This document shows positions 1 through 64,000 of a DNA stretch of 64,000 nucleotides, piece after piece (the stretch's first letter is position 1; the number at the start of each line of letters is the position of its first letter). Made by a program: the position numbers and the translations under genes. The notes beneath the pieces are model-generated. The model saw only the letters and a list, made by a program, of their open reading frames with translations, made no database searches and was not told where the DNA came from. The DNA lies in contig NZ_JWHL01000001.1 in the NCBI RefSeq assembly GCF_018132105.1, forward strand, positions 1 through 64,000, written 5' to 3'. This stretch comes from Methanocalculus chunghsingensis (GTDB lineage Archaea; Halobacteriota; Methanomicrobia; Methanomicrobiales; Methanocorpusculaceae).

Positions 1-622
1 CGCTGAGAATTGCGGCACGCTTCTCACCATCTGCCCTGAGGATTGCAGCACGCCGCTCACGTTCCGCAGATGTCTGCTCAGTCATCGCCTTTTTGACGGC
101 ACCGATCGGATCGACTTCCTTAATCTCGACACGCTCTACTTTGACGCCCCACTGGTCGGTCTCCCGGTCAAGCATGTCCCTGAGCTTGTTATTGATGAGA
201 TCCCTGTTGTAGAGTACCTCATCAAGCTCCATATCACCAATGATACCACGAAGGCTTGTCTGGGCGAGTGCAACGGTTGCAGCCTTATATGCGGCAACCT
301 CGAAGTATGCCTTCTCAGGATCCATTACACGGACGTAGATGATTGCATCAACATTCGTCGGAGAGTTATCCTTGGTGATAACTTCCTGTGATGGGACATC
401 GATCACCTGGGTTCGGAGATCCAGCTTGATCACTTCAGTGATGAAAGGAACGATCCACCGAAATCCGGGATTCATCCTGCCTGTATATGTTCCAAGCCGG
501 ATGGTCAGCCCCTGCTGATATGGCTGTATGATGACAACACCGCGGGCAAAGATGAATACGATCACTAAAATCAGAATGAACGTGGTTAAGTTTAATGTAA
601 ACAGATTATCCAGAATTGACAT
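1..622 (-). CDS. SPFH/band 7 (stomatin-like) membrane protein, 3' end outside window
   Basis: About 207 codons are visible; the gene runs off the left edge. Translation from the ATG at 622 gives a short leader, one hydrophobic helix at about residues 12-27, then an SPFH core with text typical of stomatin/HflC relatives (TIRLGTYTGRMNPGFRW, then DPIGAVKKAMTEQTSAERER running into an Ala/Glu/Arg-rich helix). The family forms oligomeric rings on the membrane and organises membrane proteins and proteases. The start overlaps the stop of the upstream nfeD gene in a TAATG, so the two are translationally coupled. Stomatin-NfeD pairs are a well-known operon type in archaea and bacteria. The exact subfamily is not resolved. 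Confidence 0.9.
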   Translation of the reverse strand, partial: MSILDNLFTLNLTTFILILVIVFIFARGVVIIQPYQQGLTIRLGTYTGRMNPGFRWIVPFITEVIKLDLRTQVIDVPSQEVITKDNSPTNVDAIIYVRVMDPEKAYFEVAAYKAATVALAQTSLRGIIGDMELDEVLYNRDLINNKLRDMLDRETDQWGVKVERVEIKEVDPIGAVKKAMTEQTSAERERRAAILRADGEKRAAILS

Positions 623-1077
623 TATAATTGTACCTCCTCAACAATAACATGCACTCCCTCGGAACTGACGACCCTGACGGGAGTTCCGGGGGAGAGTACT
701 CTTCCAGTTGAGCGTGCGCTCCACTCGACACCGGCGATTAAAACCTTCCCAAAGACTTCCTCACCGCCAACCTCCCGTATCACTTTTCCTTCCCTGCCAA
801 TCAGCGAATCCCTGCTTAGCGTGGTTGGTAGCTGTTCGGGAGAGAGGCGCCGATAGAGGAGGACGGAGAGGCTTGCTGCAATCAATGCCGAAGCTACTCC
901 GAGGATAACGCCCCAGACTGTATTGAATACATCGATACCCATCAGGAACATGATACCCAGAACAATCATCGTCGTACCGGGTACCGCAGCAAAGAAGCCC
1001 GGATTGATGGCCTCATAGAGGATAAGGAGTGCCCCGATAATGATCAGTGCAAAATACAGGTTGGTCTCAAGCACCAT
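622..1077 (-). CDS. NfeD-like membrane protein (short form)
   Basis: 151 residues: three hydrophobic segments (about 6-24, 28-48, 54-75) followed by a soluble C-terminal part (about 90-151) with the glycine/valine pattern of the NfeD OB-fold (LIGREGKVIREVGG, GVEWSARS). It is the short form without the N-terminal ClpP-like serine protease domain of long NfeD proteins. It lies immediately upstream of the SPFH gene with a one-base overlap, the standard stomatin/NfeD arrangement. The likely role is partner or anchor of the SPFH ring, acting in the cytoplasmic membrane. Start at the ATG at 1077. Confidence 0.9.
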   Translation of the reverse strand: MVLETNLYFALIIIGALLILYEAINPGFFAAVPGTTMIVLGIMFLMGIDVFNTVWGVILGVASALIAASLSVLLYRRLSPEQLPTTLSRDSLIGREGKVIREVGGEEVFGKVLIAGVEWSARSTGRVLSPGTPVRVVSSEGVHVIVEEVQL

Positions 1078-1123
1078 ATGGATAGATGGCAGGGAGGGGG
1101 TATAATTCCTTCCTTCAATCCAT

Positions 1124-1978
1124 TTATCTGAGGATGCGGGCGATCTTCACACCTTTCGGAACACCCAGATCCCGTGCGATCGGCTCACATTTCACCATCA
1201 TCAGAACTGCAATTGGGGGGAGTTCCTTATACTCTGATAAAGATTCATAGTTGGCAAGTCCTTTGGAGATAATAAGGGTCGCTCTTTGAAGCGCCTGCTG
1301 CAGATCAACGGGGATACAGTTGAGGTTAATTCCAAGTTCTGCTCCACCTCCTGTGGTGGTCAGGTGGTCGGCGACTTCTTCTATCCCGGCATCCCGTGCT
1401 TCATCCAGTGTCGCGTCGTTGAGCATGGGGGCCTCTTTGACAGCAACAGTAACATGTGCCCCGAGGTTCTTCAGCTCCTCGATCAGGAGTTTGTCAAAGA
1501 GGATTTCTCCGGTATTATCAGTTAGATAAACGACTCTGCGCGCACGCTCTGCGATTTCATCCGAGTCATCATGGTAGAGCCCATCTTCAAATTCGCGCCT
1601 GAAGAACCCGGTATAATCTTCGGCAATTGTATGGCCAAGAACTCCATAATCGATTGAATTACCGATCGTTGCTGCAATGATGGCTGATTTGAAGTCGGTT
1701 ATATATGGCCGTACCTTTACCAGAACCTCACGTGCGGTCTTCGTATCATTATATTTCAGCGCTCTGTATGGATCCGTTGATCCAACGGATTTGTAACAGC
1801 AACGGTGAACTGCCCCGGCAATAACGGGTGCGGGAACATCATCGTTCCATCGTTCTTCAAGCAGGATTTTGGCGGAATCCACTGCTTCATCAATCCGGTC
1901 CGGATCATCTGTGCAGAGTGATGCTTCAAATCGTACGCGGGAAAGGAGACAATCCCTGCAATCATCGGTAATTCTCAT
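1124..1978 (-). CDS. DUF89 / ARMT1-like damage-control phosphatase family protein
   Basis: 284 residues. It has the archaeal stand-alone DUF89 layout: an N-terminal CRDC pair (Cys7, Cys10), a DNTGE metal-site motif near 154-158, PMLNDAT near 184-190 and SKGLANYES near 238-246, matching the family's Asp-Asn metal ligands and its SKGQGNFE-type motif. Characterised relatives are metal-dependent phosphatases that remove damaged or over-accumulated phosphometabolites. The substrate here cannot be told from sequence. The gene sits alone between nfeD and a tRNA gene on the same strand. Confidence 0.85.
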   Translation of the reverse strand: MRITDDCRDCLLSRVRFEASLCTDDPDRIDEAVDSAKILLEERWNDDVPAPVIAGAVHRCCYKSVGSTDPYRALKYNDTKTAREVLVKVRPYITDFKSAIIAATIGNSIDYGVLGHTIAEDYTGFFRREFEDGLYHDDSDEIAERARRVVYLTDNTGEILFDKLLIEELKNLGAHVTVAVKEAPMLNDATLDEARDAGIEEVADHLTTTGGGAELGINLNCIPVDLQQALQRATLIISKGLANYESLSEYKELPPIAVLMMVKCEPIARDLGVPKGVKIARILR

Positions 1979-2009
1979 GTGATCAACCTGATGTAAGAAA
2001 GAGTTGAAA

Positions 2010-2083
2010 TGGGGCCACTGCGATTTGAACGCAGGTCAGAAGACCCCCAGTCTCCTAGGATGGCCAGGCTACCCTATGGCCCC
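2010..2083 (-). tRNA. tRNA-Pro (anticodon GGG)
   Basis: The reverse complement folds into a full cloverleaf: acceptor GGGGCCA/TGGCCCC, D-stem GGGT/ATCC, anticodon arm GGAGA-CTGGGGG-TCTTC with anticodon GGG, T-arm CTGCG-TTCAAAT-CGCAG, discriminator A at 2010. No intron is seen and no CCA is encoded. Confidence 0.93.
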
Positions 2084-2345
2084 GTCCTAATTACATTCGA
2101 CAGGATGATTTATCTAGTTTACTCTTTTGTTGCCGGATAGCGGCTTTCCTGGTGATCAGGATGATTGAGCGTGGTGATATTCCCTTCAGCCCCCAAAAAA
2201 AAGCAAAAAGGTATTTATGTATACAGTTAATCAATCATTGATTTGTCTGTTTCAAACATTCATCTGTCGTGATCACCTGTTCGATCTTCGGATGATTGGC
2301 AGGATAATGATTTCAGGGGTTGGAAAATTACTGGAGAATACATAG

Positions 2346-2720
2346 ATGTCATCACCAGGTACACTTAAAGAGAAGGTTCGTCATTATATCGATGATATAC
2401 TGGCGGTTCCGGGGATTATTGATTGTGCCCTTGTTTCAAACGATGGTATCCTCATAGGCAAATCTTTCGAAGACTCAATTTCGGCACAATCATTTGGGGC
2501 AATGTGTGCGACGATGATTGCCTCCTCAGAAGCCGCAGCTTCAGTTGTAAATGTAAAATCTCCTTTTTGGGTTCTTGTAAAGAGTGAAGATAAGATGATC
2601 ATTGTTATTGGAGCTGGTGCCCGCCTTCTGATTGCTGCGATTGTCGATGTAGGTGTGGATGTTGAAGTTCTCTCAACAAAACTCCTTGAAATCGGGGAAA
2701 GTATTGGGGGTACTCTCTGA
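2346..2720 (+). CDS. Roadblock/LC7-domain protein
   Basis: 124 residues covering a single roadblock/LC7 fold: an N-terminal helix, then IIDCALVSNDGILIG (the first beta hairpin, read as 'what the cell senses or switches'), a helix with AQSFGAMCATMIASSEAAAS, and a C-terminal LLIAAIVDVGVDVEVL strand-helix. Such proteins bind small Ras-like GTPases (MglA type) or serve in signalling complexes in archaea and bacteria. Its stop codon overlaps the ATG of the response-regulator gene by one base, so the two products probably work together. A likely TATA element (gtatttatgt at 2211-2220) lies about 125 bases upstream, implying a leader. Confidence 0.85.
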   Translation: MSSPGTLKEKVRHYIDDILAVPGIIDCALVSNDGILIGKSFEDSISAQSFGAMCATMIASSEAAASVVNVKSPFWVLVKSEDKMIIVIGAGARLLIAAIVDVGVDVEVLSTKLLEIGESIGGTL

Positions 2721-3355
2721 TGACTGCGACAATTCTGGTTATCGATGATAATCCTGCTATCGTTGAAGTCTTTGTCACCATGCTCAGACGGGGTGGGTAT
2801 GAGACATATTCAGCCGGAAGTGGTCAGGAAGGTCTCAATCTCCTTGATGAAATATCCCCTGATCTGATACTCCTTGATATTATGATGGAACCGATGGATG
2901 GGTGGGAGACGCTTGAGAATATCAAACTGAATCCACAAACCCGGGATATACCGGTCCTGATGCTGACGGCAAAACAACTCACTCCTGATGAAGCGCAGGA
3001 GTATGGGATATATATTGAGGATTACATCATCAAACCGATCACCCATAAAGAGCTTTATGATGGAATTGAGCATGTTCTTGCCCGAAGGCGGGAGATCGCT
3101 GAAGCTATCCGTCTTGCTGAGGAACGGGGGACAAATATAGCTCTTGTCTCTGAATATGCGCGCCTTGTCAAGAGTGTGGATGTCAACAGGCGTCTTATAC
3201 GAATACTTGAGAATACCTATTCGCTCAAGGATCTGCAAACGGGAAGTGTCGACAAGATTGAGATTGCAATGCGGAATATGAAAAATGGCCTCTCTATTCA
3301 GGAGGCCCGTCTTGAAGAGTTGCGGGATCAGATCGGGGTTGAAAAATCCGAATAA
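2720..3355 (+). CDS. Response regulator receiver protein with C-terminal helical extension
   Basis: 211 residues. Residues 1-120 are a CheY-like receiver: acidic pair Asp9-Asp10, phospho-acceptor Asp53 in LLDIMM, Thr/Ala at LTAKQ and the conserved Lys in YIIKP. The remaining 90 residues form a helix-rich, charged extension (EAIRLAEERG through EARLEELRDQIG) with no recognisable DNA-binding or enzyme domain. It is translationally coupled to the roadblock gene. In methanogens, receivers without DNA-binding output often act by protein contact. No histidine kinase gene is nearby, so its input is unknown. Confidence 0.88.
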   Translation: MTATILVIDDNPAIVEVFVTMLRRGGYETYSAGSGQEGLNLLDEISPDLILLDIMMEPMDGWETLENIKLNPQTRDIPVLMLTAKQLTPDEAQEYGIYIEDYIIKPITHKELYDGIEHVLARRREIAEAIRLAEERGTNIALVSEYARLVKSVDVNRRLIRILENTYSLKDLQTGSVDKIEIAMRNMKNGLSIQEARLEELRDQIGVEKSE

Positions 3356-3377
3356 TCAGAATCCTTTCTTTTATCGT

Positions 3378-3806
3378 CTACATTTCCGTCTTCCAGAGGA
3401 CATAAATACCTGCGACCAATACTCCGATGATCCCGATGATCGCAATGGACTCTGTGATATGCATCTCTTCAATGTTGATGATCAGAACCTTTCGTACCAT
3501 GGCGGTCAATCCTGCAATAAGAATCGGCCTGACAAGAATGCGCCCTGTGCGGAAATATGAGGTGACTGTCTCGAGTACCTCAACGACAATGATCGTCAGG
3601 AGAAGGACATAAAGGATCTCGACAATTCCCTGGATGAGGTTTTCGTGTGAGAATATTGTCAGTATCAGATAGGCTGCATCGAAGAAGGTGAGCAGGGCAA
3701 TCACGATAAGCAGGATGGCGATCAGGGCATAGATGATGAGGGTGCTTCTTGATATGATATCAAGAACAGTCTTCATGGTGGGGCTGAGATGATCATAGTC
3801 TGACAT
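3378..3806 (-). CDS. PsiE-like membrane protein
   Basis: About 142 residues from the ATG at 3806; the frame stays open upstream to a TTG at 3854, but the ATG seems the better start. It has four hydrophobic segments and the conserved VEVLETVTSYFRTGRI.VRPIL pattern of the phosphate-starvation-inducible PsiE family (integral membrane, function unknown). It converges on the response-regulator gene, with a 22-base gap. Upstream, the 3807-3990 interval also carries the divergent tRNA-Lys promoter. Confidence 0.78.
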   Translation of the reverse strand: MSDYDHLSPTMKTVLDIISRSTLIIYALIAILLIVIALLTFFDAAYLILTIFSHENLIQGIVEILYVLLLTIIVVEVLETVTSYFRTGRILVRPILIAGLTAMVRKVLIINIEEMHITESIAIIGIIGVLVAGIYVLWKTEM

Positions 3807-3938
3807 ATGTTCGTCACTTCTGTATTGATTTACTACTTCTTGCGCGTCCAACAAAAGGATGTCGATCTACAATTGATTTGATAGTATTAACAGTCGGGTC
3901 GGGGTTCTGCCAAGAATGATGGTGGGGGAATATCCGTT

Positions 3939-3949
3939 AAATTTATATG
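3939..3949 (+). promoter_or_regulatory. TATA box of tRNA-Lys
   Basis: AAATTTATATG lies about 45 bases before the mature tRNA 5' end, in an A/T-rich patch. It fits an archaeal box A for a tRNA gene with a short 5' leader. Confidence 0.55.
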
Positions 3950-3990
3950 TGTAAATGACATTTTTATAATGCTAGGTTTCATTGACCAGT

Positions 3991-4064
3991 GGGTCCGTAG
4001 CTCAGTCAGGCAGAGCGCCTGGCTTTTAACCAGGTGGTCGGGGGTTCAAATCCCCTCGGGCCCG
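3991..4064 (+). tRNA. tRNA-Lys (anticodon TTT)
   Basis: Cloverleaf: acceptor GGGTCCG/CGGGCCC, D-arm GCTCAGTCAGGCAGAGC, anticodon arm CCTGG-CTTTTAA-CCAGG with anticodon TTT, T-loop TTCAAAT, discriminator G at 4064. Intronless, no encoded CCA. It sits just ahead of the RNA polymerase operon. Confidence 0.95.
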
Positions 4065-4145
4065 TTTCCACGGTCAAAACTGTGGTTTTTGTGCGGTGAG
4101 ATCTCTGAACATCATCCAATTCAACACTATTTGTAGGGGCTATCA

Positions 4146-4400
4146 TTGATGGGCACCAGGTTAAATGTTCTGATGCATGATATGGTGCCAAAGCATCAGA
4201 TCATGGAAAATGAAGAAGTGAGCAAACTCCTCTCTGATTATAATATTACGATTGAGCAGTTACCAAAGATATATCATGATGATCCGATAGTTAAAGCTGT
4301 CGAAGCTTTACCGGGGACCGTCTTACGGATCACCCGTAAAAGTCATACTGCTGGTGAAGCTGAATCGTATCGCCTTGTCGTGAGGAGACCCAAGAAATAA
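4146..4400 (+). CDS. rpoH: DNA-directed RNA polymerase subunit H (Rpo5)
   Basis: 84 residues. The core [14 protein letters not shown] is the start of archaeal RpoH, and the C-terminus ([17 protein letters not shown] then YRLVVRR) matches the C-terminal domain of eukaryotic Rpb5. It is a small assembly subunit of the archaeal RNA polymerase. It heads the rpoH-B2-B1-A1-A2-rpl30e-nusA run; rpoB2 begins 6 bases after its stop. Confidence 0.96.
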
Positions 4401-4406
4401 TCGGAG

Positions 4407-5972
4407 ATGATCCATCTGATTGATAGAAGCGTATTATCGCAGGCATATTTTTCCAAAGATCATGTTGCACGTCACCAGTTTGAGTCTTATAACAATTTTT
4501 TAGATTTCAATCTTCAGAAAGTCGTCAATGAGCAGCGTATCATAGAAACTGATATTGAACACAGAGGGAAGAATAACGACCCGGTCTGGGTGGAACTTGG
4601 AAAGATCAGAGTTGAAAAACCGATCGTCCGGGAAGCTGATGGTTCTCAGAGTGAGTTGTTCCCAACCGAGGCGCGGCTTCGTAACCTCAACTATGCCGCA
4701 CCAATGATCCTCGAGATGACTCTCTGCCAGGGTGACATACGGTATGATCCAATTGAGACGACGATTGGGCAACTCCCCGTGATGATTGGATCAAAAGCCT
4801 GCAACCTCTATGAACTCTCTGATAAAGAGCGGGTCGAACGTGGTGAGGATCGCCTTGACTCAGGAGGGTACTTCATCGTTAACGGGACTGAGCGTGTCCT
4901 GATGACGCTTGAGGATCTTGCATCGAATAAGATCATGACCGAGTATACTGAACGGTACAACGAACAGATACATGTATCAAAGGTATTCTCGCAGTATCGC
5001 GGTTATCGTGCGCTTGTGGTCGTCGAGAAGAATAAAAAGAATCTCCTTGATGTATCATTCCCCTCGGTGGCAGGAAACCTCAGGTTTGCTGATCTGATGC
5101 GCTCGCTCGGCCTCGAGACGGATGCGGACATTGTTACTGCCGTCTCACGGGACGAGGATATCCTCACATACATGCTTCAGAACCTTGAAGCGGCTGAATG
5201 CAGTTCTGTCGAAGAAGGAGTGATGTATGTTGGTAAGAAACTGGCTCCCAACCAGACGAAAGAGTATCAGCGGAAGCGTGCAGAGTTCGTCCTTGACAAT
5301 TATCTCCTTCCACATCTCAATTACCTGATCTCGCCAACATTAAAAGAGGGTGATCCTGGTCATTCCGAGATGGTTCTGAATGTCAGGCTTGCCAAAGCTC
5401 ACTTCCTCGGCCGGATGGCAGAGGCCTGTTTCCATCTCGCCCTCCATAAGAGAAAGCCTGATGATAAGGATCATTATGCCAACAAGAGGCTGAAGCTTGC
5501 CGGTGATCTGATGGAGGATCTCTTCCGGATATCACTTAATCGTCTGACAAGGGACATCAAGTACCAGCTTGAACGTGCGAGCATGCGACACCGTGATCTT
5601 TCGATCCAGACAGCAGTCAGAGCCGATGTCCTGACTGAACGGTTGCTCCATCCACTTGCGACAGGCAACTGGGTTGGTGGGAGGACCGGTGTCTCACAAC
5701 TGCTTGACCGGATTGACCATATGTCGGTCATCTCCCACCTGCGAAGGGTTATTTCCCCTCTTTCAAGGTCCCAGCCACACTTCGAGGCTCGTGATCTGCA
5801 CCCGACCCAGTGGGGCCGTATCTGTCCATCAGAAACTCCGGAAGGACCAAATTGTGGTCTTGTAAAGAATTTTGCCCAGCTCGTTGAGGTTAGCAAAGGT
5901 ACGGAAGATGATGACCATCTCAAACAGGTGCTTCTAAGCATCGGTGTGGAACCTCTCAGAGGTGAGAACTGA
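4407..5972 (+). CDS. rpoB2: DNA-directed RNA polymerase subunit B'' (N-terminal half of B)
   Basis: 521 residues corresponding to the N-terminal half of the beta/Rpb2 subunit: protrusion, lobe and fork regions, ending just after the fork with [31 protein letters not shown] is split in many methanogens between the fork and the hybrid-binding region, and the break here falls at that place. Its stop overlaps the ATG of the next gene (5972), so stoichiometric production of the two halves is likely. No intein or interruption was seen. Confidence 0.97.
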
Positions 5973-7789
5973 TGATGCAGAAAGCACGAATATTCGTCGA
6001 TGGTGCCCTGATCGGTGTCGCGGATGATCCAGTTGCGCTTGTAAAGAAAATACGCGAGCTCAGGCGGCGTGGTGATCTCCCCTCCGAGGTCAATATCTCA
6101 TTTAAGGAATATAGTAACGAGATTGTCCTGAATACCGATCGTGGACGTGCCCGCCGCCCTCTTATCATTCTCGAAGGTGGAAAACCGGTCATTACTGATG
6201 AGGATATTACAAGGATAAAATCGGGTGAGTATACTTTTGATGATATGATCATGCAGGGGAAGATCGAGTATGTCGATGCTGAGGAAGAGGATGATCTCTT
6301 CATCGCCGTCAGCCAGGATGGCATAACCACTGAGCATACGCATATGGAGATCGATCCCCAACTGATTCTTGGCATTGGTGCAGCACATGTTCCATTCCCT
6401 GAACATAATGCATCACCACGTGTAACGATGGGTGCAGGAATGATCAAGCAGGCGCTCGGATTTGCTCAGGCGAATATGAAGCTTCGGCCGGATACACGTG
6501 GCCACATGCTCCACTACGGGCAAAAGCCTCTTGTCAAGACTCAGGCAGCCGAGCTGATCGGATCTGAGGAGCGCCCTCAGGGGTACAACCTCGTCGTTGC
6601 CATCCTCAGTTATGAAGGATATAACATTGAAGATGCGCTTATCTTCAATAAGTCTTCAATTGAACGTGGTCTTGGTCGATCTCATTTCTTCAGAACCTAT
6701 GATGGAGAGGAACGTCGATATCCTGGTGGTCAGATCGATCGGATTGAGATCCCTGACGAGGATGTCTCCGGCTCCCATGGAGAGGGTGCATATCGGAATC
6801 TCGATTCTGATGGTATCATCGGCCCTGAGACGATCGTCTCTGAGAAGTCGGTTCTCATCGGAAAGACTTCCCCACCCCGGTTCCTTGAAGAGCCGACAGC
6901 AGAGCTGATAGCTGTTGAGAAGCGGCGGGACACCTCGGTTACGATGAGGAGCAATGAACATGGCATCGTTGATACTGTCATACTGACCGAGGGTGAGAAC
7001 TCCTCACGCCTCGTCAAAGTCAGAACCCGTGATCTCAGGATTCCTGAGATCGGTGATAAGTTTGCGTCACGTCATGGTCAGAAAGGGATCATCGGGTTGA
7101 TTACCCAGCAGGAGAACCTCCCCTTCACCGAATCAGGTATCACTCCTGATCTTGTCATCAACCCGCACGCCATCCCGTCACGTATGACCATTGGTCATAT
7201 GATTGAGATGATCGGTGGTAAGGTTGCGAGCCTTCAGGGGCGCAGGATCGATGCGACGCCTTTCCGTGGAGAGAAGGAGTTTACTCTTAGAAAAGAGCTC
7301 CAAGACCTTGGTTTCTCTCATAATGGAAGAGAAGTGATGTATGATGGCATCACCGGCCGACGCTTTGCTGCTGATATCTATGTTGGTGTCATCTACTATC
7401 AGAAGCTCTACCATATGGTCTCAACCAAGATGCATGCCCGTTCCCGTGGACCTGTTCAGGTTCTGACCAGGCAGCCGACTGAGGGACGTGCCCGTGAAGG
7501 AGGTCTTCGGTTCGGTGAGATGGAACGTGATGTCATGATCGGCCACGGTGCAGCCATGGCATTAAAAGAACGTCTTCTTGATGAGTCGGATGCTGTGAAG
7601 GAATGGGTATGTGCTCAGTGTGGCATGGTCGCGATGTATGATGCCAAGAGGAAGGTAACCTCCTGTCTTGCGTGTGGTGCAGAGACAGATATCTATGAGG
7701 TTGAGATGAGCTACGCCTTCAAATTGCTACTGGATGAGATGATCAGTATGGGAATTGCCCCACGACTGATATTAGAGGATATTGTCTGA
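5972..7789 (+). CDS. rpoB1: DNA-directed RNA polymerase subunit B' (C-terminal half of B)
   Basis: 605 residues carrying the C-terminal half of Rpb2: the hybrid-binding region with [20 protein letters not shown], the switch region FASRHGQKG, and the C-terminal anchor [11 protein letters not shown] followed by a zinc site [23 protein letters not shown] arranged as CxxC...CxxC. With B'' it forms half of the active-site cleft. A 12-base gap separates it from rpoA1. Confidence 0.97.
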
Positions 7790-7801
7790 GGTGATCGAGA
7801 T

Positions 7802-11773
<3,972 letters not shown>

Positions 11774-11774
<1 letters not shown>

Positions 11775-12064
11775 TGGATTTCAATACATCTTTACGCAGG
11801 GCAATGAAGACCGGAACGGTCACACTTGGCCGGAACAGTACAGAGACAAGTATCAAAGATGCAACAGCTCGTCTTGTCATCATTGCACAGAACTGCCCGG
11901 AAGACTTTAAAAAATTTGTAGAGGGTCAGGAGAACCTGGCTGTTTACCCGTATAAGGGCTCAGGCCGCCAGCTCGGCCGAGAGTGTGGAAAAGACTTTAT
12001 CGTCAGTGCGCTTGCCGTCATCGAACCTGGTGAATCTGACATTCTTACCCTTCAGAGAGCGTAA
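11774..12064 (+). CDS. rpl30e: Ribosomal protein L30e
   Basis: 96 residues of the L7Ae/L30e RNA-binding fold, with SLRRAMKTGTVTLGRNST at the N-terminus, the central LVIIAQNCP strand and GRECGKDFIVSALAVIEPG near the C-terminus. L30e between rpoA2 and nusA is the usual euryarchaeal order. It is coupled by overlap to rpoA2, and the nusA ATG begins one base after its stop. Confidence 0.95.
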
Positions 12065-12065
12065 T

Positions 12066-12503
12066 ATGTCCGAAATTACCTTAACAGAAGACTGCATGCG
12101 GCTGATCTCTCAGTTTGAGAATCTCACCGGTGCTGGTGCACGTGACTGTGTCATCGATGATCGCTACGACAGGGTCATCTTCATCATTAATCCTGGTGAG
12201 ATGGGTCTGGCAATCGGCAAGAAGGGTGCAAGCATCAAGAAAGCATCCGAAGTTCTTGACAGGCGGGTTGAGGTCGTTGAATATTCAGATGATCTCGTCC
12301 AGTTCATCAGAAACTGCCTCCTCCCGGCACAGGTGACATCTGTGACCATTGAAGGAGAAGAGGATGAACAGGTCGCCCATGTCGAGGTTAATGAGGAAGA
12401 TCGTGGTCTTGCAATCGGAAAAGAAGGAAAGAATATTCTGAAAGCCAAGTACCTCGTCCGGAGACAGTTTGATATCGCAGATATCGAACTTATCCAGGAA
12501 TAA
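12066..12503 (+). CDS. nusA: NusA-like transcription factor (two KH domains)
   Basis: 145 residues, start ATG at 12066 (MSEITLTEDCMRL). It has two KH domains with the GxxG-type loops GLAIGKKGASIK (about 52-63) and GLAIGKEGKNILK (about 118-130). Archaeal NusA consists only of the KH pair and is thought to act in transcription elongation/termination or RNA binding. In many euryarchaea this gene is followed by rps12, rps7 and elongation factor genes; here the next gene is fdhD, so the operon stops or has been rearranged. Confidence 0.95.
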   Translation: MSEITLTEDCMRLISQFENLTGAGARDCVIDDRYDRVIFIINPGEMGLAIGKKGASIKKASEVLDRRVEVVEYSDDLVQFIRNCLLPAQVTSVTIEGEEDEQVAHVEVNEEDRGLAIGKEGKNILKAKYLVRRQFDIADIELIQE

Positions 12504-12532
12504 TCTCTCTTCATTTTTATCAGGATATATAG

Positions 12533-13258
12533 ATGGAGAAGATAATCGTCTCCTTTACATGCATAGATGATGAGTCACCCCGCCTGCGTGAACGTGTCAT
12601 CGCCCTTTTTGTCAACGGACGGTATGCAGCAACACCGATCATCATCCCCGACTCTGTCGAGGAGTTTGTCATCGGGCATCTCTTCTCAGAAGAGATCATC
12701 AGAACTCTGAAGGATATCGAATCCATCAGGGTTGAGGAGAACCGGGTCAGCGTCCTGACGACCGATCCCTTCAGGATTACCGGCAGAAGAAAGACAGTTC
12801 TCTCCGGATGTGGGGGGAGTACATCCTATATCGATCTCTCAAAACTTCCTTCGATCCAATCCGGGCTCTCCCTCTCTCTCTCTGATATTTCTTCTGCTCT
12901 GATGGACTGTTCCACTGATACCCCGTTTCCTGCCGGGGCATTCCTCTGTGGTAAAGATGGGGTGATTATTCGATCGGAGGACCTTGAGATCCTCCATGCG
13001 GTTGATCGTGTTATCGGTTCCGGGTTAAAGGCAGATATCACCTTCTCCGAGACGTTCCTCATCATATCCGGCATGATCTCTTCAGAGCTAGTACGTCGGA
13101 GTCTCCTTGCAGGCATTCCGATTCTTCTTGGACGATCTGCACCAACGGATCTTGCTGTTCGTATTGCAGGGGAGATGAATCTCACGCTCGGTACGTTCTC
13201 TTCAGATGGTGCCTTGGTCCTCTATACTCATCCGGAGAGGATCAGCGTCCCTGGTTGA
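12533..13258 (+). CDS. fdhD: FdhD-family formate dehydrogenase accessory protein
   Basis: 241 residues. It has the FdhD text FVIGHLFSEEII, SGCGGS (Cys93), HAVDRVIGSGL (form of HNAxDKxxG) and GIPILLGRSAPTDLAVRIA. FdhD takes sulfur from a cysteine desulfurase and passes it to the Mo/W cofactor of formate dehydrogenase. Most family members carry a CxxC-type loop; here only the first Cys is present (C-G-G). Formate use would fit a Methanomicrobiales methanogen, although no fdhAB is in view. Its 3' end overlaps by 17 bases, on the opposite strand, a gene that encodes a cysteine desulfurase domain. Confidence 0.85.
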   Translation: MEKIIVSFTCIDDESPRLRERVIALFVNGRYAATPIIIPDSVEEFVIGHLFSEEIIRTLKDIESIRVEENRVSVLTTDPFRITGRRKTVLSGCGGSTSYIDLSKLPSIQSGLSLSLSDISSALMDCSTDTPFPAGAFLCGKDGVIIRSEDLEILHAVDRVIGSGLKADITFSETFLIISGMISSELVRRSLLAGIPILLGRSAPTDLAVRIAGEMNLTLGTFSSDGALVLYTHPERISVPG

Positions 13259-15857
13259 TCTCCTTGATAGCCGCTATCAGGAGATCAACCTCGTTCTCTG
13301 TTGTGTACAGTCCGATACTCGCCCTGACAGTACCTTCAGGGAGTCCGAGTCTCTCCATCAGCGGCTGGCAGCAGTGGTACCCTGAACGGACCAGGATCTC
13401 GGCATCGGCATCGAGCCGCTCTGCAACCTCATGGGGATGAAGCCCGTCGATGGTAAATGAGACGACTCCGATGCGATTTTCTGGCTCTGCTGGTGCATAG
13501 ATAGTAACCCCTTTGAATCTTGAAAGGCCATCTATCAGGCGTGTTGTGAGTTCTTCCTCATGTTGCCTGATCGCCTCCATCCCGATCTCTTCGAGATAGT
13601 CGACAGCCACACCAAGTCCGATTCCACCTGCGATATTCGGGGTTCCGGCTTCGTAACGGCCATATCCCTCGACAGACTGGTAGCCATCCTGTGAGACTGA
13701 CTCGACCATTCCTCCACCCAGAATGAGAGGGTTGATATTCTGCTCCTTCATCCAGAGGATACCGGTTCCTGTTGGTCCAAGCATCTTGTGACCTGAGAAA
13801 CAGCAGAAGTCACAATCGATCTCCTGGAGACTGAATGGAATATGCGGCACTGATTGTGCGGCGTCGATGAGAAGGAGCGCCCCGTGGTCTCTGCAGAGCC
13901 GCCCGATCTCCCTGACTGGTGTGATGGTTCCGATAGCATTTGATGCATGGGTTATCGCAACGAGCCTTGCCCCTTTTGAAAGGGTCTCTTTCAGTTCATC
14001 GATATTCAGAGTATAATCGTTATTGATCCCGATAATCTCAAGTTCGACTCCTTTGGCAGCCAGTGCACGCCATGGGAGAAGATTTGAATGGTGTTCCAGG
14101 ATGGTTGTGATGACCCGATCCCCGGGCTGCCAATCCAGCCCTGAAGCGACCATGTTGATGGATTCGGTTGTATTCTTTGTAAAGACCGTTGTCCCTGCCT
14201 CCCCATGGATGAACCGTGCGACCTTCGTATGGGCATGCCAGTATCGCTGTGTTGCTATCTGTGTGAACCTGTGGACTCCACGACCAACATTGGCACGGTA
14301 CCGGTGTTCAAATTCAATAAGAGCATTGACGACCGGCTCAGGAGAGAAGCTCATCGCCGCCGAATCGAGATAGATTGCCTCATGGACGATCGGAAAATCC
14401 CGCCGTATCTTTGCGATCGGATACCCGGGTTCATCAATGGAAACTATTTCCTCCGCTATATCCGGTATCTTTCTCTCCTCAGCAGGAATTGAACGAAGTG
14501 TGTAGTCTTTTTCTACGGTGATTCCGTGATCCCGGCAGAGCTCCCGCATCTTTGGTGGGAGTGCCCTCCATCGCCAGAGGCCATATTCCGTAAAGCCCTT
14601 CGGCATCCCGGTCTTCATCGCCCATCGTTTGAGGAACGAATCCCACTTATCAGTGAGATCCGGATGTATCTTTCTGATAGTCTCGTATTCGCTCTCGAGC
14701 ATCGCAGGGCAGAGATAACAACCGATCCGTTCAAGTCCCATCTCGTAGAGGGGGTTGATTTTTGCATTCTGCCACCAGAGGTAAAGGAAGACTTCAAGTG
14801 CACGCCAGTTTCTGATCGGTGAGACATTCAGCTGGAGTGGGTTTGCAGGATTCTGGCTCGTCTCTTCGAGATCTGCTCTGTTCCATGACTCATACCATCG
14901 ATTTCCCTGAAATGTAACACAAGGTCCTATTTCTGAGAGATATAGTCGGAGCGGGTGGAGTTTGAGGAGCTTACAGCACCACCGGTGATCTTTCCCCGGC
15001 GGTCCGGCTCGTTCGACTGCTGCGAAGAAGTCACCAGCCTTTCTGATGATAGGAACCCCCATGGATTCTATATACGCAATCGTCTCCGGAAGCTCGATCC
15101 CTGTGTCAATGAAGAAAGCTGACGTGACACCGGCTTTCCGGGCGAGATGGAGGACTGCCGTGCTGTCTTTCCCACCCGAGAATGAGACATTTGCGACGGG
15201 ACGATCATGTATATGGGCTTTAATGATCCGCAGGGCATCCCGTTCAAGGAGCTTAAGATGGTACCTGTTCTGTTCGATAACCTTCTTCCAGTCCGGGTTA
15301 TCTGGTGTTACCGGATCCACCTGTCCGAGTTCCTTTACTCGTACATGACCCTCCTTTACAATGCCGGTTCCGTATTTCTTTCTATAGGAGATGATGCATG
15401 TACCCTCGGGAACCGGGGTTTTAAGAGGGAACCGCTTTCCCCCGATACGGACTTTGCTGGTCTGGTCGAGGTGCTCGTCCAGTTGCAGAATACCTTTTTT
15501 TGCAAAGGGGAGGAGGAAGGGAAGAGCCTCAGGTACGATGTCAAGGGAGTATCTTCGTTTCACCGGATCAAAGAGGAGCCATCCGAATCGCCTCCCATGC
15601 ATGATGATGAGATCTGCCCTGTCCGTTCCGCCCGATTTATTCAGGATAACGATCTTTGGAATCGGGATATCACCAAATTGTGCCAAAAGGAGAGCTCTTA
15701 TGAGGTCCATATCCGCTCTGAGTGCAGGCCTGAGATCATAGGGTTCAAGAAGGGGTATACTTCGTCCCTCAGCTCCACATCCACATCTTCGACCGAGGAG
15801 GGGAATATTGCAGGTGTCACACCAGAAAAGGATCTTCTTGACGGCAGGCTCTCTCAT
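13242..15857 (-). CDS. Fusion: zinc ribbon, PUA-like, PP-loop (APS/PAPS-reductase family) and cysteine desulfurase
   Basis: 871 residues in one uninterrupted frame. Residues 10-30: zinc ribbon (Cys13, Cys16, Cys25, Cys27). About 105-180: a PUA-like RNA-binding region. About 200-450: N-type PP-loop domain with SGGKDS at 227-232, Cys294-Cys295, and CxxC at Cys380/Cys383, the CC-X84-CxxC spacing that binds a [4Fe-4S] cluster in APS reductases. The ECGLH catalytic tail of classical (P)APS reductases is absent. About 475-871: SufS-type aminotransferase-V fold with HHSNLLPWR, PLP lysine Lys691 in SGHKMLGPTGTG and catalytic-loop Cys829 in RSGYHCCQP. The combination could load sulfur on its own cysteine and pass it to an adenylated substrate, possibly RNA; that role is inference. 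It lies 53 bases downstream of the nrdD stop and converges with fdhD. Confidence 0.9.
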   Translation of the reverse strand: MREPAVKKILFWCDTCNIPLLGRRCGCGAEGRSIPLLEPYDLRPALRADMDLIRALLLAQFGDIPIPKIVILNKSGGTDRADLIIMHGRRFGWLLFDPVKRRYSLDIVPEALPFLLPFAKKGILQLDEHLDQTSKVRIGGKRFPLKTPVPEGTCIISYRKKYGTGIVKEGHVRVKELGQVDPVTPDNPDWKKVIEQNRYHLKLLERDALRIIKAHIHDRPVANVSFSGGKDSTAVLHLARKAGVTSAFFIDTGIELPETIAYIESMGVPIIRKAGDFFAAVERAGPPGKDHRWCCKLLKLHPLRLYLSEIGPCVTFQGNRWYESWNRADLEETSQNPANPLQLNVSPIRNWRALEVFLYLWWQNAKINPLYEMGLERIGCYLCPAMLESEYETIRKIHPDLTDKWDSFLKRWAMKTGMPKGFTEYGLWRWRALPPKMRELCRDHGITVEKDYTLRSIPAEERKIPDIAEEIVSIDEPGYPIAKIRRDFPIVHEAIYLDSAAMSFSPEPVVNALIEFEHRYRANVGRGVHRFTQIATQRYWHAHTKVARFIHGEAGTTVFTKNTTESINMVASGLDWQPGDRVITTILEHHSNLLPWRALAAKGVELEIIGINNDYTLNIDELKETLSKGARLVAITHASNAIGTITPVREIGRLCRDHGALLLIDAAQSVPHIPFSLQEIDCDFCCFSGHKMLGPTGTGILWMKEQNINPLILGGGMVESVSQDGYQSVEGYGRYEAGTPNIAGGIGLGVAVDYLEEIGMEAIRQHEEELTTRLIDGLSRFKGVTIYAPAEPENRIGVVSFTIDGLHPHEVAERLDADAEILVRSGYHCCQPLMERLGLPEGTVRASIGLYTTENEVDLLIAAIKEINQGR

Positions 15858-15910
15858 TGTCTGATATGTGTGTTGTTTGAGACAATGAAAGATATGGTGG
15901 GGATATAATC

Positions 15911-18094
15911 TCAGATGAGTACCCGTCGATCGGCGGAAGAAATACTTCCAGCAGTCTCGGGTGTTGTATCTGAGTGGTATTCGGTGAACTGCTTGAGTGA
16001 GACGGTCAGATCACGAGTGAAGGCAAAGTATCCAATCTGGGTATTTTTACAGAGGTTCATCGCCATATCCATCAGACCCCGGGGATCAGGTCGTGCCTCT
16101 CCAAGCCAGATGTGGAAGATATTGCCTCCATCAACAATCGGGAAGAAGACATGTTCAAGTTCCATCCTCTTTGTGAGTGTCACCGGTGCAGAGGGGGTGA
16201 CGTGGATACCGTTTGTATAATAGACCGGGAGATCAAGCGTCTTCTTCGCCCTCTCCAGGAGGTTCTTCGTGTCGCCTTTCACAACCTTGAGCGCATATGG
16301 CCGGAAGGTTTCATCAAGGAGATCGGCGACGGCAAATCGCTGTCCTGTCGTCTCTGCCGGGGTTCGGGCGAGTGCAATTGTCATTCCGTGCTCAGCCGAG
16401 AGCTTCTTGGCGTACTGTTCCATCTCGGTCATCGTTCGAACTGCGAAACGGAAGGCTTCCTTCGTCTCATGAAGCTGGGATCCGGTATGATGCTGAATCA
16501 TCTCATTGACGCCCACAATCCCGATGGTATAGACGAGCCCTTCGAGATCGACTGCAACTGATCCACGCTCATGCGTGATGGGATCTTTGGGTCGCTGCAT
16601 TGCAAATGGCATCCTGCCGTTTGCCCGGACAAGTTCCATCCAGCGGCGTTTGATCCGGAATATTGAGACCGCCGAATCCATCATGCCCCGCAGTTCTGCA
16701 AAGAGTGCTTCATCATCATGATCGGCCCGATATGCTGCTCGTGGACAGTTGACTGATATCACCTGCCAGGATCCCATCGAGAAATGTGCCCCATTCTGGA
16801 AATTGAGCTTATCATCGAAGCTGGTGTCATTTGCGGCTGTTGTTGAGAACTGATATGCACAGCACTGGTAGCAGGATATTCCCTCACCTGCCCCACGGTA
16901 CTCCGGGAGCTGGTTATCATAGTAGGGTGTTCCGAACTTCGAGGCGAGTTCGAAGGTCATCAGATAGAGTTCCCGGTATGTCGGGATATCCTGATGGTCG
17001 CGGTTGAAATCCTCGTCTTCATCGATGAAATCGGGCTCGATACTGATCTCAGGTTTTGGGAAGTTGAAGGGCTTCCCCCAGTCATCCCCTTCAAGCATCA
17101 CTTCCATAAGCGTAGCAAAGAGGAGCCGTACCTCTCGTTCAAATTCCCCATAGGTCCGTAGCGGCGCCTGCTCCCCGTTCCAGACTTTTCCTTTGAAGAC
17201 GATTGGCTTGTCACGCCAGAGTTTTGGAACACCTGGTGAGAGCTGAACCGATGAAAAGACCACCTGGCCGCCACGGGCGACCATCATCTGGGTCATCTCG
17301 TAGACGAACATCTGCATCAGTTGTTTGATCTCGGTCTTATTCATCCCCTCGACATAGGGTGCGAGGAAGGTGAGGAAGTTGTAGTATCCCTGACCCCCGG
17401 CAAAGTTTGTCTGAGCAGATCCAAGGGCTTTGACGGCATGCAGAACGGCAACCTCCGGGCGTTTCGCAGGACCTGCAACGCTTGCTTTGGTCCCGTTTCC
17501 ATCCGGCATCAGGCCATAGTAGAAGAAGTAGCGGAGGTCCCAATCCTGGCAAAATGGTCTGCTCCCAAAATATTCCAGGTCATGGATGTGCATATCTCCT
17601 GTGAGGTGAAGATCGGCCAACTCCGGAGGGAGCTGGAGGAGATACTGCTCCTTACTGATCTTGTCAGCCTTCTTCTTATGCGAAGTTTCGGCATTCTCCT
17701 GAAGATTGGAGTTATCCTTGGACTCAAACCCTCTGCCGACATCGATCAGGTGCGCATCAAAAACAGGAGTTCCGACCCGTGTGCAGACGTTCCGGTAGTC
17801 GACCAGCCCCTCTTCGAGGAGGGTCATGTTCATGATCTCACGGATAAGAGGGCCTGAGAGAAAGGTGAGTCCAAGCTTTTTTATTCTGTTTTCAACTTCA
17901 AGTGCAATCCGCTCGGCGAGCTCGCGCTCCGCCCCTTCCCTCCCATAAAAGGTCTGGACAAGCCGTGTCTCCTGAAGGATTTGGTTCTCGATTTTTGTCC
18001 GGTCCCAGTCCATCATGTGGCCAAACGAGGTCCTGACCTTCGGCATAGCGGGCCGAAATGCTCCGTCGAGGGTCGACTGGCGTGTATCTTTCAT
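15911..18094 (-). CDS. nrdD: Anaerobic (class III) ribonucleoside-triphosphate reductase lacking the glycyl-radical tail
   Basis: 727 residues from the ATG at 18094, chosen because GGTGA lies just before it and overlaps the nrdH stop; an ATG at 18145 would overlap nrdH by 44 bases. The NrdD barrel is intact: HIHDLEYFGSRPFCQDWD (Cys182), the GSAQTNFAGGQG segment (about 225-236), GEGISCYQCCAYQ (Cys408, Cys411, Cys412), and NLCKNTQIGYFAFTRDLT near the end. Family members continue with a zinc ribbon and an RVxGY glycyl-radical motif; here the frame stops after about 34 further residues with no Cys and no such motif, and neither other forward frame of this strand supplies one before the next gene. 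No nrdG activase is in the window. The product as encoded should not be able to form a glycyl radical. Confidence 0.88.
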   Translation of the reverse strand: MKDTRQSTLDGAFRPAMPKVRTSFGHMMDWDRTKIENQILQETRLVQTFYGREGAERELAERIALEVENRIKKLGLTFLSGPLIREIMNMTLLEEGLVDYRNVCTRVGTPVFDAHLIDVGRGFESKDNSNLQENAETSHKKKADKISKEQYLLQLPPELADLHLTGDMHIHDLEYFGSRPFCQDWDLRYFFYYGLMPDGNGTKASVAGPAKRPEVAVLHAVKALGSAQTNFAGGQGYYNFLTFLAPYVEGMNKTEIKQLMQMFVYEMTQMMVARGGQVVFSSVQLSPGVPKLWRDKPIVFKGKVWNGEQAPLRTYGEFEREVRLLFATLMEVMLEGDDWGKPFNFPKPEISIEPDFIDEDEDFNRDHQDIPTYRELYLMTFELASKFGTPYYDNQLPEYRGAGEGISCYQCCAYQFSTTAANDTSFDDKLNFQNGAHFSMGSWQVISVNCPRAAYRADHDDEALFAELRGMMDSAVSIFRIKRRWMELVRANGRMPFAMQRPKDPITHERGSVAVDLEGLVYTIGIVGVNEMIQHHTGSQLHETKEAFRFAVRTMTEMEQYAKKLSAEHGMTIALARTPAETTGQRFAVADLLDETFRPYALKVVKGDTKNLLERAKKTLDLPVYYTNGIHVTPSAPVTLTKRMELEHVFFPIVDGGNIFHIWLGEARPDPRGLMDMAMNLCKNTQIGYFAFTRDLTVSLKQFTEYHSDTTPETAGSISSADRRVLI

Positions 18095-18101
18095 TCGGCC
18101 T

Positions 18102-18365
18102 TCACCGTTTACATAATTCTTCGACAGAGTTCTGTACCTCTCCATGTGCGAAGATTTCTTTTGAAGTGAGATACTCTTCGTCTATCTGGAGGACAGGTGC
18201 TTCCATCACAAAGATACCGTTCATCCGGAGATCGGTCAGTGCTTCGGGATCATCGAGGCTTCGTTCTGTATACATAATCTCCTTCTTCTGGAGGTAGCTC
18301 TTGAGTATTTCACAATTTGGACAGACTTCGAGTGAATAGACGATGATATTTTTACTATCTGACAT
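18102..18365 (-). CDS. nrdH: Glutaredoxin-like (NrdH-type) thiol protein
   Basis: 87 residues with a thioredoxin-fold layout: NIIVYSLEVCPNCEILKSYL (redox motif CPNC), then EAPVLQIDEEY (cis-proline strand) and a C-terminal helix. Located directly upstream of nrdD, 7 bases apart. Class III reductases of Methanosarcina type are known to use an NrdH-like protein and ferredoxin-disulfide reductase rather than formate as electron donor, so this is probably the reductant of the adjacent reductase. Confidence 0.85.
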   Translation of the reverse strand: MSDSKNIIVYSLEVCPNCEILKSYLQKKEIMYTERSLDDPEALTDLRMNGIFVMEAPVLQIDEEYLTSKEIFAHGEVQNSVEELCKR

Positions 18366-18506
18366 AAGGAGTACCCCGGGTTGTGATGATCTATTGGTTC
18401 TGGCTAAGAAACTACTTTGCCCTTTTGTAATATCAACTATCCTTTTTGTATATGATGGCAGGTGAAACCTTAACCTTCATAAACACTGATTAACTGGGTA
18501 ATTGCT

Positions 18507-19055
18507 ATGGTCCGGCTGTTTATCGCAATTGATATAACCGATTCTTGCCGGGATGCCCTGTCTTCCCTGCAGAATCCTCTCATCGGAATGAAGGGGAGAC
18601 TTGCAATCGTTGATCCCTCTCTTCTGCATATAACACTGAAATTTCTTGGAGAAGTACCGGGAGATCGCATCACATCGATCATATCCGCGCTCAAAACCAT
18701 TCGCTCACCATCATATGAGGTTGATATCCGGGGAATAGCATCCAATAATCCACGTCGGCCGCGTGTCATCTGGACAGAAGTCCGGGATGGCGGCCGGAGC
18801 GCTCAGCTTGCCGGTATGATCGAATCTGTCCTTGAACCTCTTGGATTTCCATCTGAAACTCGTCCTTTTCGTCCGCATATCACCCTTGCGCGGGTAAAGG
18901 AGTTTCATCCTGATCTCCCTGGTCAGCTCAGAGAGATCTCTTCTTCTGAATCATCCGGGTGTGCATCAATGCCCGTCTCGTCTTTTCTTCTGAAGAAGAG
19001 CACCCTCACCCCCCGCGGCCCTGTTTACGAGACACTTGCCGAGGTGACGTTATGA
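18507..19055 (+). CDS. thpR: RNA 2',3'-cyclic phosphodiesterase (LigT/2H family)
   Basis: 182 residues with the two HxTx catalytic motifs of the 2H phosphoesterase fold, His41 in HITLKFLG and His124 in HITLARVK. The family opens 2',3'-cyclic phosphates at RNA ends (and in vitro ligates tRNA halves). The gene overlaps the CCA-adding enzyme gene by four bases (ATGA), linking two tRNA 3'-end enzymes in one transcript. Confidence 0.92.
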   Translation: MVRLFIAIDITDSCRDALSSLQNPLIGMKGRLAIVDPSLLHITLKFLGEVPGDRITSIISALKTIRSPSYEVDIRGIASNNPRRPRVIWTEVRDGGRSAQLAGMIESVLEPLGFPSETRPFRPHITLARVKEFHPDLPGQLREISSSESSGCASMPVSSFLLKKSTLTPRGPVYETLAEVTL

Positions 19056-20425
19056 CCCGAACCAGGCTTGAGGAGGATGTCCTCTCCCGTATCAGGCCGA
19101 CACCCGAAGAGGTCCGACATATTCGCGCAATATCAGATGAGATCATTCGGTATCTTAGCGAAGAGCACAACCGGCCATCGATGGTTGTCGGCTCAGTGGC
19201 GCGGGGCACATTCGTCAGGGGAGACCGTGATCTTGATATATTCATGCTCTTCCCTCCCGATCTCCCACGTGATGATCTTGCTGAAGAGGGAATCAGAATC
19301 GCGCGAAATGTCGTTGATCACTTCGGGGGAACAGCTGTTGAGAAGTATGCCGAACATCCATATTTAAATGCCCGCATCTATGATCTCGACTGTGATCTCG
19401 TTCCCTGCTATCATGTCGCTTCAGCACGGGAGATCAAGAGCGCGGTTGACAGAACACCCTTTCATACTCTGTACATCACCCCCCGTATTCCACCTCTTGT
19501 CGATGATGCCCTCCTTTTAAAGCAGTTCACCAAAGCAGGAGGTGTCTATGGGTCAGACCATATGACGGAAGGTTTCTCCGGATATCTCTGTGAACTCCTC
19601 ATCCTCTATTATGGCGGGTTCCGGCCGCTCATCGAAGCGGCGGCGGCATGGCGACCCGGATGTCTCATCGATCCTGAGAATCACCGGACCCGTTCATTTG
19701 ATGAGCCGCTTGTGGTGGTCGATCCCACTGATCCCAACAGGAATGTCGCCGCCGCCCTTTCACTTGATCGGATGTGTGAATTCATTGAGCTTGTCCGGGC
19801 ATATCGTGCCGCCCCTTCCGATGCCTTCTTCTCCTGCCGCCAGCCCGTTTCCTTCTCAAGGAATCAGCTCATAATGGCTCTGGAGGAACGGGGGACCGAA
19901 CTCTATCTCCTGAACTTTGGGACTCCGGCATATGTCCCCGACACAGTCGTACCCCAACTTCGGAAAAGTCTTACTGCAATAGCAGATCTCCTTCTGCGAA
20001 ATGGTTTCCATGTTAACAGGACTGACTGTTTTATGGGAGATGATGTATCGGTTCTCCTTTTTGAACTCTTCAATGAGACAGTGCCGCCGGTTGTCCGGCA
20101 TATCGGACCCCCTGTCTGGAATGGTGGAAACGCTGAAAAGTTTGTGCAGAAATATCTTGATGACTCACCCCTCTCCGGACCTTTTATCGAGGATGGTCGG
20201 TATGTGGTCGAGATACGGCGGCCATATACGAAAGCGGCCGAGCTTCTCTCATCAGAGACTCTTCTTCATGCTGCCCTCGGGAAGCATGTCAGAAAGTCGA
20301 TGATGATCGGATGGGATCTTAAGAGTGGTGAAGACTGCTGGACTGAAGATCTTGCAGTCTTCTTTGCGAACTTCTTCGAACGTTCAGGCCCTGGCGTTCG
20401 GATAATGAGGCTTGGCGAGGAGTAG
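19052..20425 (+). CDS. cca: CCA tRNA nucleotidyltransferase, archaeal class I
   Basis: 457 residues from the ATG at 19052, which overlaps the thpR stop. Catalytic head GSVARGTFVRGDRDLD (Gly47-Ser48 and Asp60/Asp62 metal ligands), followed by the archaeal-type neck/body/tail (YDLDCDLVPCYHV with the third carboxylate, and DDALLLKQFTKAGGVYGSD). It adds or repairs the 3' CCA of tRNAs, needed here because none of the four tRNA genes in the window encodes CCA. Confidence 0.95.
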   Translation: MTRTRLEEDVLSRIRPTPEEVRHIRAISDEIIRYLSEEHNRPSMVVGSVARGTFVRGDRDLDIFMLFPPDLPRDDLAEEGIRIARNVVDHFGGTAVEKYAEHPYLNARIYDLDCDLVPCYHVASAREIKSAVDRTPFHTLYITPRIPPLVDDALLLKQFTKAGGVYGSDHMTEGFSGYLCELLILYYGGFRPLIEAAAAWRPGCLIDPENHRTRSFDEPLVVVDPTDPNRNVAAALSLDRMCEFIELVRAYRAAPSDAFFSCRQPVSFSRNQLIMALEERGTELYLLNFGTPAYVPDTVVPQLRKSLTAIADLLLRNGFHVNRTDCFMGDDVSVLLFELFNETVPPVVRHIGPPVWNGGNAEKFVQKYLDDSPLSGPFIEDGRYVVEIRRPYTKAAELLSSETLLHAALGKHVRKSMMIGWDLKSGEDCWTEDLAVFFANFFERSGPGVRIMRLGEE

Positions 20426-20428
20426 GGT

Positions 20429-20845
20429 GTGAATCAGGTCAGCGTTAATCAGCATACCGTCCGTGTCTCCTGGTTTTATCTGCTGCTCTGGATCGCCTCC
20501 GCCTCCGCTTTTATTATTCTTCTGGCGATGCGGAGCCCCTACTGGCTGGTTGCACTCCCTGGTCTTGTCTTTATTTACATGTGGTTCATGCTTGTGACCC
20601 TTTATCCCGGATCGCTCCTCCTCAGCGAGACACATATGACGCTTCTGATGATGGGGTCAGGCAGGAAGCGGGTCATCCCATTATCTGATCTCATGGTGGA
20701 GGAGCAGGAACACAATTTTGAGCTGAAATCAGCTACCATAGAAGAGAAGAGGCGATATCTTCTCTCAAAGAAGGACCTCTCCCCAGAGATGGCCGACTAT
20801 CTTCGCAGACGATCAAAACGTGCTCCCCGAAATCGAAAACGGTGA
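20429..20845 (+). CDS. Small membrane protein of unknown function
   Basis: 138 residues from a GTG three bases after the cca stop. Two hydrophobic helices (about 15-35 and 40-60) are followed by a polar, basic region (LLLSETHMTLLMMGSGRKRVIPL, then a strongly basic C-terminus), resembling the PH-like or bPH2 layout seen in small archaeal membrane proteins. I do not recognise a family. The tight spacing suggests it belongs to the thpR-cca transcript. Confidence 0.65.
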   Translation: MNQVSVNQHTVRVSWFYLLLWIASASAFIILLAMRSPYWLVALPGLVFIYMWFMLVTLYPGSLLLSETHMTLLMMGSGRKRVIPLSDLMVEEQEHNFELKSATIEEKRRYLLSKKDLSPEMADYLRRRSKRAPRNRKR

Positions 20846-20867
20846 ATGGTGACCATATGGTCATCTC

Positions 20868-21725
20868 CTATCCGAATGTATGAAGGGTTGCTGCAATGAA
20901 GACAAGTCCGCCGAGTGTTGTATTGATTGCCGGGAGATACCAGTATAGTATCTTAATGTCAACGTCTCTCTTCAGCAGCAACAGGAGAGGAATTGCAGGG
21001 TATATCAGTACAAGGAGGCTTGCCGGGTGTATTCCTGAAGCAAATATGACAATTATGGAGAGGCTCGCCCAGAAGAGGAGACAGAGGAGAAGTGATGGCC
21101 TCTCACTCAATACAACTGCTGTTGTTTGCAGACCTGCTTTTTTATCATACCCGATATCCGGGATGGCGGAAAAGAGATGCATGGCGGCTATATGGAAAAA
21201 CCCAGCAAGAATAAGGAACCATGGTGGCAGATACCCTGACGCAAGGTAATAGCCGAATATCCCTGGCATGATATAAAGCATGTTTGAAGCAAAATCGAGA
21301 CCTGGCAGCTCTTTAAAGCGCAGGGGTGGGGCGCTATAGAAGAATGAGAGGAAGAGAAAGATGGAGAAGATCACCCGTTCTGTCCAGTCTGCCTGGGTGG
21401 CAAGGAGGATGAAACTGATGCCTGCAACGAGGGTGAGGAGGAAGAAGAGACCCTTTTGATCCTTCTTTTGCCATCGATACTCCTGTACATCTTTTTTAGG
21501 GTTATTTTTGTCCGTCTCCTGATCAAAATAATCATTGACGCCATAAATGAAGATATTTGCGGGGATGAAGAAGTAGAAGAGATAGATCATATATTCTGGC
21601 CGAAGAAATGCCTCCCAGGATGCCATCCCGAGGGCAAATCCGACAACATAGGTTCCACCAGTATATATCCAGAATCGTACTCTGGAGATGCGAAATGCAA
21701 GAGAGAGAAGGTTCTCAGACATCAC
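20868..21725 (-). CDS. lyeJ: UbiA-family prenyltransferase, probable lycopene elongase
   Basis: 285 residues, eight to nine hydrophobic segments, with the Asp-rich UbiA motif NDYFDQETDKNNPKK (about 63-77) and the second motif SAIPDIGYDKKAGLQTTA. Its closest functional match by context is LyeJ, which adds two C5 units to lycopene and is the committed step to C50 carotenoids in haloarchaea. It is the last gene of the run cruF-crtI-crtB-lyeJ and overlaps crtB by four bases. The lycopene elongase name rests mainly on this neighbourhood. Confidence 0.82.
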   Translation of the reverse strand: MMSENLLSLAFRISRVRFWIYTGGTYVVGFALGMASWEAFLRPEYMIYLFYFFIPANIFIYGVNDYFDQETDKNNPKKDVQEYRWQKKDQKGLFFLLTLVAGISFILLATQADWTERVIFSIFLFLSFFYSAPPLRFKELPGLDFASNMLYIMPGIFGYYLASGYLPPWFLILAGFFHIAAMHLFSAIPDIGYDKKAGLQTTAVVLSERPSLLLCLLFWASLSIIVIFASGIHPASLLVLIYPAIPLLLLLKRDVDIKILYWYLPAINTTLGGLVFIAATLHTFG

Positions 21726-22600
21726 TCTTCACTCTTGCGGGAGCAAAGCCATGGAGCGGTTCCACAGGCTCTTCTGGAGGATATTGCAATGGTATTTCCA
21801 AGGGCTGTTGCGACGATCCGTGGAATTGAGGGCTTCACCTTTCGTTCATAGACGATTGAGGGACGCGTCTGAATTACACGGGCAGTCCAGGTATACATAT
21901 CGGATGCCGTCTTCACCGGAATAAGAGATCGGGCTGGAATTGAAGAAAATCCTTTCTCTGCCTCTTCCTGCCATATCTCATACCTCTCAATCTGTCTTTG
22001 CAGGAATGCGTCGAATGCCTCAGGATTGCGCCGTATATGATCCTCATCGAGGCTCGCAAGCCCAAACTGACTGAGTTCCTCCACCGGGAAATAGAGCCTT
22101 CCCAATCTTAGATCTTCGGGGATATCCCTGATAAAATTGATATATTGCATTGCTCTTCCAAGCAGGCGGGCTGCATGATCTGCTCTCTCCGGGAGTCTGA
22201 GGATACGTGCCATCATCAGGCCGACAACCTCGGATGATCCGTACAGGTATCCGAGGAGATCCTCCTCTGTTTCATAGTGGCTGACAGTAATATCCATCTC
22301 CATGGATCTGAGGAAGGCATCAACCCACCCGGGTTCAAAAGAGAGGCGCAGAGCCAGATCTGCAAACCCGTCGATGACCACATTCCCGGTTATCTCACCA
22401 GATGCCGCCCTCTCATAGGTATCAACGAATGAATAAAACGCCTCAGTCTCCTGGGGGATGGCATCAACATAATCATCTGCCACACGGACGAAGCTGTAGA
22501 GGATGAAGACATCTCTTCTAATCTCGCGGGGAAAGAAGAGTGTACTGTAGAAGTACGTCCTGCTTCCACCATAGAATATCGATAATAATGTCGTATCCAT
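21722..22600 (-). CDS. crtB: Phytoene synthase (squalene/phytoene synthase family)
   Basis: 292 residues. It has the two Asp-rich substrate-binding motifs, VADDYVDAIPQE (about 41-52) and NFIRDIPED (about 153-161), plus the GSRTYFYSTLFFP start typical of phytoene synthases. It condenses two geranylgeranyl diphosphates to phytoene. It sits between crtI (11 bases upstream) and lyeJ (overlapping). Confidence 0.9.
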   Translation of the reverse strand: MDTTLLSIFYGGSRTYFYSTLFFPREIRRDVFILYSFVRVADDYVDAIPQETEAFYSFVDTYERAASGEITGNVVIDGFADLALRLSFEPGWVDAFLRSMEMDITVSHYETEEDLLGYLYGSSEVVGLMMARILRLPERADHAARLLGRAMQYINFIRDIPEDLRLGRLYFPVEELSQFGLASLDEDHIRRNPEAFDAFLQRQIERYEIWQEEAEKGFSSIPARSLIPVKTASDMYTWTARVIQTRPSIVYERKVKPSIPRIVATALGNTIAISSRRACGTAPWLCSRKSEE

Positions 22601-22611
22601 TCATATCCCCG

Positions 22612-24084
22612 CTATCTCTTTCGTCCGGCGATCTCATCGGCAATGATCTGCGACGATATCAGCGTCATCGGAACGCCGATCCCGGGATGGGTATACTGGC
22701 CGGTATAGTAGAGATTCTCAACCTTCCTGCTCTGGTGTGCCGGCCGCCAGAAAGCTGTCTGGAAGAGGGAGTGTGTCAGCCCAAGTGCTGTTCCACGGTA
22801 TGCATTGTATCGCTCCTCAAAGTCGCCCAATGCAAAAATCCTCTTCGTTACGACTGCATCTCTGATGCTCTCCCCGGTTGTTGATTCGATGTGATCGATG
22901 ATCTGGTTGTAGAATCTCTCCCGAATCTCCGGCGAGTCCGGGATGCCGGGTGCAAGAGGGACAAGGATGAAGAGTGCCTCTCCATCTTCAGGGGCAGCCG
23001 ATGCATCGGTCTTTGACGGGACATTCACATAGTATGACGGACTCTCGGGCCATTCAGCCTGTGCAGGGTCGAAGATGCGGTGGAAGTTCTCCTCCCAGTC
23101 CTTATCGAGGAAGAGGGTGTGATGCGCAAGAGACTCTGCTTTCTTGTTAATACCAAGATAGACGACAAATGCGGACGGTGCTATCTCCCGCTTCTTCCAG
23201 TACTTCTCCGGATAGGTGGCATATTGTGGTTCAAGCAGGGCCATCTCAGCATGCGGATAATCCGCATTGACGATGACGATATCTGCTTCATATGTATCGT
23301 TTGAGGTGGTAACACCGGTTGTCACACCGTCGCTGACATCTATCGAGGTGACGGGTTCATTGAAACGGAATGAGGCACCGTTCTGTCTGGCGAGATCATA
23401 GATCCCTTCAACAACCTTCCGCATACCACCATCCGGGTACCATACCCCCATGCTCAGATCAATATAGGACATCATATGGTAGAATGCAGGCGTATTCTTC
23501 GGCGAGCTGCCGAGGAAGCCGACAGAATATTGTACGATCCTGCGTGCTTCATCGCTTGAAAAACGTTTTTTAACGAAGGAATCGAGGCTTTCGAAGATAT
23601 GAAATTTTCTCCCTTCCAGGATCATATGGGGATCGAACATATCAAAGATGGATCGATAGTCCCGGTACAACATCTGCCCAATTGCGAGGTCATACTTCTC
23701 TTTTCCCTCATTGAGGTATCTTCTGAGTTTCTCTCCTCCATCTTTTTCGAAGGTATCAAATAAGGCGAGGTTTTTTGACACATCTGATGCGATGTCGATG
23801 GTCGGCCCTTCTTCGAAGTAAATCCTGTAGGACGGATCGAGGCGGGCCAGATCATAGAAATCCTCTGGCTTCTTCCCAAACTCAGCGAAGAACTTCTCAT
23901 AGACATCCGGCATCAGATACCATGACGGTCCCATGTCGAATGCATACCTCCCGTCTCTATGAGTACCTGCCCTGCCACCCGGCTGTTCATTCTTCTCTAT
24001 GACGGTGACATCAAACCCCTCTTTGGCAAGCAATGCAGCCGCCGAAAGCCCTCCAAATCCTGCTCCAACAATAATCAGTTTCAT
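22612..24084 (-). CDS. crtI: Phytoene desaturase (CrtI family)
   Basis: 490 residues. N-terminal dinucleotide fold IIVGAGFGGLSAAALLAKEG with IEKNEQPGGRAGT, then FDMGPSWYLMPDVYE, and the C-terminal FAD motif YTGQYTHPGIGVPMTLISSQ, all standard for CrtI. It converts phytoene toward lycopene. It has its own promoter (TATA at 24127-24135) and a GGAG ribosome site just before the ATG at 24084. Confidence 0.93.
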   Translation of the reverse strand: MKLIIVGAGFGGLSAAALLAKEGFDVTVIEKNEQPGGRAGTHRDGRYAFDMGPSWYLMPDVYEKFFAEFGKKPEDFYDLARLDPSYRIYFEEGPTIDIASDVSKNLALFDTFEKDGGEKLRRYLNEGKEKYDLAIGQMLYRDYRSIFDMFDPHMILEGRKFHIFESLDSFVKKRFSSDEARRIVQYSVGFLGSSPKNTPAFYHMMSYIDLSMGVWYPDGGMRKVVEGIYDLARQNGASFRFNEPVTSIDVSDGVTTGVTTSNDTYEADIVIVNADYPHAEMALLEPQYATYPEKYWKKREIAPSAFVVYLGINKKAESLAHHTLFLDKDWEENFHRIFDPAQAEWPESPSYYVNVPSKTDASAAPEDGEALFILVPLAPGIPDSPEIRERFYNQIIDHIESTTGESIRDAVVTKRIFALGDFEERYNAYRGTALGLTHSLFQTAFWRPAHQSRKVENLYYTGQYTHPGIGVPMTLISSQIIADEIAGRKR

Positions 24085-24126
24085 CCAGGCACGCTCCTCT
24101 GTTTATAATTATGTTGTTATTATTAT

Positions 24127-24135
24127 CTTTTATAG
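24127..24135 (-). promoter_or_regulatory. TATA box of crtI-crtB-lyeJ
   Basis: On the minus strand CTATAAAAG stands about 45 bases before the crtI ATG, in an A/T-rich 79-base gap, implying a transcript with a leader of roughly 20 bases. Confidence 0.55.
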
Positions 24136-24163
24136 ACTATAATTGCATATCTCATTAATAAAT

Positions 24164-24952
24164 CTATTTTTTGAGGTTTTCTGGTGATATTTCATCTTCA
24201 GGGAAGAGTGGGTCTATCTGTGTCAGATACAGGAGGCTGATAAGAAGTATGGCCCCGATAATGAATGGGATGAGTAATCCGGCATACAGGAGGTACCCGG
24301 TCCATAATGAGATGATCAGAAGAAGACTGGATGCCATACCTATGGCAATCGGTCTCTGGCATATCAGTCTCTCTTTCATCCCGAGATAGAGTATTCCGGA
24401 ATAAATGAGTCCTGTCAGCAACCAGCCAAGGAAGTTGATGGCCGGCACTCCATAATACCAGCCTCCACCTGGCCATATCCAGAGCCCTGCATGAACGATC
24501 GCCGGATCAATGGCAAGATCAATGAGGACGAGCAGGAGGGCACCTCCAATGATCAGGCGCCAGGGATGCGTACCTGCAAGATGTGAGGCAATAGTAAAAG
24601 CACCAAGCAGTATTGGAAGATAGGCGAAAGCAACGGTGAATGGAACGAGATCAAAGAGCAGAAACCCGAGATTATCAGAATAGTGAAATTCACCATAGGG
24701 CAGACCTGTGACAATCGCCTGTGCCTCAACAATGAGAGGAATGATGCTGAGGATCGTCAGGAGAAGAATCCCTCTCCACAGTCCGGCTTCCTTACAGAGA
24801 ATGAAATAGGAGGGCAGGGCGATTGCGATGATAAAAAGCCCTGAGATAGCGGGAATATTAATATCCGTATCGAATCGTATGATCAGAAACCCTGCCAAAA
24901 AAAGAACGATTGATATAACCATCAGGACTGTCGTAAGATTTCTCCGCATCAT
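24164..24952 (-). CDS. cruF: Carotenoid biosynthesis protein (CruF-like, DUF422)
   Basis: 262 residues, about eight membrane helices. Carries the DUF422 signature YGEFHYSDNLG (about 81-91), VPFTVAFAYLPIL, DLAIDPAIVHAGLWIWPGGG and YYGVPAINFLGWL. In haloarchaea CruF is the bisanhydrobacterioruberin hydratase that makes bacterioruberin. It is first in the carotenoid run and lies 50 bases downstream of the glutamate synthase operon on the same strand. Confidence 0.85.
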   Translation of the reverse strand: MMRRNLTTVLMVISIVLFLAGFLIIRFDTDINIPAISGLFIIAIALPSYFILCKEAGLWRGILLLTILSIIPLIVEAQAIVTGLPYGEFHYSDNLGFLLFDLVPFTVAFAYLPILLGAFTIASHLAGTHPWRLIIGGALLLVLIDLAIDPAIVHAGLWIWPGGGWYYGVPAINFLGWLLTGLIYSGILYLGMKERLICQRPIAIGMASSLLLIISLWTGYLLYAGLLIPFIIGAILLISLLYLTQIDPLFPEDEISPENLKK

Positions 24953-25002
24953 GAACGGATACTATCCCCTGATGATAAAAAAGGATTTCCGGGTAGCTGA
25001 TA

Positions 25003-26037
25003 CTATCCCCGTGGGATTCCTCGTGCCGCCTTCCTTGCGGCAAGAGACTCAATTGGCTGCCGGTCAATCGTCTCATCCGCGATGAGTGCCCCCGCAGCGA
25101 TGGCAGAGTGTACAAACGCCTCTCCCACCCCGCTCCGGATGATGAGTGTCGTATACCCTTCCGGTGATCCGATTGCCCCTGCTGAGATGTCCGATTCTCT
25201 TGCCGTTAAATCTGTACAGATTGTACATCCAGGCCGGATCGCCTCCTCCAGTTCCTTCAGGGGAATCCTGATCACCCCTCCATCCGTCTTTGTCACATCG
25301 AGACCGCCTTTGACATTGAGCCTCTCAATATCGTAGGGCATGAGATGATGGCGCCTGCCGAGAATGTCTCCGACAAGATGATCGTAATCGAATGTCTCAG
25401 TACAGAAGAGACCCAGTACGAGCCGTATGGAGCGGGCGTATGGCCGCACAAGATCGTTGTCGCTCTTCTTCATCAGAGCAAGCGCTTCTGTGACGCAGGG
25501 GAGGCCGATGACCGCGATACGTCTGCATTTCTTCTTCAGAACGGCCTCTTTCAGGGCTGCAAGGAGCGGAACCCACCAGGCGTATCTGCTTCCTGCATGC
25601 CGGATAAGATCTCCTGATGATGTGATGACGACTGACTGTGGCTGCAGCGTAAACCGATCTTCTGTGACGGTGACAACTGCATCTATCATTTCCGTCTCTA
25701 AAGCGTGGGCGAGAATCGCTGTCACCGCACCACCGCTCTGCTTATGTGGGATCTCGGATCCGGCCTTCGCTGCAATTATTGACCGGTACTCCCCAAGAAG
25801 GCCGCGCCCCTGTATCGTTCCTACACGTGGACAGACGGCATAACAGGCGCCGCAGGGGACACCATCGACGACCTCTTTACAATAGAACCTGTTCTCCGGA
25901 CAGATGGTCTGATCTGAACAGAATACGATAGCGTCGGCCGGACAGACCGCTACACAGGCACCGCAACCAGAACAACGGCCGGTATTCCACACTTCACGCT
26001 GCAGGTCCTGATAATTACTTCCTGACACCACACTCAC
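25003..26037 (-). CDS. FrhB/FpoF-like F420 dehydrogenase beta subunit of glutamate synthase
   Basis: 344 residues. N-terminal ferredoxin-like clusters: CSGCGACVAVCP (about 22-33), then CPENRFYCK with CGACYAVCP. The rest is the FrhB_C/N fold with SGGAVTAILAHALE and GLPCVTEALALMKK, the F420/FAD-binding part shared with FrhB, FpoF and the Fsr N-terminus. It overlaps the end of the glutamate synthase GXGXG gene by four bases. Other methanogens link such a subunit to glutamate synthase, so it likely lets the enzyme draw electrons from reduced F420 instead of NADPH; not tested here. Confidence 0.87.
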   Translation of the reverse strand: MSVVSGSNYQDLQREVWNTGRCSGCGACVAVCPADAIVFCSDQTICPENRFYCKEVVDGVPCGACYAVCPRVGTIQGRGLLGEYRSIIAAKAGSEIPHKQSGGAVTAILAHALETEMIDAVVTVTEDRFTLQPQSVVITSSGDLIRHAGSRYAWWVPLLAALKEAVLKKKCRRIAVIGLPCVTEALALMKKSDNDLVRPYARSIRLVLGLFCTETFDYDHLVGDILGRRHHLMPYDIERLNVKGGLDVTKTDGGVIRIPLKELEEAIRPGCTICTDLTARESDISAGAIGSPEGYTTLIIRSGVGEAFVHSAIAAGALIADETIDRQPIESLAARKAARGIPRG

Positions 26038-26777
26038 TCCCAGGTATATTTATTTGCAAACGGCCGGCCGCTTGCAGGGGTTATCCTCGTATATCCATCT
26101 TCAATGAGACGACTCGGATCGACAGAAAACCGCTCGGCATACTGCCTGATGAAGGGAATGATCCGGGCTTTGTCTTCCTCTGTTGCTTCTGCTTTCTTCG
26201 CACCGACCCCAAGGAGGCGTTCGGGAACGTCACCCCGTATGAATATCTCGCCTCCATGAATCCCTGATCCGATTCCGCGATCCGGCAGGACTCTCTTCTC
26301 CTGCAATCCAAGAATGATCACAAGTCCTCCTGCCATATATTCTCCAAGGAAGGCACGGGCATTTCCACCGACGACCAGGACCGGGCGGTGTTCGCCATAT
26401 TCTTTCATATGGATCCCCCCACGGTACCCGATATCGTCACGAACCATTACCATTCCTCCCCGCATCGAATGGGCTGTGGCATCTCCGGAACTTCCATGAA
26501 TGATAATCTCCCCTGCATCCATGGTGTTGCCTGGTGCATGGTCGCAGTTGCCGAAGACCTCAACCGTAGGACCGCTCATAAACATCCCGAGATCCCCGCC
26601 CGGAATTCCATTGACAGTGATGGTAACCTCGCCCTTCAGTCCATCGGCAATGAACCGCTGGCCAAGGACATTATCGATCCGAATCTGCGACACTCCGTCC
26701 TGGACAGCGGATCGAATCTTCTTGTTCAGGGGTGTATAGTGCAGTCCGTCTGCATCGATCACGATCTCCTTCCTCAT
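26034..26777 (-). CDS. Glutamate synthase GXGXG-domain subunit
   Basis: 247 residues. Right-handed beta helix of the glutamate synthase C-terminal domain: repeated Gly/Asn turns such as GNCDHAPGNTMDAGEIIIHG, GGMVMVRDDIGYRGGIHMKE and GGLVIILG. In bacterial GltB this domain is the C-terminus of one large chain; in archaea it is a separate gene. The spacing to the upstream FMN subunit is 2 bases. Confidence 0.92.
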   Translation of the reverse strand: MRKEIVIDADGLHYTPLNKKIRSAVQDGVSQIRIDNVLGQRFIADGLKGEVTITVNGIPGGDLGMFMSGPTVEVFGNCDHAPGNTMDAGEIIIHGSSGDATAHSMRGGMVMVRDDIGYRGGIHMKEYGEHRPVLVVGGNARAFLGEYMAGGLVIILGLQEKRVLPDRGIGSGIHGGEIFIRGDVPERLLGVGAKKAEATEEDKARIIPFIRQYAERFSVDPSRLIEDGYTRITPASGRPFANKYTWE

Positions 26778-26779
26778 AC

Positions 26780-28291
26780 TTATGCCCCCACCGGCTTGAC
26801 ATCAAGGACGTTCATCATCGCCTCGTCAAGCAGATACGCCCTGAGCCTGTCGCGGTTCCCACGCAGGCTCTCGATACTGTTAATCCCGGCCGCACCCATC
26901 AGCTCGCTGATCTCAAGCGTCCAGCCTTTGAAGAGGTTGGCGACATGCTGCCACTCGACATCCGGATTAAGGCGTTTCGTCAGTCCGGGTATCTGGGTTG
27001 CGATGCCCCAGGGACATTGCCCGCGATAACATGTGCCGCAGACCCTGCAACCCATAGCGATCAATGCGGCAGTTCCAATATAGATGGCATCAGCTCCGAG
27101 CGCGATCGCTTTTGTTACATCGGCTGCATCCCGGATGCCTCCGGAGGCGATGATCGAGATCTCATTTCTGATACCCTGTGATCTGAGCTTCTGATCAACT
27201 GCCGCGATGGCAGCCTCGATCGGGATGCCGACATGATCCCGGAATACCCGTGGTGCGGCCCCGGTGCCTCCCCTGAATCCATCAATGACGACGGCATCGG
27301 CAGATGATCGTGCAATTCCGGATGCAATGGCCGCGACATTATGGACGGCGGCAATCTTTACAAAGATAGGCTTCTTCCACTCGGTCGCCTCTTTCAGGGA
27401 ATGGACGAGCTGTTTGAGATCCTCTATCGAGTAGATGTCATGATGGGGCGCAGGGCTGATCGCATCGCTCCTCTCCGGGATCATCCTGGTCTGTGAGACG
27501 TCAGGTCCGACCTTCTCTCCCGGCAGGTGGCCGCCGATACCAGGCTTTGCCCCCTGCCCTATCTTGATTTCGATGGCTGCTCCACGTTCCAGGTAGTCAA
27601 TATCAACACCAAACCGCCCTGAAGCGACCTGGACGATCATATTATCCTGGTACTGACGGAGTGACGGGTGTAATCCACCCTCGCCTGTTCCCATGAATGT
27701 GCCCTGATCCGCAACTGCACGTGCCATCGATAGCTGGGCATTCAGACTGATTGCGCCATAGCTCATATGCCCGATCATGATCGGTGTGTTTATGCGGAGA
27801 TTTGGCGCAAGGGTTGTCTTGAGCAGAACATCCCCTTTATCATTCCGGTGAAGATCCAGTTTTCGTGGCTTCTTCCCAAGATAGGTCCGAAGCTCCATCG
27901 GTTCGCGGAGGGGATCGATGCTTGGGTTGGTTACCTGGCAGGCATCAAGGAGCAGGCGGTCGAATATGCTCGGGAGATCCTGTGCATTTCCCATCCCGGC
28001 TAATACAATTTTTCCTGTTCGTGCCTGATTATAGATCGCCTCACGCGCCTCCCTGCTCCAGACCGGATGGCTCCTATAGTCGATCGGCTTCTCCTCGATG
28101 GTTATTGCGTCACGTGGACACATCGCAACACACCGGTGACAGGCAACGCATCGGCGCGAGTCGATATGAATCTTCTCGCCTTCAAGGCGATATGTTCCGT
28201 ATGGGCAGTTCTCGATACACCGCTCGCAGAGCATACACTCGTCGGTATCAATCCTGACCTTGAACTTCATCGGTACTGATCCAAGACTCAT
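26780..28291 (-). CDS. Glutamate synthase, FMN/Fe-S synthase subunit (archaeal type)
   Basis: 503 residues. Two 4Fe-4S ferredoxin motifs at the N-terminus (CMLCERCIENCPYG and CVACHRCVAMCP), then the TIM-barrel synthase domain with GTGEGGLHPSLRQYQ and GGTGAAPRVFRDH, and the 3Fe-4S cysteine motif CRVCGTCYRGQCPWG. It converts 2-oxoglutarate plus the amide nitrogen from the glutaminase subunit to glutamate. It overlaps the glutaminase gene by four bases. Confidence 0.94.
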   Translation of the reverse strand: MSLGSVPMKFKVRIDTDECMLCERCIENCPYGTYRLEGEKIHIDSRRCVACHRCVAMCPRDAITIEEKPIDYRSHPVWSREAREAIYNQARTGKIVLAGMGNAQDLPSIFDRLLLDACQVTNPSIDPLREPMELRTYLGKKPRKLDLHRNDKGDVLLKTTLAPNLRINTPIMIGHMSYGAISLNAQLSMARAVADQGTFMGTGEGGLHPSLRQYQDNMIVQVASGRFGVDIDYLERGAAIEIKIGQGAKPGIGGHLPGEKVGPDVSQTRMIPERSDAISPAPHHDIYSIEDLKQLVHSLKEATEWKKPIFVKIAAVHNVAAIASGIARSSADAVVIDGFRGGTGAAPRVFRDHVGIPIEAAIAAVDQKLRSQGIRNEISIIASGGIRDAADVTKAIALGADAIYIGTAALIAMGCRVCGTCYRGQCPWGIATQIPGLTKRLNPDVEWQHVANLFKGWTLEISELMGAAGINSIESLRGNRDRLRAYLLDEAMMNVLDVKPVGA

Positions 28292-29340
28292 ATCCTGACC
28301 CTCCCAATGACCGGCTCCCCGGCTTTTGGCATCCAGACCCGATCAAGGGCTGGCTCCATACGTCTGATCGCCGCTTCCTCGCTTGATATGTATAAGCGGT
28401 CTCCTGATTCCGCAGCGATGAGGGGCCTAAGCTTGATACGATCAGTAAAACCGACGATGCCCTCAGCTGTTGCAACAACGATGGCAAAGGGTCCGTTCAT
28501 CAATGCGGATCCATAGGTCAGGCGGATCGCCTGATTCAGCCTCTGCTGTTCATCCGGCATCTGATCGATCTCATCCCAGAATGGAGGGGCGAACGCCCGG
28601 ACCATCAGATCTTCAGGTAGGCCATGTTTTCGTCCGAGGAGATCACAGAGGTACGCAACGACCTCGGTATCGGTATACATTGTGCACCGATAGCCGTAAC
28701 TTTCAATATAACGGCGGTTAGTGCCATACGAGGTTATCTCACCGTTATGCACCACACTCCAGTCGAGGAGGTTGAAGGGGTGTGCTCCACCCCACCACCC
28801 GGATGTGTTTGTTGGATATCGGTTATGGGCAAGCCAGATATACCCTTCATATTTCTCGATCTGGTAAAAGTCTGCCACCGCTTCAGGCCAGCCTGATGCC
28901 TTGAAGACGCCGATATTTTTCCCTGATGAAAAGACTATTGCACCGGGAATTGTCGTGTTAATCTGCATGACGAGCTTCATCACGATATCCTCATCCGGTG
29001 TCCTGCTTCCCGGCATCAGGGATATATCAGGCTTGAAGAAGTACCGCCATGGAATATGGGTCCGTCTGAGATCAGGCTGTTCAACAGTTGGAATTTCTTC
29101 CTGATCTTCGATATGACCCCATTTTCTGAGTATCTCATCAACTGCGACCTTCGGCTCCACAAGGTTATCGTAGAAGATATGGAGTGCGTAATACTCTGCA
29201 TAATCGGGGTACACTCCGTATGCAGCATAACCGGCCCCTTCGCCACTTCCCCGTTCATCCATCAGAGAGAGGGCCTTTTTAATGCTGGATCCATCCATCC
29301 CGGATCTGGATCTGTCTATGACACTGATAATTCCACACAT
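28288..29340 (-). CDS. Glutamate synthase glutaminase (class II GATase) subunit
   Basis: 350 residues. Starts MCGIISVID, so Cys2 becomes the N-terminal nucleophile of a class II (Ntn) amidotransferase; later NRYPTNTSGWWGGAHPF and VVHNGEI match the glutamine-binding part. First gene of the four-gene run glutaminase, FMN subunit, GXGXG, FrhB-like. It diverges from glnA, with only 96 bases between. Confidence 0.92.
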   Translation of the reverse strand: MCGIISVIDRSRSGMDGSSIKKALSLMDERGSGEGAGYAAYGVYPDYAEYYALHIFYDNLVEPKVAVDEILRKWGHIEDQEEIPTVEQPDLRRTHIPWRYFFKPDISLMPGSRTPDEDIVMKLVMQINTTIPGAIVFSSGKNIGVFKASGWPEAVADFYQIEKYEGYIWLAHNRYPTNTSGWWGGAHPFNLLDWSVVHNGEITSYGTNRRYIESYGYRCTMYTDTEVVAYLCDLLGRKHGLPEDLMVRAFAPPFWDEIDQMPDEQQRLNQAIRLTYGSALMNGPFAIVVATAEGIVGFTDRIKLRPLIAAESGDRLYISSEEAAIRRMEPALDRVWMPKAGEPVIGRVRI

Positions 29341-29397
29341 GGGTAATCACACGAGGCTGAATATAACCTCATTATCTGGTATCTATATGGTTGTTCC

Positions 29398-29411
29398 ATT
29401 AAATATTTATA
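29398..29411 (+). promoter_or_regulatory. TATA box of glnA
   Basis: TTAAATATTTATAG stands about 30 bases before the glnA ATG. With transcription expected roughly 25 bases downstream of the box, the message would start within a few bases of the start codon and overlap the palindrome at 29421-29434. Confidence 0.55.
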
Positions 29412-29420
29412 GTAATCAGT

Positions 29421-29434
29421 AGAAGTAATCTTCC
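29421..29434 (+). promoter_or_regulatory. Candidate NrpR-type operator of glnA
   Basis: AGAAGTAATCTTCC has the form AGAA-N6-TTCC with an inner GAAG/CTTC palindrome. It differs by one base from the GGAA-N6-TTCC operator described for the nitrogen repressor NrpR in Methanococcus. It falls where transcription should start. A matching element is present at amtB. Confidence 0.45.
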
Positions 29435-29436
29435 AT

Positions 29437-30768
29437 ATGACAGGAGACAGTGTGTCCAGGATCCTGGAAAAGATAGAGGAAGACAGGGTGCAGTTCATCC
29501 GTCTTCAGTTCACTGATATCCTTGGGATGTCAAAAAATGTTGCTATCCCTGCGAAGCAGGCTGAGAAGGCACTGACCGACGGGATAAGCTTTGATGGTTC
29601 TTCTATCCAGGGCTTTGCCAGGATTGAGGAGTCTGACATGGTCTTAAAGCCGGATATCTCGACATATCAGATTCTGCCATGGCGCTCTGAGAAGAACCGT
29701 GTTGCACGGTTCATCTGCGATGTATATACTCCAAAAGGAGCTCCATTTGAGGGTGACCCCCGGTATATTCTCAGGAAGCAGGTTGAGGAAGCCAAAAAAA
29801 TGGGTTATATCTTCAACACCGGCCCGGAGCTTGAGTTTTTCCTCTTCAAGCAACAGAATGGAGTTCCATCTCTTGAGTTTCAGGATGTCGGAGGATACTT
29901 CGATCTCGCCCCGACGGATCTTGCAGAGGATGTCCGGCGGGATATCATCATTGCCCTCACTGATATGGGCTTTGATATCGAGGCGTCCCATCATGAGGTG
30001 GCGAAATCCCAGCATGAGATTGATTTCAAGTACGGTGATGCCCTCACGACGGCAGATAATGTCATCACCTTCAAGTATGCAACAAAGACGATTGCTCTGC
30101 AGAACGGGCTGCATGCAAGCTTCATGGCTAAGCCAATCTTTGGGATTAATGGTTCAGGAATGCATACCAACTGTTCCCTTGGTACAATGGATGGCCAGAA
30201 CGCATTCTATGATCCTGATGCGCCAAAGCAGCTCTCAGAGACCGCCATGCAGTTTATTGCAGGCCTGCTGAAGCATGTGAAGGGGATCACCCGACTTGCA
30301 AATCCGACGGTCAACTCCTACAAGCGGCTTGTTCCGGGGTATGAAGCTCCTGTCTATATCGGCTGGAGCGCCTCCAACCGGACTGCGCTTGTGCGTGTGC
30401 CTGCTCCCCGTGGACGGAGCACCCGGGTTGAGCTGAGGAGCCCTGATCCAACCTGTAATCCGTATCTCACCTTTGCGGCGATACTTGCCGCAGGCCTTGA
30501 TGGGATCAAAAACAAGCTTGAGCCCCCTGCAAGCGCGGATAAGAACATCTTCCATATGACAAATGAAGAGCGGAACAATGAGGGGATCTACACCCTGCCA
30601 GGAAGCCTCATAGAGGCCAACCAATACATGATGCAGGATGCTCTCATCTGCGCCACCCTCGGTCCTCATGTGACTGAGAACTTAAACTCAATCGCAGAGA
30701 TTGAATGGGACTCGTTTAGGACCGCCGTCACCGACTGGGAGACGAACCGGTACCTCTCGACCTACTAA
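29437..30768 (+). CDS. glnA: Glutamine synthetase type I
   Basis: 443 residues. GS signature FDGSSIQGFARIEESDM (about 51-67), GPELEFFLF, the ATP-binding region KPIFGINGSGMHTN, and the RVPAPRGRSTRVELRSPDP active-site block. Length and C-terminus fit GSI-alpha. ATG at 29437 has no ribosome site and would be almost leaderless; a GTG five codons later (29452) is preceded by GGAG, so either start is possible. Makes glutamine from ammonium and glutamate, feeding the glutamate synthase that diverges from it. T-rich stretch CCTTTTCTTTTT at 30779-30790 probably terminates it. Confidence 0.96.
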   Translation: MTGDSVSRILEKIEEDRVQFIRLQFTDILGMSKNVAIPAKQAEKALTDGISFDGSSIQGFARIEESDMVLKPDISTYQILPWRSEKNRVARFICDVYTPKGAPFEGDPRYILRKQVEEAKKMGYIFNTGPELEFFLFKQQNGVPSLEFQDVGGYFDLAPTDLAEDVRRDIIIALTDMGFDIEASHHEVAKSQHEIDFKYGDALTTADNVITFKYATKTIALQNGLHASFMAKPIFGINGSGMHTNCSLGTMDGQNAFYDPDAPKQLSETAMQFIAGLLKHVKGITRLANPTVNSYKRLVPGYEAPVYIGWSASNRTALVRVPAPRGRSTRVELRSPDPTCNPYLTFAAILAAGLDGIKNKLEPPASADKNIFHMTNEERNNEGIYTLPGSLIEANQYMMQDALICATLGPHVTENLNSIAEIEWDSFRTAVTDWETNRYLSTY

Positions 30769-30910
30769 AACCACCCTCCCTTTTCTTTTTCAGACCGGTT
30801 GCGGAGCTGTATTATTCAGCCTGATCTCTGTATGTGTTGTCCTCACTTTTGATCCCGTCTCTTTTCGGCGCTTTTGAATGCTGAAAGGACTGTTTTCTGG
30901 ATCGTTTATA

Positions 30911-30942
30911 GGAAGTTATATAAACAATAGAAGATAACTTCC
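30911..30942 (+). promoter_or_regulatory. amtB promoter: TATA box flanked by 9-base inverted repeat with NrpR-type operator
   Basis: GGAAGTTAT (30911-30919) and ATAACTTCC (30934-30942) are perfect inverted repeats around the TATA element TTATATAAAC. The right half contains AGAAGATAACTTCC (30929-30942), AGAA-N6-TTCC, the same form as the palindrome at glnA. A repressor bound here would cover the TATA box and start site. The leader to amtB would be about 140 bases. Confidence 0.5.
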
Positions 30943-31090
30943 TTCTATGTCATGTGTGAAGGGAGATGAGTCCATGCCTTTCGGGCTTCATCAATCCTTC
31001 ATATCTGACGTTGGTGGTCCATCTGCCCGGGGTATCCCCGGAGGTGGCCATGTGCTGATTGAACAAACTCGGAAATGGGGTTGAAACAGA
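30943..31090 (+). other. Untranslated leader of amtB with strong hairpin
   Basis: The 322-base gap after glnA holds the glnA terminator, the amtB promoter and this leader of about 148 bases. It contains a perfect 6-bp stem CCGGGG-TAT-CCCCGG at 31027-31041. No convincing reading frame was found. It could be plain 5' UTR, a processed small RNA, or a translational control region. Confidence 0.4.
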
Positions 31091-32287
31091 ATGGAACTTG
31101 ATTCAGGTGCAACCGCCTTTGTGCTGATTGCAACTGCAATGGTTATGCTGATGACGCCCGGTGTTGGGCTCTTCTATGGTGGCATGGTACGGAGGAAGAA
31201 CTTCATTTCAGCGATAGCGCTGGCGATGATATCGTTTGCGGTGGTCAGTGTTCAGTGGGTACTGATCGGGTATTCACTTGCATTCGGGCCGGATGTCGGG
31301 GGCTTCATCGGTAATCTGGATCATGTTGGGCTTGCTGGTGTCGGCATGGAAGGTGATGGAATACCGGATCTCCTCTTCATGGTCTTCCAGCTGGTCTTTG
31401 CCGGGCTGACCCTTGCGATACTGACCTCAGCTCTTGCTGAACGGGTGAAGATCAGCTCATTCATCGTCTTCGGCCTTCTCTGGACGACCCTCGTCTATGA
31501 TCCGCTTGCTCACTGGGCATGGGGTGGTGGCTGGGCTCACCAGCTTGGAGCACTGGACTTTGCAGGGGGAACGGTTGTTCATATCAGTTCAGGGTTTGGT
31601 GCTCTGGCTGCTGCGCTTGTCATCGGAAAACGGATCGGCTTTGGTACCCATTCAATGGAACCACATAACATCCCGATGACCCTGCTCGGTGGAGCACTCC
31701 TCTGGTTTGGGTGGTTCGGATTCAACGCCGGTTCAGCCCTTGCTGCTGATGGACTGGCCGCAAGTGCCTTCGTTGTGACAAACACTGCCGCGGCGGCTGG
31801 TGCCCTCTCATGGATGTTTGCTGCATGGCTCCATGGAAAACCATCATCACTTGGAATGATCTCAGGTGCAATTGCCGGACTTGTTGCGATAACTCCTGCT
31901 GCAGGTTTCGTCGATCCCCTTTCGGCCATTGCAATAGGTTTCATCTCTGGACTTGTATGTTACAAAGCGATGTTGTGGCGGATTAAAAAAGGACTTGATG
32001 AGACTCTGGACGCATGGGCCATCCATGGTGTCGGAGGTTTCTGGGGTGCCCTGGCGACCGGTATCTTTGCAACAGCTGCAATAGGTGGTGTTGATGGTCT
32101 CCTCTATGGAAACTATGCTCAGTTTGGGATTCAGGCAATCGATGCGATAGCCGCGGTTATCTATGCCTTCGTCGTCACCTATATCCTCGCCTATGTGGTT
32201 CATAAGACGATAGGCCTGCGGGTAACCGAAGAGGAAGAGTATGTCGGCCTTGACATCTCCCAGCATGGGGAGAAAGTCGCAAACTGA
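31091..32287 (+). CDS. amtB: Ammonium transporter
   Basis: 398 residues and eleven membrane segments. Contains the Amt text [12 protein letters not shown], the first channel histidine in [10 protein letters not shown] and the second in [13 protein letters not shown], plus the periplasmic start [20 protein letters not shown]. It imports ammonium under nitrogen limitation and is blocked by its PII partner, whose gene lies 15 bases downstream. Confidence 0.96.
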
Positions 32288-32302
32288 TGGAGGAACTCTG
32301 AG

Positions 32303-32629
32303 ATGAAAAAGATTGAGGCAATCATTCGGCCTGAGCGGTATGAAGTCGTTGAGAAGGCTCTTGAAGAGAATGGGTTTACAGCCATGACGATATCGGAGGT
32401 ACAGGGGCGGGGTGCCCAGAAGGGCATCACCCTTCAGTACCGTGGTGGAGTGATGAAGGTGAATCTCATCCCAAAGATCAAGATCGAAATCTTCAGCAGG
32501 GACGAGGATGTCGAGAAGATAGTTGGGATCATTAAAAACAGTGCAATGACGGGGAAGGTCGGGGATGGTCGGATCTTCGTTCTGCCTGTCGAGGGGGAGT
32601 ACTGGGTCCGAAACCACGAAGGTAACTAA
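32303..32629 (+). CDS. glnK: PII nitrogen regulatory protein
   Basis: 108 residues with PII signatures: MKKIEAIIRPERYEVV, the T-loop GRGAQKGITLQYRGG, IPKIKIEIF and the C-terminal GKVGDGRIFVLPVE. Residue 51, the uridylylated tyrosine in enteric bacteria, is Met here, so control must be by effector binding (ATP/ADP, 2-oxoglutarate) and not by Tyr51 modification. amtB-glnK pairing is standard; GlnK likely gates the transporter. Confidence 0.96.
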   Translation: MKKIEAIIRPERYEVVEKALEENGFTAMTISEVQGRGAQKGITLQYRGGVMKVNLIPKIKIEIFSRDEDVEKIVGIIKNSAMTGKVGDGRIFVLPVEGEYWVRNHEGN

Positions 32630-32637
32630 AAACAGAT

Positions 32638-32690
32638 GGGCTCCATCAGTGTACTATCTCCCACCATGGTGAGGGGGGCAGATGGAGCCC
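32638..32690. repeat. 10-bp inverted repeat between convergent glnK and gdhA
   Basis: GGGCTCCATC (32638-32647) pairs perfectly with GATGGAGCCC (32681-32690), and the loop holds CACCATGGTG, itself a palindrome (32672 region). No T-run follows on either side within the repeat. It could be a bidirectional terminator or a processing site for the two convergent transcripts. Confidence 0.45.
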
Positions 32691-32720
32691 TACAATGTCC
32701 CCCTCATCATATTCTAACGA

Positions 32721-34004
32721 TTATATCCAGCCGCGAAGCTTCATTGCATTAATGATGCGTTCTGAGGCGACGACATATGCCGCTTTTCTCATGGTAATAC
32801 CGCTTGTCCTGGCCATCTGGAAGACGTCACGGTATGCCTTGATCATCTTCTTCTCAAGCCTCTGGTTAACCTCTTCCTCGGTCCAGGCATCAAATGTCTT
32901 GTTCTGAATCATCTCGAAGAAGGAGACTGTTACTCCTCCGGCATTGCAGAGGATATCAGGGATGACATGGACGCCTTCCTCAAAGAGAATCCGATCCGCT
33001 TCAGGTGTTGTCGGTCCGTTTGCAAGCTCGGCGACGATCTTCGGGGTCATCCTCTCGGCGATTGCAGGGGTGATCGCATCTTCAAGCGCTGCTGCAATGA
33101 CGATATCTGCCTCAAGGGTGAAGACGTCATCACCGTTCAGTTTCTCTGTATTTGGAGATCCGACGACGCTGCCTGTCTTCTTCTTCTGGGCAGTCACCTC
33201 TTCAAGGTTTAAGCCCTCAGCATGGTAGACGCCTCCTTGTGAATCGGATACCGCAATGACCCGTGCATTGAGGAGGTTTCGTGCAAGATATGCCGCATTG
33301 GCTCCGGCATTTCCAAAGCCCTGTATTGCAACCGTTGCATCTTTCAGCTGGATATTCAGCTCCCGGGCTGCTTCACTGATGGTTGCGATACCTCCACGTG
33401 CTGTGGCTTCTGTCCTTCCAAGTGCACCACCAATCTGTATTGGCTTGCCAGTAATAACACCTGGCTGGAACTTGCCCGCAAGCCGTGAGTACTCATCCAT
33501 CATCCATCCCATTACCCGTGCATCAGTTCCGACATCAGGCGCCGGTACATCGGTCTCGGGGCCGATGAAAGGTGCAATCCGCTGGATATATTTCCGGGTC
33601 AGCCTCTGCAGCTCTCTGTCTGAGAGGATTTTCGGATCGCAGACGATCCCTCCTTTTGCACCACCAAGGGGGAGATCGAGGAGCGCTGTCTTCCAGGTCA
33701 TCCATGCGGCCAGTGATCTGACGGTGTCGATCGTCTCTTCAGGGTGGTACCGGATACCTCCCTTCATTGGACCGAGTGCATCGTTCCACTGGATTCGATA
33801 TCCGGTGAAGACCTTTACCCGTCCGTCATCCATCCGGATCGGGATAGAAACAGTCAGTTCACGGATTGGGTGGCAGAGCAACTCTGTCGTCAGCATATCC
33901 AGATTCATGAACCGTGCACAGTCAAGGATTTGAGGTGGAAGACCGTTATGTCTGTGGTCGAACATTTCAGGGACCTCCGTTGTTTCTGTTCTTTTTTCAC
34001 TCAT
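32721..34004 (-). CDS. gdhA: Glutamate dehydrogenase (Glu/Leu/Phe/Val family)
   Basis: 427 residues: MKGGIRYHPEETID, the active-site block PLGGAKGGIVCDP with catalytic lysines nearby, and the dinucleotide fold VAIQGFGNAGANAAYLA. Hexameric archaeal type. It assimilates or releases ammonium when ammonium is high, complementing the GS/GOGAT genes next door. Convergent with glnK. Confidence 0.95.
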   Translation of the reverse strand: MSEKRTETTEVPEMFDHRHNGLPPQILDCARFMNLDMLTTELLCHPIRELTVSIPIRMDDGRVKVFTGYRIQWNDALGPMKGGIRYHPEETIDTVRSLAAWMTWKTALLDLPLGGAKGGIVCDPKILSDRELQRLTRKYIQRIAPFIGPETDVPAPDVGTDARVMGWMMDEYSRLAGKFQPGVITGKPIQIGGALGRTEATARGGIATISEAARELNIQLKDATVAIQGFGNAGANAAYLARNLLNARVIAVSDSQGGVYHAEGLNLEEVTAQKKKTGSVVGSPNTEKLNGDDVFTLEADIVIAAALEDAITPAIAERMTPKIVAELANGPTTPEADRILFEEGVHVIPDILCNAGGVTVSFFEMIQNKTFDAWTEEEVNQRLEKKMIKAYRDVFQMARTSGITMRKAAYVVASERIINAMKLRGWI

Positions 34005-34139
34005 GTACTATCTCCGAAAACGGTGCGTCCGGGGTATCCCTCCCCAAACGTCATTAAATCTGTACAGCGTGAGAATAATAAGTCCTTGCCTTCCACCCTT
34101 TTATAAATATGTTGAAAAGTCTGTCAATCGCCTCAATAT

Positions 34140-34946
34140 TCAGGGCAGAATTCCTATCATTGCTATGCCGATGATCATCATCATGATGGCAAAGACCCTC
34201 TTCAGCCTCTCTGCGGGAAGACGGTGTGCTGTTGCGACACCTGTTCGTGAGAGTGGGATCATCGTTCCTGTCAGGATAATCCATTGCAGAAGGTCGATAT
34301 ATCCGAGGTATCCTGATCCCAGATCCGCGACTCCCAGTCCATGAACGATGTAGGCGAGAATCCCACCAATAGAGAAGAAGAGAATACAGGCAGATGACGT
34401 GCCCACTGCCCGATGGATCGGGAGATTGAAGAAGAGGAGGAGTATTGGGACGAGCAGGATACCCCCGCCCATACCAAGAAGCCCTGAAAGAGTGCCGATG
34501 ACCCCTCCGAGAAGTGTCCATGAGAAGAGGCAGGAGTCATCCTTCCCCTGGCATACCGGGGTGCCGGTCACCATCCGGATTGCGGCGATGATAATCATTA
34601 CTCCAAAGAGGGGTTTCAATATTTCTGCGGGGAGGTGTGATGCCAGTGTTCCTCCTGCAAAGCCTCCGATCAGTCCTGCAATCCCTATTGGAACTGCGGC
34701 ATTCCAGTCTATTGCGCCCCTTGAATGATGAGCAAAAGCAGCTGCACAGGATACTGGAAAAACGACCGCCAGACTCGTTCCCAAAGCGATCCGGATCGCC
34801 AGTGTCGGATCAATCCCTGAGGAGACCAGGATCATATACTGGACCGGTACCATGAGGAAACCGCCACCCACGCCGAGGAGCCCTGCGAAGAAACCGGCGA
34901 CAATCCCGGTCAGAAGGAGAATAGAGATGATGAAAAGGAGCTCCAT
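34140..34946 (-). CDS. TauE/SafE-family sulfite/organosulfonate exporter-like membrane protein
   Basis: About 268 residues from the ATG at 34946, preceded at good distance by GTGAT; an in-frame GTG at 34958 is the alternative. Eight hydrophobic helices and the two family repeats GFFAGLLGVGGGFLMVP and GTLSGLLGMGGGILLVP. Related proteins export sulfite or sulfonates, but substrate is not predictable. Its start lies about 20 bases after the stop of the upstream repeat-protein gene. Confidence 0.88.
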   Translation of the reverse strand: MELLFIISILLLTGIVAGFFAGLLGVGGGFLMVPVQYMILVSSGIDPTLAIRIALGTSLAVVFPVSCAAAFAHHSRGAIDWNAAVPIGIAGLIGGFAGGTLASHLPAEILKPLFGVMIIIAAIRMVTGTPVCQGKDDSCLFSWTLLGGVIGTLSGLLGMGGGILLVPILLLFFNLPIHRAVGTSSACILFFSIGGILAYIVHGLGVADLGSGYLGYIDLLQWIILTGTMIPLSRTGVATAHRLPAERLKRVFAIMMMIIGIAMIGILP

Positions 34947-34964
34947 CGACAGGATCACAACTGT

Positions 34965-36770
34965 TCAGATCGGCTCCTCGCCCCGATATTCTGCAAGGAG
35001 CCGCTCCATACGCTCATTCTTTCTGATACGGCCGATGAGATCCCTGATCTGATCCTGTTCATCAGACTGGTGGAGTGCATCTTCAAGTGCCGGGACAGCG
35101 ATCGTTCCGATGCGAATGAGAACGGCTGATGCTGCATCTCTCAGAGCCGGATCCTCTGCATAGATAGCACCAATGAGTGCAGGAAGTGCATTCCTTCCCA
35201 TTCCTGTGAGCGTGTCTGATGTCCGCTCACGGACGCGACGTCTCGGATCAATGAGGAGATCCATAAGATGCGGGACTGCAGCAGGCCCGATATGGATCAA
35301 TGCTGCTATTACATGGTCAGCGAGGCGTGTGTCTGCCGAGATGAGTGAATCGATGAGATGCTGGACCGATGTTGGATCTGAGGCGGCGATGAGCGCCTCG
35401 GATGCTGCTTCCCGAATTATGCTGTCCTCCTCAAATCTGAGCATCCGGAGGAGATCAGGTATTGCATCTCCGCCCGCTTCATCAAGGATCGCCAGAAGAC
35501 AGGATTGTTCATCTGCATCTGCTGAAGCATATCGTCTCATCAGTGCAGGGAGTGAACGTTGGATTATAAGACGATTAACTGCCCGTGCGCGCTCACGAAC
35601 CGCCGGGTCCGGACTCTTCATCAGGCTGGCAACCCGGTCAATTGCCCGCTCATCCCCGATTGCACCAAGTGCAGTCAGGGCAGCATAGATTACTGTGATG
35701 GAAGCGCTACTCGTTGCAGAAAGGAGATGGATGATCGTCTCTTCAAATCCTGCCCGCTCAAGGAGCCTGATGGCCCGGACAATCCGGATCTCGTCGTTGC
35801 TTTGGAGTGCCTCCTCAAGTGTCGGCGTTGAATTAATTCGCATTCTTCTGAGGGCATGGCCGATCTCATCAAGGAGAGCAGCGGATCGCTGCCCACCACC
35901 TTCCTCAGGTGTTTTCATCTTCAATGCAATCTGAACATAGATGTCTGCACAATCCTGATCGTCCAGAGCAAGAAGTGTATGGAGGGCACGAAGCCGGATT
36001 ATGGGATCATCATGTGAGAGAAGAGGCCGGATATGCCGGGTTGATCCCCTTCCAAGGTTGATCAGTATTCCTGCTGCTTTCTTTGCCTTTGCGTCGCCTG
36101 CATGCTCCAGCATGCGGGCAAGCTGCTCATAATCTGCCTCTTCCCGGAGCGCCTCAAATTCACGGTCCCCATCTCGTACCGCCTGTTCACGGTTCATCAT
36201 CCGGATTGCTTCCCGGCGTGCCTCAGTGGCATGATGATCTGCCGGCTTCTCCTCCAAAACATGGTCGAATGAGATGATTGCCTGCCGGTAGCGCCGCATT
36301 CTGAGAAGGGCCCGCCCCCGTGCATACCAGGCATCCGGGTCATGGATATCCTCCCTGAGCGCGGCATCAAACATAATAAGCGCCTCATCATCCTGACCTT
36401 CGAATGCAAGGATGCTGCCGAGGGCATATTGGGCAGGCCCGGGATTTTTTAATGTCCCGATGGCTTTTGTCAGGCTTTCCTTCGCAAATGCCCGGCTTCC
36501 AATCATATTCATCAGAAGGCCATGCAGGTACCAGCCATCCCCGTCATCAGGATAGCGTCTCAGCACCTCCTTGATCTGCTCTTCTGCTTCTGTAAGCATC
36601 CTGCATTTCATGAGTGCTTTTGCACGCTCGATCCATGCCTTGGGATCTTCGGGATTTCTCTCCATCGCTTCTGTGGCGAAGAATAGTTTTCGTGTGGGAT
36701 CGCGCTCGAGACGGGCACGCGTCAGCAACTCATCTGCTGTTAATTGATTTGCCGCCTCTTCTGTCACCAC
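34965..36770 (-). CDS. TPR and HEAT-repeat protein
   Basis: 601 residues from a GTG start (36770). Residues 20-190 are about five TPR units (NPEDPKAWIERAKALMKC, YPDDGDGWYLHGLLMN, DIHDPDAWYARGRALLRM). Residues 240-590 are HEAT/PBS-type repeats (DPAVRERARAVNRL, DAIPDLLRMLRFEED, TAVPH-like LIHIGPAAVPHLMDLL). No catalytic motif or signal peptide. Such proteins are scaffolds for protein assemblies; HEAT/PBS relatives also act as lyases on bound chromophores but nothing suggests that here. Confidence 0.85.
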   Translation of the reverse strand: MVTEEAANQLTADELLTRARLERDPTRKLFFATEAMERNPEDPKAWIERAKALMKCRMLTEAEEQIKEVLRRYPDDGDGWYLHGLLMNMIGSRAFAKESLTKAIGTLKNPGPAQYALGSILAFEGQDDEALIMFDAALREDIHDPDAWYARGRALLRMRRYRQAIISFDHVLEEKPADHHATEARREAIRMMNREQAVRDGDREFEALREEADYEQLARMLEHAGDAKAKKAAGILINLGRGSTRHIRPLLSHDDPIIRLRALHTLLALDDQDCADIYVQIALKMKTPEEGGGQRSAALLDEIGHALRRMRINSTPTLEEALQSNDEIRIVRAIRLLERAGFEETIIHLLSATSSASITVIYAALTALGAIGDERAIDRVASLMKSPDPAVRERARAVNRLIIQRSLPALMRRYASADADEQSCLLAILDEAGGDAIPDLLRMLRFEEDSIIREAASEALIAASDPTSVQHLIDSLISADTRLADHVIAALIHIGPAAVPHLMDLLIDPRRRVRERTSDTLTGMGRNALPALIGAIYAEDPALRDAASAVLIRIGTIAVPALEDALHQSDEQDQIRDLIGRIRKNERMERLLAEYRGEEPI

Positions 36771-36831
36771 GCTACGCCACTCCTGATCCTGAAGAGATAT
36801 AGAGTCGTTATTAACTATCTACTCTTCGCTA

Positions 36832-37956
36832 TCAGGGGATGATCTCACAGCCATTGAATCGTGTATGCTGAAAGGATGAGAGATTGATTGTACCCTTTTG
36901 AATGAGATTCTGTATCTCAGGAATGTGATCCAACAACGTTGATCGAAGGTGATGAATTGTCGAACAGACCTCTTCTCTTCCTTCTTCCGGCCAGGGTCGT
37001 ATGATATTTGAATAGAGACACCTTCCCCCGCAGAATTCGTGGATAGAACATTCTGTGCATGGAAGCCCTGGGAGTGATATGGGGAGATTGCAGGGATCTG
37101 CGGTTTTAATTGAACCGAGGATGAGATCCTTCATCCCGGTCATGATAGGGCAGGGAATGATCGATCCATCGGTCTGGATGGTATAGTTTGTGACTCCTGA
37201 ACCACAACGAAGGCCGGAGGTTCTGTTGAGGAGGAGGTCTTCGGTGGTGGAGAGGAAGGGGTACCACCTGAGTACGTCCCCGTGCTCCCTCATATGGCGT
37301 ATCCAGTCCTCAAAAAGAGCATTGATGCCGGGGTTATAGCTCTCTGCAACCCACTCCCTGAATCTTCTCTTCTTGTAATCTCCCCAGAAATTTGCATCCA
37401 TCTGCCAGTGAATCGATTGGAACGGACTGCTCGTTCCGAAGGCGAGATGGGTGACTGAAGCATGGATGTCCGTCTCTTCATCGACGGTCATCCTGGCGAT
37501 GAGTTCCCCTGAAAAACCGTTATCTTTCAGGACCTGTATATTGGCAGCTATCCGGTTATAGACCCCCTCACCACGGTTATAATCGGTCAGATCCTCTGGT
37601 CCATCTATGGAGATGAGGATCGTCTCAAACTGGTTTCGGTAATCGGGGGATAAGCTGTTGAGAAGAAGTCCATTCGTCTGAAGCATGAAGCGGCTGCATG
37701 GCGCTTCGTCGATGATCCGGCAGATGAGATCCTGGCGGAGGAGTGGTTCACCGCCGATAAAGGTGACAACAGGATCGGGATCTCTGGCGAGGAACCGGTA
37801 GAGCGGGTCCAGAAGGCTCTCATCGAACTCAGGAGGGAGATTGGATGCTATCTCGCAGGGAAAGTCTATCTCATCGAGATCATCAAACATCTTCCCACGG
37901 CAGTACCGGCAGCAGAGATTACAGTCATCGGTCAAATAGATGTGAAAGAATACCAC
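36832..37956 (-). CDS. Radical SAM/SPASM enzyme, probable peptide-modifying (AF1577-like)
   Basis: 374 residues, GTG start with GGAG upstream. Radical SAM motif CNLCCRYCRG (CxxxCxxC, Cys12/16/19), GGEPLLRQDL, then C-terminal Cys-rich SPASM region (CGSGVTNYTIQTDG, CPIMTG, CTECSIHEFCGGRC). SPASM enzymes usually modify ribosomal peptides or activate enzymes. It resembles the archaeal AF1577-type family recalled as 'putative peptide-modifying'. I looked for a small Cys-rich precursor on both sides and found none. Confidence 0.8.
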   Translation of the reverse strand: MVFFHIYLTDDCNLCCRYCRGKMFDDLDEIDFPCEIASNLPPEFDESLLDPLYRFLARDPDPVVTFIGGEPLLRQDLICRIIDEAPCSRFMLQTNGLLLNSLSPDYRNQFETILISIDGPEDLTDYNRGEGVYNRIAANIQVLKDNGFSGELIARMTVDEETDIHASVTHLAFGTSSPFQSIHWQMDANFWGDYKKRRFREWVAESYNPGINALFEDWIRHMREHGDVLRWYPFLSTTEDLLLNRTSGLRCGSGVTNYTIQTDGSIIPCPIMTGMKDLILGSIKTADPCNLPISLPGLPCTECSIHEFCGGRCLYSNIIRPWPEEGREEVCSTIHHLRSTLLDHIPEIQNLIQKGTINLSSFQHTRFNGCEIIP

Positions 37957-38141
37957 TCAGATCTCTCCATTATTTGCCGGAGGATCGGATAAGAGCACTG
38001 GTTCAGGCATATTTACCCACAGTAATCAGGGTAATTCGAGGAGAATTATTTTGTGGAGCGTTGATGCCAAATCATGGAATTAATTATCTTTCGGGCACTC
38101 TTCAGATAAGATTCATATTCTTTCATGAACAGTCCTTATGC

Positions 38142-38633
38142 ATGCGAGTCCTCATTGCATATGCGACACATGCCGGATCAACAGCAGAGATTGCTGCCTT
38201 CATTGCATCAGAACTCAATAATGATGGCATCTCTGCAGAGGCGAAGGAGATAAAGGAGATCTCCAATCCCGGAGAGTATGATCATCTCATCATCGGCGGG
38301 CCTGTCTATGTGGGCCGGATGAAAGAGGTGGAGGAGTTCTGCAAACGCAATCAGGCGACGATCAGGGAGCGGATCATCGGAGCATTTATAGTTGGCATGG
38401 CATTTACCGGGGATGAGGGGAAGCAGGAGGAGGCAAGGAAGATTCTGGATACGGCGATTGCTCCATTTCGGCCGGGAAGGCTTGGATACTTTGCAGGGAA
38501 GATCGATCCCTCCAAACTTTCGTTTTTTGAAAGGACAGCACTCAAACTTGTCAAATCCCCAATCGGGGACTTTCGGGACTGGGATGCGATCAGGGTATGG
38601 ATCACGGGCGTTGCGGAAGATTTGAAGGGTTGA
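38142..38633 (+). CDS. Flavodoxin-domain protein (HemG-like)
   Basis: 163 residues from the ATG at 38142. FMN-binding loop THAGSTAEIA (about 9-18) and the conserved IIGGPVYVGRMKEVEEF region; the C-terminal GDFRDWDAIRVWI is typical of the flavodoxin-like family that includes protoporphyrinogen oxidase HemG. As methanogens make little or no protoheme, a general electron-carrier or quinone-like reductase role is just as likely. Monocistronic. Confidence 0.82.
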   Translation: MRVLIAYATHAGSTAEIAAFIASELNNDGISAEAKEIKEISNPGEYDHLIIGGPVYVGRMKEVEEFCKRNQATIRERIIGAFIVGMAFTGDEGKQEEARKILDTAIAPFRPGRLGYFAGKIDPSKLSFFERTALKLVKSPIGDFRDWDAIRVWITGVAEDLKG

Positions 38634-38762
38634 GATTTGTCTACTGCGGGGTCGTTTCCCCTGGCCATCCATAAAAGTATCTTTACCCTCTATCTCCGGT
38701 GAAGAAAGGAAGATATATCTGGAGTATCTGCATCCAGTAGTATGTCCGGGATCTGATATCTG

Positions 38763-40538
38763 ATGGCTGAGATGGCAATCGTCTTTGGTACCCTTCTTCT
38801 TGCCCTAGTCCTCTTTGCGACAGGGAAGATACGGTACGATATCGTCGCCCTCATTGCCCTTCTTATTGTAACAATTGCAGGAATCATCGATCCGATGGAT
38901 GCATTCCTCGGATTCGGCCATCCGGCTGTCATCACCGTTGCAGCTGTTCTGATCGTCAGCAGGGGGCTTCAGAACTCCGGGCTCATTGATATTCTGAGCC
39001 GATGGGTTGGAAGGGTCGGTGATGGCGAGGTGAAGCAGATCTTCTCGATGACCGGCATCGTGGCTGTTCTCTCTGCATTCATGAATAATGTCGGCGCTCT
39101 TGCCCTGATGATGCCTGTTGCAATCCGAACTGCGAGGAAGAACGGGCGATCCCCTTCCTTCCTTCTCATGCCGGTTGCGTTTGGCTCTCTCCTTGGCGGG
39201 ATGATCACCCTCATCGGAACACCGCCAAATATCATCATCGCGACATACCGGGTTCAGAACGGTGCCGATCCCTTTCTCATCTTTGACTTTGCATATGTCG
39301 GTATCGGGGTGGCGATCTGTGGTATCCTCTTTATATCGCTCGTCGGCTGGCGCCTGATACCGATGCGTGAGAGTCCTGCCTCTACTGACGAACTCTTCTC
39401 GGTGAAAAATTACCTGACAGAAGTGAAGGTTCCCGAAGGCTGCAAACTCTCAGGGAAGATGATCGCCGATATCGGAGCGGTTAGTGAAGCTGAAGTGATG
39501 GTTGTTGGTGTGATCAGGAGTGGGCGGCGGATCGTTGCCCCATCCAGCTATGAGAGGATACTTGATGAGGATATCCTGATCATCCGGGCGGATTCGGATG
39601 ATCTTCAGACACTCATTGATGCAACGGGCTTTGAGCTTGCCGGGAAGGCAGATGTCTCTGAAGAGGTGATCGGATCCGATTCTGTCGGTATTATCGAGGC
39701 GATTGTCAAGCCGGACTCGCCGATAATCGATAACACCGCATACTCCGCAAACCTCCGCTGGATTCATGGCATTAACCTTCTCGCTGTTGCAAGAGAGGGA
39801 TCGAGGATCCGGGAACGCTTAAACCAGATACGATTCCGGGCTGGCGACATTCTTCTTCTGCAGGGGAAGAAGGATGCGATGGCTGCGAGCCTTCCTGCTC
39901 TTGGCTGCCTCCCCCTTGCCGAACGGGAGATCCGGATCGGCGCACCAAAATGGATCCTCCTTGCGATCGCCATTTTTGGATCGGCCCTCCTTGTATCTGC
40001 ATTAGGTATTCTCCCTGTCCAGGTTACGTTCAGTGCCGCCGTTGTGCTGATGATTCTCACCTCCATCATTTCGCTCCGTGAAGCCTATGCCAGTGTGGAA
40101 TGGCCGATTATTATTCTCCTTGGTGCGATGATCCCGGTCGGCCAGGCACTTGAGACGAGTGGCGGCGCTCAATTGATCGCAGAGAGTATTGTCATCGGCT
40201 CTTCGATGTTCCCCCCATGGATGACCCTTACTCTCCTTCTGGTCATAACGATGTTCCTCTCTGATCTTGTCAATAATGCCGCCGCGGCTGTTCTGATGGC
40301 CCCGATTGCCATCGGTATAGCGCTGGATTTTGGGGCTTCCATCGATCCTTTCCTTATGGCAGTTGCTATCGGTGCTTCATGTGCGTTCCTTACCCCTATC
40401 GGCCACCAGTCCAATACCCTGGTGATGGGGCCGGGAGGATACCGGTTTACCGATTACTGGAGGATGGGGATCGTTCTGGAGATGATCATTGTCATCGTCT
40501 CGATCCCGCTCCTCCTCATCTTCTGGCCGATGTACTGA
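38763..40538 (+). CDS. SLC13/ArsB-type anion transporter with two TrkA-C domains
   Basis: 591 residues. Five N-terminal helices with FGHPAVITVAAVLIVSRGL and AVLSAFMNNVGALALMMPVA, the GSLLGGMITLIGTPPNIII loop typical of DASS/SLC13 transporters, then two RCK_C/TrkA-C ligand-binding domains at roughly 205-290 and 300-375, and six more helices with FLSDLVNNAAAAVLMAPIA. Likely Na+-coupled uptake of sulfate, dicarboxylate or similar anions. The next gene starts 2 bases after it on the other strand. Confidence 0.85.
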   Translation: MAEMAIVFGTLLLALVLFATGKIRYDIVALIALLIVTIAGIIDPMDAFLGFGHPAVITVAAVLIVSRGLQNSGLIDILSRWVGRVGDGEVKQIFSMTGIVAVLSAFMNNVGALALMMPVAIRTARKNGRSPSFLLMPVAFGSLLGGMITLIGTPPNIIIATYRVQNGADPFLIFDFAYVGIGVAICGILFISLVGWRLIPMRESPASTDELFSVKNYLTEVKVPEGCKLSGKMIADIGAVSEAEVMVVGVIRSGRRIVAPSSYERILDEDILIIRADSDDLQTLIDATGFELAGKADVSEEVIGSDSVGIIEAIVKPDSPIIDNTAYSANLRWIHGINLLAVAREGSRIRERLNQIRFRAGDILLLQGKKDAMAASLPALGCLPLAEREIRIGAPKWILLAIAIFGSALLVSALGILPVQVTFSAAVVLMILTSIISLREAYASVEWPIIILLGAMIPVGQALETSGGAQLIAESIVIGSSMFPPWMTLTLLLVITMFLSDLVNNAAAAVLMAPIAIGIALDFGASIDPFLMAVAIGASCAFLTPIGHQSNTLVMGPGGYRFTDYWRMGIVLEMIIVIVSIPLLLIFWPMY

Positions 40539-40540
40539 GT

Positions 40541-40999
40541 TCACCTGGAGTAGATTGCATGTGTTGATCCAAACTGGATAACACGCCCCGCAAGGGCGGC
40601 GGCAAGCTCTTTTTTCGTTGCTCCCGCTTCAAGAGAGAGTGGTGCATCAAGTGCATAGATCTTGAAGATATACCGGTGTGGGGTTCCGGACTCGGGGCAG
40701 GGGCCGCGGTACCCTATCTCTCCATAATCGTTCCTCCCCTGGACAGCACTGACCGGGAAGCTGATGGTTGGTTCTTTCTCCAGTCCTTCTGGAAGTATCC
40801 TGACCGGATCGATATTCCAGATGATCCAGTGGGTAAAGTTACCGCCCTCTTTTGAGCTTTCATCCTGCATGATGAGGGCGAGTGCCTTGACATTTTCGTT
40901 GAGGCCTTCAATGTTCAGGGGCGGGGAGCGGTCTTCGCCATCACAGGTATAGTCTGCTGGAAATTCACGGGTTCCAAAGCTAACAGATAATTTTTCCAT
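40541..40999 (-). CDS. YbhB/YbcL-type PEBP protein, copy 1
   Basis: 152 residues from the ATG at 40999 with GGTGA upstream. The PEBP fold is clear: DGEDRSPPLNIEGL, NFTHWIIWNIDP, GYRGPCPESGTPHRYIFKIYALD. Bacterial homologues are small soluble proteins with unclear ligand. Together with the next copy (about 45 percent similar by eye in these motifs) it forms a tandem pair, same strand, 86 bases apart. Confidence 0.88.
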   Translation of the reverse strand: MEKLSVSFGTREFPADYTCDGEDRSPPLNIEGLNENVKALALIMQDESSKEGGNFTHWIIWNIDPVRILPEGLEKEPTISFPVSAVQGRNDYGEIGYRGPCPESGTPHRYIFKIYALDAPLSLEAGATKKELAAALAGRVIQFGSTHAIYSR

Positions 41000-41085
41000 T
41001 CTGTCACCATTGGATGAGAGAGGCCTCCCCCTATAAAAAACCAAATGGTGGAATGCAGGGATCTTTGGTGTCTGTTGCCGGGGGA

Positions 41086-41535
41086 TTACCGCTGGCAGAC
41101 CGCTTTCGTATCGCCATACTGGATGACATGCCCTTTCATCGCCTCGATAACGGCATGCTTGTCAGATCCTGGTGGAATGCCGAGTCTGGAATCAAGGCCA
41201 TATACTTTGAAGAGATACCGGTGCGTCTCTCCGGGTGGTGGTGCAGGGCCGCGATACCCTGTTTCTCCATAATCATTTGTCCCCTGTACTGCATGGACCG
41301 GATGATCGATCTCCGGCAGGGGTGGAAGTCCGGCGGGGATACGATGATCAGCGGGAATATCCCAGGCGACCCATGCACAGAATGAACAGCCCGGCTCAAA
41401 GGGGTTAAATGCAAAGACTGCGAGATATGGAGATTTAAGGTTGGCAAGACGTATCAGTGGAGAGAGATTCTGTCCGTCTCCGGTATGGGTTGGTGGAAAC
41501 TCAACAAATCCGAGGTTGACTGTCAGTTTTTCCAT
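41086..41535 (-). CDS. YbhB/YbcL-type PEBP protein, copy 2
   Basis: 149 residues, same fold as copy 1: DGQNLSPLIRL, CSFCAWVAWDIP, GYRGPAPPPGETHRYLFKVYGLD. The histidine of the ligand-pocket motif NFTHW in copy 1 is replaced by Ala here (CAWVAW), so the two may bind different ligands. It diverges from the RNase HI fusion gene, 45 bases apart. Confidence 0.87.
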   Translation of the reverse strand: MEKLTVNLGFVEFPPTHTGDGQNLSPLIRLANLKSPYLAVFAFNPFEPGCSFCAWVAWDIPADHRIPAGLPPLPEIDHPVHAVQGTNDYGETGYRGPAPPPGETHRYLFKVYGLDSRLGIPPGSDKHAVIEAMKGHVIQYGDTKAVCQR

Positions 41536-41580
41536 ACGCCGATGTATTGCCGGTTAAGATGAAATAACCAGTGGTTCGTA

Positions 41581-42444
41581 ATGACGAAGAAAGTACAACT
41601 CTATACAGATGGTGCATCCCGGGGAAACCCGGGGAATGCAGCAGTCGCCTACCTAATAGTTCAGGATGGACGGATCATCAGGGAGCATGGTGAATATATC
41701 GGTCTGGTGACCAACAATGAGGCTGAATACAGGGCGATCATCGAAGGGCTGAAGGCGGCCGCACAGCTTGGTGCGAATGAGGTTGAGGTCTTCTCAGACA
41801 GCCAGCTCGTCGTCAGGCAGATGAACGGGCAGTATGCTGTCAGGGCAAAGGGGCTGATACCGCTTCATCAGAAGGCTCAGGAGGCAGTCAGTATGTTTTC
41901 CTCTGTACGATTTGCCTCTGTTCCACGGGAGCACCCCTATATCCGGATGGCAGATCAGCTTGCAAATGAGGCACTGGATGGAAAAACATCCTCTGTGCAG
42001 GTCGAAAAGAAGAATCTTCCTGGCGTCGGACTCCGGCCGATTGGTATTGTCCGATCTGCATACAAAGTGCAGGCTGATGCTCCACGACAGGGGCGGCTTG
42101 AGCCGGTTGAGAGCATTATTGAGATATATCCTGACTATGAAGCAGGATTAGAGGGTATTTCTGCATACTCTCATCTGCTCATCCTCTCATGGTTTGACCG
42201 GGGCAGCCGTGATACACTCTCTGTCGAACGCCCCGAATGGGGAGCGCCGCGCGGGGTCTTTGCGACCCGCTCCCCGAACCGGCCAAACCCGATTGGCCTC
42301 TCGCTTGTCGACCTCCTCAGCATCGATAGCCGGGTGCTCCGGGTGAGAGGTCTTGATGCGCTCGATGGGACCCCGGTTCTCGATATCAAACCATACTCAG
42401 CTGCTATCGATTCCCCGGAAAACGATTCTTTATCTGATAAATAG
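41581..42444 (+). CDS. RNase HI / TrmO fusion
   Basis: 287 residues. Residues 1-135 are an archaeal-type RNase HI with Asp10 (YTDGASRGNPG), Glu49 (NNEAEYRA), Asp73 (SDSQLVVRQ) and Asp125 (RMADQLANEA). Residues 150-285 are a TrmO/TsaA (UPF0066) domain with PIGIVRSAYK, GISAYSHLLILSWFDRG, GVFATRSPNRPNPIGLSLV and GLDALDGTPVLDIKPY. TrmO is the S-adenosylmethionine-dependent methyltransferase of N6-threonylcarbamoyl-A37 in tRNA. One frame links a nuclease of RNA/DNA hybrids to a tRNA methyltransferase. The tRNA t6A enzyme Sua5 is encoded elsewhere in the window. Confidence 0.9.
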   Translation: MTKKVQLYTDGASRGNPGNAAVAYLIVQDGRIIREHGEYIGLVTNNEAEYRAIIEGLKAAAQLGANEVEVFSDSQLVVRQMNGQYAVRAKGLIPLHQKAQEAVSMFSSVRFASVPREHPYIRMADQLANEALDGKTSSVQVEKKNLPGVGLRPIGIVRSAYKVQADAPRQGRLEPVESIIEIYPDYEAGLEGISAYSHLLILSWFDRGSRDTLSVERPEWGAPRGVFATRSPNRPNPIGLSLVDLLSIDSRVLRVRGLDALDGTPVLDIKPYSAAIDSPENDSLSDK

Positions 42445-42464
42445 TGATTTTGGGTTTCAAATTC

Positions 42465-42478
42465 CTTTTTTTCTTTTC
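42465..42478 (+). terminator. T-rich terminator after the RNase HI/TrmO gene
   Basis: CTTTTTTTCTTTTC about 20 bases downstream of the stop. Archaeal termination generally uses such oligo-T runs without a required hairpin. Confidence 0.5.
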
Positions 42479-42546
42479 ATGCACCGATCTATACACCTAT
42501 AATCTCTCTTTGACAACCTCTTGTAGGAATAAATCTGAGGAATACT

Positions 42547-43410
42547 ATGGCGAATCAACCAGATGGACAGGATTGTAATGGACAGTGTGAAGGATGCACA
42601 TCAAAGACGGAAGGGTGTGATTCAAACCTTCCAAAGAAGGCTAATATCGATGTAAAACACGTGGTGCTGGTTCTCTCCGGAAAAGGCGGGGTCGGGAAGA
42701 GCACCGTCTCGGTGAATCTGGCATATGCACTCTCAAACCATGGGTTCAAAACCGGCCTGATGGATCTCGATATCCATGGTCCAAGCATCCCGAAGATGCT
42801 CGGCCTTGAGGATCATAAGCTTCAGATCATGGGAGAGAAGATCCAGCCGGTGAGTGTGACGGGATCGCTTGCGGTCATCTCGATGGCTTTCCTCCTCCCT
42901 GAGCGTTCCACTCCGGTCATCTGGCGTGGACCTATGAAGATGACGGCTATCCAGCAATTTCTCTCTGATGTCAACTGGGGGCCGCTCGACTTCCTCGTTG
43001 TTGATCTTCCGCCAGGTACCGGTGATGAAGCACTCTCGATCATTCAGCTTGCGCCAAATATCGCCGGTGCAATCATCGTGACGACTCCGCAGGATGTCGC
43101 TGTTCTCGACTCGAGCAAAGCGCTCAAATTTGTCGAACAGATCGGGATCAGGCCCCTTGGAATCATTGAGAACATGAGTGGGATGGTCTGTCCACATTGC
43201 AAGGAATCGATCGACCTCTTTGGAAAGGATGGCGGGATGAAGGCTGCCGAGGAGTTCAAGGTACCGTTCCTTGGCAGCATACCTCTCGATATTGATATGC
43301 GAAAGGCTGGCGATGAAGGGAAGCCCTTTATCATCCGCCGCGGGGACAGCCCAACATGGGCTGCTGTCGATGCCGTCATGGAGAAGCTTATTGACGTCAT
43401 CGAGAGCTAA
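42547..43410 (+). CDS. Mrp/NBP35-family P-loop ATPase (Fe-S cluster carrier)
   Basis: 287 residues. N-terminal Cys-rich tail CNGQCEGCTSKTEGC, deviant Walker A SGKGGVGKST at about 45-54, switch DLDIHGPSIPKMLG, then LDFLVVDLPPGTGDEAL and the C-terminal CPHC pair of the Mrp/ApbC family. Dimeric ATPase that stores and hands on 4Fe-4S clusters. It is separated from the next gene by an A/T-rich gap with a T5 stretch at 43426. Confidence 0.93.
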   Translation: MANQPDGQDCNGQCEGCTSKTEGCDSNLPKKANIDVKHVVLVLSGKGGVGKSTVSVNLAYALSNHGFKTGLMDLDIHGPSIPKMLGLEDHKLQIMGEKIQPVSVTGSLAVISMAFLLPERSTPVIWRGPMKMTAIQQFLSDVNWGPLDFLVVDLPPGTGDEALSIIQLAPNIAGAIIVTTPQDVAVLDSSKALKFVEQIGIRPLGIIENMSGMVCPHCKESIDLFGKDGGMKAAEEFKVPFLGSIPLDIDMRKAGDEGKPFIIRRGDSPTWAAVDAVMEKLIDVIES

Positions 43411-43511
43411 AAACTCTCCATTCCGTTTTTAAAAATCAAAAACAACAATACTTAAATCATCTTCTATCGATGATCTCATACGTATCATATCTGATACTAT
43501 GGTGGGAAATT

Positions 43512-44162
43512 ATGAAGATTGGAATTGTTGGTGGTACTGGAGATATTGGTGAAGGGATGGCACTCCGTCTCTCCCATCTCCATGAAGTGACTCTTGGATC
43601 AAGAGATGAGTCAAAGGCATGTGCGACGAGCGACTGCACGATTGAGACATTGAAGGGTCGGGGAATTATCTCCCACTGCAAGGGTGTCTCTAACCAGGAG
43701 GCTGTTGATGCAGCTGATGTCATTGTTCTTGCCCTGCCGTTTCAGCATGTCAGGGCAACTCTCTCCGGTCTGACCGGGTTTGAAGGGAAGATCGTCGTCT
43801 CCCCTGTCAATCCGATGGGGAAGAAGGGTCATTTCTTCTATGATCAGCCTGAAGAAGGCTCCGCTGCTCTCTATATCAAAAAGATGCTCCCTGAGAGTGC
43901 ACGGCTCGTCACCGCGTTTAACAATATCGCTGCGCATAAGTGGAAGGAACTTGATGCAGTCCTTGATTACTCAGTAGCTGTCTGCAGTGATGATCAGGAG
44001 GCAAAGAAGATTGTCATGAAACTCATCTCCGATCTTCCAAACCTTAGGCCACTTGATGCCGGTCCTCTCTCTTCATCATCAATCGTTGAGAGTATCACCC
44101 CTCTCCTTCTGAATATCGCCAAGAATAACGGTATGCGGGATGTCGGGGTCTATTTCAGGTAA
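43512..44162 (+). CDS. fno: F420H2:NADP oxidoreductase
   Basis: 216 residues from the ATG at 43512, with GGTGGGA upstream. Rossmann start MKIGIVGGTGDIGEGMALRLS, GSRDESKAC, and INVLALPFQH-type VIVLALPFQHVRATLSGL, then FNNIAAHKWKELD. It transfers hydride between reduced F420 and NADP, supplying NADPH for biosynthesis in methanogens. Confidence 0.92.
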   Translation: MKIGIVGGTGDIGEGMALRLSHLHEVTLGSRDESKACATSDCTIETLKGRGIISHCKGVSNQEAVDAADVIVLALPFQHVRATLSGLTGFEGKIVVSPVNPMGKKGHFFYDQPEEGSAALYIKKMLPESARLVTAFNNIAAHKWKELDAVLDYSVAVCSDDQEAKKIVMKLISDLPNLRPLDAGPLSSSSIVESITPLLLNIAKNNGMRDVGVYFR

Positions 44163-44286
44163 ATAACAACCTACTTTATCCCCTCTCTTCTTCTTTCGAT
44201 CAGGTACTTGTGGACCTGACCATATTGCATGTCACATTCCCTTCTTTTTTATACTCTCTTCTTGCCAACTCGGGATTATGCGCTAT

Positions 44287-44322
44287 CTTTATATAACTCA
44301 TTTTTAGTAATATTTATATAAT
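44287..44322 (+). promoter_or_regulatory. Two TATA elements upstream of the glutamate-synthase-like gene
   Basis: CTTTATATAAC (44287-44297) and AATATTTATATAAT (44309-44322) are both good box A matches, about 90-125 bases before the ATG at 44413, implying two start sites and a leader of 65 bases or more. A strong ribosome site AAGGAGAT stands just before the ATG. Confidence 0.5.
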
Positions 44323-44412
44323 GGTGGAAGGAAATCTCTTATAACTATGGGACTCAACAGAATATTGAGGTTTCATGGCGCTGCCCAACTGCCTCTTTCA
44401 AGGAGATAGAAT

Positions 44413-46002
44413 ATGAATCTGCGAAGACCCAATGCAAATGAAGCAATCGGGACGTTCAATCGTTCACGTGATGTCGTACCGATGTCAGGTATCTGTACGC
44501 GATGTGTCGATGGTTGTAAAGGTGGCTGTGATATCTGGCTTTCATCATTCCGTGGCCGTGAGGCCATATATCCTGGTCCTTTCGGTGAGATGACTGCCGG
44601 GGCTGATAAGAACTATCCTGTTGACTACTCGCATCTGAATATACAGGGATATGCTGTTGGTGCAAAAGGTCTCCCTGAAGGCACTGAGATCAACTCGGAT
44701 ACCGCCATCTTCTCAGCCGCAGATACGACGACAGAGTATGGATGGGATCATAAGGTGCAGATGCGGGCCCCGATCTTCACCGGAGCACTTGGATCCACTG
44801 AGATTGCCAGGGCAAACTGGGAGCATTTTGCCATCGGTGCTGCAATATCCGGAATTACCCTTGTTTGTGGTGAGAATATTTGTGGTATCGATCCCGGTCT
44901 CGTCCTTGATTCCGCTGGTAAGGTGAAGGAGTGTCCGGAGATTGATCGACGGATCACGACCTATCAGAAGTTCCATGACGGCTATGGTGAAATTCTTGTT
45001 CAGCTCAATGTTGAGGATACCCGTTTTGGAACAGCAGAGTATGTTTCATCGAAACACAATCTTGAGACGATCGAACTGAAGTGGGGCCAGGGTGCCAAGT
45101 GCATCGGTGGAGAGATCAAGGTGCAGTCTCTCAACTGTGCAACCGAGCTGAAGAACCGGGGGTATATCGTCCTCCCTGATCCGACTCTTCCTGAAGTGCG
45201 CAAGGCATACGAATCCGGAGCAATTAAAGAGATCGAGCGTCATTCGCGTGTTGGTTTCATTGGAAGAGAACAGTTCCTTGATGAAGTCGATCGTCTCCGT
45301 GATATCGGGTTTAAGCGGATCACCCTCAAGACCGGTGCGTACTCGGCAGTAGAACTTGCTATGGCGATCCGCTATGGGTCAGAAGCGAAGATCGATCTTC
45401 TGACCATCGATGGTGCGCCTGGTGGAACCGGCATGTCACCGTGGCCGATGATGAACGAATGGGGTATCCCGACGATTTATATTCAGAGCCTTGCCTACCA
45501 GTATGCCGAAGTTCTCAGGAACCGGGGGATGCGGGTACCGGATCTCGCCATCGCAGGTGGTATTGCTGACGAGGCAAACGGGTTTAAGGCACTCTGCATG
45601 GGGGCGCCGTACTTTAAGGCCGTCTGTATGGGCCGTGGCCTCATGATCCCGGGAATGGTCGGAAAGAATATTCAGAAGTGGCTTGATGCAGGTGATCTGC
45701 CGAAGAATGTAGCAAAATATGGAAGTACCGTAGAAGAGATCTTTGTCTGCTATCAGGATCTCAAGGAGAAGTATGGTGCCCGTATCAGCGAGATCCCGCT
45801 CGGTGCGATGGGTATCTACAGCTATGTTGAGCGCTACAGGCTTGGTATGCAGCAGATCATGGCAGGGAGCAGAAATTTCAGCCTGAAATCAATCTCCCGA
45901 AATGATCTTATGGCACTCACCGAGGAGTCTGCAAAGGTGACGGGCATTCCGTACGTCATGGATGCATACAGTGATGCAGCCGAGGCTATCCTGCTCAGCT
46001 GA
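44413..46002 (+). CDS. Stand-alone glutamate-synthase-like FMN oxidoreductase
   Basis: 529 residues. Four N-terminal cysteines at 28, 31, 35 and 39 (CTRCVDGCKGGC). The remainder is the FMN-binding glutamate synthase barrel, with GQGAKCIGGEIK, IDLLTIDGAPGGTGMSPWP and an IPLGAMGIYSYVERYRLGMQQ tail. It lacks the 4Fe-4S ferredoxin pair, the CRVCGTC 3Fe-4S motif and any neighbouring glutaminase. It is a known archaeal branch of the family with no assigned reaction that I can name. It follows fno after a 250-base gap, and its own promoters suggest separate control. Confidence 0.85.
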   Translation: MNLRRPNANEAIGTFNRSRDVVPMSGICTRCVDGCKGGCDIWLSSFRGREAIYPGPFGEMTAGADKNYPVDYSHLNIQGYAVGAKGLPEGTEINSDTAIFSAADTTTEYGWDHKVQMRAPIFTGALGSTEIARANWEHFAIGAAISGITLVCGENICGIDPGLVLDSAGKVKECPEIDRRITTYQKFHDGYGEILVQLNVEDTRFGTAEYVSSKHNLETIELKWGQGAKCIGGEIKVQSLNCATELKNRGYIVLPDPTLPEVRKAYESGAIKEIERHSRVGFIGREQFLDEVDRLRDIGFKRITLKTGAYSAVELAMAIRYGSEAKIDLLTIDGAPGGTGMSPWPMMNEWGIPTIYIQSLAYQYAEVLRNRGMRVPDLAIAGGIADEANGFKALCMGAPYFKAVCMGRGLMIPGMVGKNIQKWLDAGDLPKNVAKYGSTVEEIFVCYQDLKEKYGARISEIPLGAMGIYSYVERYRLGMQQIMAGSRNFSLKSISRNDLMALTEESAKVTGIPYVMDAYSDAAEAILLS

Positions 46003-46086
46003 GTGCCACAGGCACTCTCCCCCCATACCCTCTTTATTCGATATCCGGCAGTATTCTATACCCCGGATGTCAACTATTTTCTGTTC

Positions 46087-47193
46087 ATGTTCTGGCGTAC
46101 TGTTCTTCTCCTGCTTTTTCTTTTATCCCTCTCTTCAGGATGCTTCCAGCCCGACTCTATTCCTCCATCCATAACTCCTCTTGATACCGATACCACAGTA
46201 CGTCTCGTCAGCCATAGCTTCCTCTTTGAGGAGAGCAGGGTGACGATCGATGTTCCGGTTGATATGGGAGTCTATCGTGGGGCACAGCAGTCGGATAAAA
46301 GGATTTATCTCTACAGGGATCTTGCTGAATCAGAATGGTACCCGATCTATTATGCCGCTTTCATCGATGATCCCCACCAGGAAACCTTCTTTCAGGACCT
46401 GATTTCGACACTCCGGACTGTCCGAAGTGATCTCAGGCTTGATGATGACCGGTATCTTGAACTCTGCTCGGTCTTTGTCCAGTCGCTCCCCTATGATGAT
46501 GATACCGTCCTCATCGAGCCGAAGTTCCCGATAGAGACGTATGGGGACGGGACCGGGGACTGTGATGATAAGACACTTCTTCTTGCCGGAGTACTTTCAC
46601 GTGAGGGGTACGATGTCGCTCTTCTTCTGTACCTCGAAGAGAAGCATATGGCTCTTGGTGTACGGGGGGCTGGATGCCGTGACGCTGGCGATGGGTATTC
46701 CTATCTTGAGACGACGAAGACTCATTTTGTCGGGATCGTTCCCGACCGCCTTGCCGGGAATGTGACCATCTCGTCGGATCCGGTTATCATCCCCATTGGC
46801 GATGGAACGCTTGGGTATATGGCGTGTGACGAGACGACTGCTCTTTCGGATCTTCTGGCATACTGCCGTGCCATGGTGGATGCGTTGAATCTTGAGATGG
46901 ACCGTGAGCGTCAGGTTCTTGAAGATATGAACGATGAGATCGCCGCCCGCCAGTCTGCGCTGGATCTCCTCCGCAGCCAGGGGCGGTACCTGGAGTATAA
47001 CCATCAGGTCGCCGGGTTCAATGCCCTTGTTGAGCGGTATAATGACCGCCTGAAGAGGTATAATGGTCTTGTCGGGAAGGTTGAGCGGTATGTGGGAATT
47101 CATACCACCATACTGGGGCGGATGTATGACCGGTATGGGTTGTACCGGCAGATGGAGAGGGACGGACTGCTTGCGGAGATGAGGGGGATGTAG
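46087..47193 (+). CDS. Transglutaminase-like lipoprotein
   Basis: About 368 residues from the ATG at 46087. A hydrophobic signal of 18 residues ends in SLSSGC, a lipobox; the frame is open from a GTG at 46003, directly after the preceding stop. Residues about 150-215 carry the transglutaminase-like (cysteine-protease fold) Cys-His-Asp set, GDGTGDCDDKTLLLAGVL. The C-terminal 110 residues are a predicted coiled coil (LEMDRERQVLEDMNDEIAAR). Probably an extracellular, membrane-anchored peptidase or crosslinking enzyme. Confidence 0.72.
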   Translation: MFWRTVLLLLFLLSLSSGCFQPDSIPPSITPLDTDTTVRLVSHSFLFEESRVTIDVPVDMGVYRGAQQSDKRIYLYRDLAESEWYPIYYAAFIDDPHQETFFQDLISTLRTVRSDLRLDDDRYLELCSVFVQSLPYDDDTVLIEPKFPIETYGDGTGDCDDKTLLLAGVLSREGYDVALLLYLEEKHMALGVRGAGCRDAGDGYSYLETTKTHFVGIVPDRLAGNVTISSDPVIIPIGDGTLGYMACDETTALSDLLAYCRAMVDALNLEMDRERQVLEDMNDEIAARQSALDLLRSQGRYLEYNHQVAGFNALVERYNDRLKRYNGLVGKVERYVGIHTTILGRMYDRYGLYRQMERDGLLAEMRGM

Positions 47194-47248
47194 CTCCAAT
47201 GTCTCTTCTCACCGCACCATTACTACGAAGTTTCTTCCTATTCCTTCT

Positions 47249-47941
47249 ATGATTCCAAAGGTGATCGTTCACAGTTCGATCTCTCTTGATAATGCCGTCA
47301 CAGGCTTTGATATTGATATTGAACTCCATTATGCCCGCCTTCATTCGTTATCCCCTGATGCGGTCCTTGTTGGCTCAACGACGGCCCGCACCGGTATTGA
47401 GATGTTTATGGATGCCGCCATGCCTGAGGAGCCGGAGGATATGAAACGTCCCCTGCCTGTTGCCGGTGATACCCGCCCACTCGGCATCTTCGTTGATAGT
47501 ACCGGTGTTCTTCTCAACCAGCTTCATTTCTACCGGCGAATGGAGCATATCAGGGATGTCATCGTTCTCATCTCAGAGGCGACACCGGCCGGGTATGTCG
47601 CCTACCTCCGGGAACGGGAGTATCCATATATCGTCTGTGGGAGAGAGAAGGTGGATATTGCCAAAGCATGCAGAATTGCCGGAGAAGCGTATGGGATCTC
47701 TTGCATCGTCTCGGAGAGCGGCAGGGACCTCAATGATTACCTGATACAGGAGCGGATAGCAGACGAGATCAGTCTTCTGCTGACGCCGGTGATCGCCGGG
47801 CCGGGTGGGAAGCGGCTCTTTGCAACAGTGCAGGCGCCGGTTACCCTTGATCTCTTCGGTATCGAGGATTTGGGGAAGGGCCGGGTGCATCTTCGGTACC
47901 GGGTGGTGAAGGAGGACGTGGTGACGGGTGGCGGTGAATGA
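47249..47941 (+). CDS. arfC: 2,5-diamino-6-ribosylamino-pyrimidinone 5'-phosphate reductase
   Basis: 230 residues, RibD C-terminal/dihydrofolate-reductase-like fold: IPKVIVHSSISLDNAVTG, DAVLVGSTTARTG, and the C-terminal DEISLLLTPVIAGPGGKRLF. This reductase makes an early intermediate of riboflavin and of the F420 chromophore in archaea. It sits alone; no other rib or cof gene is adjacent. Confidence 0.85.
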   Translation: MIPKVIVHSSISLDNAVTGFDIDIELHYARLHSLSPDAVLVGSTTARTGIEMFMDAAMPEEPEDMKRPLPVAGDTRPLGIFVDSTGVLLNQLHFYRRMEHIRDVIVLISEATPAGYVAYLREREYPYIVCGREKVDIAKACRIAGEAYGISCIVSESGRDLNDYLIQERIADEISLLLTPVIAGPGGKRLFATVQAPVTLDLFGIEDLGKGRVHLRYRVVKEDVVTGGGE

Positions 47942-48035
47942 GGGAACGGGTCAGGGAAGCTCTTTGAGGTGGGTTTTCTGTCTGAAGGGTATGAATTGGC
48001 TTCCTTCCACCATGATTGTCAGGTATACCTGATAA

Positions 48036-48665
48036 TCAGTCACCTTCCTTCAGCTGTCGGTAGATCTCGCGTATCCTGCCCCAGCACGCTTCCCCATGGC
48101 TCTTCCAGTCTTTTGCGGAGAGGCCGGAGGTTGATGGAGCGACAAATACGGAGCTCTCTCCGATCATATCGGATTGTACGCCGTAGGTGACCCTCCTTTT
48201 CTGTAGAGCGTATGTTGCGGCTGCCTTGCCATTAAAGACGATATATTGTGGATCGTATTCCAGCATCGCCCTGATGAATCTCTCCCTGTCGTACTGCTCT
48301 TTGGATAAGGATTTGTCTGAGCCTGATTCCGTTTTATTCAGGTCTGTCAGTCCTATCTTGTATTGTAATACGATTCTGCAATCCTCAATTGAAACCGGAA
48401 AAACGTTCTCTGCACCGGTTATTATTGAGAACTGCGTCCAGAATTTGTTGCCTGGCCCGCAGTAGTAACACCCCCTCTCTGCTGATTTCCTGCTGGCAGC
48501 AGATCCGCAAAAGACGATTGAAAGGTTATGAGCCAGGATATCTTCGAGAATGTGCATCTGTTTGTGGTTGTGAGGATTGATCACCCATTCATTTTCCTCT
48601 GACTGGTGTCGATCCTTAAGGAATTGAAGCTCATTTTCATGATCAACGAAGTTTTGTTGAGACAT
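48036..48665 (-). CDS. Uracil-DNA glycosylase family protein (Mug/UDG-like) with ATPase-derived N-terminus
   Basis: 209 residues. From Met37 onward it is a uracil-DNA glycosylase of Mug/family-2 type: LSIVFCGSAAS, GPGNKFWTQFSIITG, YIVFNGKAAATYAL, and APSTSGLSAKDW. The first 30 residues (MSQQNFVDHENELQFLKDRHQS...) instead match the start of DUF234-type archaeal ATPases, and the upstream DNA resembles the 5' flank of the ATPase pseudogene at 49948. A start at Met37 would give a plain glycosylase, but the chimeric ATG at 48665 carries the shared upstream region and is likely the one used. It removes uracil or mismatched bases. Confidence 0.75.
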   Translation of the reverse strand: MSQQNFVDHENELQFLKDRHQSEENEWVINPHNHKQMHILEDILAHNLSIVFCGSAASRKSAERGCYYCGPGNKFWTQFSIITGAENVFPVSIEDCRIVLQYKIGLTDLNKTESGSDKSLSKEQYDRERFIRAMLEYDPQYIVFNGKAAATYALQKRRVTYGVQSDMIGESSVFVAPSTSGLSAKDWKSHGEACWGRIREIYRQLKEGD

Positions 48666-48833
48666 TCGTAGACTACGTTTATGTCAATGTAACTGATTAA
48701 GGAGAGGGTGTGTGGCGGACATCTGATATGAGGCAATTAAAAGGGTCACCCTCTCTTGTTGATGGTCTCAGGTGGATCAGTTTGTGATGAGTGGATACGA
48801 AATATTATATTCTATACCTCCCTATGGGTTATT

Positions 48834-49064
48834 ATGGCAACAACAATTCAACTTCAGCCGGAGACAAAATCCCGTCTGGATGAATTAAAAATACATCCCC
48901 GGGAGAGTTATGATGAGACGCTCAACCGCCTCCTGGATATAGCATATGACCCAGAACCCCTCTCTGAAGAGACATTGCAGCAGATAGAGGAAGGGATCGC
49001 AGATATTCGGGCCGGTCGCTTGCGCTCACTTGAAGATATTGCTTTGGAACTGGGTCTGGAATGA
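48834..49064 (+). CDS. Antitoxin-like protein (type II)
   Basis: 76 residues from the ATG at 48834. Short ribbon-helix-helix-type N-terminus (TTIQLQPETKSRLDELKIH) followed by a linker and acidic helical C-terminus ending LEDIALELGLE, the usual arrangement for a toxin-binding tail. TATA element AATATTATATT (48801-48811) about 23 bases upstream, so the message is nearly leaderless. Overlaps the toxin gene by 4 bases. Confidence 0.8.
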   Translation: MATTIQLQPETKSRLDELKIHPRESYDETLNRLLDIAYDPEPLSEETLQQIEEGIADIRAGRLRSLEDIALELGLE

Positions 49065-49333
49065 TCTGGCGAGTCCTCTTCACTCCGAAAGCGGAACGTG
49101 ACTTGAAACGTCTTCCAATGTCTGAGGAGCAGCGGATAAAAGACGAACTAACTGCTCTCGCAGAAGAATCATATCCTCGCTTACACATAAAAAAACTGAA
49201 GGGACACCAAAGCATTCCGATTTACTCTTATCGGATAGGGCGGTTTCGGATTATACTCACAATTGAGGATGATGTGATGGTCATCTTTGTGATTGAGATC
49301 GGAGATAGAAGCACAGTCTACCGAAAGTATTGA
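49061..49333 (+). CDS. RelE/ParE-family toxin
   Basis: 90 residues of a RelE-like fold: LFTPKAERDLKRLP, a central KLKGHQSIPIYSYRIGRFRIILTIED and C-terminal IVFVIEIGDRS-type strand. The conserved basic residues and YRIGRFRI are in place, so the toxin looks intact. RelE relatives cut mRNA on ribosomes. It overlaps the antitoxin start, ATGA. Confidence 0.85.
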   Translation: MIWRVLFTPKAERDLKRLPMSEEQRIKDELTALAEESYPRLHIKKLKGHQSIPIYSYRIGRFRIILTIEDDVMVIFVIEIGDRSTVYRKY

Positions 49334-49503
49334 GATGTAGAGGTTTCGTATGGCTCTTCGCTGATACATGTTAATAGAAACGGATGGTACTGCAGGGCAA
49401 TCTTCCTGAGCCAATCGCAAGAGCGTTTCCATGCCTTCACCATGTCCAGGTCAGACCAGTCATCATTCCAGTACCCTGGAGCCAACTCAGGAAGGAACTC
49501 CAA
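49318..49503 (-). pseudogene. Short decayed coding fragment
   Basis: About 60 codons read as an ordinary protein tail (LPELAPGYWNDDWSDLDMV ... WLRKIALQYHPFLLT), but the frame opens only at TTG and is closed by TGA at 49561-49563. A second frame immediately upstream, MKKQREPDYLRISLEGFF, looks like its continuation after a single frameshift. No family recognised. It overlaps the toxin gene by 16 bases on the other strand. Confidence 0.4.
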
Positions 49504-49607
49504 ACGCTCGAAAAAACCCTTCCAAAGAGATCCGAAGATAATCTGGCTCTCTCTGTTTCTTCATGATACATTGGGAGGGATGTGTACATCTCCATCATCT
49601 GGCCGAG

Positions 49608-49948
49608 TCAGTTGCCTTTATCTGCCAGAAACTTCTCTGAAAGCAGGGTGATCTCCTCAAGGTCGATGACATGATACCCCTCATCACGGAGCTGCTCTTT
49701 TCCGTCAATTTTCCTGGCGACCAGTGCATAGCGCTCTTTCCGATCGCCATCTCTCCATTGCACATATTCTGCCTTCTCCCTGAGAGCAGCGATGACAGAT
49801 CGTGCGTCCCGGGTGCTGAGCTCGGGCCATTTGCACTCAAAGAAGAGAGACGAGCCTATCCGTTCATGCACTTGGATTTCTGCGAATGATAGCAGTCCAG
49901 AAGGAACCGGAGTTCATCATCACGATCGACGAAGGTTTGTTGAGACAT
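49608..49948 (-). pseudogene. Internally deleted archaeal ATPase with DUF234 domain
   Basis: Two pieces of one gene. The N-terminal piece (from the ATG at 49948, MSQQTFVDRDDELRFLLDCY) is the start of archaeal P-loop ATPases. After 30 codons it stops at TAG. The C-terminal piece, in another frame, is the DUF234 nuclease-like tail (RIGSSLFFECKWPELSTRDA then YVQWRDGDRKERYALVARK). The whole P-loop domain between them is missing. The frame offset shows the join is out of register. The 5' piece shares about two thirds of its bases with the 5' end of the glycosylase gene at 48665, including flanking upstream sequence. Confidence 0.7.
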
Positions 49949-50091
49949 AAGTATACTACTTTGTCGTCAACTTAGATGATAGGGTGATGGGGTGATCGGG
50001 ATCGAAGATCGGAGCAGAGTCTACGGATGGTATTGATGGGGGAAAACAAAAAAAGGCGTATTGATGACGGATTGAGAATCTGACTTCTTTA

Positions 50092-50165
50092 AGCCGCCAG
50101 GGGGATTCGAACCCCCGACCTGCTGATTACGAATCAGCCGCTATACCGGGCTAAGCCACGGCGGC
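50092..50165 (-). tRNA. tRNA-Thr (anticodon CGT)
   Basis: Reverse complement: acceptor GCCGCCG/TGGCGGC, D-arm GCTTAGCCCGGTATAGC, anticodon arm GCTGA-TTCGTAA-TCAGC with anticodon CGT, T-arm GGGGG-TTCGAAT-CCCCC. Intronless, no CCA. Confidence 0.95.
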
Positions 50166-50209
50166 AGTGTGTCAAATAGATTGGTGTTGAAAAGTATAAA
50201 AGGTTCTGA

Positions 50210-50503
50210 TCAGGAGTAGCCCCGCATCGTCACCGATTCGTTCGCCTTCTGCTCGGTCGGCTGTTCGATTGTCCCGAATTTCGATTCAAACTCTTTTACG
50301 CTCTGGTCAAGAACCAGAAGCAGCTTCTTTGCATGTTTTGGGCTGATGGTGACGATTGCCTTTGCCTTTGCCTGATTGATATTTGGTATCTGGTGGAGGA
50401 ACATCAGGGTGAACTCGTCGTCACGGAAGGCAATCTGGATCATATTGCTATAGACCGGATCGAGATTTCCGGGGACATTAACGGTAATTTCCTTCTGGCT
50501 CAT
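50210..50503 (-). CDS. DUF3467-family protein
   Basis: 97 residues. Pattern of the DUF3467 family: NLDPVYSNMIQIAFRDDEFTL, then AIVTISPKHAKKLLLVLDQSVKEFESKFG. Such proteins are small, soluble and widespread in archaea and bacteria; function not known. Next to tRNA-Thr, and divergent from the Cas4-like gene. Confidence 0.8.
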   Translation of the reverse strand: MSQKEITVNVPGNLDPVYSNMIQIAFRDDEFTLMFLHQIPNINQAKAKAIVTISPKHAKKLLLVLDQSVKEFESKFGTIEQPTEQKANESVTMRGYS

Positions 50504-50524
50504 GCAAATCTATTAGCGGAGTGG

Positions 50525-51244
50525 ATGCAAAAACCTTTGTGTACAATGCTTCCACCTTCCTCTGCCAGAAGGCCCGAATTCATCCCGATCTCCACCCTCG
50601 TCCGGGCCTCTGCCTGTCCGGTCCGGGTCTATCTTGAGCGGCACGATCCAATCCAGGAGCCATATGAATACACCGTTGCAAAACAGGTCGGCTATCACCT
50701 TGGTGGCAATCTGGATGTTGATACAATCTGGCGTGAGATCACCCTTGTCCGGCCGGATATTTCCGTCACCATGCAGGGGTATCTGCGGGGCTGCATCTCT
50801 GCATGTGCGGGCCTCCCCTGGCGGCCACCACGGACTATCGATCTCACCATCACGAACAGACGGTATGCGGTATCCGGGCGTATCGACTGGTTCTTTGATA
50901 CCGAGCCGAAGATCGGCATCCTTCGCGCAACACGGGCCCCGGATCACGGGGTCTGGCGGCAGGATCGCCTCAGGGCTGCCGGGTATCTTCTTGCTGCCGA
51001 GGAGCTTGATGGTGAGACGGTCAGTGAGGTGCAGATTGCATATCTGCCTTCGGGCATCGTCCGCAGGGTTATCCCGAATGCATCGGATCGCCGCACCCTG
51101 CTCTCTGCACTGAAGAGTGTGGAGGCGATCTATCGCGGAGAGACACCACGCTCACCACCCAACGCCCCCTGTGATCGGTGCGGAAAAAAGGATCTCTGCA
51201 ACAAGGAGCCGCCGACGCTCTTTGAGCGGTTCTTTAAAAGATGA
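50525..51244 (+). CDS. Cas4/Dna2-like PD-(D/E)XK family protein, possibly inactive
   Basis: 239 residues from ATG 50525 (a second ATG at 50546 is possible). It has the iron-sulfur ligands of Cas4-like enzymes: Cys31 (SACPVRVYL) and Cys216, Cys219, Cys225 (CDRCGKKDLC), and the GRIDWFF Asp and RQDRLRAAGYLLA segment. The usual ExK of the nuclease motif is not seen: the corresponding stretch is ILRATR. So nuclease activity is doubtful. No CRISPR array or other cas genes were found here. Opposite to and close to DUF3467. Confidence 0.72.
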   Translation: MQKPLCTMLPPSSARRPEFIPISTLVRASACPVRVYLERHDPIQEPYEYTVAKQVGYHLGGNLDVDTIWREITLVRPDISVTMQGYLRGCISACAGLPWRPPRTIDLTITNRRYAVSGRIDWFFDTEPKIGILRATRAPDHGVWRQDRLRAAGYLLAAEELDGETVSEVQIAYLPSGIVRRVIPNASDRRTLLSALKSVEAIYRGETPRSPPNAPCDRCGKKDLCNKEPPTLFERFFKR

Positions 51245-51256
51245 TTTGGGGGATTA

Positions 51257-52183
51257 TCAGCGTTTCAGAAGCGTTTTGGAGATGATATACTCGCCACGTG
51301 CCTCACGGGTGGTTCCAACGACGAGCCAGCGCTCATCACCATGCTCCTCGATCACCCCTGCCGCCTCGATCACCTCACCATCCCGGGCCTGGCCTGAGTA
51401 GGTATGGGTAAACGAGAGGACATAGGCGATCTCATCATGGTCAACTGCATAGATCGCCGGGCTGTCAAAGGAGAGTGATGCGTCTGTCACGACCGCCTCG
51501 ATGACCCCTCTCCCGACCGGCTCACCTTTGCGTATTCTGACCTGGTTCAGGTTTTCATATGCACGTGTATAGAGGAGATCAAAATAGGTTCCCTCATATT
51601 CTCCCCGGTTAAATTTTCTCTCTTCGTGGGTGACAAATTCATCAAAAGATATCTCAGGTACCCGCTTTGTATAGACCTTCTGCCACATCTCCATGCTCAT
51701 CGGGGGGATCCTGCCGGCTGCAACCGCTTCCTGCAACTGACGCTGTGCAGAGAACCAGTGATCCCCATAGACGACGAGATCAATGTCGGATGCTTCATTT
51801 TCCAGTCCGCAGAGAAGGGAACCGGTACAGCCGACCGTCCCCTCAGGGAGTGGGAAGAGGTTCATCAGCCGCTGGAGGCGGGGAATACGCTCCTGCATGG
51901 CTGCCATCATCTCCTCAGGCTTGAAGACACGGGCAATCTCTGATAGAGGTATTCGATGGACGGTATCAGCCCATTCAGGGCGGTTATTCCGAATCCATGT
52001 ATAGGCGTCCTCAAACTCTACCTTCCGGTACCGTACTCCGTCCGGCCCTCTTCGTTCTCCTTCGGGATCCGGGAGGTACCGGAGGATACAGCCGGCATGG
52101 GTCTCGTTATCATAGACTGCAACCGAATAGATGGCACCATCCTCTGTGGCGACGAAGTCCCTGAGCCGGATCGGTTTTGTCAC
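51257..52183 (-). CDS. Archaeal nucleotidyltransferase-fold protein
   Basis: 308 residues. Central polymerase-beta-like motif GSLLCGLENEASDIDLVVYG (about 122-141, GSx10DxD). N-terminal part (LRDFVATEDGAIYSVAVYDNE) and C-terminal part (VLSFTHTYSGQARDGEVIEAAG) fit an archaeal group of uncharacterised predicted nucleotidyltransferases that often stand next to sua5. Two bases downstream of sua5, same strand, so co-transcribed. The substrate is unknown. Confidence 0.8.
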   Translation of the reverse strand: MTKPIRLRDFVATEDGAIYSVAVYDNETHAGCILRYLPDPEGERRGPDGVRYRKVEFEDAYTWIRNNRPEWADTVHRIPLSEIARVFKPEEMMAAMQERIPRLQRLMNLFPLPEGTVGCTGSLLCGLENEASDIDLVVYGDHWFSAQRQLQEAVAAGRIPPMSMEMWQKVYTKRVPEISFDEFVTHEERKFNRGEYEGTYFDLLYTRAYENLNQVRIRKGEPVGRGVIEAVVTDASLSFDSPAIYAVDHDEIAYVLSFTHTYSGQARDGEVIEAAGVIEEHGDERWLVVGTTREARGEYIISKTLLKR

Positions 52184-52185
52184 CC

Positions 52186-52764
52186 TCAGCCCATCCTGAT
52201 AAGGTAATCGACGATTTCATCGAGCTGACTGCCCGGTCGGATGATCTCTTTGCTGTGCAGATCCACGACCGTGCTTGGTGTTCCCGGCAGCTCTCCCCCA
52301 TCGACGACGAGATCATTTCTGACATTCACTTCAGAGATACGCCTTGGGGAGATCTCACCGGAGATATTGGCGCTTGTTGCGGTGATCGGGGCATCCAGCT
52401 CCCTGATGATGGTAAGTGCGATCTTATGATCAGGCCACCTGATTCCGATCTTCCCGGTTCCGCCGGTCAGTTCATCCGGGACGCACTTTTTAGCTTCAAG
52501 GATCACGGTGACCGGGCCGGGGAGGAACCTGTTGATGAACCCCATTTCCTTCTTATCGATATATGCGACACAGGCGAGCATCTCGATGTCGGAGATTGCT
52601 ATTGATATCGGCTTTCCCCGGAGCCTGTTCTTCGCCTCATACACCCGTTCTATAGCTATGTCGGAGAAGGCATCGCCACCGAGACCATAGATGGTATCTG
52701 TCGGGTAGACGATGATTCCATCTCTTCGAAGCACACTCACGGCACGTTGAATTATATCATCCAT
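52186..52764 (-). CDS. L-threonylcarbamoyladenylate synthase
   Basis: 192 residues of the YrdC/Sua5 fold: VYPTDTIYGLGGDAF, KNRLRGKPISIAIS, RWPDHKIALTIIRELDAPITATSANISG. It makes threonylcarbamoyl-AMP for the universal t6A37 modification of ANN-decoding tRNAs such as tRNA-Thr and tRNA-Lys. It is the short form without the Sua5 C-terminal domain. Overlaps the ACT gene by one base and precedes the nucleotidyltransferase gene by 2 bases. Confidence 0.93.
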   Translation of the reverse strand: MDDIIQRAVSVLRRDGIIVYPTDTIYGLGGDAFSDIAIERVYEAKNRLRGKPISIAISDIEMLACVAYIDKKEMGFINRFLPGPVTVILEAKKCVPDELTGGTGKIGIRWPDHKIALTIIRELDAPITATSANISGEISPRRISEVNVRNDLVVDGGELPGTPSTVVDLHSKEIIRPGSQLDEIVDYLIRMG

Positions 52765-53438
52765 CAGAATTCACGCCCTTTAACACGATTAATATCAAAA
52801 ATTGCTTTTCCTGAGACATGCATTACAGCAAAGACACCTGCCTGGATCGGATCCGTGACGACGAGATCGGCATGATCAACGACGCTTCCAGCCATCTTCA
52901 GGGCTATCACGGGTATCCCTTCTGCCTTCACATTCTCCACTGCCTGGCTGATCTTTCCACCCATTATGGAACCGGCAAGAACCAGAATCGATGCACGAGG
53001 CAGCCGGGTGACGGCATCCACCGCAAGGGCAAGCGTCTCCTCCCCGACAAGAGGGATGGTATCGACCGAGATCCGCTCTCCCCGGATATTATGCCGATCC
53101 GCCTCATTCACAGCACCCATTGCGACCTGGGCGACCTGGGCACCGCCCCCGATGATGATCACCCGCTGGCCGAATATCTTTGAGAAGGATTCATGGGTCT
53201 CCACTTCCCGGACATAGGGATGGGCAGCAAGGTCTTCAACGATTGCCCCATAATCCTCAACCTCCTCAATCTCAAGATCTGCCCATGCAAGACCTGCTTC
53301 AGGGCCCCGTTTAATGATCTCCTGCTGAATCGTCAGGATATTGACATTATGGCTGGCAAGAATGATGGCAATATCACGAAGAACCCCCCTTTTGTTCTCT
53401 GTAATTATGCTGATGGCGTAGCTCTGAGAAGAGTGCAT
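52764..53438 (-). CDS. ACT-domain protein with DUF5612-type C-terminus
   Basis: 224 residues. N-terminal ACT domain (YAISIITENKRGVLRDIAII, about residues 7-80). The C-terminal 130 residues are a Rossmann-like domain (VIIIGGGAQVAQVAMGAVNEADRHN, then SIMGGKISQAVENVKAEGIPVIALKMAGSV) of an archaeal family of unknown role. It could be a ligand-sensing regulator of amino-acid metabolism; that is inference. Confidence 0.8.
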   Translation of the reverse strand: MHSSQSYAISIITENKRGVLRDIAIILASHNVNILTIQQEIIKRGPEAGLAWADLEIEEVEDYGAIVEDLAAHPYVREVETHESFSKIFGQRVIIIGGGAQVAQVAMGAVNEADRHNIRGERISVDTIPLVGEETLALAVDAVTRLPRASILVLAGSIMGGKISQAVENVKAEGIPVIALKMAGSVVDHADLVVTDPIQAGVFAVMHVSGKAIFDINRVKGREF

Positions 53439-53611
53439 TCCGATGCGATAACTGAGGTTCTAGAGAGTTCTTCCAGAATCCATTACATTTTTCTTCATAT
53501 ACGATCCCTTCAGGTTCATGTCAAATACCTGCTTTCATCCTATACCAGATCATTACTCACGATAGGAAGAAAAAACCATCGCACAAGCATTTGCTGATGG
53601 AAATGTGACAA

Positions 53612-53879
53612 ACGTACCGTTGACCGGGCATCCCGATCAAGTACGGCCGGCATTTCCCGATATAGTCCATGCAGATCTGTAGCGTCTCTCCTCTCTCGCT
53701 CTTCTCTTCCGGGATACCCCCCGGAGATCCACTTCGCCCCAGGCGATCCCCCGTTCTTCGCAGATCTTCCTGAGAGAGGGGAAGATCCGGGGCGTTAGTT
53801 CGTCCCGTTCAGCCTTCATGTTCCGGAACGTCGAGGAGACGAAGACGTTGATCTTCTTCTGCTGGTAGCGTCGAACAAA
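53612..53879 (-). pseudogene. Frameshifted DUF4062-domain relic
   Basis: From about 53879 the minus strand reads KINVFVSSTFRNMKAERDEL, FPSLRKICEERGIAWGEVDLR, the clear start of a DUF4062 domain. Near 53714-53726 (GGGGGGTATCCC) the frame slips; the next frame continues GIPEEKSERGETLQICMDYI, then RPYLIGMPGQRYV, which is the rest of the same domain. No downstream domain follows. DUF4062 heads STAND/NACHT ATPases that often serve in defence, so this is a broken fragment of such a gene. Confidence 0.72.
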
Positions 53880-54292
53880 TGGCCTTTCATCGCAGGGTTC
53901 CAGAGTGCCCAGGCTGGTGTCTGCGGGTGGATGAGGAGAAAGGATTGATTTTATTTTATTCCTGAATACCGTGATATGTACCCCCTTAGGGCAACAGATA
54001 TTGCATGATCGGCATTAAGGTTCCTCTTTTTTCAAATGGCCGATTTACCCGTGACAGTGGCCGAAGACTGTCCTGTTCCGGCATGAGCTCCCCTCATTAA
54101 CCACTCCTGACTGCCTGCAGAGGCGCCAGGTGTCCGGAAGAAGGCGATCAGCGGGAGGCTGGCATCCACACGGGTACTACTCCTGCCTGGCAACTCCTTC
54201 GATCCGGGGGTGATGGCTTCGGAAAATCCCGGGTTAAATCTATCACTAATTATATATATTACTTTGATTATATTGAAGGGTGGTGAACAGAC
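53880..54292. other. Gene-free stretch
   Basis: 412 bases with no supported gene on either strand. It holds an A/T-rich patch (TTTTATTTTATTCC near 53951) and, at the right end, the promoter of the next gene. I tried both strands for decayed coding text and saw only short, unrelated frames. Confidence 0.6.
54249..54261 (+). promoter_or_regulatory. TATA box of the DUF1059 gene
   Basis: ATTATATATATTA stands about 32-44 bases before the ATG at 54293, in the expected position for an archaeal promoter with a short leader, and GGGTGG follows as a likely ribosome site. Confidence 0.6.
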
Positions 54293-54460
54293 ATGGTATC
54301 ATTCAAATGCAAGGACATCGGTATGGACTGCCAATTTGAGGCAACTGCCCCGAATGTGCAGGAACTCGACGAAAAGATTGCCCAGCATGCAAGAGAGGCC
54401 CACAATATCCCGAACCTGGATAAGGAGATGTGGATCAAGATTCACCGGGCAGAGAAGTAA
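54293..54460 (+). CDS. DUF1059-family small protein
   Basis: 55 residues, not easily seen by length alone. Reads MVSFKCKDIGMDCQFEATA, then a helix HAREAHNIPN and KEMWIKIHRAEK, matching the short DUF1059 family (Cys6 and Cys13, His near 31 and 37). Such proteins are found in many prokaryotes; function is unknown. Good promoter and ribosome site support it as a real gene. Confidence 0.8.
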   Translation: MVSFKCKDIGMDCQFEATAPNVQELDEKIAQHAREAHNIPNLDKEMWIKIHRAEK

Positions 54461-54473
54461 CACATTTTTTCCA

Positions 54474-54497
54474 CGCGGGATACCCGGATATCCCGCG
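54474..54497 (+). terminator. Hairpin after DUF1059 gene
   Basis: Perfect 9-bp stem CGCGGGATA / TATCCCGCG around a 6-base loop, 14 bases after the stop and just after the oligo-T run TTTTTT (54465-54470). In archaea the T-run is the probable termination signal; the hairpin could protect the transcript end. Confidence 0.5.
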
Positions 54498-54564
54498 ATT
54501 TATCGCCCTGATACATCCCGGGAGGGTCATGTCCCGTCCGATTTTTCATCAGGATATCTATACA

Positions 54565-54580
54565 ATCTTATTTATATTAA
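54565..54580 (+). promoter_or_regulatory. TATA box of the fasciclin lipoprotein gene
   Basis: ATCTTATTTATATTAA lies about 45-60 bases upstream of the ATG at 54624, and AAGGAGGATT precedes the start codon as a strong ribosome site. Confidence 0.55.
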
Positions 54581-54623
54581 AACATACATTCTCTATTATT
54601 CTCTCAAGGAGGATTGAGATGTT

Positions 54624-55166
54624 ATGAAACTACGTGTTTTAGGTATTGGTACGGCATTACTTGTCGTTTTGCTTCTTGTCTGCGCTGGTTGCACCCAGCC
54701 GGCAACCCCCCCGGCTACCCCCACTCCTACCGCGATATCGACACCGGTTCCAGAGCAGATGGATATTGTGGAGACTGCGGTTGCTGATGGCAGGTTTACG
54801 ACACTCGTTGCAGCTATTCAGGCCGCAGATCTTGCCACAACCCTTAGCGGTCCCGGACCGTTTACGGTCTTTGCGCCCACCGATGATGCCTTCAATAAAT
54901 TACCGGAAGGTACAGTCGAGACGCTGTTGCAAGATCCCGAGGGTCAGCTGAGCCAAATCCTACTCTACCATGTTGTGCCAGGAAAACTGATGGCTTCGGA
55001 TGTCGTTCAACAGACATCACTTACAACCGTACAGGGGGAACCATTAACAATTACCGTTCAGAATCAGACCGTGATGGTCGACGGTGCGATGGTGATCATC
55101 ACCGACATCGAAACTAAAAATGGGGTTATCCATGTGATCGACTCCGTGATGATTCCGCCAGCTTGA
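54624..55166 (+). CDS. Fasciclin-domain lipoprotein
   Basis: 180 residues. Signal peptide with lipobox LVCAGC (mature Cys about 23), a Pro/Thr-rich linker (TPPATPTPT), then one fasciclin (FAS1) domain, about 48-178, with [15 protein letters not shown] and [15 protein letters not shown]. Such proteins sit on the outer face of the cell membrane and are linked to adhesion. Followed by T-rich tracts at 55179-55184 and 55195-55200. Confidence 0.92.
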
Positions 55167-55623
55167 TGAAATAATCTATTTTTTCCTCCCTCCGTTTTTT
55201 ATAAGGAAAGTTTCAACCATCTCACCTGGCCAGAGCGATCTGTCCCTCTCTTCGAAATATTCCTTGAGATTGGCCAGGGCGAAATCAATCCGGTAAGATG
55301 CTTCCCACCTCGAACCTGGTTACCCATCATCAGACTCAATGGAAATGGTATCCCGGACTTTGAGAGGGAGAAAATTGTCCAGCAATATGGCGAAAAGACT
55401 GTAAGAAGGAGAGAGTTCACGAATACCGGGTGGTACTCCTGAGAAACCACTTGATTATCATTGAGATGAGAAGGGGTGTGATCAGTCTATCGAGGTGGGC
55501 CAGCACGATGAATGGATCGCTTTGAAACGGAAAAAACCTCCGCATGCTGGTTTAAAAACATCATTGGAAAAAAGGCAGAAATACCGGGAAATGTTGTAGT
55601 GGCTTCTGGAAGATCTCTCTTTA
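55167..55623. other. Gene-poor stretch with possible decayed frame
   Basis: 457 bases between the fasciclin gene and tRNA-Gly. An open frame on + (about 55203-55441, containing ERSVPLFEIFLEIGQGE and PDFEREKIVQQYGEK) reads like protein but has no start codon, no ribosome site and no family I recognise; it may be a remnant. The remainder shows nothing. Confidence 0.4.
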
Positions 55624-55694
55624 TGCGATAACCGGGATTCGAACCCGGGCTAGAGGCTTGGGAAGCCCCTGTCCTACCACTAGACTATTATCGC
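55624..55694 (-). tRNA. tRNA-Gly (anticodon CCC)
   Basis: Reverse complement: acceptor GCGATAA/TTATCGC, D-arm GTCTAGTGGTAGGAC, anticodon arm GGGGC-TTCCCAA-GCCTC with anticodon CCC, T-arm CCGGG-TTCGAAT-CCCGG, discriminator A. 71 bases, intronless. Confidence 0.95.
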
Positions 55695-55822
55695 GCTTCC
55701 TCATTCTATCTGCGTTCTGGCATATAGAAGTTTTTGTTTCGGATCATAGGGATGCGCACGGCAAAGGTTCCGATTAGGGAACGTAACTTCTCTGGTGTTG
55801 AACCTGGGGTCCAAAAAAGATA

Positions 55823-57364
55823 TCAGAATGGATAATCATTCGGATCTCCGATATACTGGTCAAGGTTTTTGAAGGTGACCTGTGTCCCGCCACTCGTCAC
55901 ATAGAACCCGTCACGGGCGATGACCACCCCTTCGAGGAATGCTCCATTAAAGGTCACTCTGCCGTTTGGTGCAAAGAAGACGCCGGTAACGCCACTTCCA
56001 CCCATTCCGGTGATGGTGATGTCACCAGTACGAGCGATGATAATCACATTCGTGGCTGTGGGTTGCCAGCTTGTGGATGAGTAGCTGTCGGCAAATACCT
56101 TCATATTGCTCGTTAAAGCTCCACTGGTGATATACCCACGTGCTGTATACCAGCCAGCAGATTTTGTGGGGGGAATATCCTGATCCGGCATGTCGAATCC
56201 GGGAACCGTTGGTTGATGGATGCATTTGGCAAGGATATTTGCATTATAATTTGCCGGATGCGTAATCGTGCCGGTATAATATATCCGGGCATCATCTGCG
56301 AGCAAGGGCGTCCATCCCAATTCAAGACTCCCATCAACATAGATATTCCCATGGATACGGGCATCTTTTAATCTGAAATCTCCTGCGACATAGACATCAC
56401 CGTAGATGTTTCGTGATCCAGTCCACAAGTCCAGATTTCCATTGACGTAAATATTTCCAGGATGGCTCTGAGATCCAAGGCCTGCAGATCCATCACTCAG
56501 CATAACATCTCCATCGATGTAGATGGTGCTTACATCAATAGAAGCTCCCAGATTTGTATCTGCCGTATCCAGTCCCCCGGTGATCACAACAGTTGACCCC
56601 GGCCCGGTGACACTGTTCCCAGCGAAACTGAGCACGTTACCATAGACGAAGACATTCTCGTTTATAATGAAATGAACGAATGACTCTTCATCATCGACGA
56701 CGATATAGCCGACTTTCGTTTCAGTTTCCTGAACACCATTCTTCTTCACCGTCAGGCTGACGGTATACGTTCCCGGTGCCAGATAGGTGTGGGCAGGGTT
56801 TTGCTCAGTTGAGGTACTTCCGTCTCCAAAGTTCCATATCCATTCAATTGGCGATCCATTTGAAAGATCAGTAAAATGCACTGTTAGTGGGGCTCCTCCG
56901 TTCCTCACATTGCTCGTAAATTCAGCAACCAGCTGGTCCCACGGCCCTGGCGGCACCCCGATATCCCCGATCGTGAAGAGGAGTGCCGGGACATCCGGCC
57001 CGATATGGACGATCTGCACACTTACATCCTCTCTGAACAATCCGGGAAGAACAAGCCAGTCGCCGGCACCAAATTCCCTCCAACTCTCACCTTCAAGGAA
57101 AAAATTCGCTGTCCGATCCACGCCATCCACAAAGATTCTGGTCTTTTCAAAAAAGAGCGTATCCCCTCCACGGTTGATCAGAGTCAGGTTCCCGGAATCA
57201 TTATGGATATCCACCCGGAGCGCCGGCACCTCCGCTGGAGGTCCCTGGGAGAGGAGGGCTACCGAGACGATCCCGATGACGAGAATGATGAGGGATGTGA
57301 GGATCAGCGTGCCGACCAGTTCTGAGGCAGCGGTGGTCGAGACACTATTTCGGGATTGCATCAT
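55823..57364 (-). CDS. Type IV pilin-like protein with PKD domain and beta-helix
   Basis: 513 residues. N-terminal archaeal pilin signature (AASELVGTLILTSLIILVIG) with a short polar leader before it, a beta-rich region, then a PKD domain (about 165-235; LTVHFTDLSNGSPIEWIWNF, FGDGSTSTEQNPAHTY). Residues about 240-500 repeat short turns, such as IYVNGNLDLWTG, DVYVAGDFRLKD and NIYVDGSLELG, like a right-handed beta-helix or bactofilin-type fold. Probably secreted and assembled by the archaeal pilus system. Last of three pilin-like genes in a row on the same strand. Confidence 0.83.
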   Translation of the reverse strand: MMQSRNSVSTTAASELVGTLILTSLIILVIGIVSVALLSQGPPAEVPALRVDIHNDSGNLTLINRGGDTLFFEKTRIFVDGVDRTANFFLEGESWREFGAGDWLVLPGLFREDVSVQIVHIGPDVPALLFTIGDIGVPPGPWDQLVAEFTSNVRNGGAPLTVHFTDLSNGSPIEWIWNFGDGSTSTEQNPAHTYLAPGTYTVSLTVKKNGVQETETKVGYIVVDDEESFVHFIINENVFVYGNVLSFAGNSVTGPGSTVVITGGLDTADTNLGASIDVSTIYIDGDVMLSDGSAGLGSQSHPGNIYVNGNLDLWTGSRNIYGDVYVAGDFRLKDARIHGNIYVDGSLELGWTPLLADDARIYYTGTITHPANYNANILAKCIHQPTVPGFDMPDQDIPPTKSAGWYTARGYITSGALTSNMKVFADSYSSTSWQPTATNVIIIARTGDITITGMGGSGVTGVFFAPNGRVTFNGAFLEGVVIARDGFYVTSGGTQVTFKNLDQYIGDPNDYPF

Positions 57365-57377
57365 CTTTCATCGGCAT

Positions 57378-58442
57378 TTATGGGTAAATAGTCGTTGTTC
57401 CCTCTTTAATCTCATCTACTTTCCCTATAAACCGAATTGGCTTACCCTGCTCTGAAGGAAAGTTCAGAATAAGTAACGTCGGCTCTGCAGGCCTGATATT
57501 AATAAACTCATAATTATTATTGTTGACCTGATCTACCTTGGTTTCGTTCTCGACAATCAGTCGTGTCTGGCTGCCTCCCCCTGTTCCAACTGATTTAAAT
57601 CTGAGTGTTGACTGGTAATTGGTAAATGATGTGATCCAGCTGTCAACAAGGTATCCTGAAACGAGGATATTATTAACATAGATTTCCGTTGCATCGCCTG
57701 AGAACGACCATCCCTTATTACCGACAGAGAAGATATCCGCAGATCCCTGATTGACATTCCTGAAAAATATCGATACGGCATCTCCAAGATTGAGATTCAT
57801 CTTCCCGGTTGTACTGCGTATGAGATAGGAATTCGTACTATTGATGGTGATATTAACCCATCCGGTAATATAGGTCTGTCCGGTCGGACCCCGTTCCAGC
57901 CGTGTAAAATAGACCGCATCATTATCAAGCTGGTCAGAGAAATAATCAACATAATTATCCTCCAGGTATTCCTGGGCGTATTCATCGAGCTCCTCCTGTG
58001 TACACCCTCCTCCCGGACCTGGTGTCGGTGCTGGTCCCGGTGTGATTGGGGGGGCGCCGGGAATAATCCTGATTTCTCGAATCAGATTCTTCTGCCCTCC
58101 CCGAAGGGAAATAAGTTGTATCCTTTCAGGCTCCTCATTAATACCTCCGATACTTCTCCTTTCACCTATTCTCCAGAGCGGCTGCACTTCTTCGAAGTCT
58201 TTTGGATCTGGATCGTTATCTAGCAAAATCTGAAACTCACCACCCACCATATCATCCCCACCATCATGGTAAAGATAGAGTGTGCCATTATCGTAGCTGG
58301 CAAGTACATTTAGCTCCTGAAGTTGGACAGGGGGTGGCTGGGAGAGAAATCCGACCCCAATAATTGCAACTGCAAGGACAACCAGGGAAACGAGAAGGAT
58401 TGAGCCTACCAGTTCTGATACCGCATCACTCTTTCTCATCAT
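57378..58442 (-). CDS. Type IV pilin-like protein
   Basis: 354 residues. N-terminus MMRKSDAVSELVGSILLVSL is a classical archaeal pilin signal, followed by a single hydrophobic helix (VVLAVAIIGVGFLS). The rest is extracellular, with a proline/glycine-rich linker (PGPAPTPGPGGGCT) and Ser/Thr/Asn-rich beta segments. Overlaps the preceding gene by four bases and precedes the PKD protein by 13 bases. Confidence 0.83.
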   Translation of the reverse strand: MMRKSDAVSELVGSILLVSLVVLAVAIIGVGFLSQPPPVQLQELNVLASYDNGTLYLYHDGGDDMVGGEFQILLDNDPDPKDFEEVQPLWRIGERRSIGGINEEPERIQLISLRGGQKNLIREIRIIPGAPPITPGPAPTPGPGGGCTQEELDEYAQEYLEDNYVDYFSDQLDNDAVYFTRLERGPTGQTYITGWVNITINSTNSYLIRSTTGKMNLNLGDAVSIFFRNVNQGSADIFSVGNKGWSFSGDATEIYVNNILVSGYLVDSWITSFTNYQSTLRFKSVGTGGGSQTRLIVENETKVDQVNNNNYEFINIRPAEPTLLILNFPSEQGKPIRFIGKVDEIKEGTTTIYP

Positions 58443-59374
58443 TCTGCTCCAGTTGCAACAGACTGTAATGACACGTTATAACGCACTGTTCTATAATGTA
58501 TTCCGGTGGTCAATTGTGGGTCAATACTGACAATTTTGATGCTTTGGTCAAGGGTAATGGGACATTCAGACTCTGTTAATCCAGCCTGAATCCGCTCCTC
58601 CCGAAGAGTTTTCCACCAACCTTCTGCATCCTTCAGATCCGTGAGGTAGAACTCAATCCTTACATCCGAATTTGATAGAGGCTCATACTCAATAACGGAA
58701 TCAAGCTCTGTGTCAATTCGCACGGGCCCCTGGCCACTGATTCCAGCCCTGCCGCCTTCAACAACCTGAATAACTGTGATGTAAATATCAATCAAGCCGG
58801 CATCTTTTTTAAAGTTAATTAACGGGGCAACACGGCTAACCGTTCCAATATTTGGCTGTTTTAAAAATACGCCCCCCATTTGATAGTAATATGTTTGTGA
58901 AACCCAGTAATTATTCGCAGTTTCATACTCCAGTCTTCCCAATGAAAAATTGATTGATTCACCATCAACATGTATCTCAATACGCTCTTGCCCGCCGTCT
59001 GCATCATAATTCCGAACCGCAATCCCCCCCGTCGATCCTATCGGGCGCATCAGCGGCATAAATAACCCCCCTGCCTGTGTCGCCCCCCCCTGCGACCCGA
59101 GCACCAGGGAATTTGAAAAGGTCATCCCGGTCAGTGCCTTATCCTCCCCATGATTGATCCAGAGCGAATCTGCCGTCACCTTATACTGCGTAAACCAGTC
59201 ACGGACATAATTCATATGCTCGATCTCCTGCTGCCGCCCCTCTGCCGGGATGACATACGTCATCCAGATCGAGAGAAATATCGTTATCAGCGCGAGGATC
59301 AGGATAAACCCGATAACCTCTGAGAGGGCATCATCTGCATGTCGTCTATCGGACCGGTTCGGTCGCCTCAGCAT
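58439..59374 (-). CDS. Type IV pilin-like protein (first of the cluster)
   Basis: About 311 residues from an ATG at 59374 (MLRRPN); two or more ATG codons lie further upstream in frame, to 59425. It shows the pilin-type DDALSEVIGFILILALITIF helix and a large extracellular part. An A/T element TTATTAATAATTATG just upstream would make this start nearly leaderless, which is why I prefer it. Diverges from the COG2108 radical SAM gene. Confidence 0.7.
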   Translation of the reverse strand: MLRRPNRSDRRHADDALSEVIGFILILALITIFLSIWMTYVIPAEGRQQEIEHMNYVRDWFTQYKVTADSLWINHGEDKALTGMTFSNSLVLGSQGGATQAGGLFMPLMRPIGSTGGIAVRNYDADGGQERIEIHVDGESINFSLGRLEYETANNYWVSQTYYYQMGGVFLKQPNIGTVSRVAPLINFKKDAGLIDIYITVIQVVEGGRAGISGQGPVRIDTELDSVIEYEPLSNSDVRIEFYLTDLKDAEGWWKTLREERIQAGLTESECPITLDQSIKIVSIDPQLTTGIHYRTVRYNVSLQSVATGAE

Positions 59375-59483
59375 AAAGGTAGATGGCATCATAATTATTA
59401 ATAATCTACTCATCAGGGCCATCAACCAATTGCCTCGCCGGTTACTGTTTTACTCCCCGGCGCACAATAGTAATGAGAACTTC

Positions 59484-60521
59484 ATGAATCCATCTCCGAC
59501 AGACCACTATCCAGAGAATCCATCCGAAAACATCATCCCTGATCTCCCAAGTGAGGGCTGCATCCTCTGCCACCATGGTGCCAAGCTCGTCCTCTTCATC
59601 ACCGGCCTATGTGACCGGACCTGCTGGTACTGCCCCCTCTCAATCGAACGAAAAGATCTCGATGTCATCTTTGCAAATGATCGGGAGGTTTTCTCAGATG
59701 CCGGAATCATCGCAGAAGCAGAGGCGATGGATGCCCTTGGCACCGGGGTGACCGGAGGTGAGCCGCTCCTTGTCCGTAATCGTGTCGTCTCATACTGCCG
59801 GCTCTTGAAAGACCACTTCGGATCCGATCACCAGATACATCTCTATACCGGCCGTGCCCCGACAGAAGCGGACCTCTCTGCTCTCTCAGGAATTGTCGAT
59901 GAGATCCGGATGCACCCGCCGTATGAGGTCTGGGATCATATCATGGAGACCGATTACCCACAATCCGCACGCCTCGCAAAAGAGATGGGATTTGCCATCG
60001 GCATTGAGGTACCTTCCCTTCAGGGGATCGGCAATCTCAAACCGATGCTCCCGCTCCTTGACTTCTTCAATATCAATGAGCTCGAATGGGGCGAGACCTG
60101 TGCCGATGAGATGCGACGGCGGGGAATGGAGCCGACTGATGATCTTCATAATGCAATCGAGGGTGCTGCCGGGTGGGCAGAAGAGATCACCGGCGATCCA
60201 AAGGTCCATTTCTGTTCATCAGGGTTCAAGGACTCTGTCCAGCTTCGGATGCGTCTCATCCGGATCGCAACCATGACCGCCCGCCCCTTCGATGATATCA
60301 CCGAGGATGGCACCATCACCTATGGGATCATCAGATCTGATCGAGACCTGACAGAGATCATCGCGGAGTTTGATGATGAGAGTTATGAGATGCAGCAGGA
60401 TGGCAGTTGTGAATGTGCATGGTGGTTACTGGATGAACTTACAGAGGTCTCAGGACTTGATCTCTCTATCATCGAGCGGTATCCGAACAAGGGGATGATC
60501 GTTGAGGTGAACCCACTGTGA
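59484..60521 (+). CDS. COG2108-type radical SAM protein
   Basis: 345 residues from the ATG at 59484. CILCHHGAKLVLFITGLC leads into the radical SAM motif CDRTCWYCPL (CxxxCxxC), followed by GTGVTGGEPLL. Matches the uncharacterised archaeal COG2108 group, related to pyruvate formate-lyase activating enzymes. A further Cys pair at the start (CILC) may hold a second cluster. Its stop overlaps the GTG start of uppS, which suggests the two are made together. Reaction unknown. Confidence 0.82.
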   Translation: MNPSPTDHYPENPSENIIPDLPSEGCILCHHGAKLVLFITGLCDRTCWYCPLSIERKDLDVIFANDREVFSDAGIIAEAEAMDALGTGVTGGEPLLVRNRVVSYCRLLKDHFGSDHQIHLYTGRAPTEADLSALSGIVDEIRMHPPYEVWDHIMETDYPQSARLAKEMGFAIGIEVPSLQGIGNLKPMLPLLDFFNINELEWGETCADEMRRRGMEPTDDLHNAIEGAAGWAEEITGDPKVHFCSSGFKDSVQLRMRLIRIATMTARPFDDITEDGTITYGIIRSDRDLTEIIAEFDDESYEMQQDGSCECAWWLLDELTEVSGLDLSIIERYPNKGMIVEVNPL

Positions 60522-61297
60522 GTCTCCGATCACTCCTGGAGCCGGTCTACTATCGAATCCTCAGGAATAGCCTTACCCATATCCCAAACCATATCGCCAT
60601 CATCCAGGATGGAAACCGGCGGTATGCAAAGGAATTAGGACTCAAAAATGGCTATGGGCATCGTCAGGGTGCGAACACAACCGAGACGATGCTTGACTGG
60701 GCACGGGAGTTTGGGATCAGACATATCACTCTCTATGCCTTCTCAACTGAGAATTTTAAGAGAAGCGAAGAAGAGCTCGCTGAACTCTTTGCCCTCTTCA
60801 AGGATCGTTTTCTGAAGGTCCTCACTGACGAGCGTGTGCATAAAAATAAAATCCGTGTCAGGATGGTTGGTGATAGGTCACTCCTGCCTGATGATCTACT
60901 TACATGCATAGAAAATGCAGAAGAAGCGACAAAAGAGTACAGTAATCACTTTCTGAATGTTGCTGTTGCCTATGGTGGGAGAAATGAGATCGTCCATGCT
61001 GCCCGTCGGCTGGTTCAGCGGGTGAAGGAAGGGGGGCTGAGACCTGATGAAATCACCCCGGCCATGGTTGAGGCAAATCTCTATGGGGGTCTGGGGCTTC
61101 CGCCGGTTGATCTCATCATCAGGACGGGGAACGATTTCCGGACATCCAATTTCCTCCCCTGGCTTGCTAACGGCAATGAATCGTCCGTCTATTTCTGTGC
61201 CCCGTACTGGCCGCAGTTCCGAAAGATTGATCTCCTCAGGGCAATCAGGGTCTTTGATCAGCGGAGGAGCTCATGCTCCAAATCTTCTTGTTCGTGA
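60518..61297 (+). CDS. uppS: Cis-prenyltransferase, catalytic subunit (undecaprenyl diphosphate synthase family)
   Basis: 259 residues from a GTG that overlaps the preceding stop. Catalytic motif HIAIIQDGNRRYA with Asp31, then GHRQGANTTETML and LYAFSTENFKRS. The C-terminus PDLIIRTGNDFRTSNFLPW...ESSVYF is present but the final RxG typical of homomeric family members is missing: it ends DQRRSSCSKSSCS. It makes the polyprenyl diphosphate for the lipid carrier of glycosylation. Converges with and overlaps the next gene by 27 bases. Confidence 0.9.
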   Translation: MSLRSLLEPVYYRILRNSLTHIPNHIAIIQDGNRRYAKELGLKNGYGHRQGANTTETMLDWAREFGIRHITLYAFSTENFKRSEEELAELFALFKDRFLKVLTDERVHKNKIRVRMVGDRSLLPDDLLTCIENAEEATKEYSNHFLNVAVAYGGRNEIVHAARRLVQRVKEGGLRPDEITPAMVEANLYGGLGLPPVDLIIRTGNDFRTSNFLPWLANGNESSVYFCAPYWPQFRKIDLLRAIRVFDQRRSSCSKSSCS

Positions 61298-61864
61298 CTG
61301 GTAATCACGGAGTGCCCGTAGAAAATCCGTCTTTCTGAAGAACTTCCAGTTCATATCAAGGAAGAATAGTTCTGAATAGACTGACTGCCAGATGAGGAAG
61401 TCGGTCAGATGGCTCCCCCCGGTCTTGATAATGAGATCTGGTGCACATCTGAAGGTGAGGTGCTCCTCGATCATCTCCTCGGTGACATCGCATGGATCCA
61501 CTCCCTCTTCTGCTATCCTCCGGATACTCTCGGTCACCTCCCATCGACCACTTTTCCCGATGACGACCATGACACAGAGCCCTTTTCCAGCCTCAACATA
61601 CTCTTCATCCTGGTGAAGGTGAAGATGGGCGATCTGTGAGATCTTTCTGATCTCCTCAATAAATGGCTCACAGGATGTGGGATCCTCAGTATCGATATGA
61701 AAAGTCACCATCCTGATGCCTGTTACTTCAAGAGACCATGAGACGATATCATAGATCCGTTCCGGGGCTGATATGAGATCATCGATCGTGAGCATGAAGC
61801 AGATCTCGGATGGAGCCGTTGTGAGATTCTTCAGGAGCAGATATTCATAGATTTTATGTATCAT
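61271..61864 (-). CDS. Divergent cis-prenyltransferase-like protein, probable non-catalytic partner subunit
   Basis: 197 residues. The C-terminal half is a clear cis-prenyltransferase: CAPDLIIKTGGSHLTDFL, then WQSVYSELFFLDMNWKFF and RKTDFLRALRDYQ, ending RTRRFGA with the RxG motif (Arg194-Phe-Gly196). The N-terminal half lacks the catalytic Asp motif (no DGNRR) and has diverged. This is the pattern of NgBR-type partners of eukaryotic and Archaeoglobus heteromeric enzymes. The convergent catalytic gene lacks RxG, so the two proteins complement each other. Overlaps the polX gene by four bases at its start. Confidence 0.82.
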   Translation of the reverse strand: MIHKIYEYLLLKNLTTAPSEICFMLTIDDLISAPERIYDIVSWSLEVTGIRMVTFHIDTEDPTSCEPFIEEIRKISQIAHLHLHQDEEYVEAGKGLCVMVVIGKSGRWEVTESIRRIAEEGVDPCDVTEEMIEEHLTFRCAPDLIIKTGGSHLTDFLIWQSVYSELFFLDMNWKFFRKTDFLRALRDYQSRTRRFGA

Positions 61865-63552
61865 CGGCAGAAGTCCATCAGTTCATTAATTGATTTGGTA
61901 TTCAGAATATCATCAGCCCTGCACCATCCCCTCCGTGCCGTCAGTACCCCATAACGCATATGTGCATATTCCAGAGGTCGGTGGGCATCAGTTCCTATGG
62001 CGATCGTAACTCCTAACTCTATTGCATTCTTCAGATAAATATCATCAAGGTCGAGCCTGTAAGGTGAGGCGTTCAGCTCCAACGCCGTCTCCGTATCCCT
62101 GGCAGCTGCAAGTATTCTGGGCATATCAATGGAGGACGGTTCTCTCCTCCCGATGAGCCGGCCGGTCGGGTGACCGATGATATCGACATGCTCGTTCTCC
62201 ATCGCTGTGATCATCCGCCTGGTGATACTATCTGTATCCTGATGGAGCACTGAATGGATTGAGGCGATGACACAGTCGAGATCAGAGAGTACCGCATCCG
62301 GAAGCCCAAGGCGCCCGTCTGATAGAATATCCACCTCGATCCCCTTCAGGATCTGGCATGTATGATCCCTGTTGACAATCTCAATCTCATGATCCTGTCT
62401 CTTCAACCCCTCTGGTGAGAGGCCGCGTGCAACGCCGAGAGATGCTGAATGATCTGAACAGAGGATATATTCATAGGAGAGTTGATCACCAAGCCCTGCC
62501 ATTTCGCTGATGGTCATTGTTCCATCCGATCCGGTCGAATGTGCATGAAGATCTCCTCGAATGTTCTTCAGCTCGACAAGAAACGGAAGTGTATCAGATT
62601 CTGCCCTGGCGACCTCCCCACGGTCCTCGCGAAGTTCAGGGGGGACAAAGGAGAGGCCGAGCCTTCTGAAGACCATCTCCTCGTCAGGACACTTGATGAG
62701 TTCCTTTGTTCTCTGGTCAAGGAGGCCGTATTCATTCAGTCGAAGCCCACGGGAGATTGCCCTTTCCCGAAGCCGGATGTTAAACTCTTTCGATCCGGTG
62801 AGGTAGAGGAGTGTCGCACCATACTCTGCAGGGTCTGCAAAACGGATATCGATCCTCTTTCCTTTAAAGAAGATCGAAGTCTTTTTCATACCCTCATCGA
62901 TCATCTCTGAAGCAATCTCTCTCAGCCTGGGGTTTACGGATACCGCCGGATTGGTCGTGACAATGTCGATATCTCCTATCGTACTCCGTCCTCTGCGGAG
63001 CGATCCCGCAAATGAATACCTTCCAGGGGGGAGGACTGAAATAATCTCTTCTCCGATCGCTTCTGCTTCTGAGAGGAGCATTCTTCCGGATCTGTTTTTA
63101 TGGACGGCGATAGCACGGAGAATCTCTTCTTCCTTCTTATCACCGAGCCCTCTGATCGTCCGTATCCGGTGACTCCGGGCTGCGGCCTCCAGCTCCTGAA
63201 TCGAGGTGATATTCAGATGTCTCCAGAGTTTCTGGACAGTTTTTGGGCCAATTCCATCGATCTCAAGAAGCTCCGGAAGCTGTGGGGGAATCTTCTCCAT
63301 CAATGATTCAAGCTCATTGCAGGTACCGGTCTCAACGATCGAGATGATCGCATCAGCGATGCCTTTTCCGATTCCTCTGACCTGCAGGAGATCAGCCCGG
63401 CTCATACTGCTGATCGGCTGAAGTGACTGCCGCACCGCTTCCGCCCCCCTCTGATATGCTCGGATTTTAAAGGTGTTTTCATCCATGATGAGGAGCAGCT
63501 GCGCAATCTGCTCAAGCTGATCGGCGACTCCGGCGTTCTCACCCCGTCCCAT
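61861..63552 (-). CDS. polX: DNA polymerase/3'-5' exonuclease PolX
   Basis: 563 residues. N-terminal helix-hairpin-helix (LLQVRGIGKGIADAI, then LLEIDGIGPKTVQKLW), beta-type polymerase with SFAGSLRRGRSTIGDIDIV (metal Asp pair), and C-terminal PHP phosphoesterase with DLHAHSTGSDGT, IIGHPTGRL and GTDAHRPLE. The PHP domain supplies 3'-5' exonuclease and phosphatase activity; together they fill short gaps in base-excision repair. A uracil-DNA glycosylase gene is in the window. Confidence 0.95.
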   Translation of the reverse strand: MGRGENAGVADQLEQIAQLLLIMDENTFKIRAYQRGAEAVRQSLQPISSMSRADLLQVRGIGKGIADAIISIVETGTCNELESLMEKIPPQLPELLEIDGIGPKTVQKLWRHLNITSIQELEAAARSHRIRTIRGLGDKKEEEILRAIAVHKNRSGRMLLSEAEAIGEEIISVLPPGRYSFAGSLRRGRSTIGDIDIVTTNPAVSVNPRLREIASEMIDEGMKKTSIFFKGKRIDIRFADPAEYGATLLYLTGSKEFNIRLRERAISRGLRLNEYGLLDQRTKELIKCPDEEMVFRRLGLSFVPPELREDRGEVARAESDTLPFLVELKNIRGDLHAHSTGSDGTMTISEMAGLGDQLSYEYILCSDHSASLGVARGLSPEGLKRQDHEIEIVNRDHTCQILKGIEVDILSDGRLGLPDAVLSDLDCVIASIHSVLHQDTDSITRRMITAMENEHVDIIGHPTGRLIGRREPSSIDMPRILAAARDTETALELNASPYRLDLDDIYLKNAIELGVTIAIGTDAHRPLEYAHMRYGVLTARRGWCRADDILNTKSINELMDFCR

Positions 63553-63714
63553 GATGGGTAATTGACAGTTTTAATTAATAGAATCATCCATTTGACGTCC
63601 GTTCAACATAAGATGATATGTCAATATGCGATTCGATAGAGAATTTCTATGGTCGCTTATTCCGTTCTCTTCAAAAGGTTTGTTAAAGATTGAATAGTAT
63701 ACATTCATCATCAA

Positions 63715-64000
63715 ATGTACAGCTACCAGTTTGGTATCCCGGCACTGGATGAACAACTCGGTGGTCTTGTATCTGGTGCGAATGTCCTGATACTCGCTCC
63801 CCCGCTCTCCGGTGCTGAGAGAATTGCATATAATCTCTCCTTCCCTGCAAAGGGTGAATACTGCGTTCTGTTATCTGCGGATGAACGGGCCGCCGAGGTT
63901 GCGAACTACTTTAAACTGAATGGAACCGAGAGACGATCACTTGCAATAATTGACGCTATTACAAAAAGCGATGCCCCGAATGTTCCTGATACCGAAAGGA
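63715..64000 (+). CDS. RecA/KaiC-like ATPase homologue (3' end outside window)
   Basis: 95 codons visible, start ATG 63715, A/T-rich promoter GTTTGTTAAAGATTGAATAG upstream. The start FGIPALDEQLGGLVSGANVL is typical of KaiC/RAD55-like RecA-superfamily proteins. The Walker A position reads APPLSGAE and lacks the GKT/GKS lysine, so ATP binding may be altered. The remainder lies beyond the right edge, so no function is assigned. Confidence 0.75.
   Translation, partial: MYSYQFGIPALDEQLGGLVSGANVLILAPPLSGAERIAYNLSFPAKGEYCVLLSADERAAEVANYFKLNGTERRSLAIIDAITKSDAPNVPDTER

What the first reader, a model, noticed from the sequence alone, without database searches (positions are those of the whole stretch)
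13242..15857. One protein with RNA-binding-like region, PP-loop and cysteine desulfurase: a possible self-contained sulfur-transfer enzyme
In one unbroken 871-codon frame I see a zinc ribbon, a PUA-like region, a PP-loop domain (SGGKDS at 227-232 and a CC-X84-CxxC cluster site) and a SufS-type cysteine desulfurase (Lys691, Cys829). PP-loop enzymes of this type include APS/PAPS reductases and thiolation enzymes (ThiI, TtuA and DndC families); cysteine desulfurases donate sulfur to such enzymes. The ECGLH tail used by true (P)APS reductases is missing. The desulfurase may take its place as sulfur source, as DndA does for DndC. The PUA-like part points to RNA as acceptor, but that is inference. 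The nearby fdhD, which also needs desulfurase sulfur, offers a second possible partner.
Basis: partly seen in the sequence, partly recalled or inferred. Interest (0 to 1): 0.72.

Follow-up and report, generated by a model that had tools for sequence, protein, structure and literature searches.

The report
PP-loop enzyme fused to FdhD's desulfurase
A methanogen enzyme that joins an ATP-using, iron-sulfur PP-loop half to a cysteine desulfurase half is real and widespread in one archaeal order; the desulfurase half most likely supplies sulfur to the maturation protein of formate dehydrogenase rather than mainly to RNA, while the PP-loop half has an older job that is still unknown.

Summary
The 871-aa gene (minus strand, 15857-13242) is real. 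It fuses a zinc-ribbon/PP-loop half (SGGKDS; four-Cys CC...CxxC) to a SufS-type cysteine desulfurase (CD). About 90 of 150 Methanomicrobiales genomes have it, including closed ones; none was found in the rest of the phylum. A 2024 survey (PMC11237513) had already listed it as a 'CysH-SufS' fusion.

The PUA/RNA argument fails: the fusions show no PUA by profile (0 of 8), while the paralogue in the same genome does. The best-supported partner is FdhD. The fused CD nests in a CD lineage otherwise encoded beside fdhD. FdhD with the cysteine loop [SA]GCGG was found in 51 of 52 genomes that have such a CD and whose loops were read, and in 0 of 20 without. fdhD lies within 1 kb of the fusion in 32 of 52 genomes. 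The PP-loop half persists where the CD is missing (60 of 60 genomes). Both fusions with a dead CD have a standalone CD beside Cys-FdhD.

Best reading: a two-function fusion. The CD donates sulfur to FdhD for the Mo/W cofactor of formate dehydrogenase. The PP-loop half is a separate ATP-dependent enzyme with unknown acceptor, possibly sharing that CD. No biochemistry exists.

The parts
13242..15857 (-). fusion gene, 871 aa: zinc ribbon - region in PUA position - PP-loop - linker - SufS-type cysteine desulfurase
15750..15836 (-). zinc ribbon, residues 8-36 (C13, C16, C25, C27)
   Evidence: each Cys kept in 62 of 64 fusion rows and in all rows of the other PP-loop classes
15312..15506 (-). residues 118-182, in the position of PUA in the paralogues but not recognisable as PUA
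14508..15290 (-). PP-loop / PAPS-reductase-like domain, residues 190-450
   Evidence: PF01507 5e-34
15162..15179 (-). PP-loop motif SGGKDS, residues 227-232
   Evidence: invariant in 120 sequences
14973..14978 (-). C294-C295, predicted cluster ligands
14709..14720 (-). C380-x-x-C383, predicted cluster ligands
14412..14504 (-). variable linker, about residues 452-482 (23-137 residues in relatives)
13245..14411 (-). SufS-type cysteine desulfurase half, residues 483-871
   Evidence: PF00266 6e-121; PDB sequence match 5b7s 1.6e-105
13785..13787 (-). Lys691, predicted PLP lysine
   Evidence: 63 of 64 fusion rows
13371..13373 (-). Cys829, predicted persulfide cysteine (RSGYHC829C)
   Evidence: 62 of 64 fusion rows
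12533..13258 (+). fdhD, convergent, overlapping the fusion's 3' end by 17 bases; predicted persulfide acceptor of the desulfurase half
   Evidence: PF02634 2e-39; adjacency and co-occurrence
12803..12817 (+). SGCGG loop of FdhD (Cys93), in the position of the E. coli Cys121 loop
   Evidence: equivalence to the E. coli loop is by motif, from PMC10609526 and PMC6239281

Best explanation
A two-function fusion. The C-terminal half is an FdhD-partner cysteine desulfurase: it takes sulfur from cysteine onto Cys829 and passes it to the cysteine loop (SGCGG) of the neighbouring FdhD, which sulfurates the Mo/W-bisPGD cofactor of formate dehydrogenase. The N-terminal half is an older PP-loop enzyme that binds ATP and probably a four-Cys [4Fe-4S] cluster and most likely activates an unknown acceptor; it works without this desulfurase in many relatives and may use it as a shared source where fused. 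Shown by computation: domains, conserved catalytic residues, CD ancestry, co-occurrence and adjacency with Cys-loop FdhD. Inferred: persulfide transfer to FdhD, ATP chemistry, the cluster, and any sharing.
For: The fused CD clade (32 rows, 100/97) nests in a 61-row clade (95/93) whose standalone members are mostly encoded next to fdhD; CDs without fdhD fall outside. In 20 loci from other orders fetched with the closest CDs, fdhD lies next to the CD in 16; the [SA]GCGG loop was read in 13 of these and not found by the motif scan in three. In 75 genomes at least 95% complete, Cys-loop FdhD was read in 51 of 55 genomes with a fused or standalone CD of this kind; in three of the other four its loop was not read, and one (G029) has none. 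It occurs in 0 of 20 genomes without. Four genera contain both states (g3, g5, g7, g16). fdhD lies within 1 kb of the fusion in 32 of 52 genomes, downstream convergent, upstream co-directional, upstream divergent or downstream co-directional. In ten genomes fdhA lies on the far side of that fdhD, 2.4-3.6 kb from the fusion; one such locus (L060) reads fdhA-fdhB-fdhD. CD-less relatives nested in the fusion clade (G047, G043, G031) suggest later loss, and G047, G043 and G001 lack Cys-loop FdhD. Both fusions with a dead CD (G002, G121) have a standalone CD beside Cys-loop FdhD, and so does CD-less G031. The PP-loop half is present in 60 of 60 genomes, CD or not. Literature: FdhD passes sulfur from IscS to bis-MGD, and M. 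maripaludis, without CD, has FdhD without the cysteines (PMC10609526).
Against: G029 has the PP-loop gene and an apparently intact CD as neighbours but no Cys-loop FdhD. In 20 of 52 genomes fdhD is not within 1 kb (some on separate contigs). Four genomes (G005, G014, G017, G073) have the fusion and Cys-loop FdhD but no FdhA above 1e-150, so formate dehydrogenase may not be the only client. At least a dozen genomes keep both an intact fusion and a standalone CD. Five genomes have a more distant SufS-like CD and no Cys-loop FdhD. Some Cys-less fdhD genes lie near an IscS-type gene. In E. coli the FdhD cysteines stimulate IscS but were not strictly essential (PMC6239281). Genomes are related, so the counts are not independent. 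The fusion itself suggests that the two halves benefit from being together, which a purely two-job reading does not explain.
Confidence: 0.6

Rival explanations
1. Self-contained thiolation enzyme: the desulfurase passes sulfur within the chain to the PP-loop half, which thiolates an adenylated nucleoside in RNA or a small cofactor.
For: Intact SGGKDS and four Cys in every fusion, intact CD in 62 of 64 rows; PP-loop and CD stay adjacent in G029 without Cys-loop FdhD and in G014:C45; PP-loop thiolases adenylate the nucleoside and can take sulfur from a CD (PMC10067955); B. subtilis mnmA and its CD yrvO are neighbours and an engineered MnmA-YrvO fusion works (PMC10219651).
Against: No PUA in the fusions; the PP-loop half is kept without any such CD in many genomes and with a dead CD in G002 and G121; the CD tracks Cys-loop FdhD instead. 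Four conserved Cys rather than the three of NcsA/TtuA-type thiolases with one free iron site.
Confidence: 0.17
2. An ordinary or fused (P)APS reductase (CysH) of sulfate assimilation, as the family is annotated in PMC11237513.
For: PAPS_reduct domain, CC...CxxC and a conserved Lys299 in the position of the APS reductase motif CCxxRKxxP; Methanosarcinales relatives carry a ferredoxin domain and some sit beside sulfide/dihydroorotate-dehydrogenase-like and gltA-like oxidoreductase genes, which would suit a reductase.
Against: No ECGLH-like catalytic tail in 120 sequences; the ATP pyrophosphatase motif SGGKDS is invariant, whereas the solved APS reductase matched here has SGAED; score for phosphoadenylyl-sulfate reductase 54 bits against a cut-off of 154.
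Confidence: 0.07
3. The PP-loop half also works on the Mo/W cofactor: an ATP-dependent activation or insertion step in cofactor sulfuration, in one chain with the desulfurase.
For: Fusion to an FdhD-partner CD and adjacency to fdhD and fdhA. CD fused to a Moco-binding domain exists in eukaryotic Moco sulfurase (PMC10609526).
Against: The PP-loop half is present in genomes without Cys-loop FdhD, without this CD, in one with no FdhD found (G077), in genomes with no fdhA above threshold (G071, G029), and in Methanosarcinales with a ferredoxin instead.
Confidence: 0.1

Closest known systems
CysH-SufS fusion of Methanomicrobiales, cluster 536 in 'Fusion/fission protein family identification in Archaea' (PMC11237513)
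   Same: Almost certainly the same proteins: PAPS-reductase-like domain fused to a SufS-type CD, only in Methanomicrobiales.
   Different: There it is listed as assimilatory CysH, with fusion/fission order unresolved. Here: ATP motif intact, reductase tail absent, link to Cys-loop FdhD, and a tree with adjacent genes branching near the base, one fusion clade and later CD losses.
FdhD-IscS sulfur relay of E. coli formate dehydrogenase (PMC10609526, PMC6239281)
   Same: CD as sulfur source, FdhD with a cysteine loop, formate dehydrogenase as client.
   Different: CD is SufS-type, dedicated by genome context, and fused to a PP-loop protein.
NF010366/PRK13795 family (archaeal PAPS-reductase-like 'hypothetical protein')
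   Same: Same zinc-ribbon/PP-loop architecture over residues 7-452.
   Different: 376.7 bits against an equivalog cut-off of 745; type B members have a real PUA, and those outside Methanomicrobiales a ferredoxin domain, instead of a CD.
DndA-DndC / SspA-SspD DNA phosphorothioation
   Same: CD plus PP-loop Fe-S protein.
   Different: Separate proteins; the PP-loop half scores 5e-5 over 25 residues to DndC and 6e-12 to SspD.
MnmA-YrvO and ThiI-IscS tRNA thiolation pairs
   Same: PP-loop enzyme served by a CD; the engineered MnmA-YrvO fusion is functional (PMC10219651).
   Different: Different PP-loop families (own knowledge); no recognisable RNA-binding domain here.
Eukaryotic Moco sulfurase (ABA3/MOCOS)
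   Same: CD fused to another domain, cofactor sulfuration (PMC10609526).
   Different: Partner domain binds Moco and is not a PP-loop; target enzyme class differs.

Membership tests
SufS-type cysteine desulfurase | Class V aminotransferase fold and PLP lysine | tested here: met
   PF00266 6e-121; Lys691 in 63 of 64 fusion rows
SufS-type cysteine desulfurase | Catalytic Cys in the RxGxHC motif | tested here: met
   Cys829 in 62 of 64 rows; lost in G121 and G002 only
SufS-type cysteine desulfurase | Curated NCBIfam cut-off TIGR01979 | tested here: not met
   411 bits against 475.1: SufS-like, not a canonical member; the standalone FdhD-linked CDs also fall short
SufS-type cysteine desulfurase | Desulfurase activity | not testable with these tools
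   needs purified protein
(P)APS reductase (CysH) | PAPS_reduct domain and CC...CxxC cluster site | tested here: met
(P)APS reductase (CysH) | C-terminal catalytic ECGLH | tested here: not met
   0 of 120 sequences
(P)APS reductase (CysH) | Curated cut-off NF002537 | tested here: not met
   54 bits against 154
NcsA/TtuA-type tRNA thiolase | [4Fe-4S] held by three Cys with one free iron site (PMC10067955) | tested here: not met
   four conserved Cys, CC...CxxC, in 64 of 64 fusions; the cluster itself was not tested
PUA-PP-loop family (type B, PRK13795-like) | Recognisable PUA domain | tested here: not met
   0 of 8 fusions, against 14 of 14 type B
PUA-PP-loop family (type B, PRK13795-like) | Zinc ribbon, SGGKDS, four Cys | tested here: met
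DndC | Profile match over the whole PP-loop domain | tested here: not met
   5e-5 over 25 residues
FdhD-IscS-like relay (works like) | Cys-loop FdhD genetically linked to the CD | tested here: met
FdhD-IscS-like relay (works like) | Persulfide transfer from CD to FdhD and cofactor sulfuration | not testable with these tools
   needs biochemistry

The most novel reading that the evidence does not exclude
A single-chain sulfur hub: one desulfurase domain feeds two clients, the ATP-dependent PP-loop enzyme in the same chain and FdhD encoded next door, so that formate dehydrogenase maturation and a second, unknown sulfur modification share one physically tethered source in these methanogens.
Probability: 0.3. 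Interest if true: 0.7.

Novelty: new variant of a known kind. Interest (0 to 1): 0.5.

Why it matters
How methanogens move sulfur into cofactors and RNA is largely open, because many lack the bacterial machinery. This fusion has been listed as a sulfate-assimilation CysH, which the sequences do not support. The link between Cys-loop FdhD and one desulfurase clade gives a testable rule for which methanogens sulfurate their formate dehydrogenase cofactor from cysteine and which must use another source. The PP-loop half, present in every one of 60 genomes of the order examined, is a conserved enzyme with no known reaction.

Tried and rejected
Assembly artefact: rejected, fusion present in closed genomes. 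PUA by sequence, profile-profile and structure: not found. The structure models are limited because the alignments held only 7-8 sequences (full model pLDDT 62, pTM 0.45; residues 1-215 pLDDT 79), so the negative fold search is weak evidence. PDB sequence searches gave only CD structures and weak CysD/APS reductase hits. Conserved synteny with Methanosarcinaceae: my first guess that the A1 neighbours were the ThrRS locus was wrong; one search shows GrpE, DnaK and PurH. nrdD as a partner: adjacent upstream only in the window's own genus. thiM/thiE-like and nadA-like neighbours: limited to some lineages, not pursued. Third FdhDs in the sister genus g2 first looked like pseudogenes; reading them showed the SGCGG loop intact and stops only at the end of the match. 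The FdhD loop flag counted any Cys in the loop window; the counts used here are for the strict motif [SA]GCGG.
Full report
What is there. The frame runs on the minus strand from 15857 to 13242 and encodes 871 residues. Pfam finds PAPS_reduct at 223-385 (5e-34) and Aminotran_5 at 495-860 (6e-121). In an alignment of 64 fusion rows the PP-loop SGGKDS and the four cysteines 294, 295, 380 and 383 are invariant; Lys691 is kept in 63 and Cys829 in 62. No APS-reductase tail (ECGLH-like) occurs in any of 120 related PP-loop proteins.

Spread. In 150 genomes of the order, about 90 carry the fusion over most of its length, several in single-contig genomes (counted by hand from the listed rows and their open frames). 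Named relatives include Candidatus Methanoculleus thermohydrogenotrophicum and Methanogenium marinum, so the order is Methanomicrobiales (inference from these names). In a sample of 295 genomes of the phylum, the listed full-length matches were all within the order (the weakest matches were not listed). The fusion was already reported as CysH-SufS, Methanomicrobiales only, in PMC11237513.

The PUA question. The own genome holds a paralogue (contig C12, 468 aa, called type B here) with the same layout and a clear PUA (6e-18); the fusion's first 201 residues give no PUA even at E=10. Per class: 14 of 14 type B, 3 of 10 Methanosarcinales type A, 0 of 8 fusions. In the PUA position the fusions have about 70 residues against 84 in type B, mean identity is 0.19 there against 0.38 in the PP-loop region, and hhalign does not link them. 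The region is probably a decayed PUA by position, but it is no evidence for RNA.

PP-loop half. The tree of this half (65 rows) puts the Methanomicrobiales type A proteins in one clade (100/100) with two parts: CD-less A1, and A2 (100/99), which holds the fusions. Near the base of A2 lie G077 (no CD) and G029 and G014:C45 (CD as a separate neighbouring frame; G029 read); G047, G043 and G031, nested among fusions, have no CD. The simplest history is neighbouring genes, then fusion, then several losses of the CD, although some of these branches have low support. Methanosarcinales type A proteins carry a two-cluster ferredoxin instead, and in several Methanosarcinaceae loci the gene follows a sulfide/dihydroorotate-dehydrogenase-like gene and a gltA-like gene. 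A PP-loop half is present in 60 of 60 genomes examined at high completeness. It therefore has a function that does not require this CD.

Desulfurase half. The CD tree (68 rows) places the fused CDs in one clade (100/97) inside a larger clade (95/93) whose standalone members mostly sit beside fdhD; CDs without fdhD (L229 second copy, L230-L232, L274, L275) lie outside. Among 20 loci from other orders chosen as the closest CDs, fdhD was found next to the CD in 16; the [SA]GCGG loop was read in 13 and was not found by the motif scan in L266, L267 and L276. The own genome has such a CD-fdhD pair on contig C20.

FdhD. FdhD proteins of the order fall into a class with a cysteine loop, [SA]GCGG, and classes without it (SSGG, SAGG, TGx). 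In 75 genomes at least 95% complete, 55 have a fused, adjacent or standalone CD of the clade. Cys-loop FdhD was read in 51 of these; in G057, G076 and G084 the relevant FdhD was not read, and G029 has none. None of the 20 genomes without such a CD has it. Fisher's test gives 1e-14, but the genomes are related, so this number is not a probability; four genera contain both states and agree apart from G029. Sixteen more genomes were searched: G121's only FdhD has the Cys loop and lies beside a standalone CD.

Linkage. fdhD lies within 1 kb of the fusion in 32 of 52 genomes. The arrangement differs: convergent downstream (window), co-directional upstream (L045, L064, L077, L078), divergent upstream (L059) and co-directional downstream (L070). 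In ten genomes fdhA lies 2.4-3.6 kb from the fusion on the far side of that fdhD; in the one read in full, L060, the order is fdhA, an F420-type beta-subunit-like frame of 412 aa, fdhD with SGCGG, then the convergent fusion (the beta subunit is named by sight, not by a profile).

Natural mutants. Two fusions have lost the CD's catalytic residues: G121 (Arg824 to Thr, Cys829 to Gly) and G002 (Lys691 to Arg, Arg824 to Ser, Cys829 to Asp), both with an intact PP-loop half. Both genomes have a standalone CD beside Cys-loop FdhD, as does G031, which lacks the CD half. In the trees their CD halves have longer end branches (0.82 and 0.62) than their PP-loop halves (0.37 and 0.25). This fits a CD half whose job can be taken over by the standalone FdhD-partner CD, and a PP-loop half that does not need it.

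Mechanism. In E. coli, FdhD passes sulfur from IscS to bis-MGD; M. maripaludis, which lacks a CD, has FdhD without the loop cysteines (PMC10609526). A later study found the cysteines stimulate IscS but are not strictly essential (PMC6239281). The pattern here fits a CD that serves Cys-loop FdhD. The step is inferred; nothing was measured. For the PP-loop half, SGGKDS points to ATP use, and four cysteines to a fully ligated cluster, unlike the three-cysteine clusters of NcsA-type thiolases (PMC10067955). Its acceptor is unknown.

Why fused. The data do not say. Shared use of sulfur-mobilising proteins by tRNA thiolation and Moco synthesis is known in other organisms (PMC5372717), and an engineered PP-loop-CD fusion works (PMC10219651), so a shared, tethered source is reasonable; G029, where CD and PP-loop gene are neighbours without Cys-loop FdhD, hints that the CD can also serve the PP-loop enzyme.

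Limits. Exceptions are listed under evidence against. Structure prediction was poor because the alignment held only eight sequences. The literature library holds open-access papers only, so earlier mentions elsewhere cannot be excluded.

Noticed in passing
window 13253-13290: A 38-base near-perfect palindrome inside the last codons of the fusion, at the convergent overlap with fdhD; it folds into a long hairpin and may end transcription from both sides. A weaker version is in G054.
   Followed up: partly
window 15911-18145; L054 3385-7062: nrdD upstream of the fusion is 744 aa in the window, but 1225 aa in G006, with an intein-like insert between ...RPFC and CQDWDL; a 1223-aa frame in G012 suggests the same.
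   Followed up: partly
window 20868-24084: UbiA-like prenyltransferase, phytoene/squalene-synthase-like and phytoene-desaturase-like frames in a row (named by sight), suggesting carotenoid-type genes in a methanogen.
   Followed up: no
L178, L179: Genomes of the sister genus (g2) have two FdhD domains in one frame of about 510-526 aa, without the Cys loop.
   Followed up: no
L040 / L057: In G103 the fusion and fdhD sit between purH and grpE-dnaK-dnaJ, the place held by the CD-less A1 gene in other genomes (dnaJ by position only).
   Followed up: partly
L062, L063: thiM- and thiE-like genes follow the fusion in the same direction in some Methanoregulaceae-type genomes; a nadA-like gene in others (named by sight).
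   Followed up: no
L150 6343-9356: A Cys-less fdhD near an IscS-type desulfurase gene with a short frame between; also in L184, L186, L194.
   Followed up: partly
L006 / L152: The type B PUA-PP-loop gene is followed by a hisH-like gene in several archaea (named by sight).
   Followed up: no
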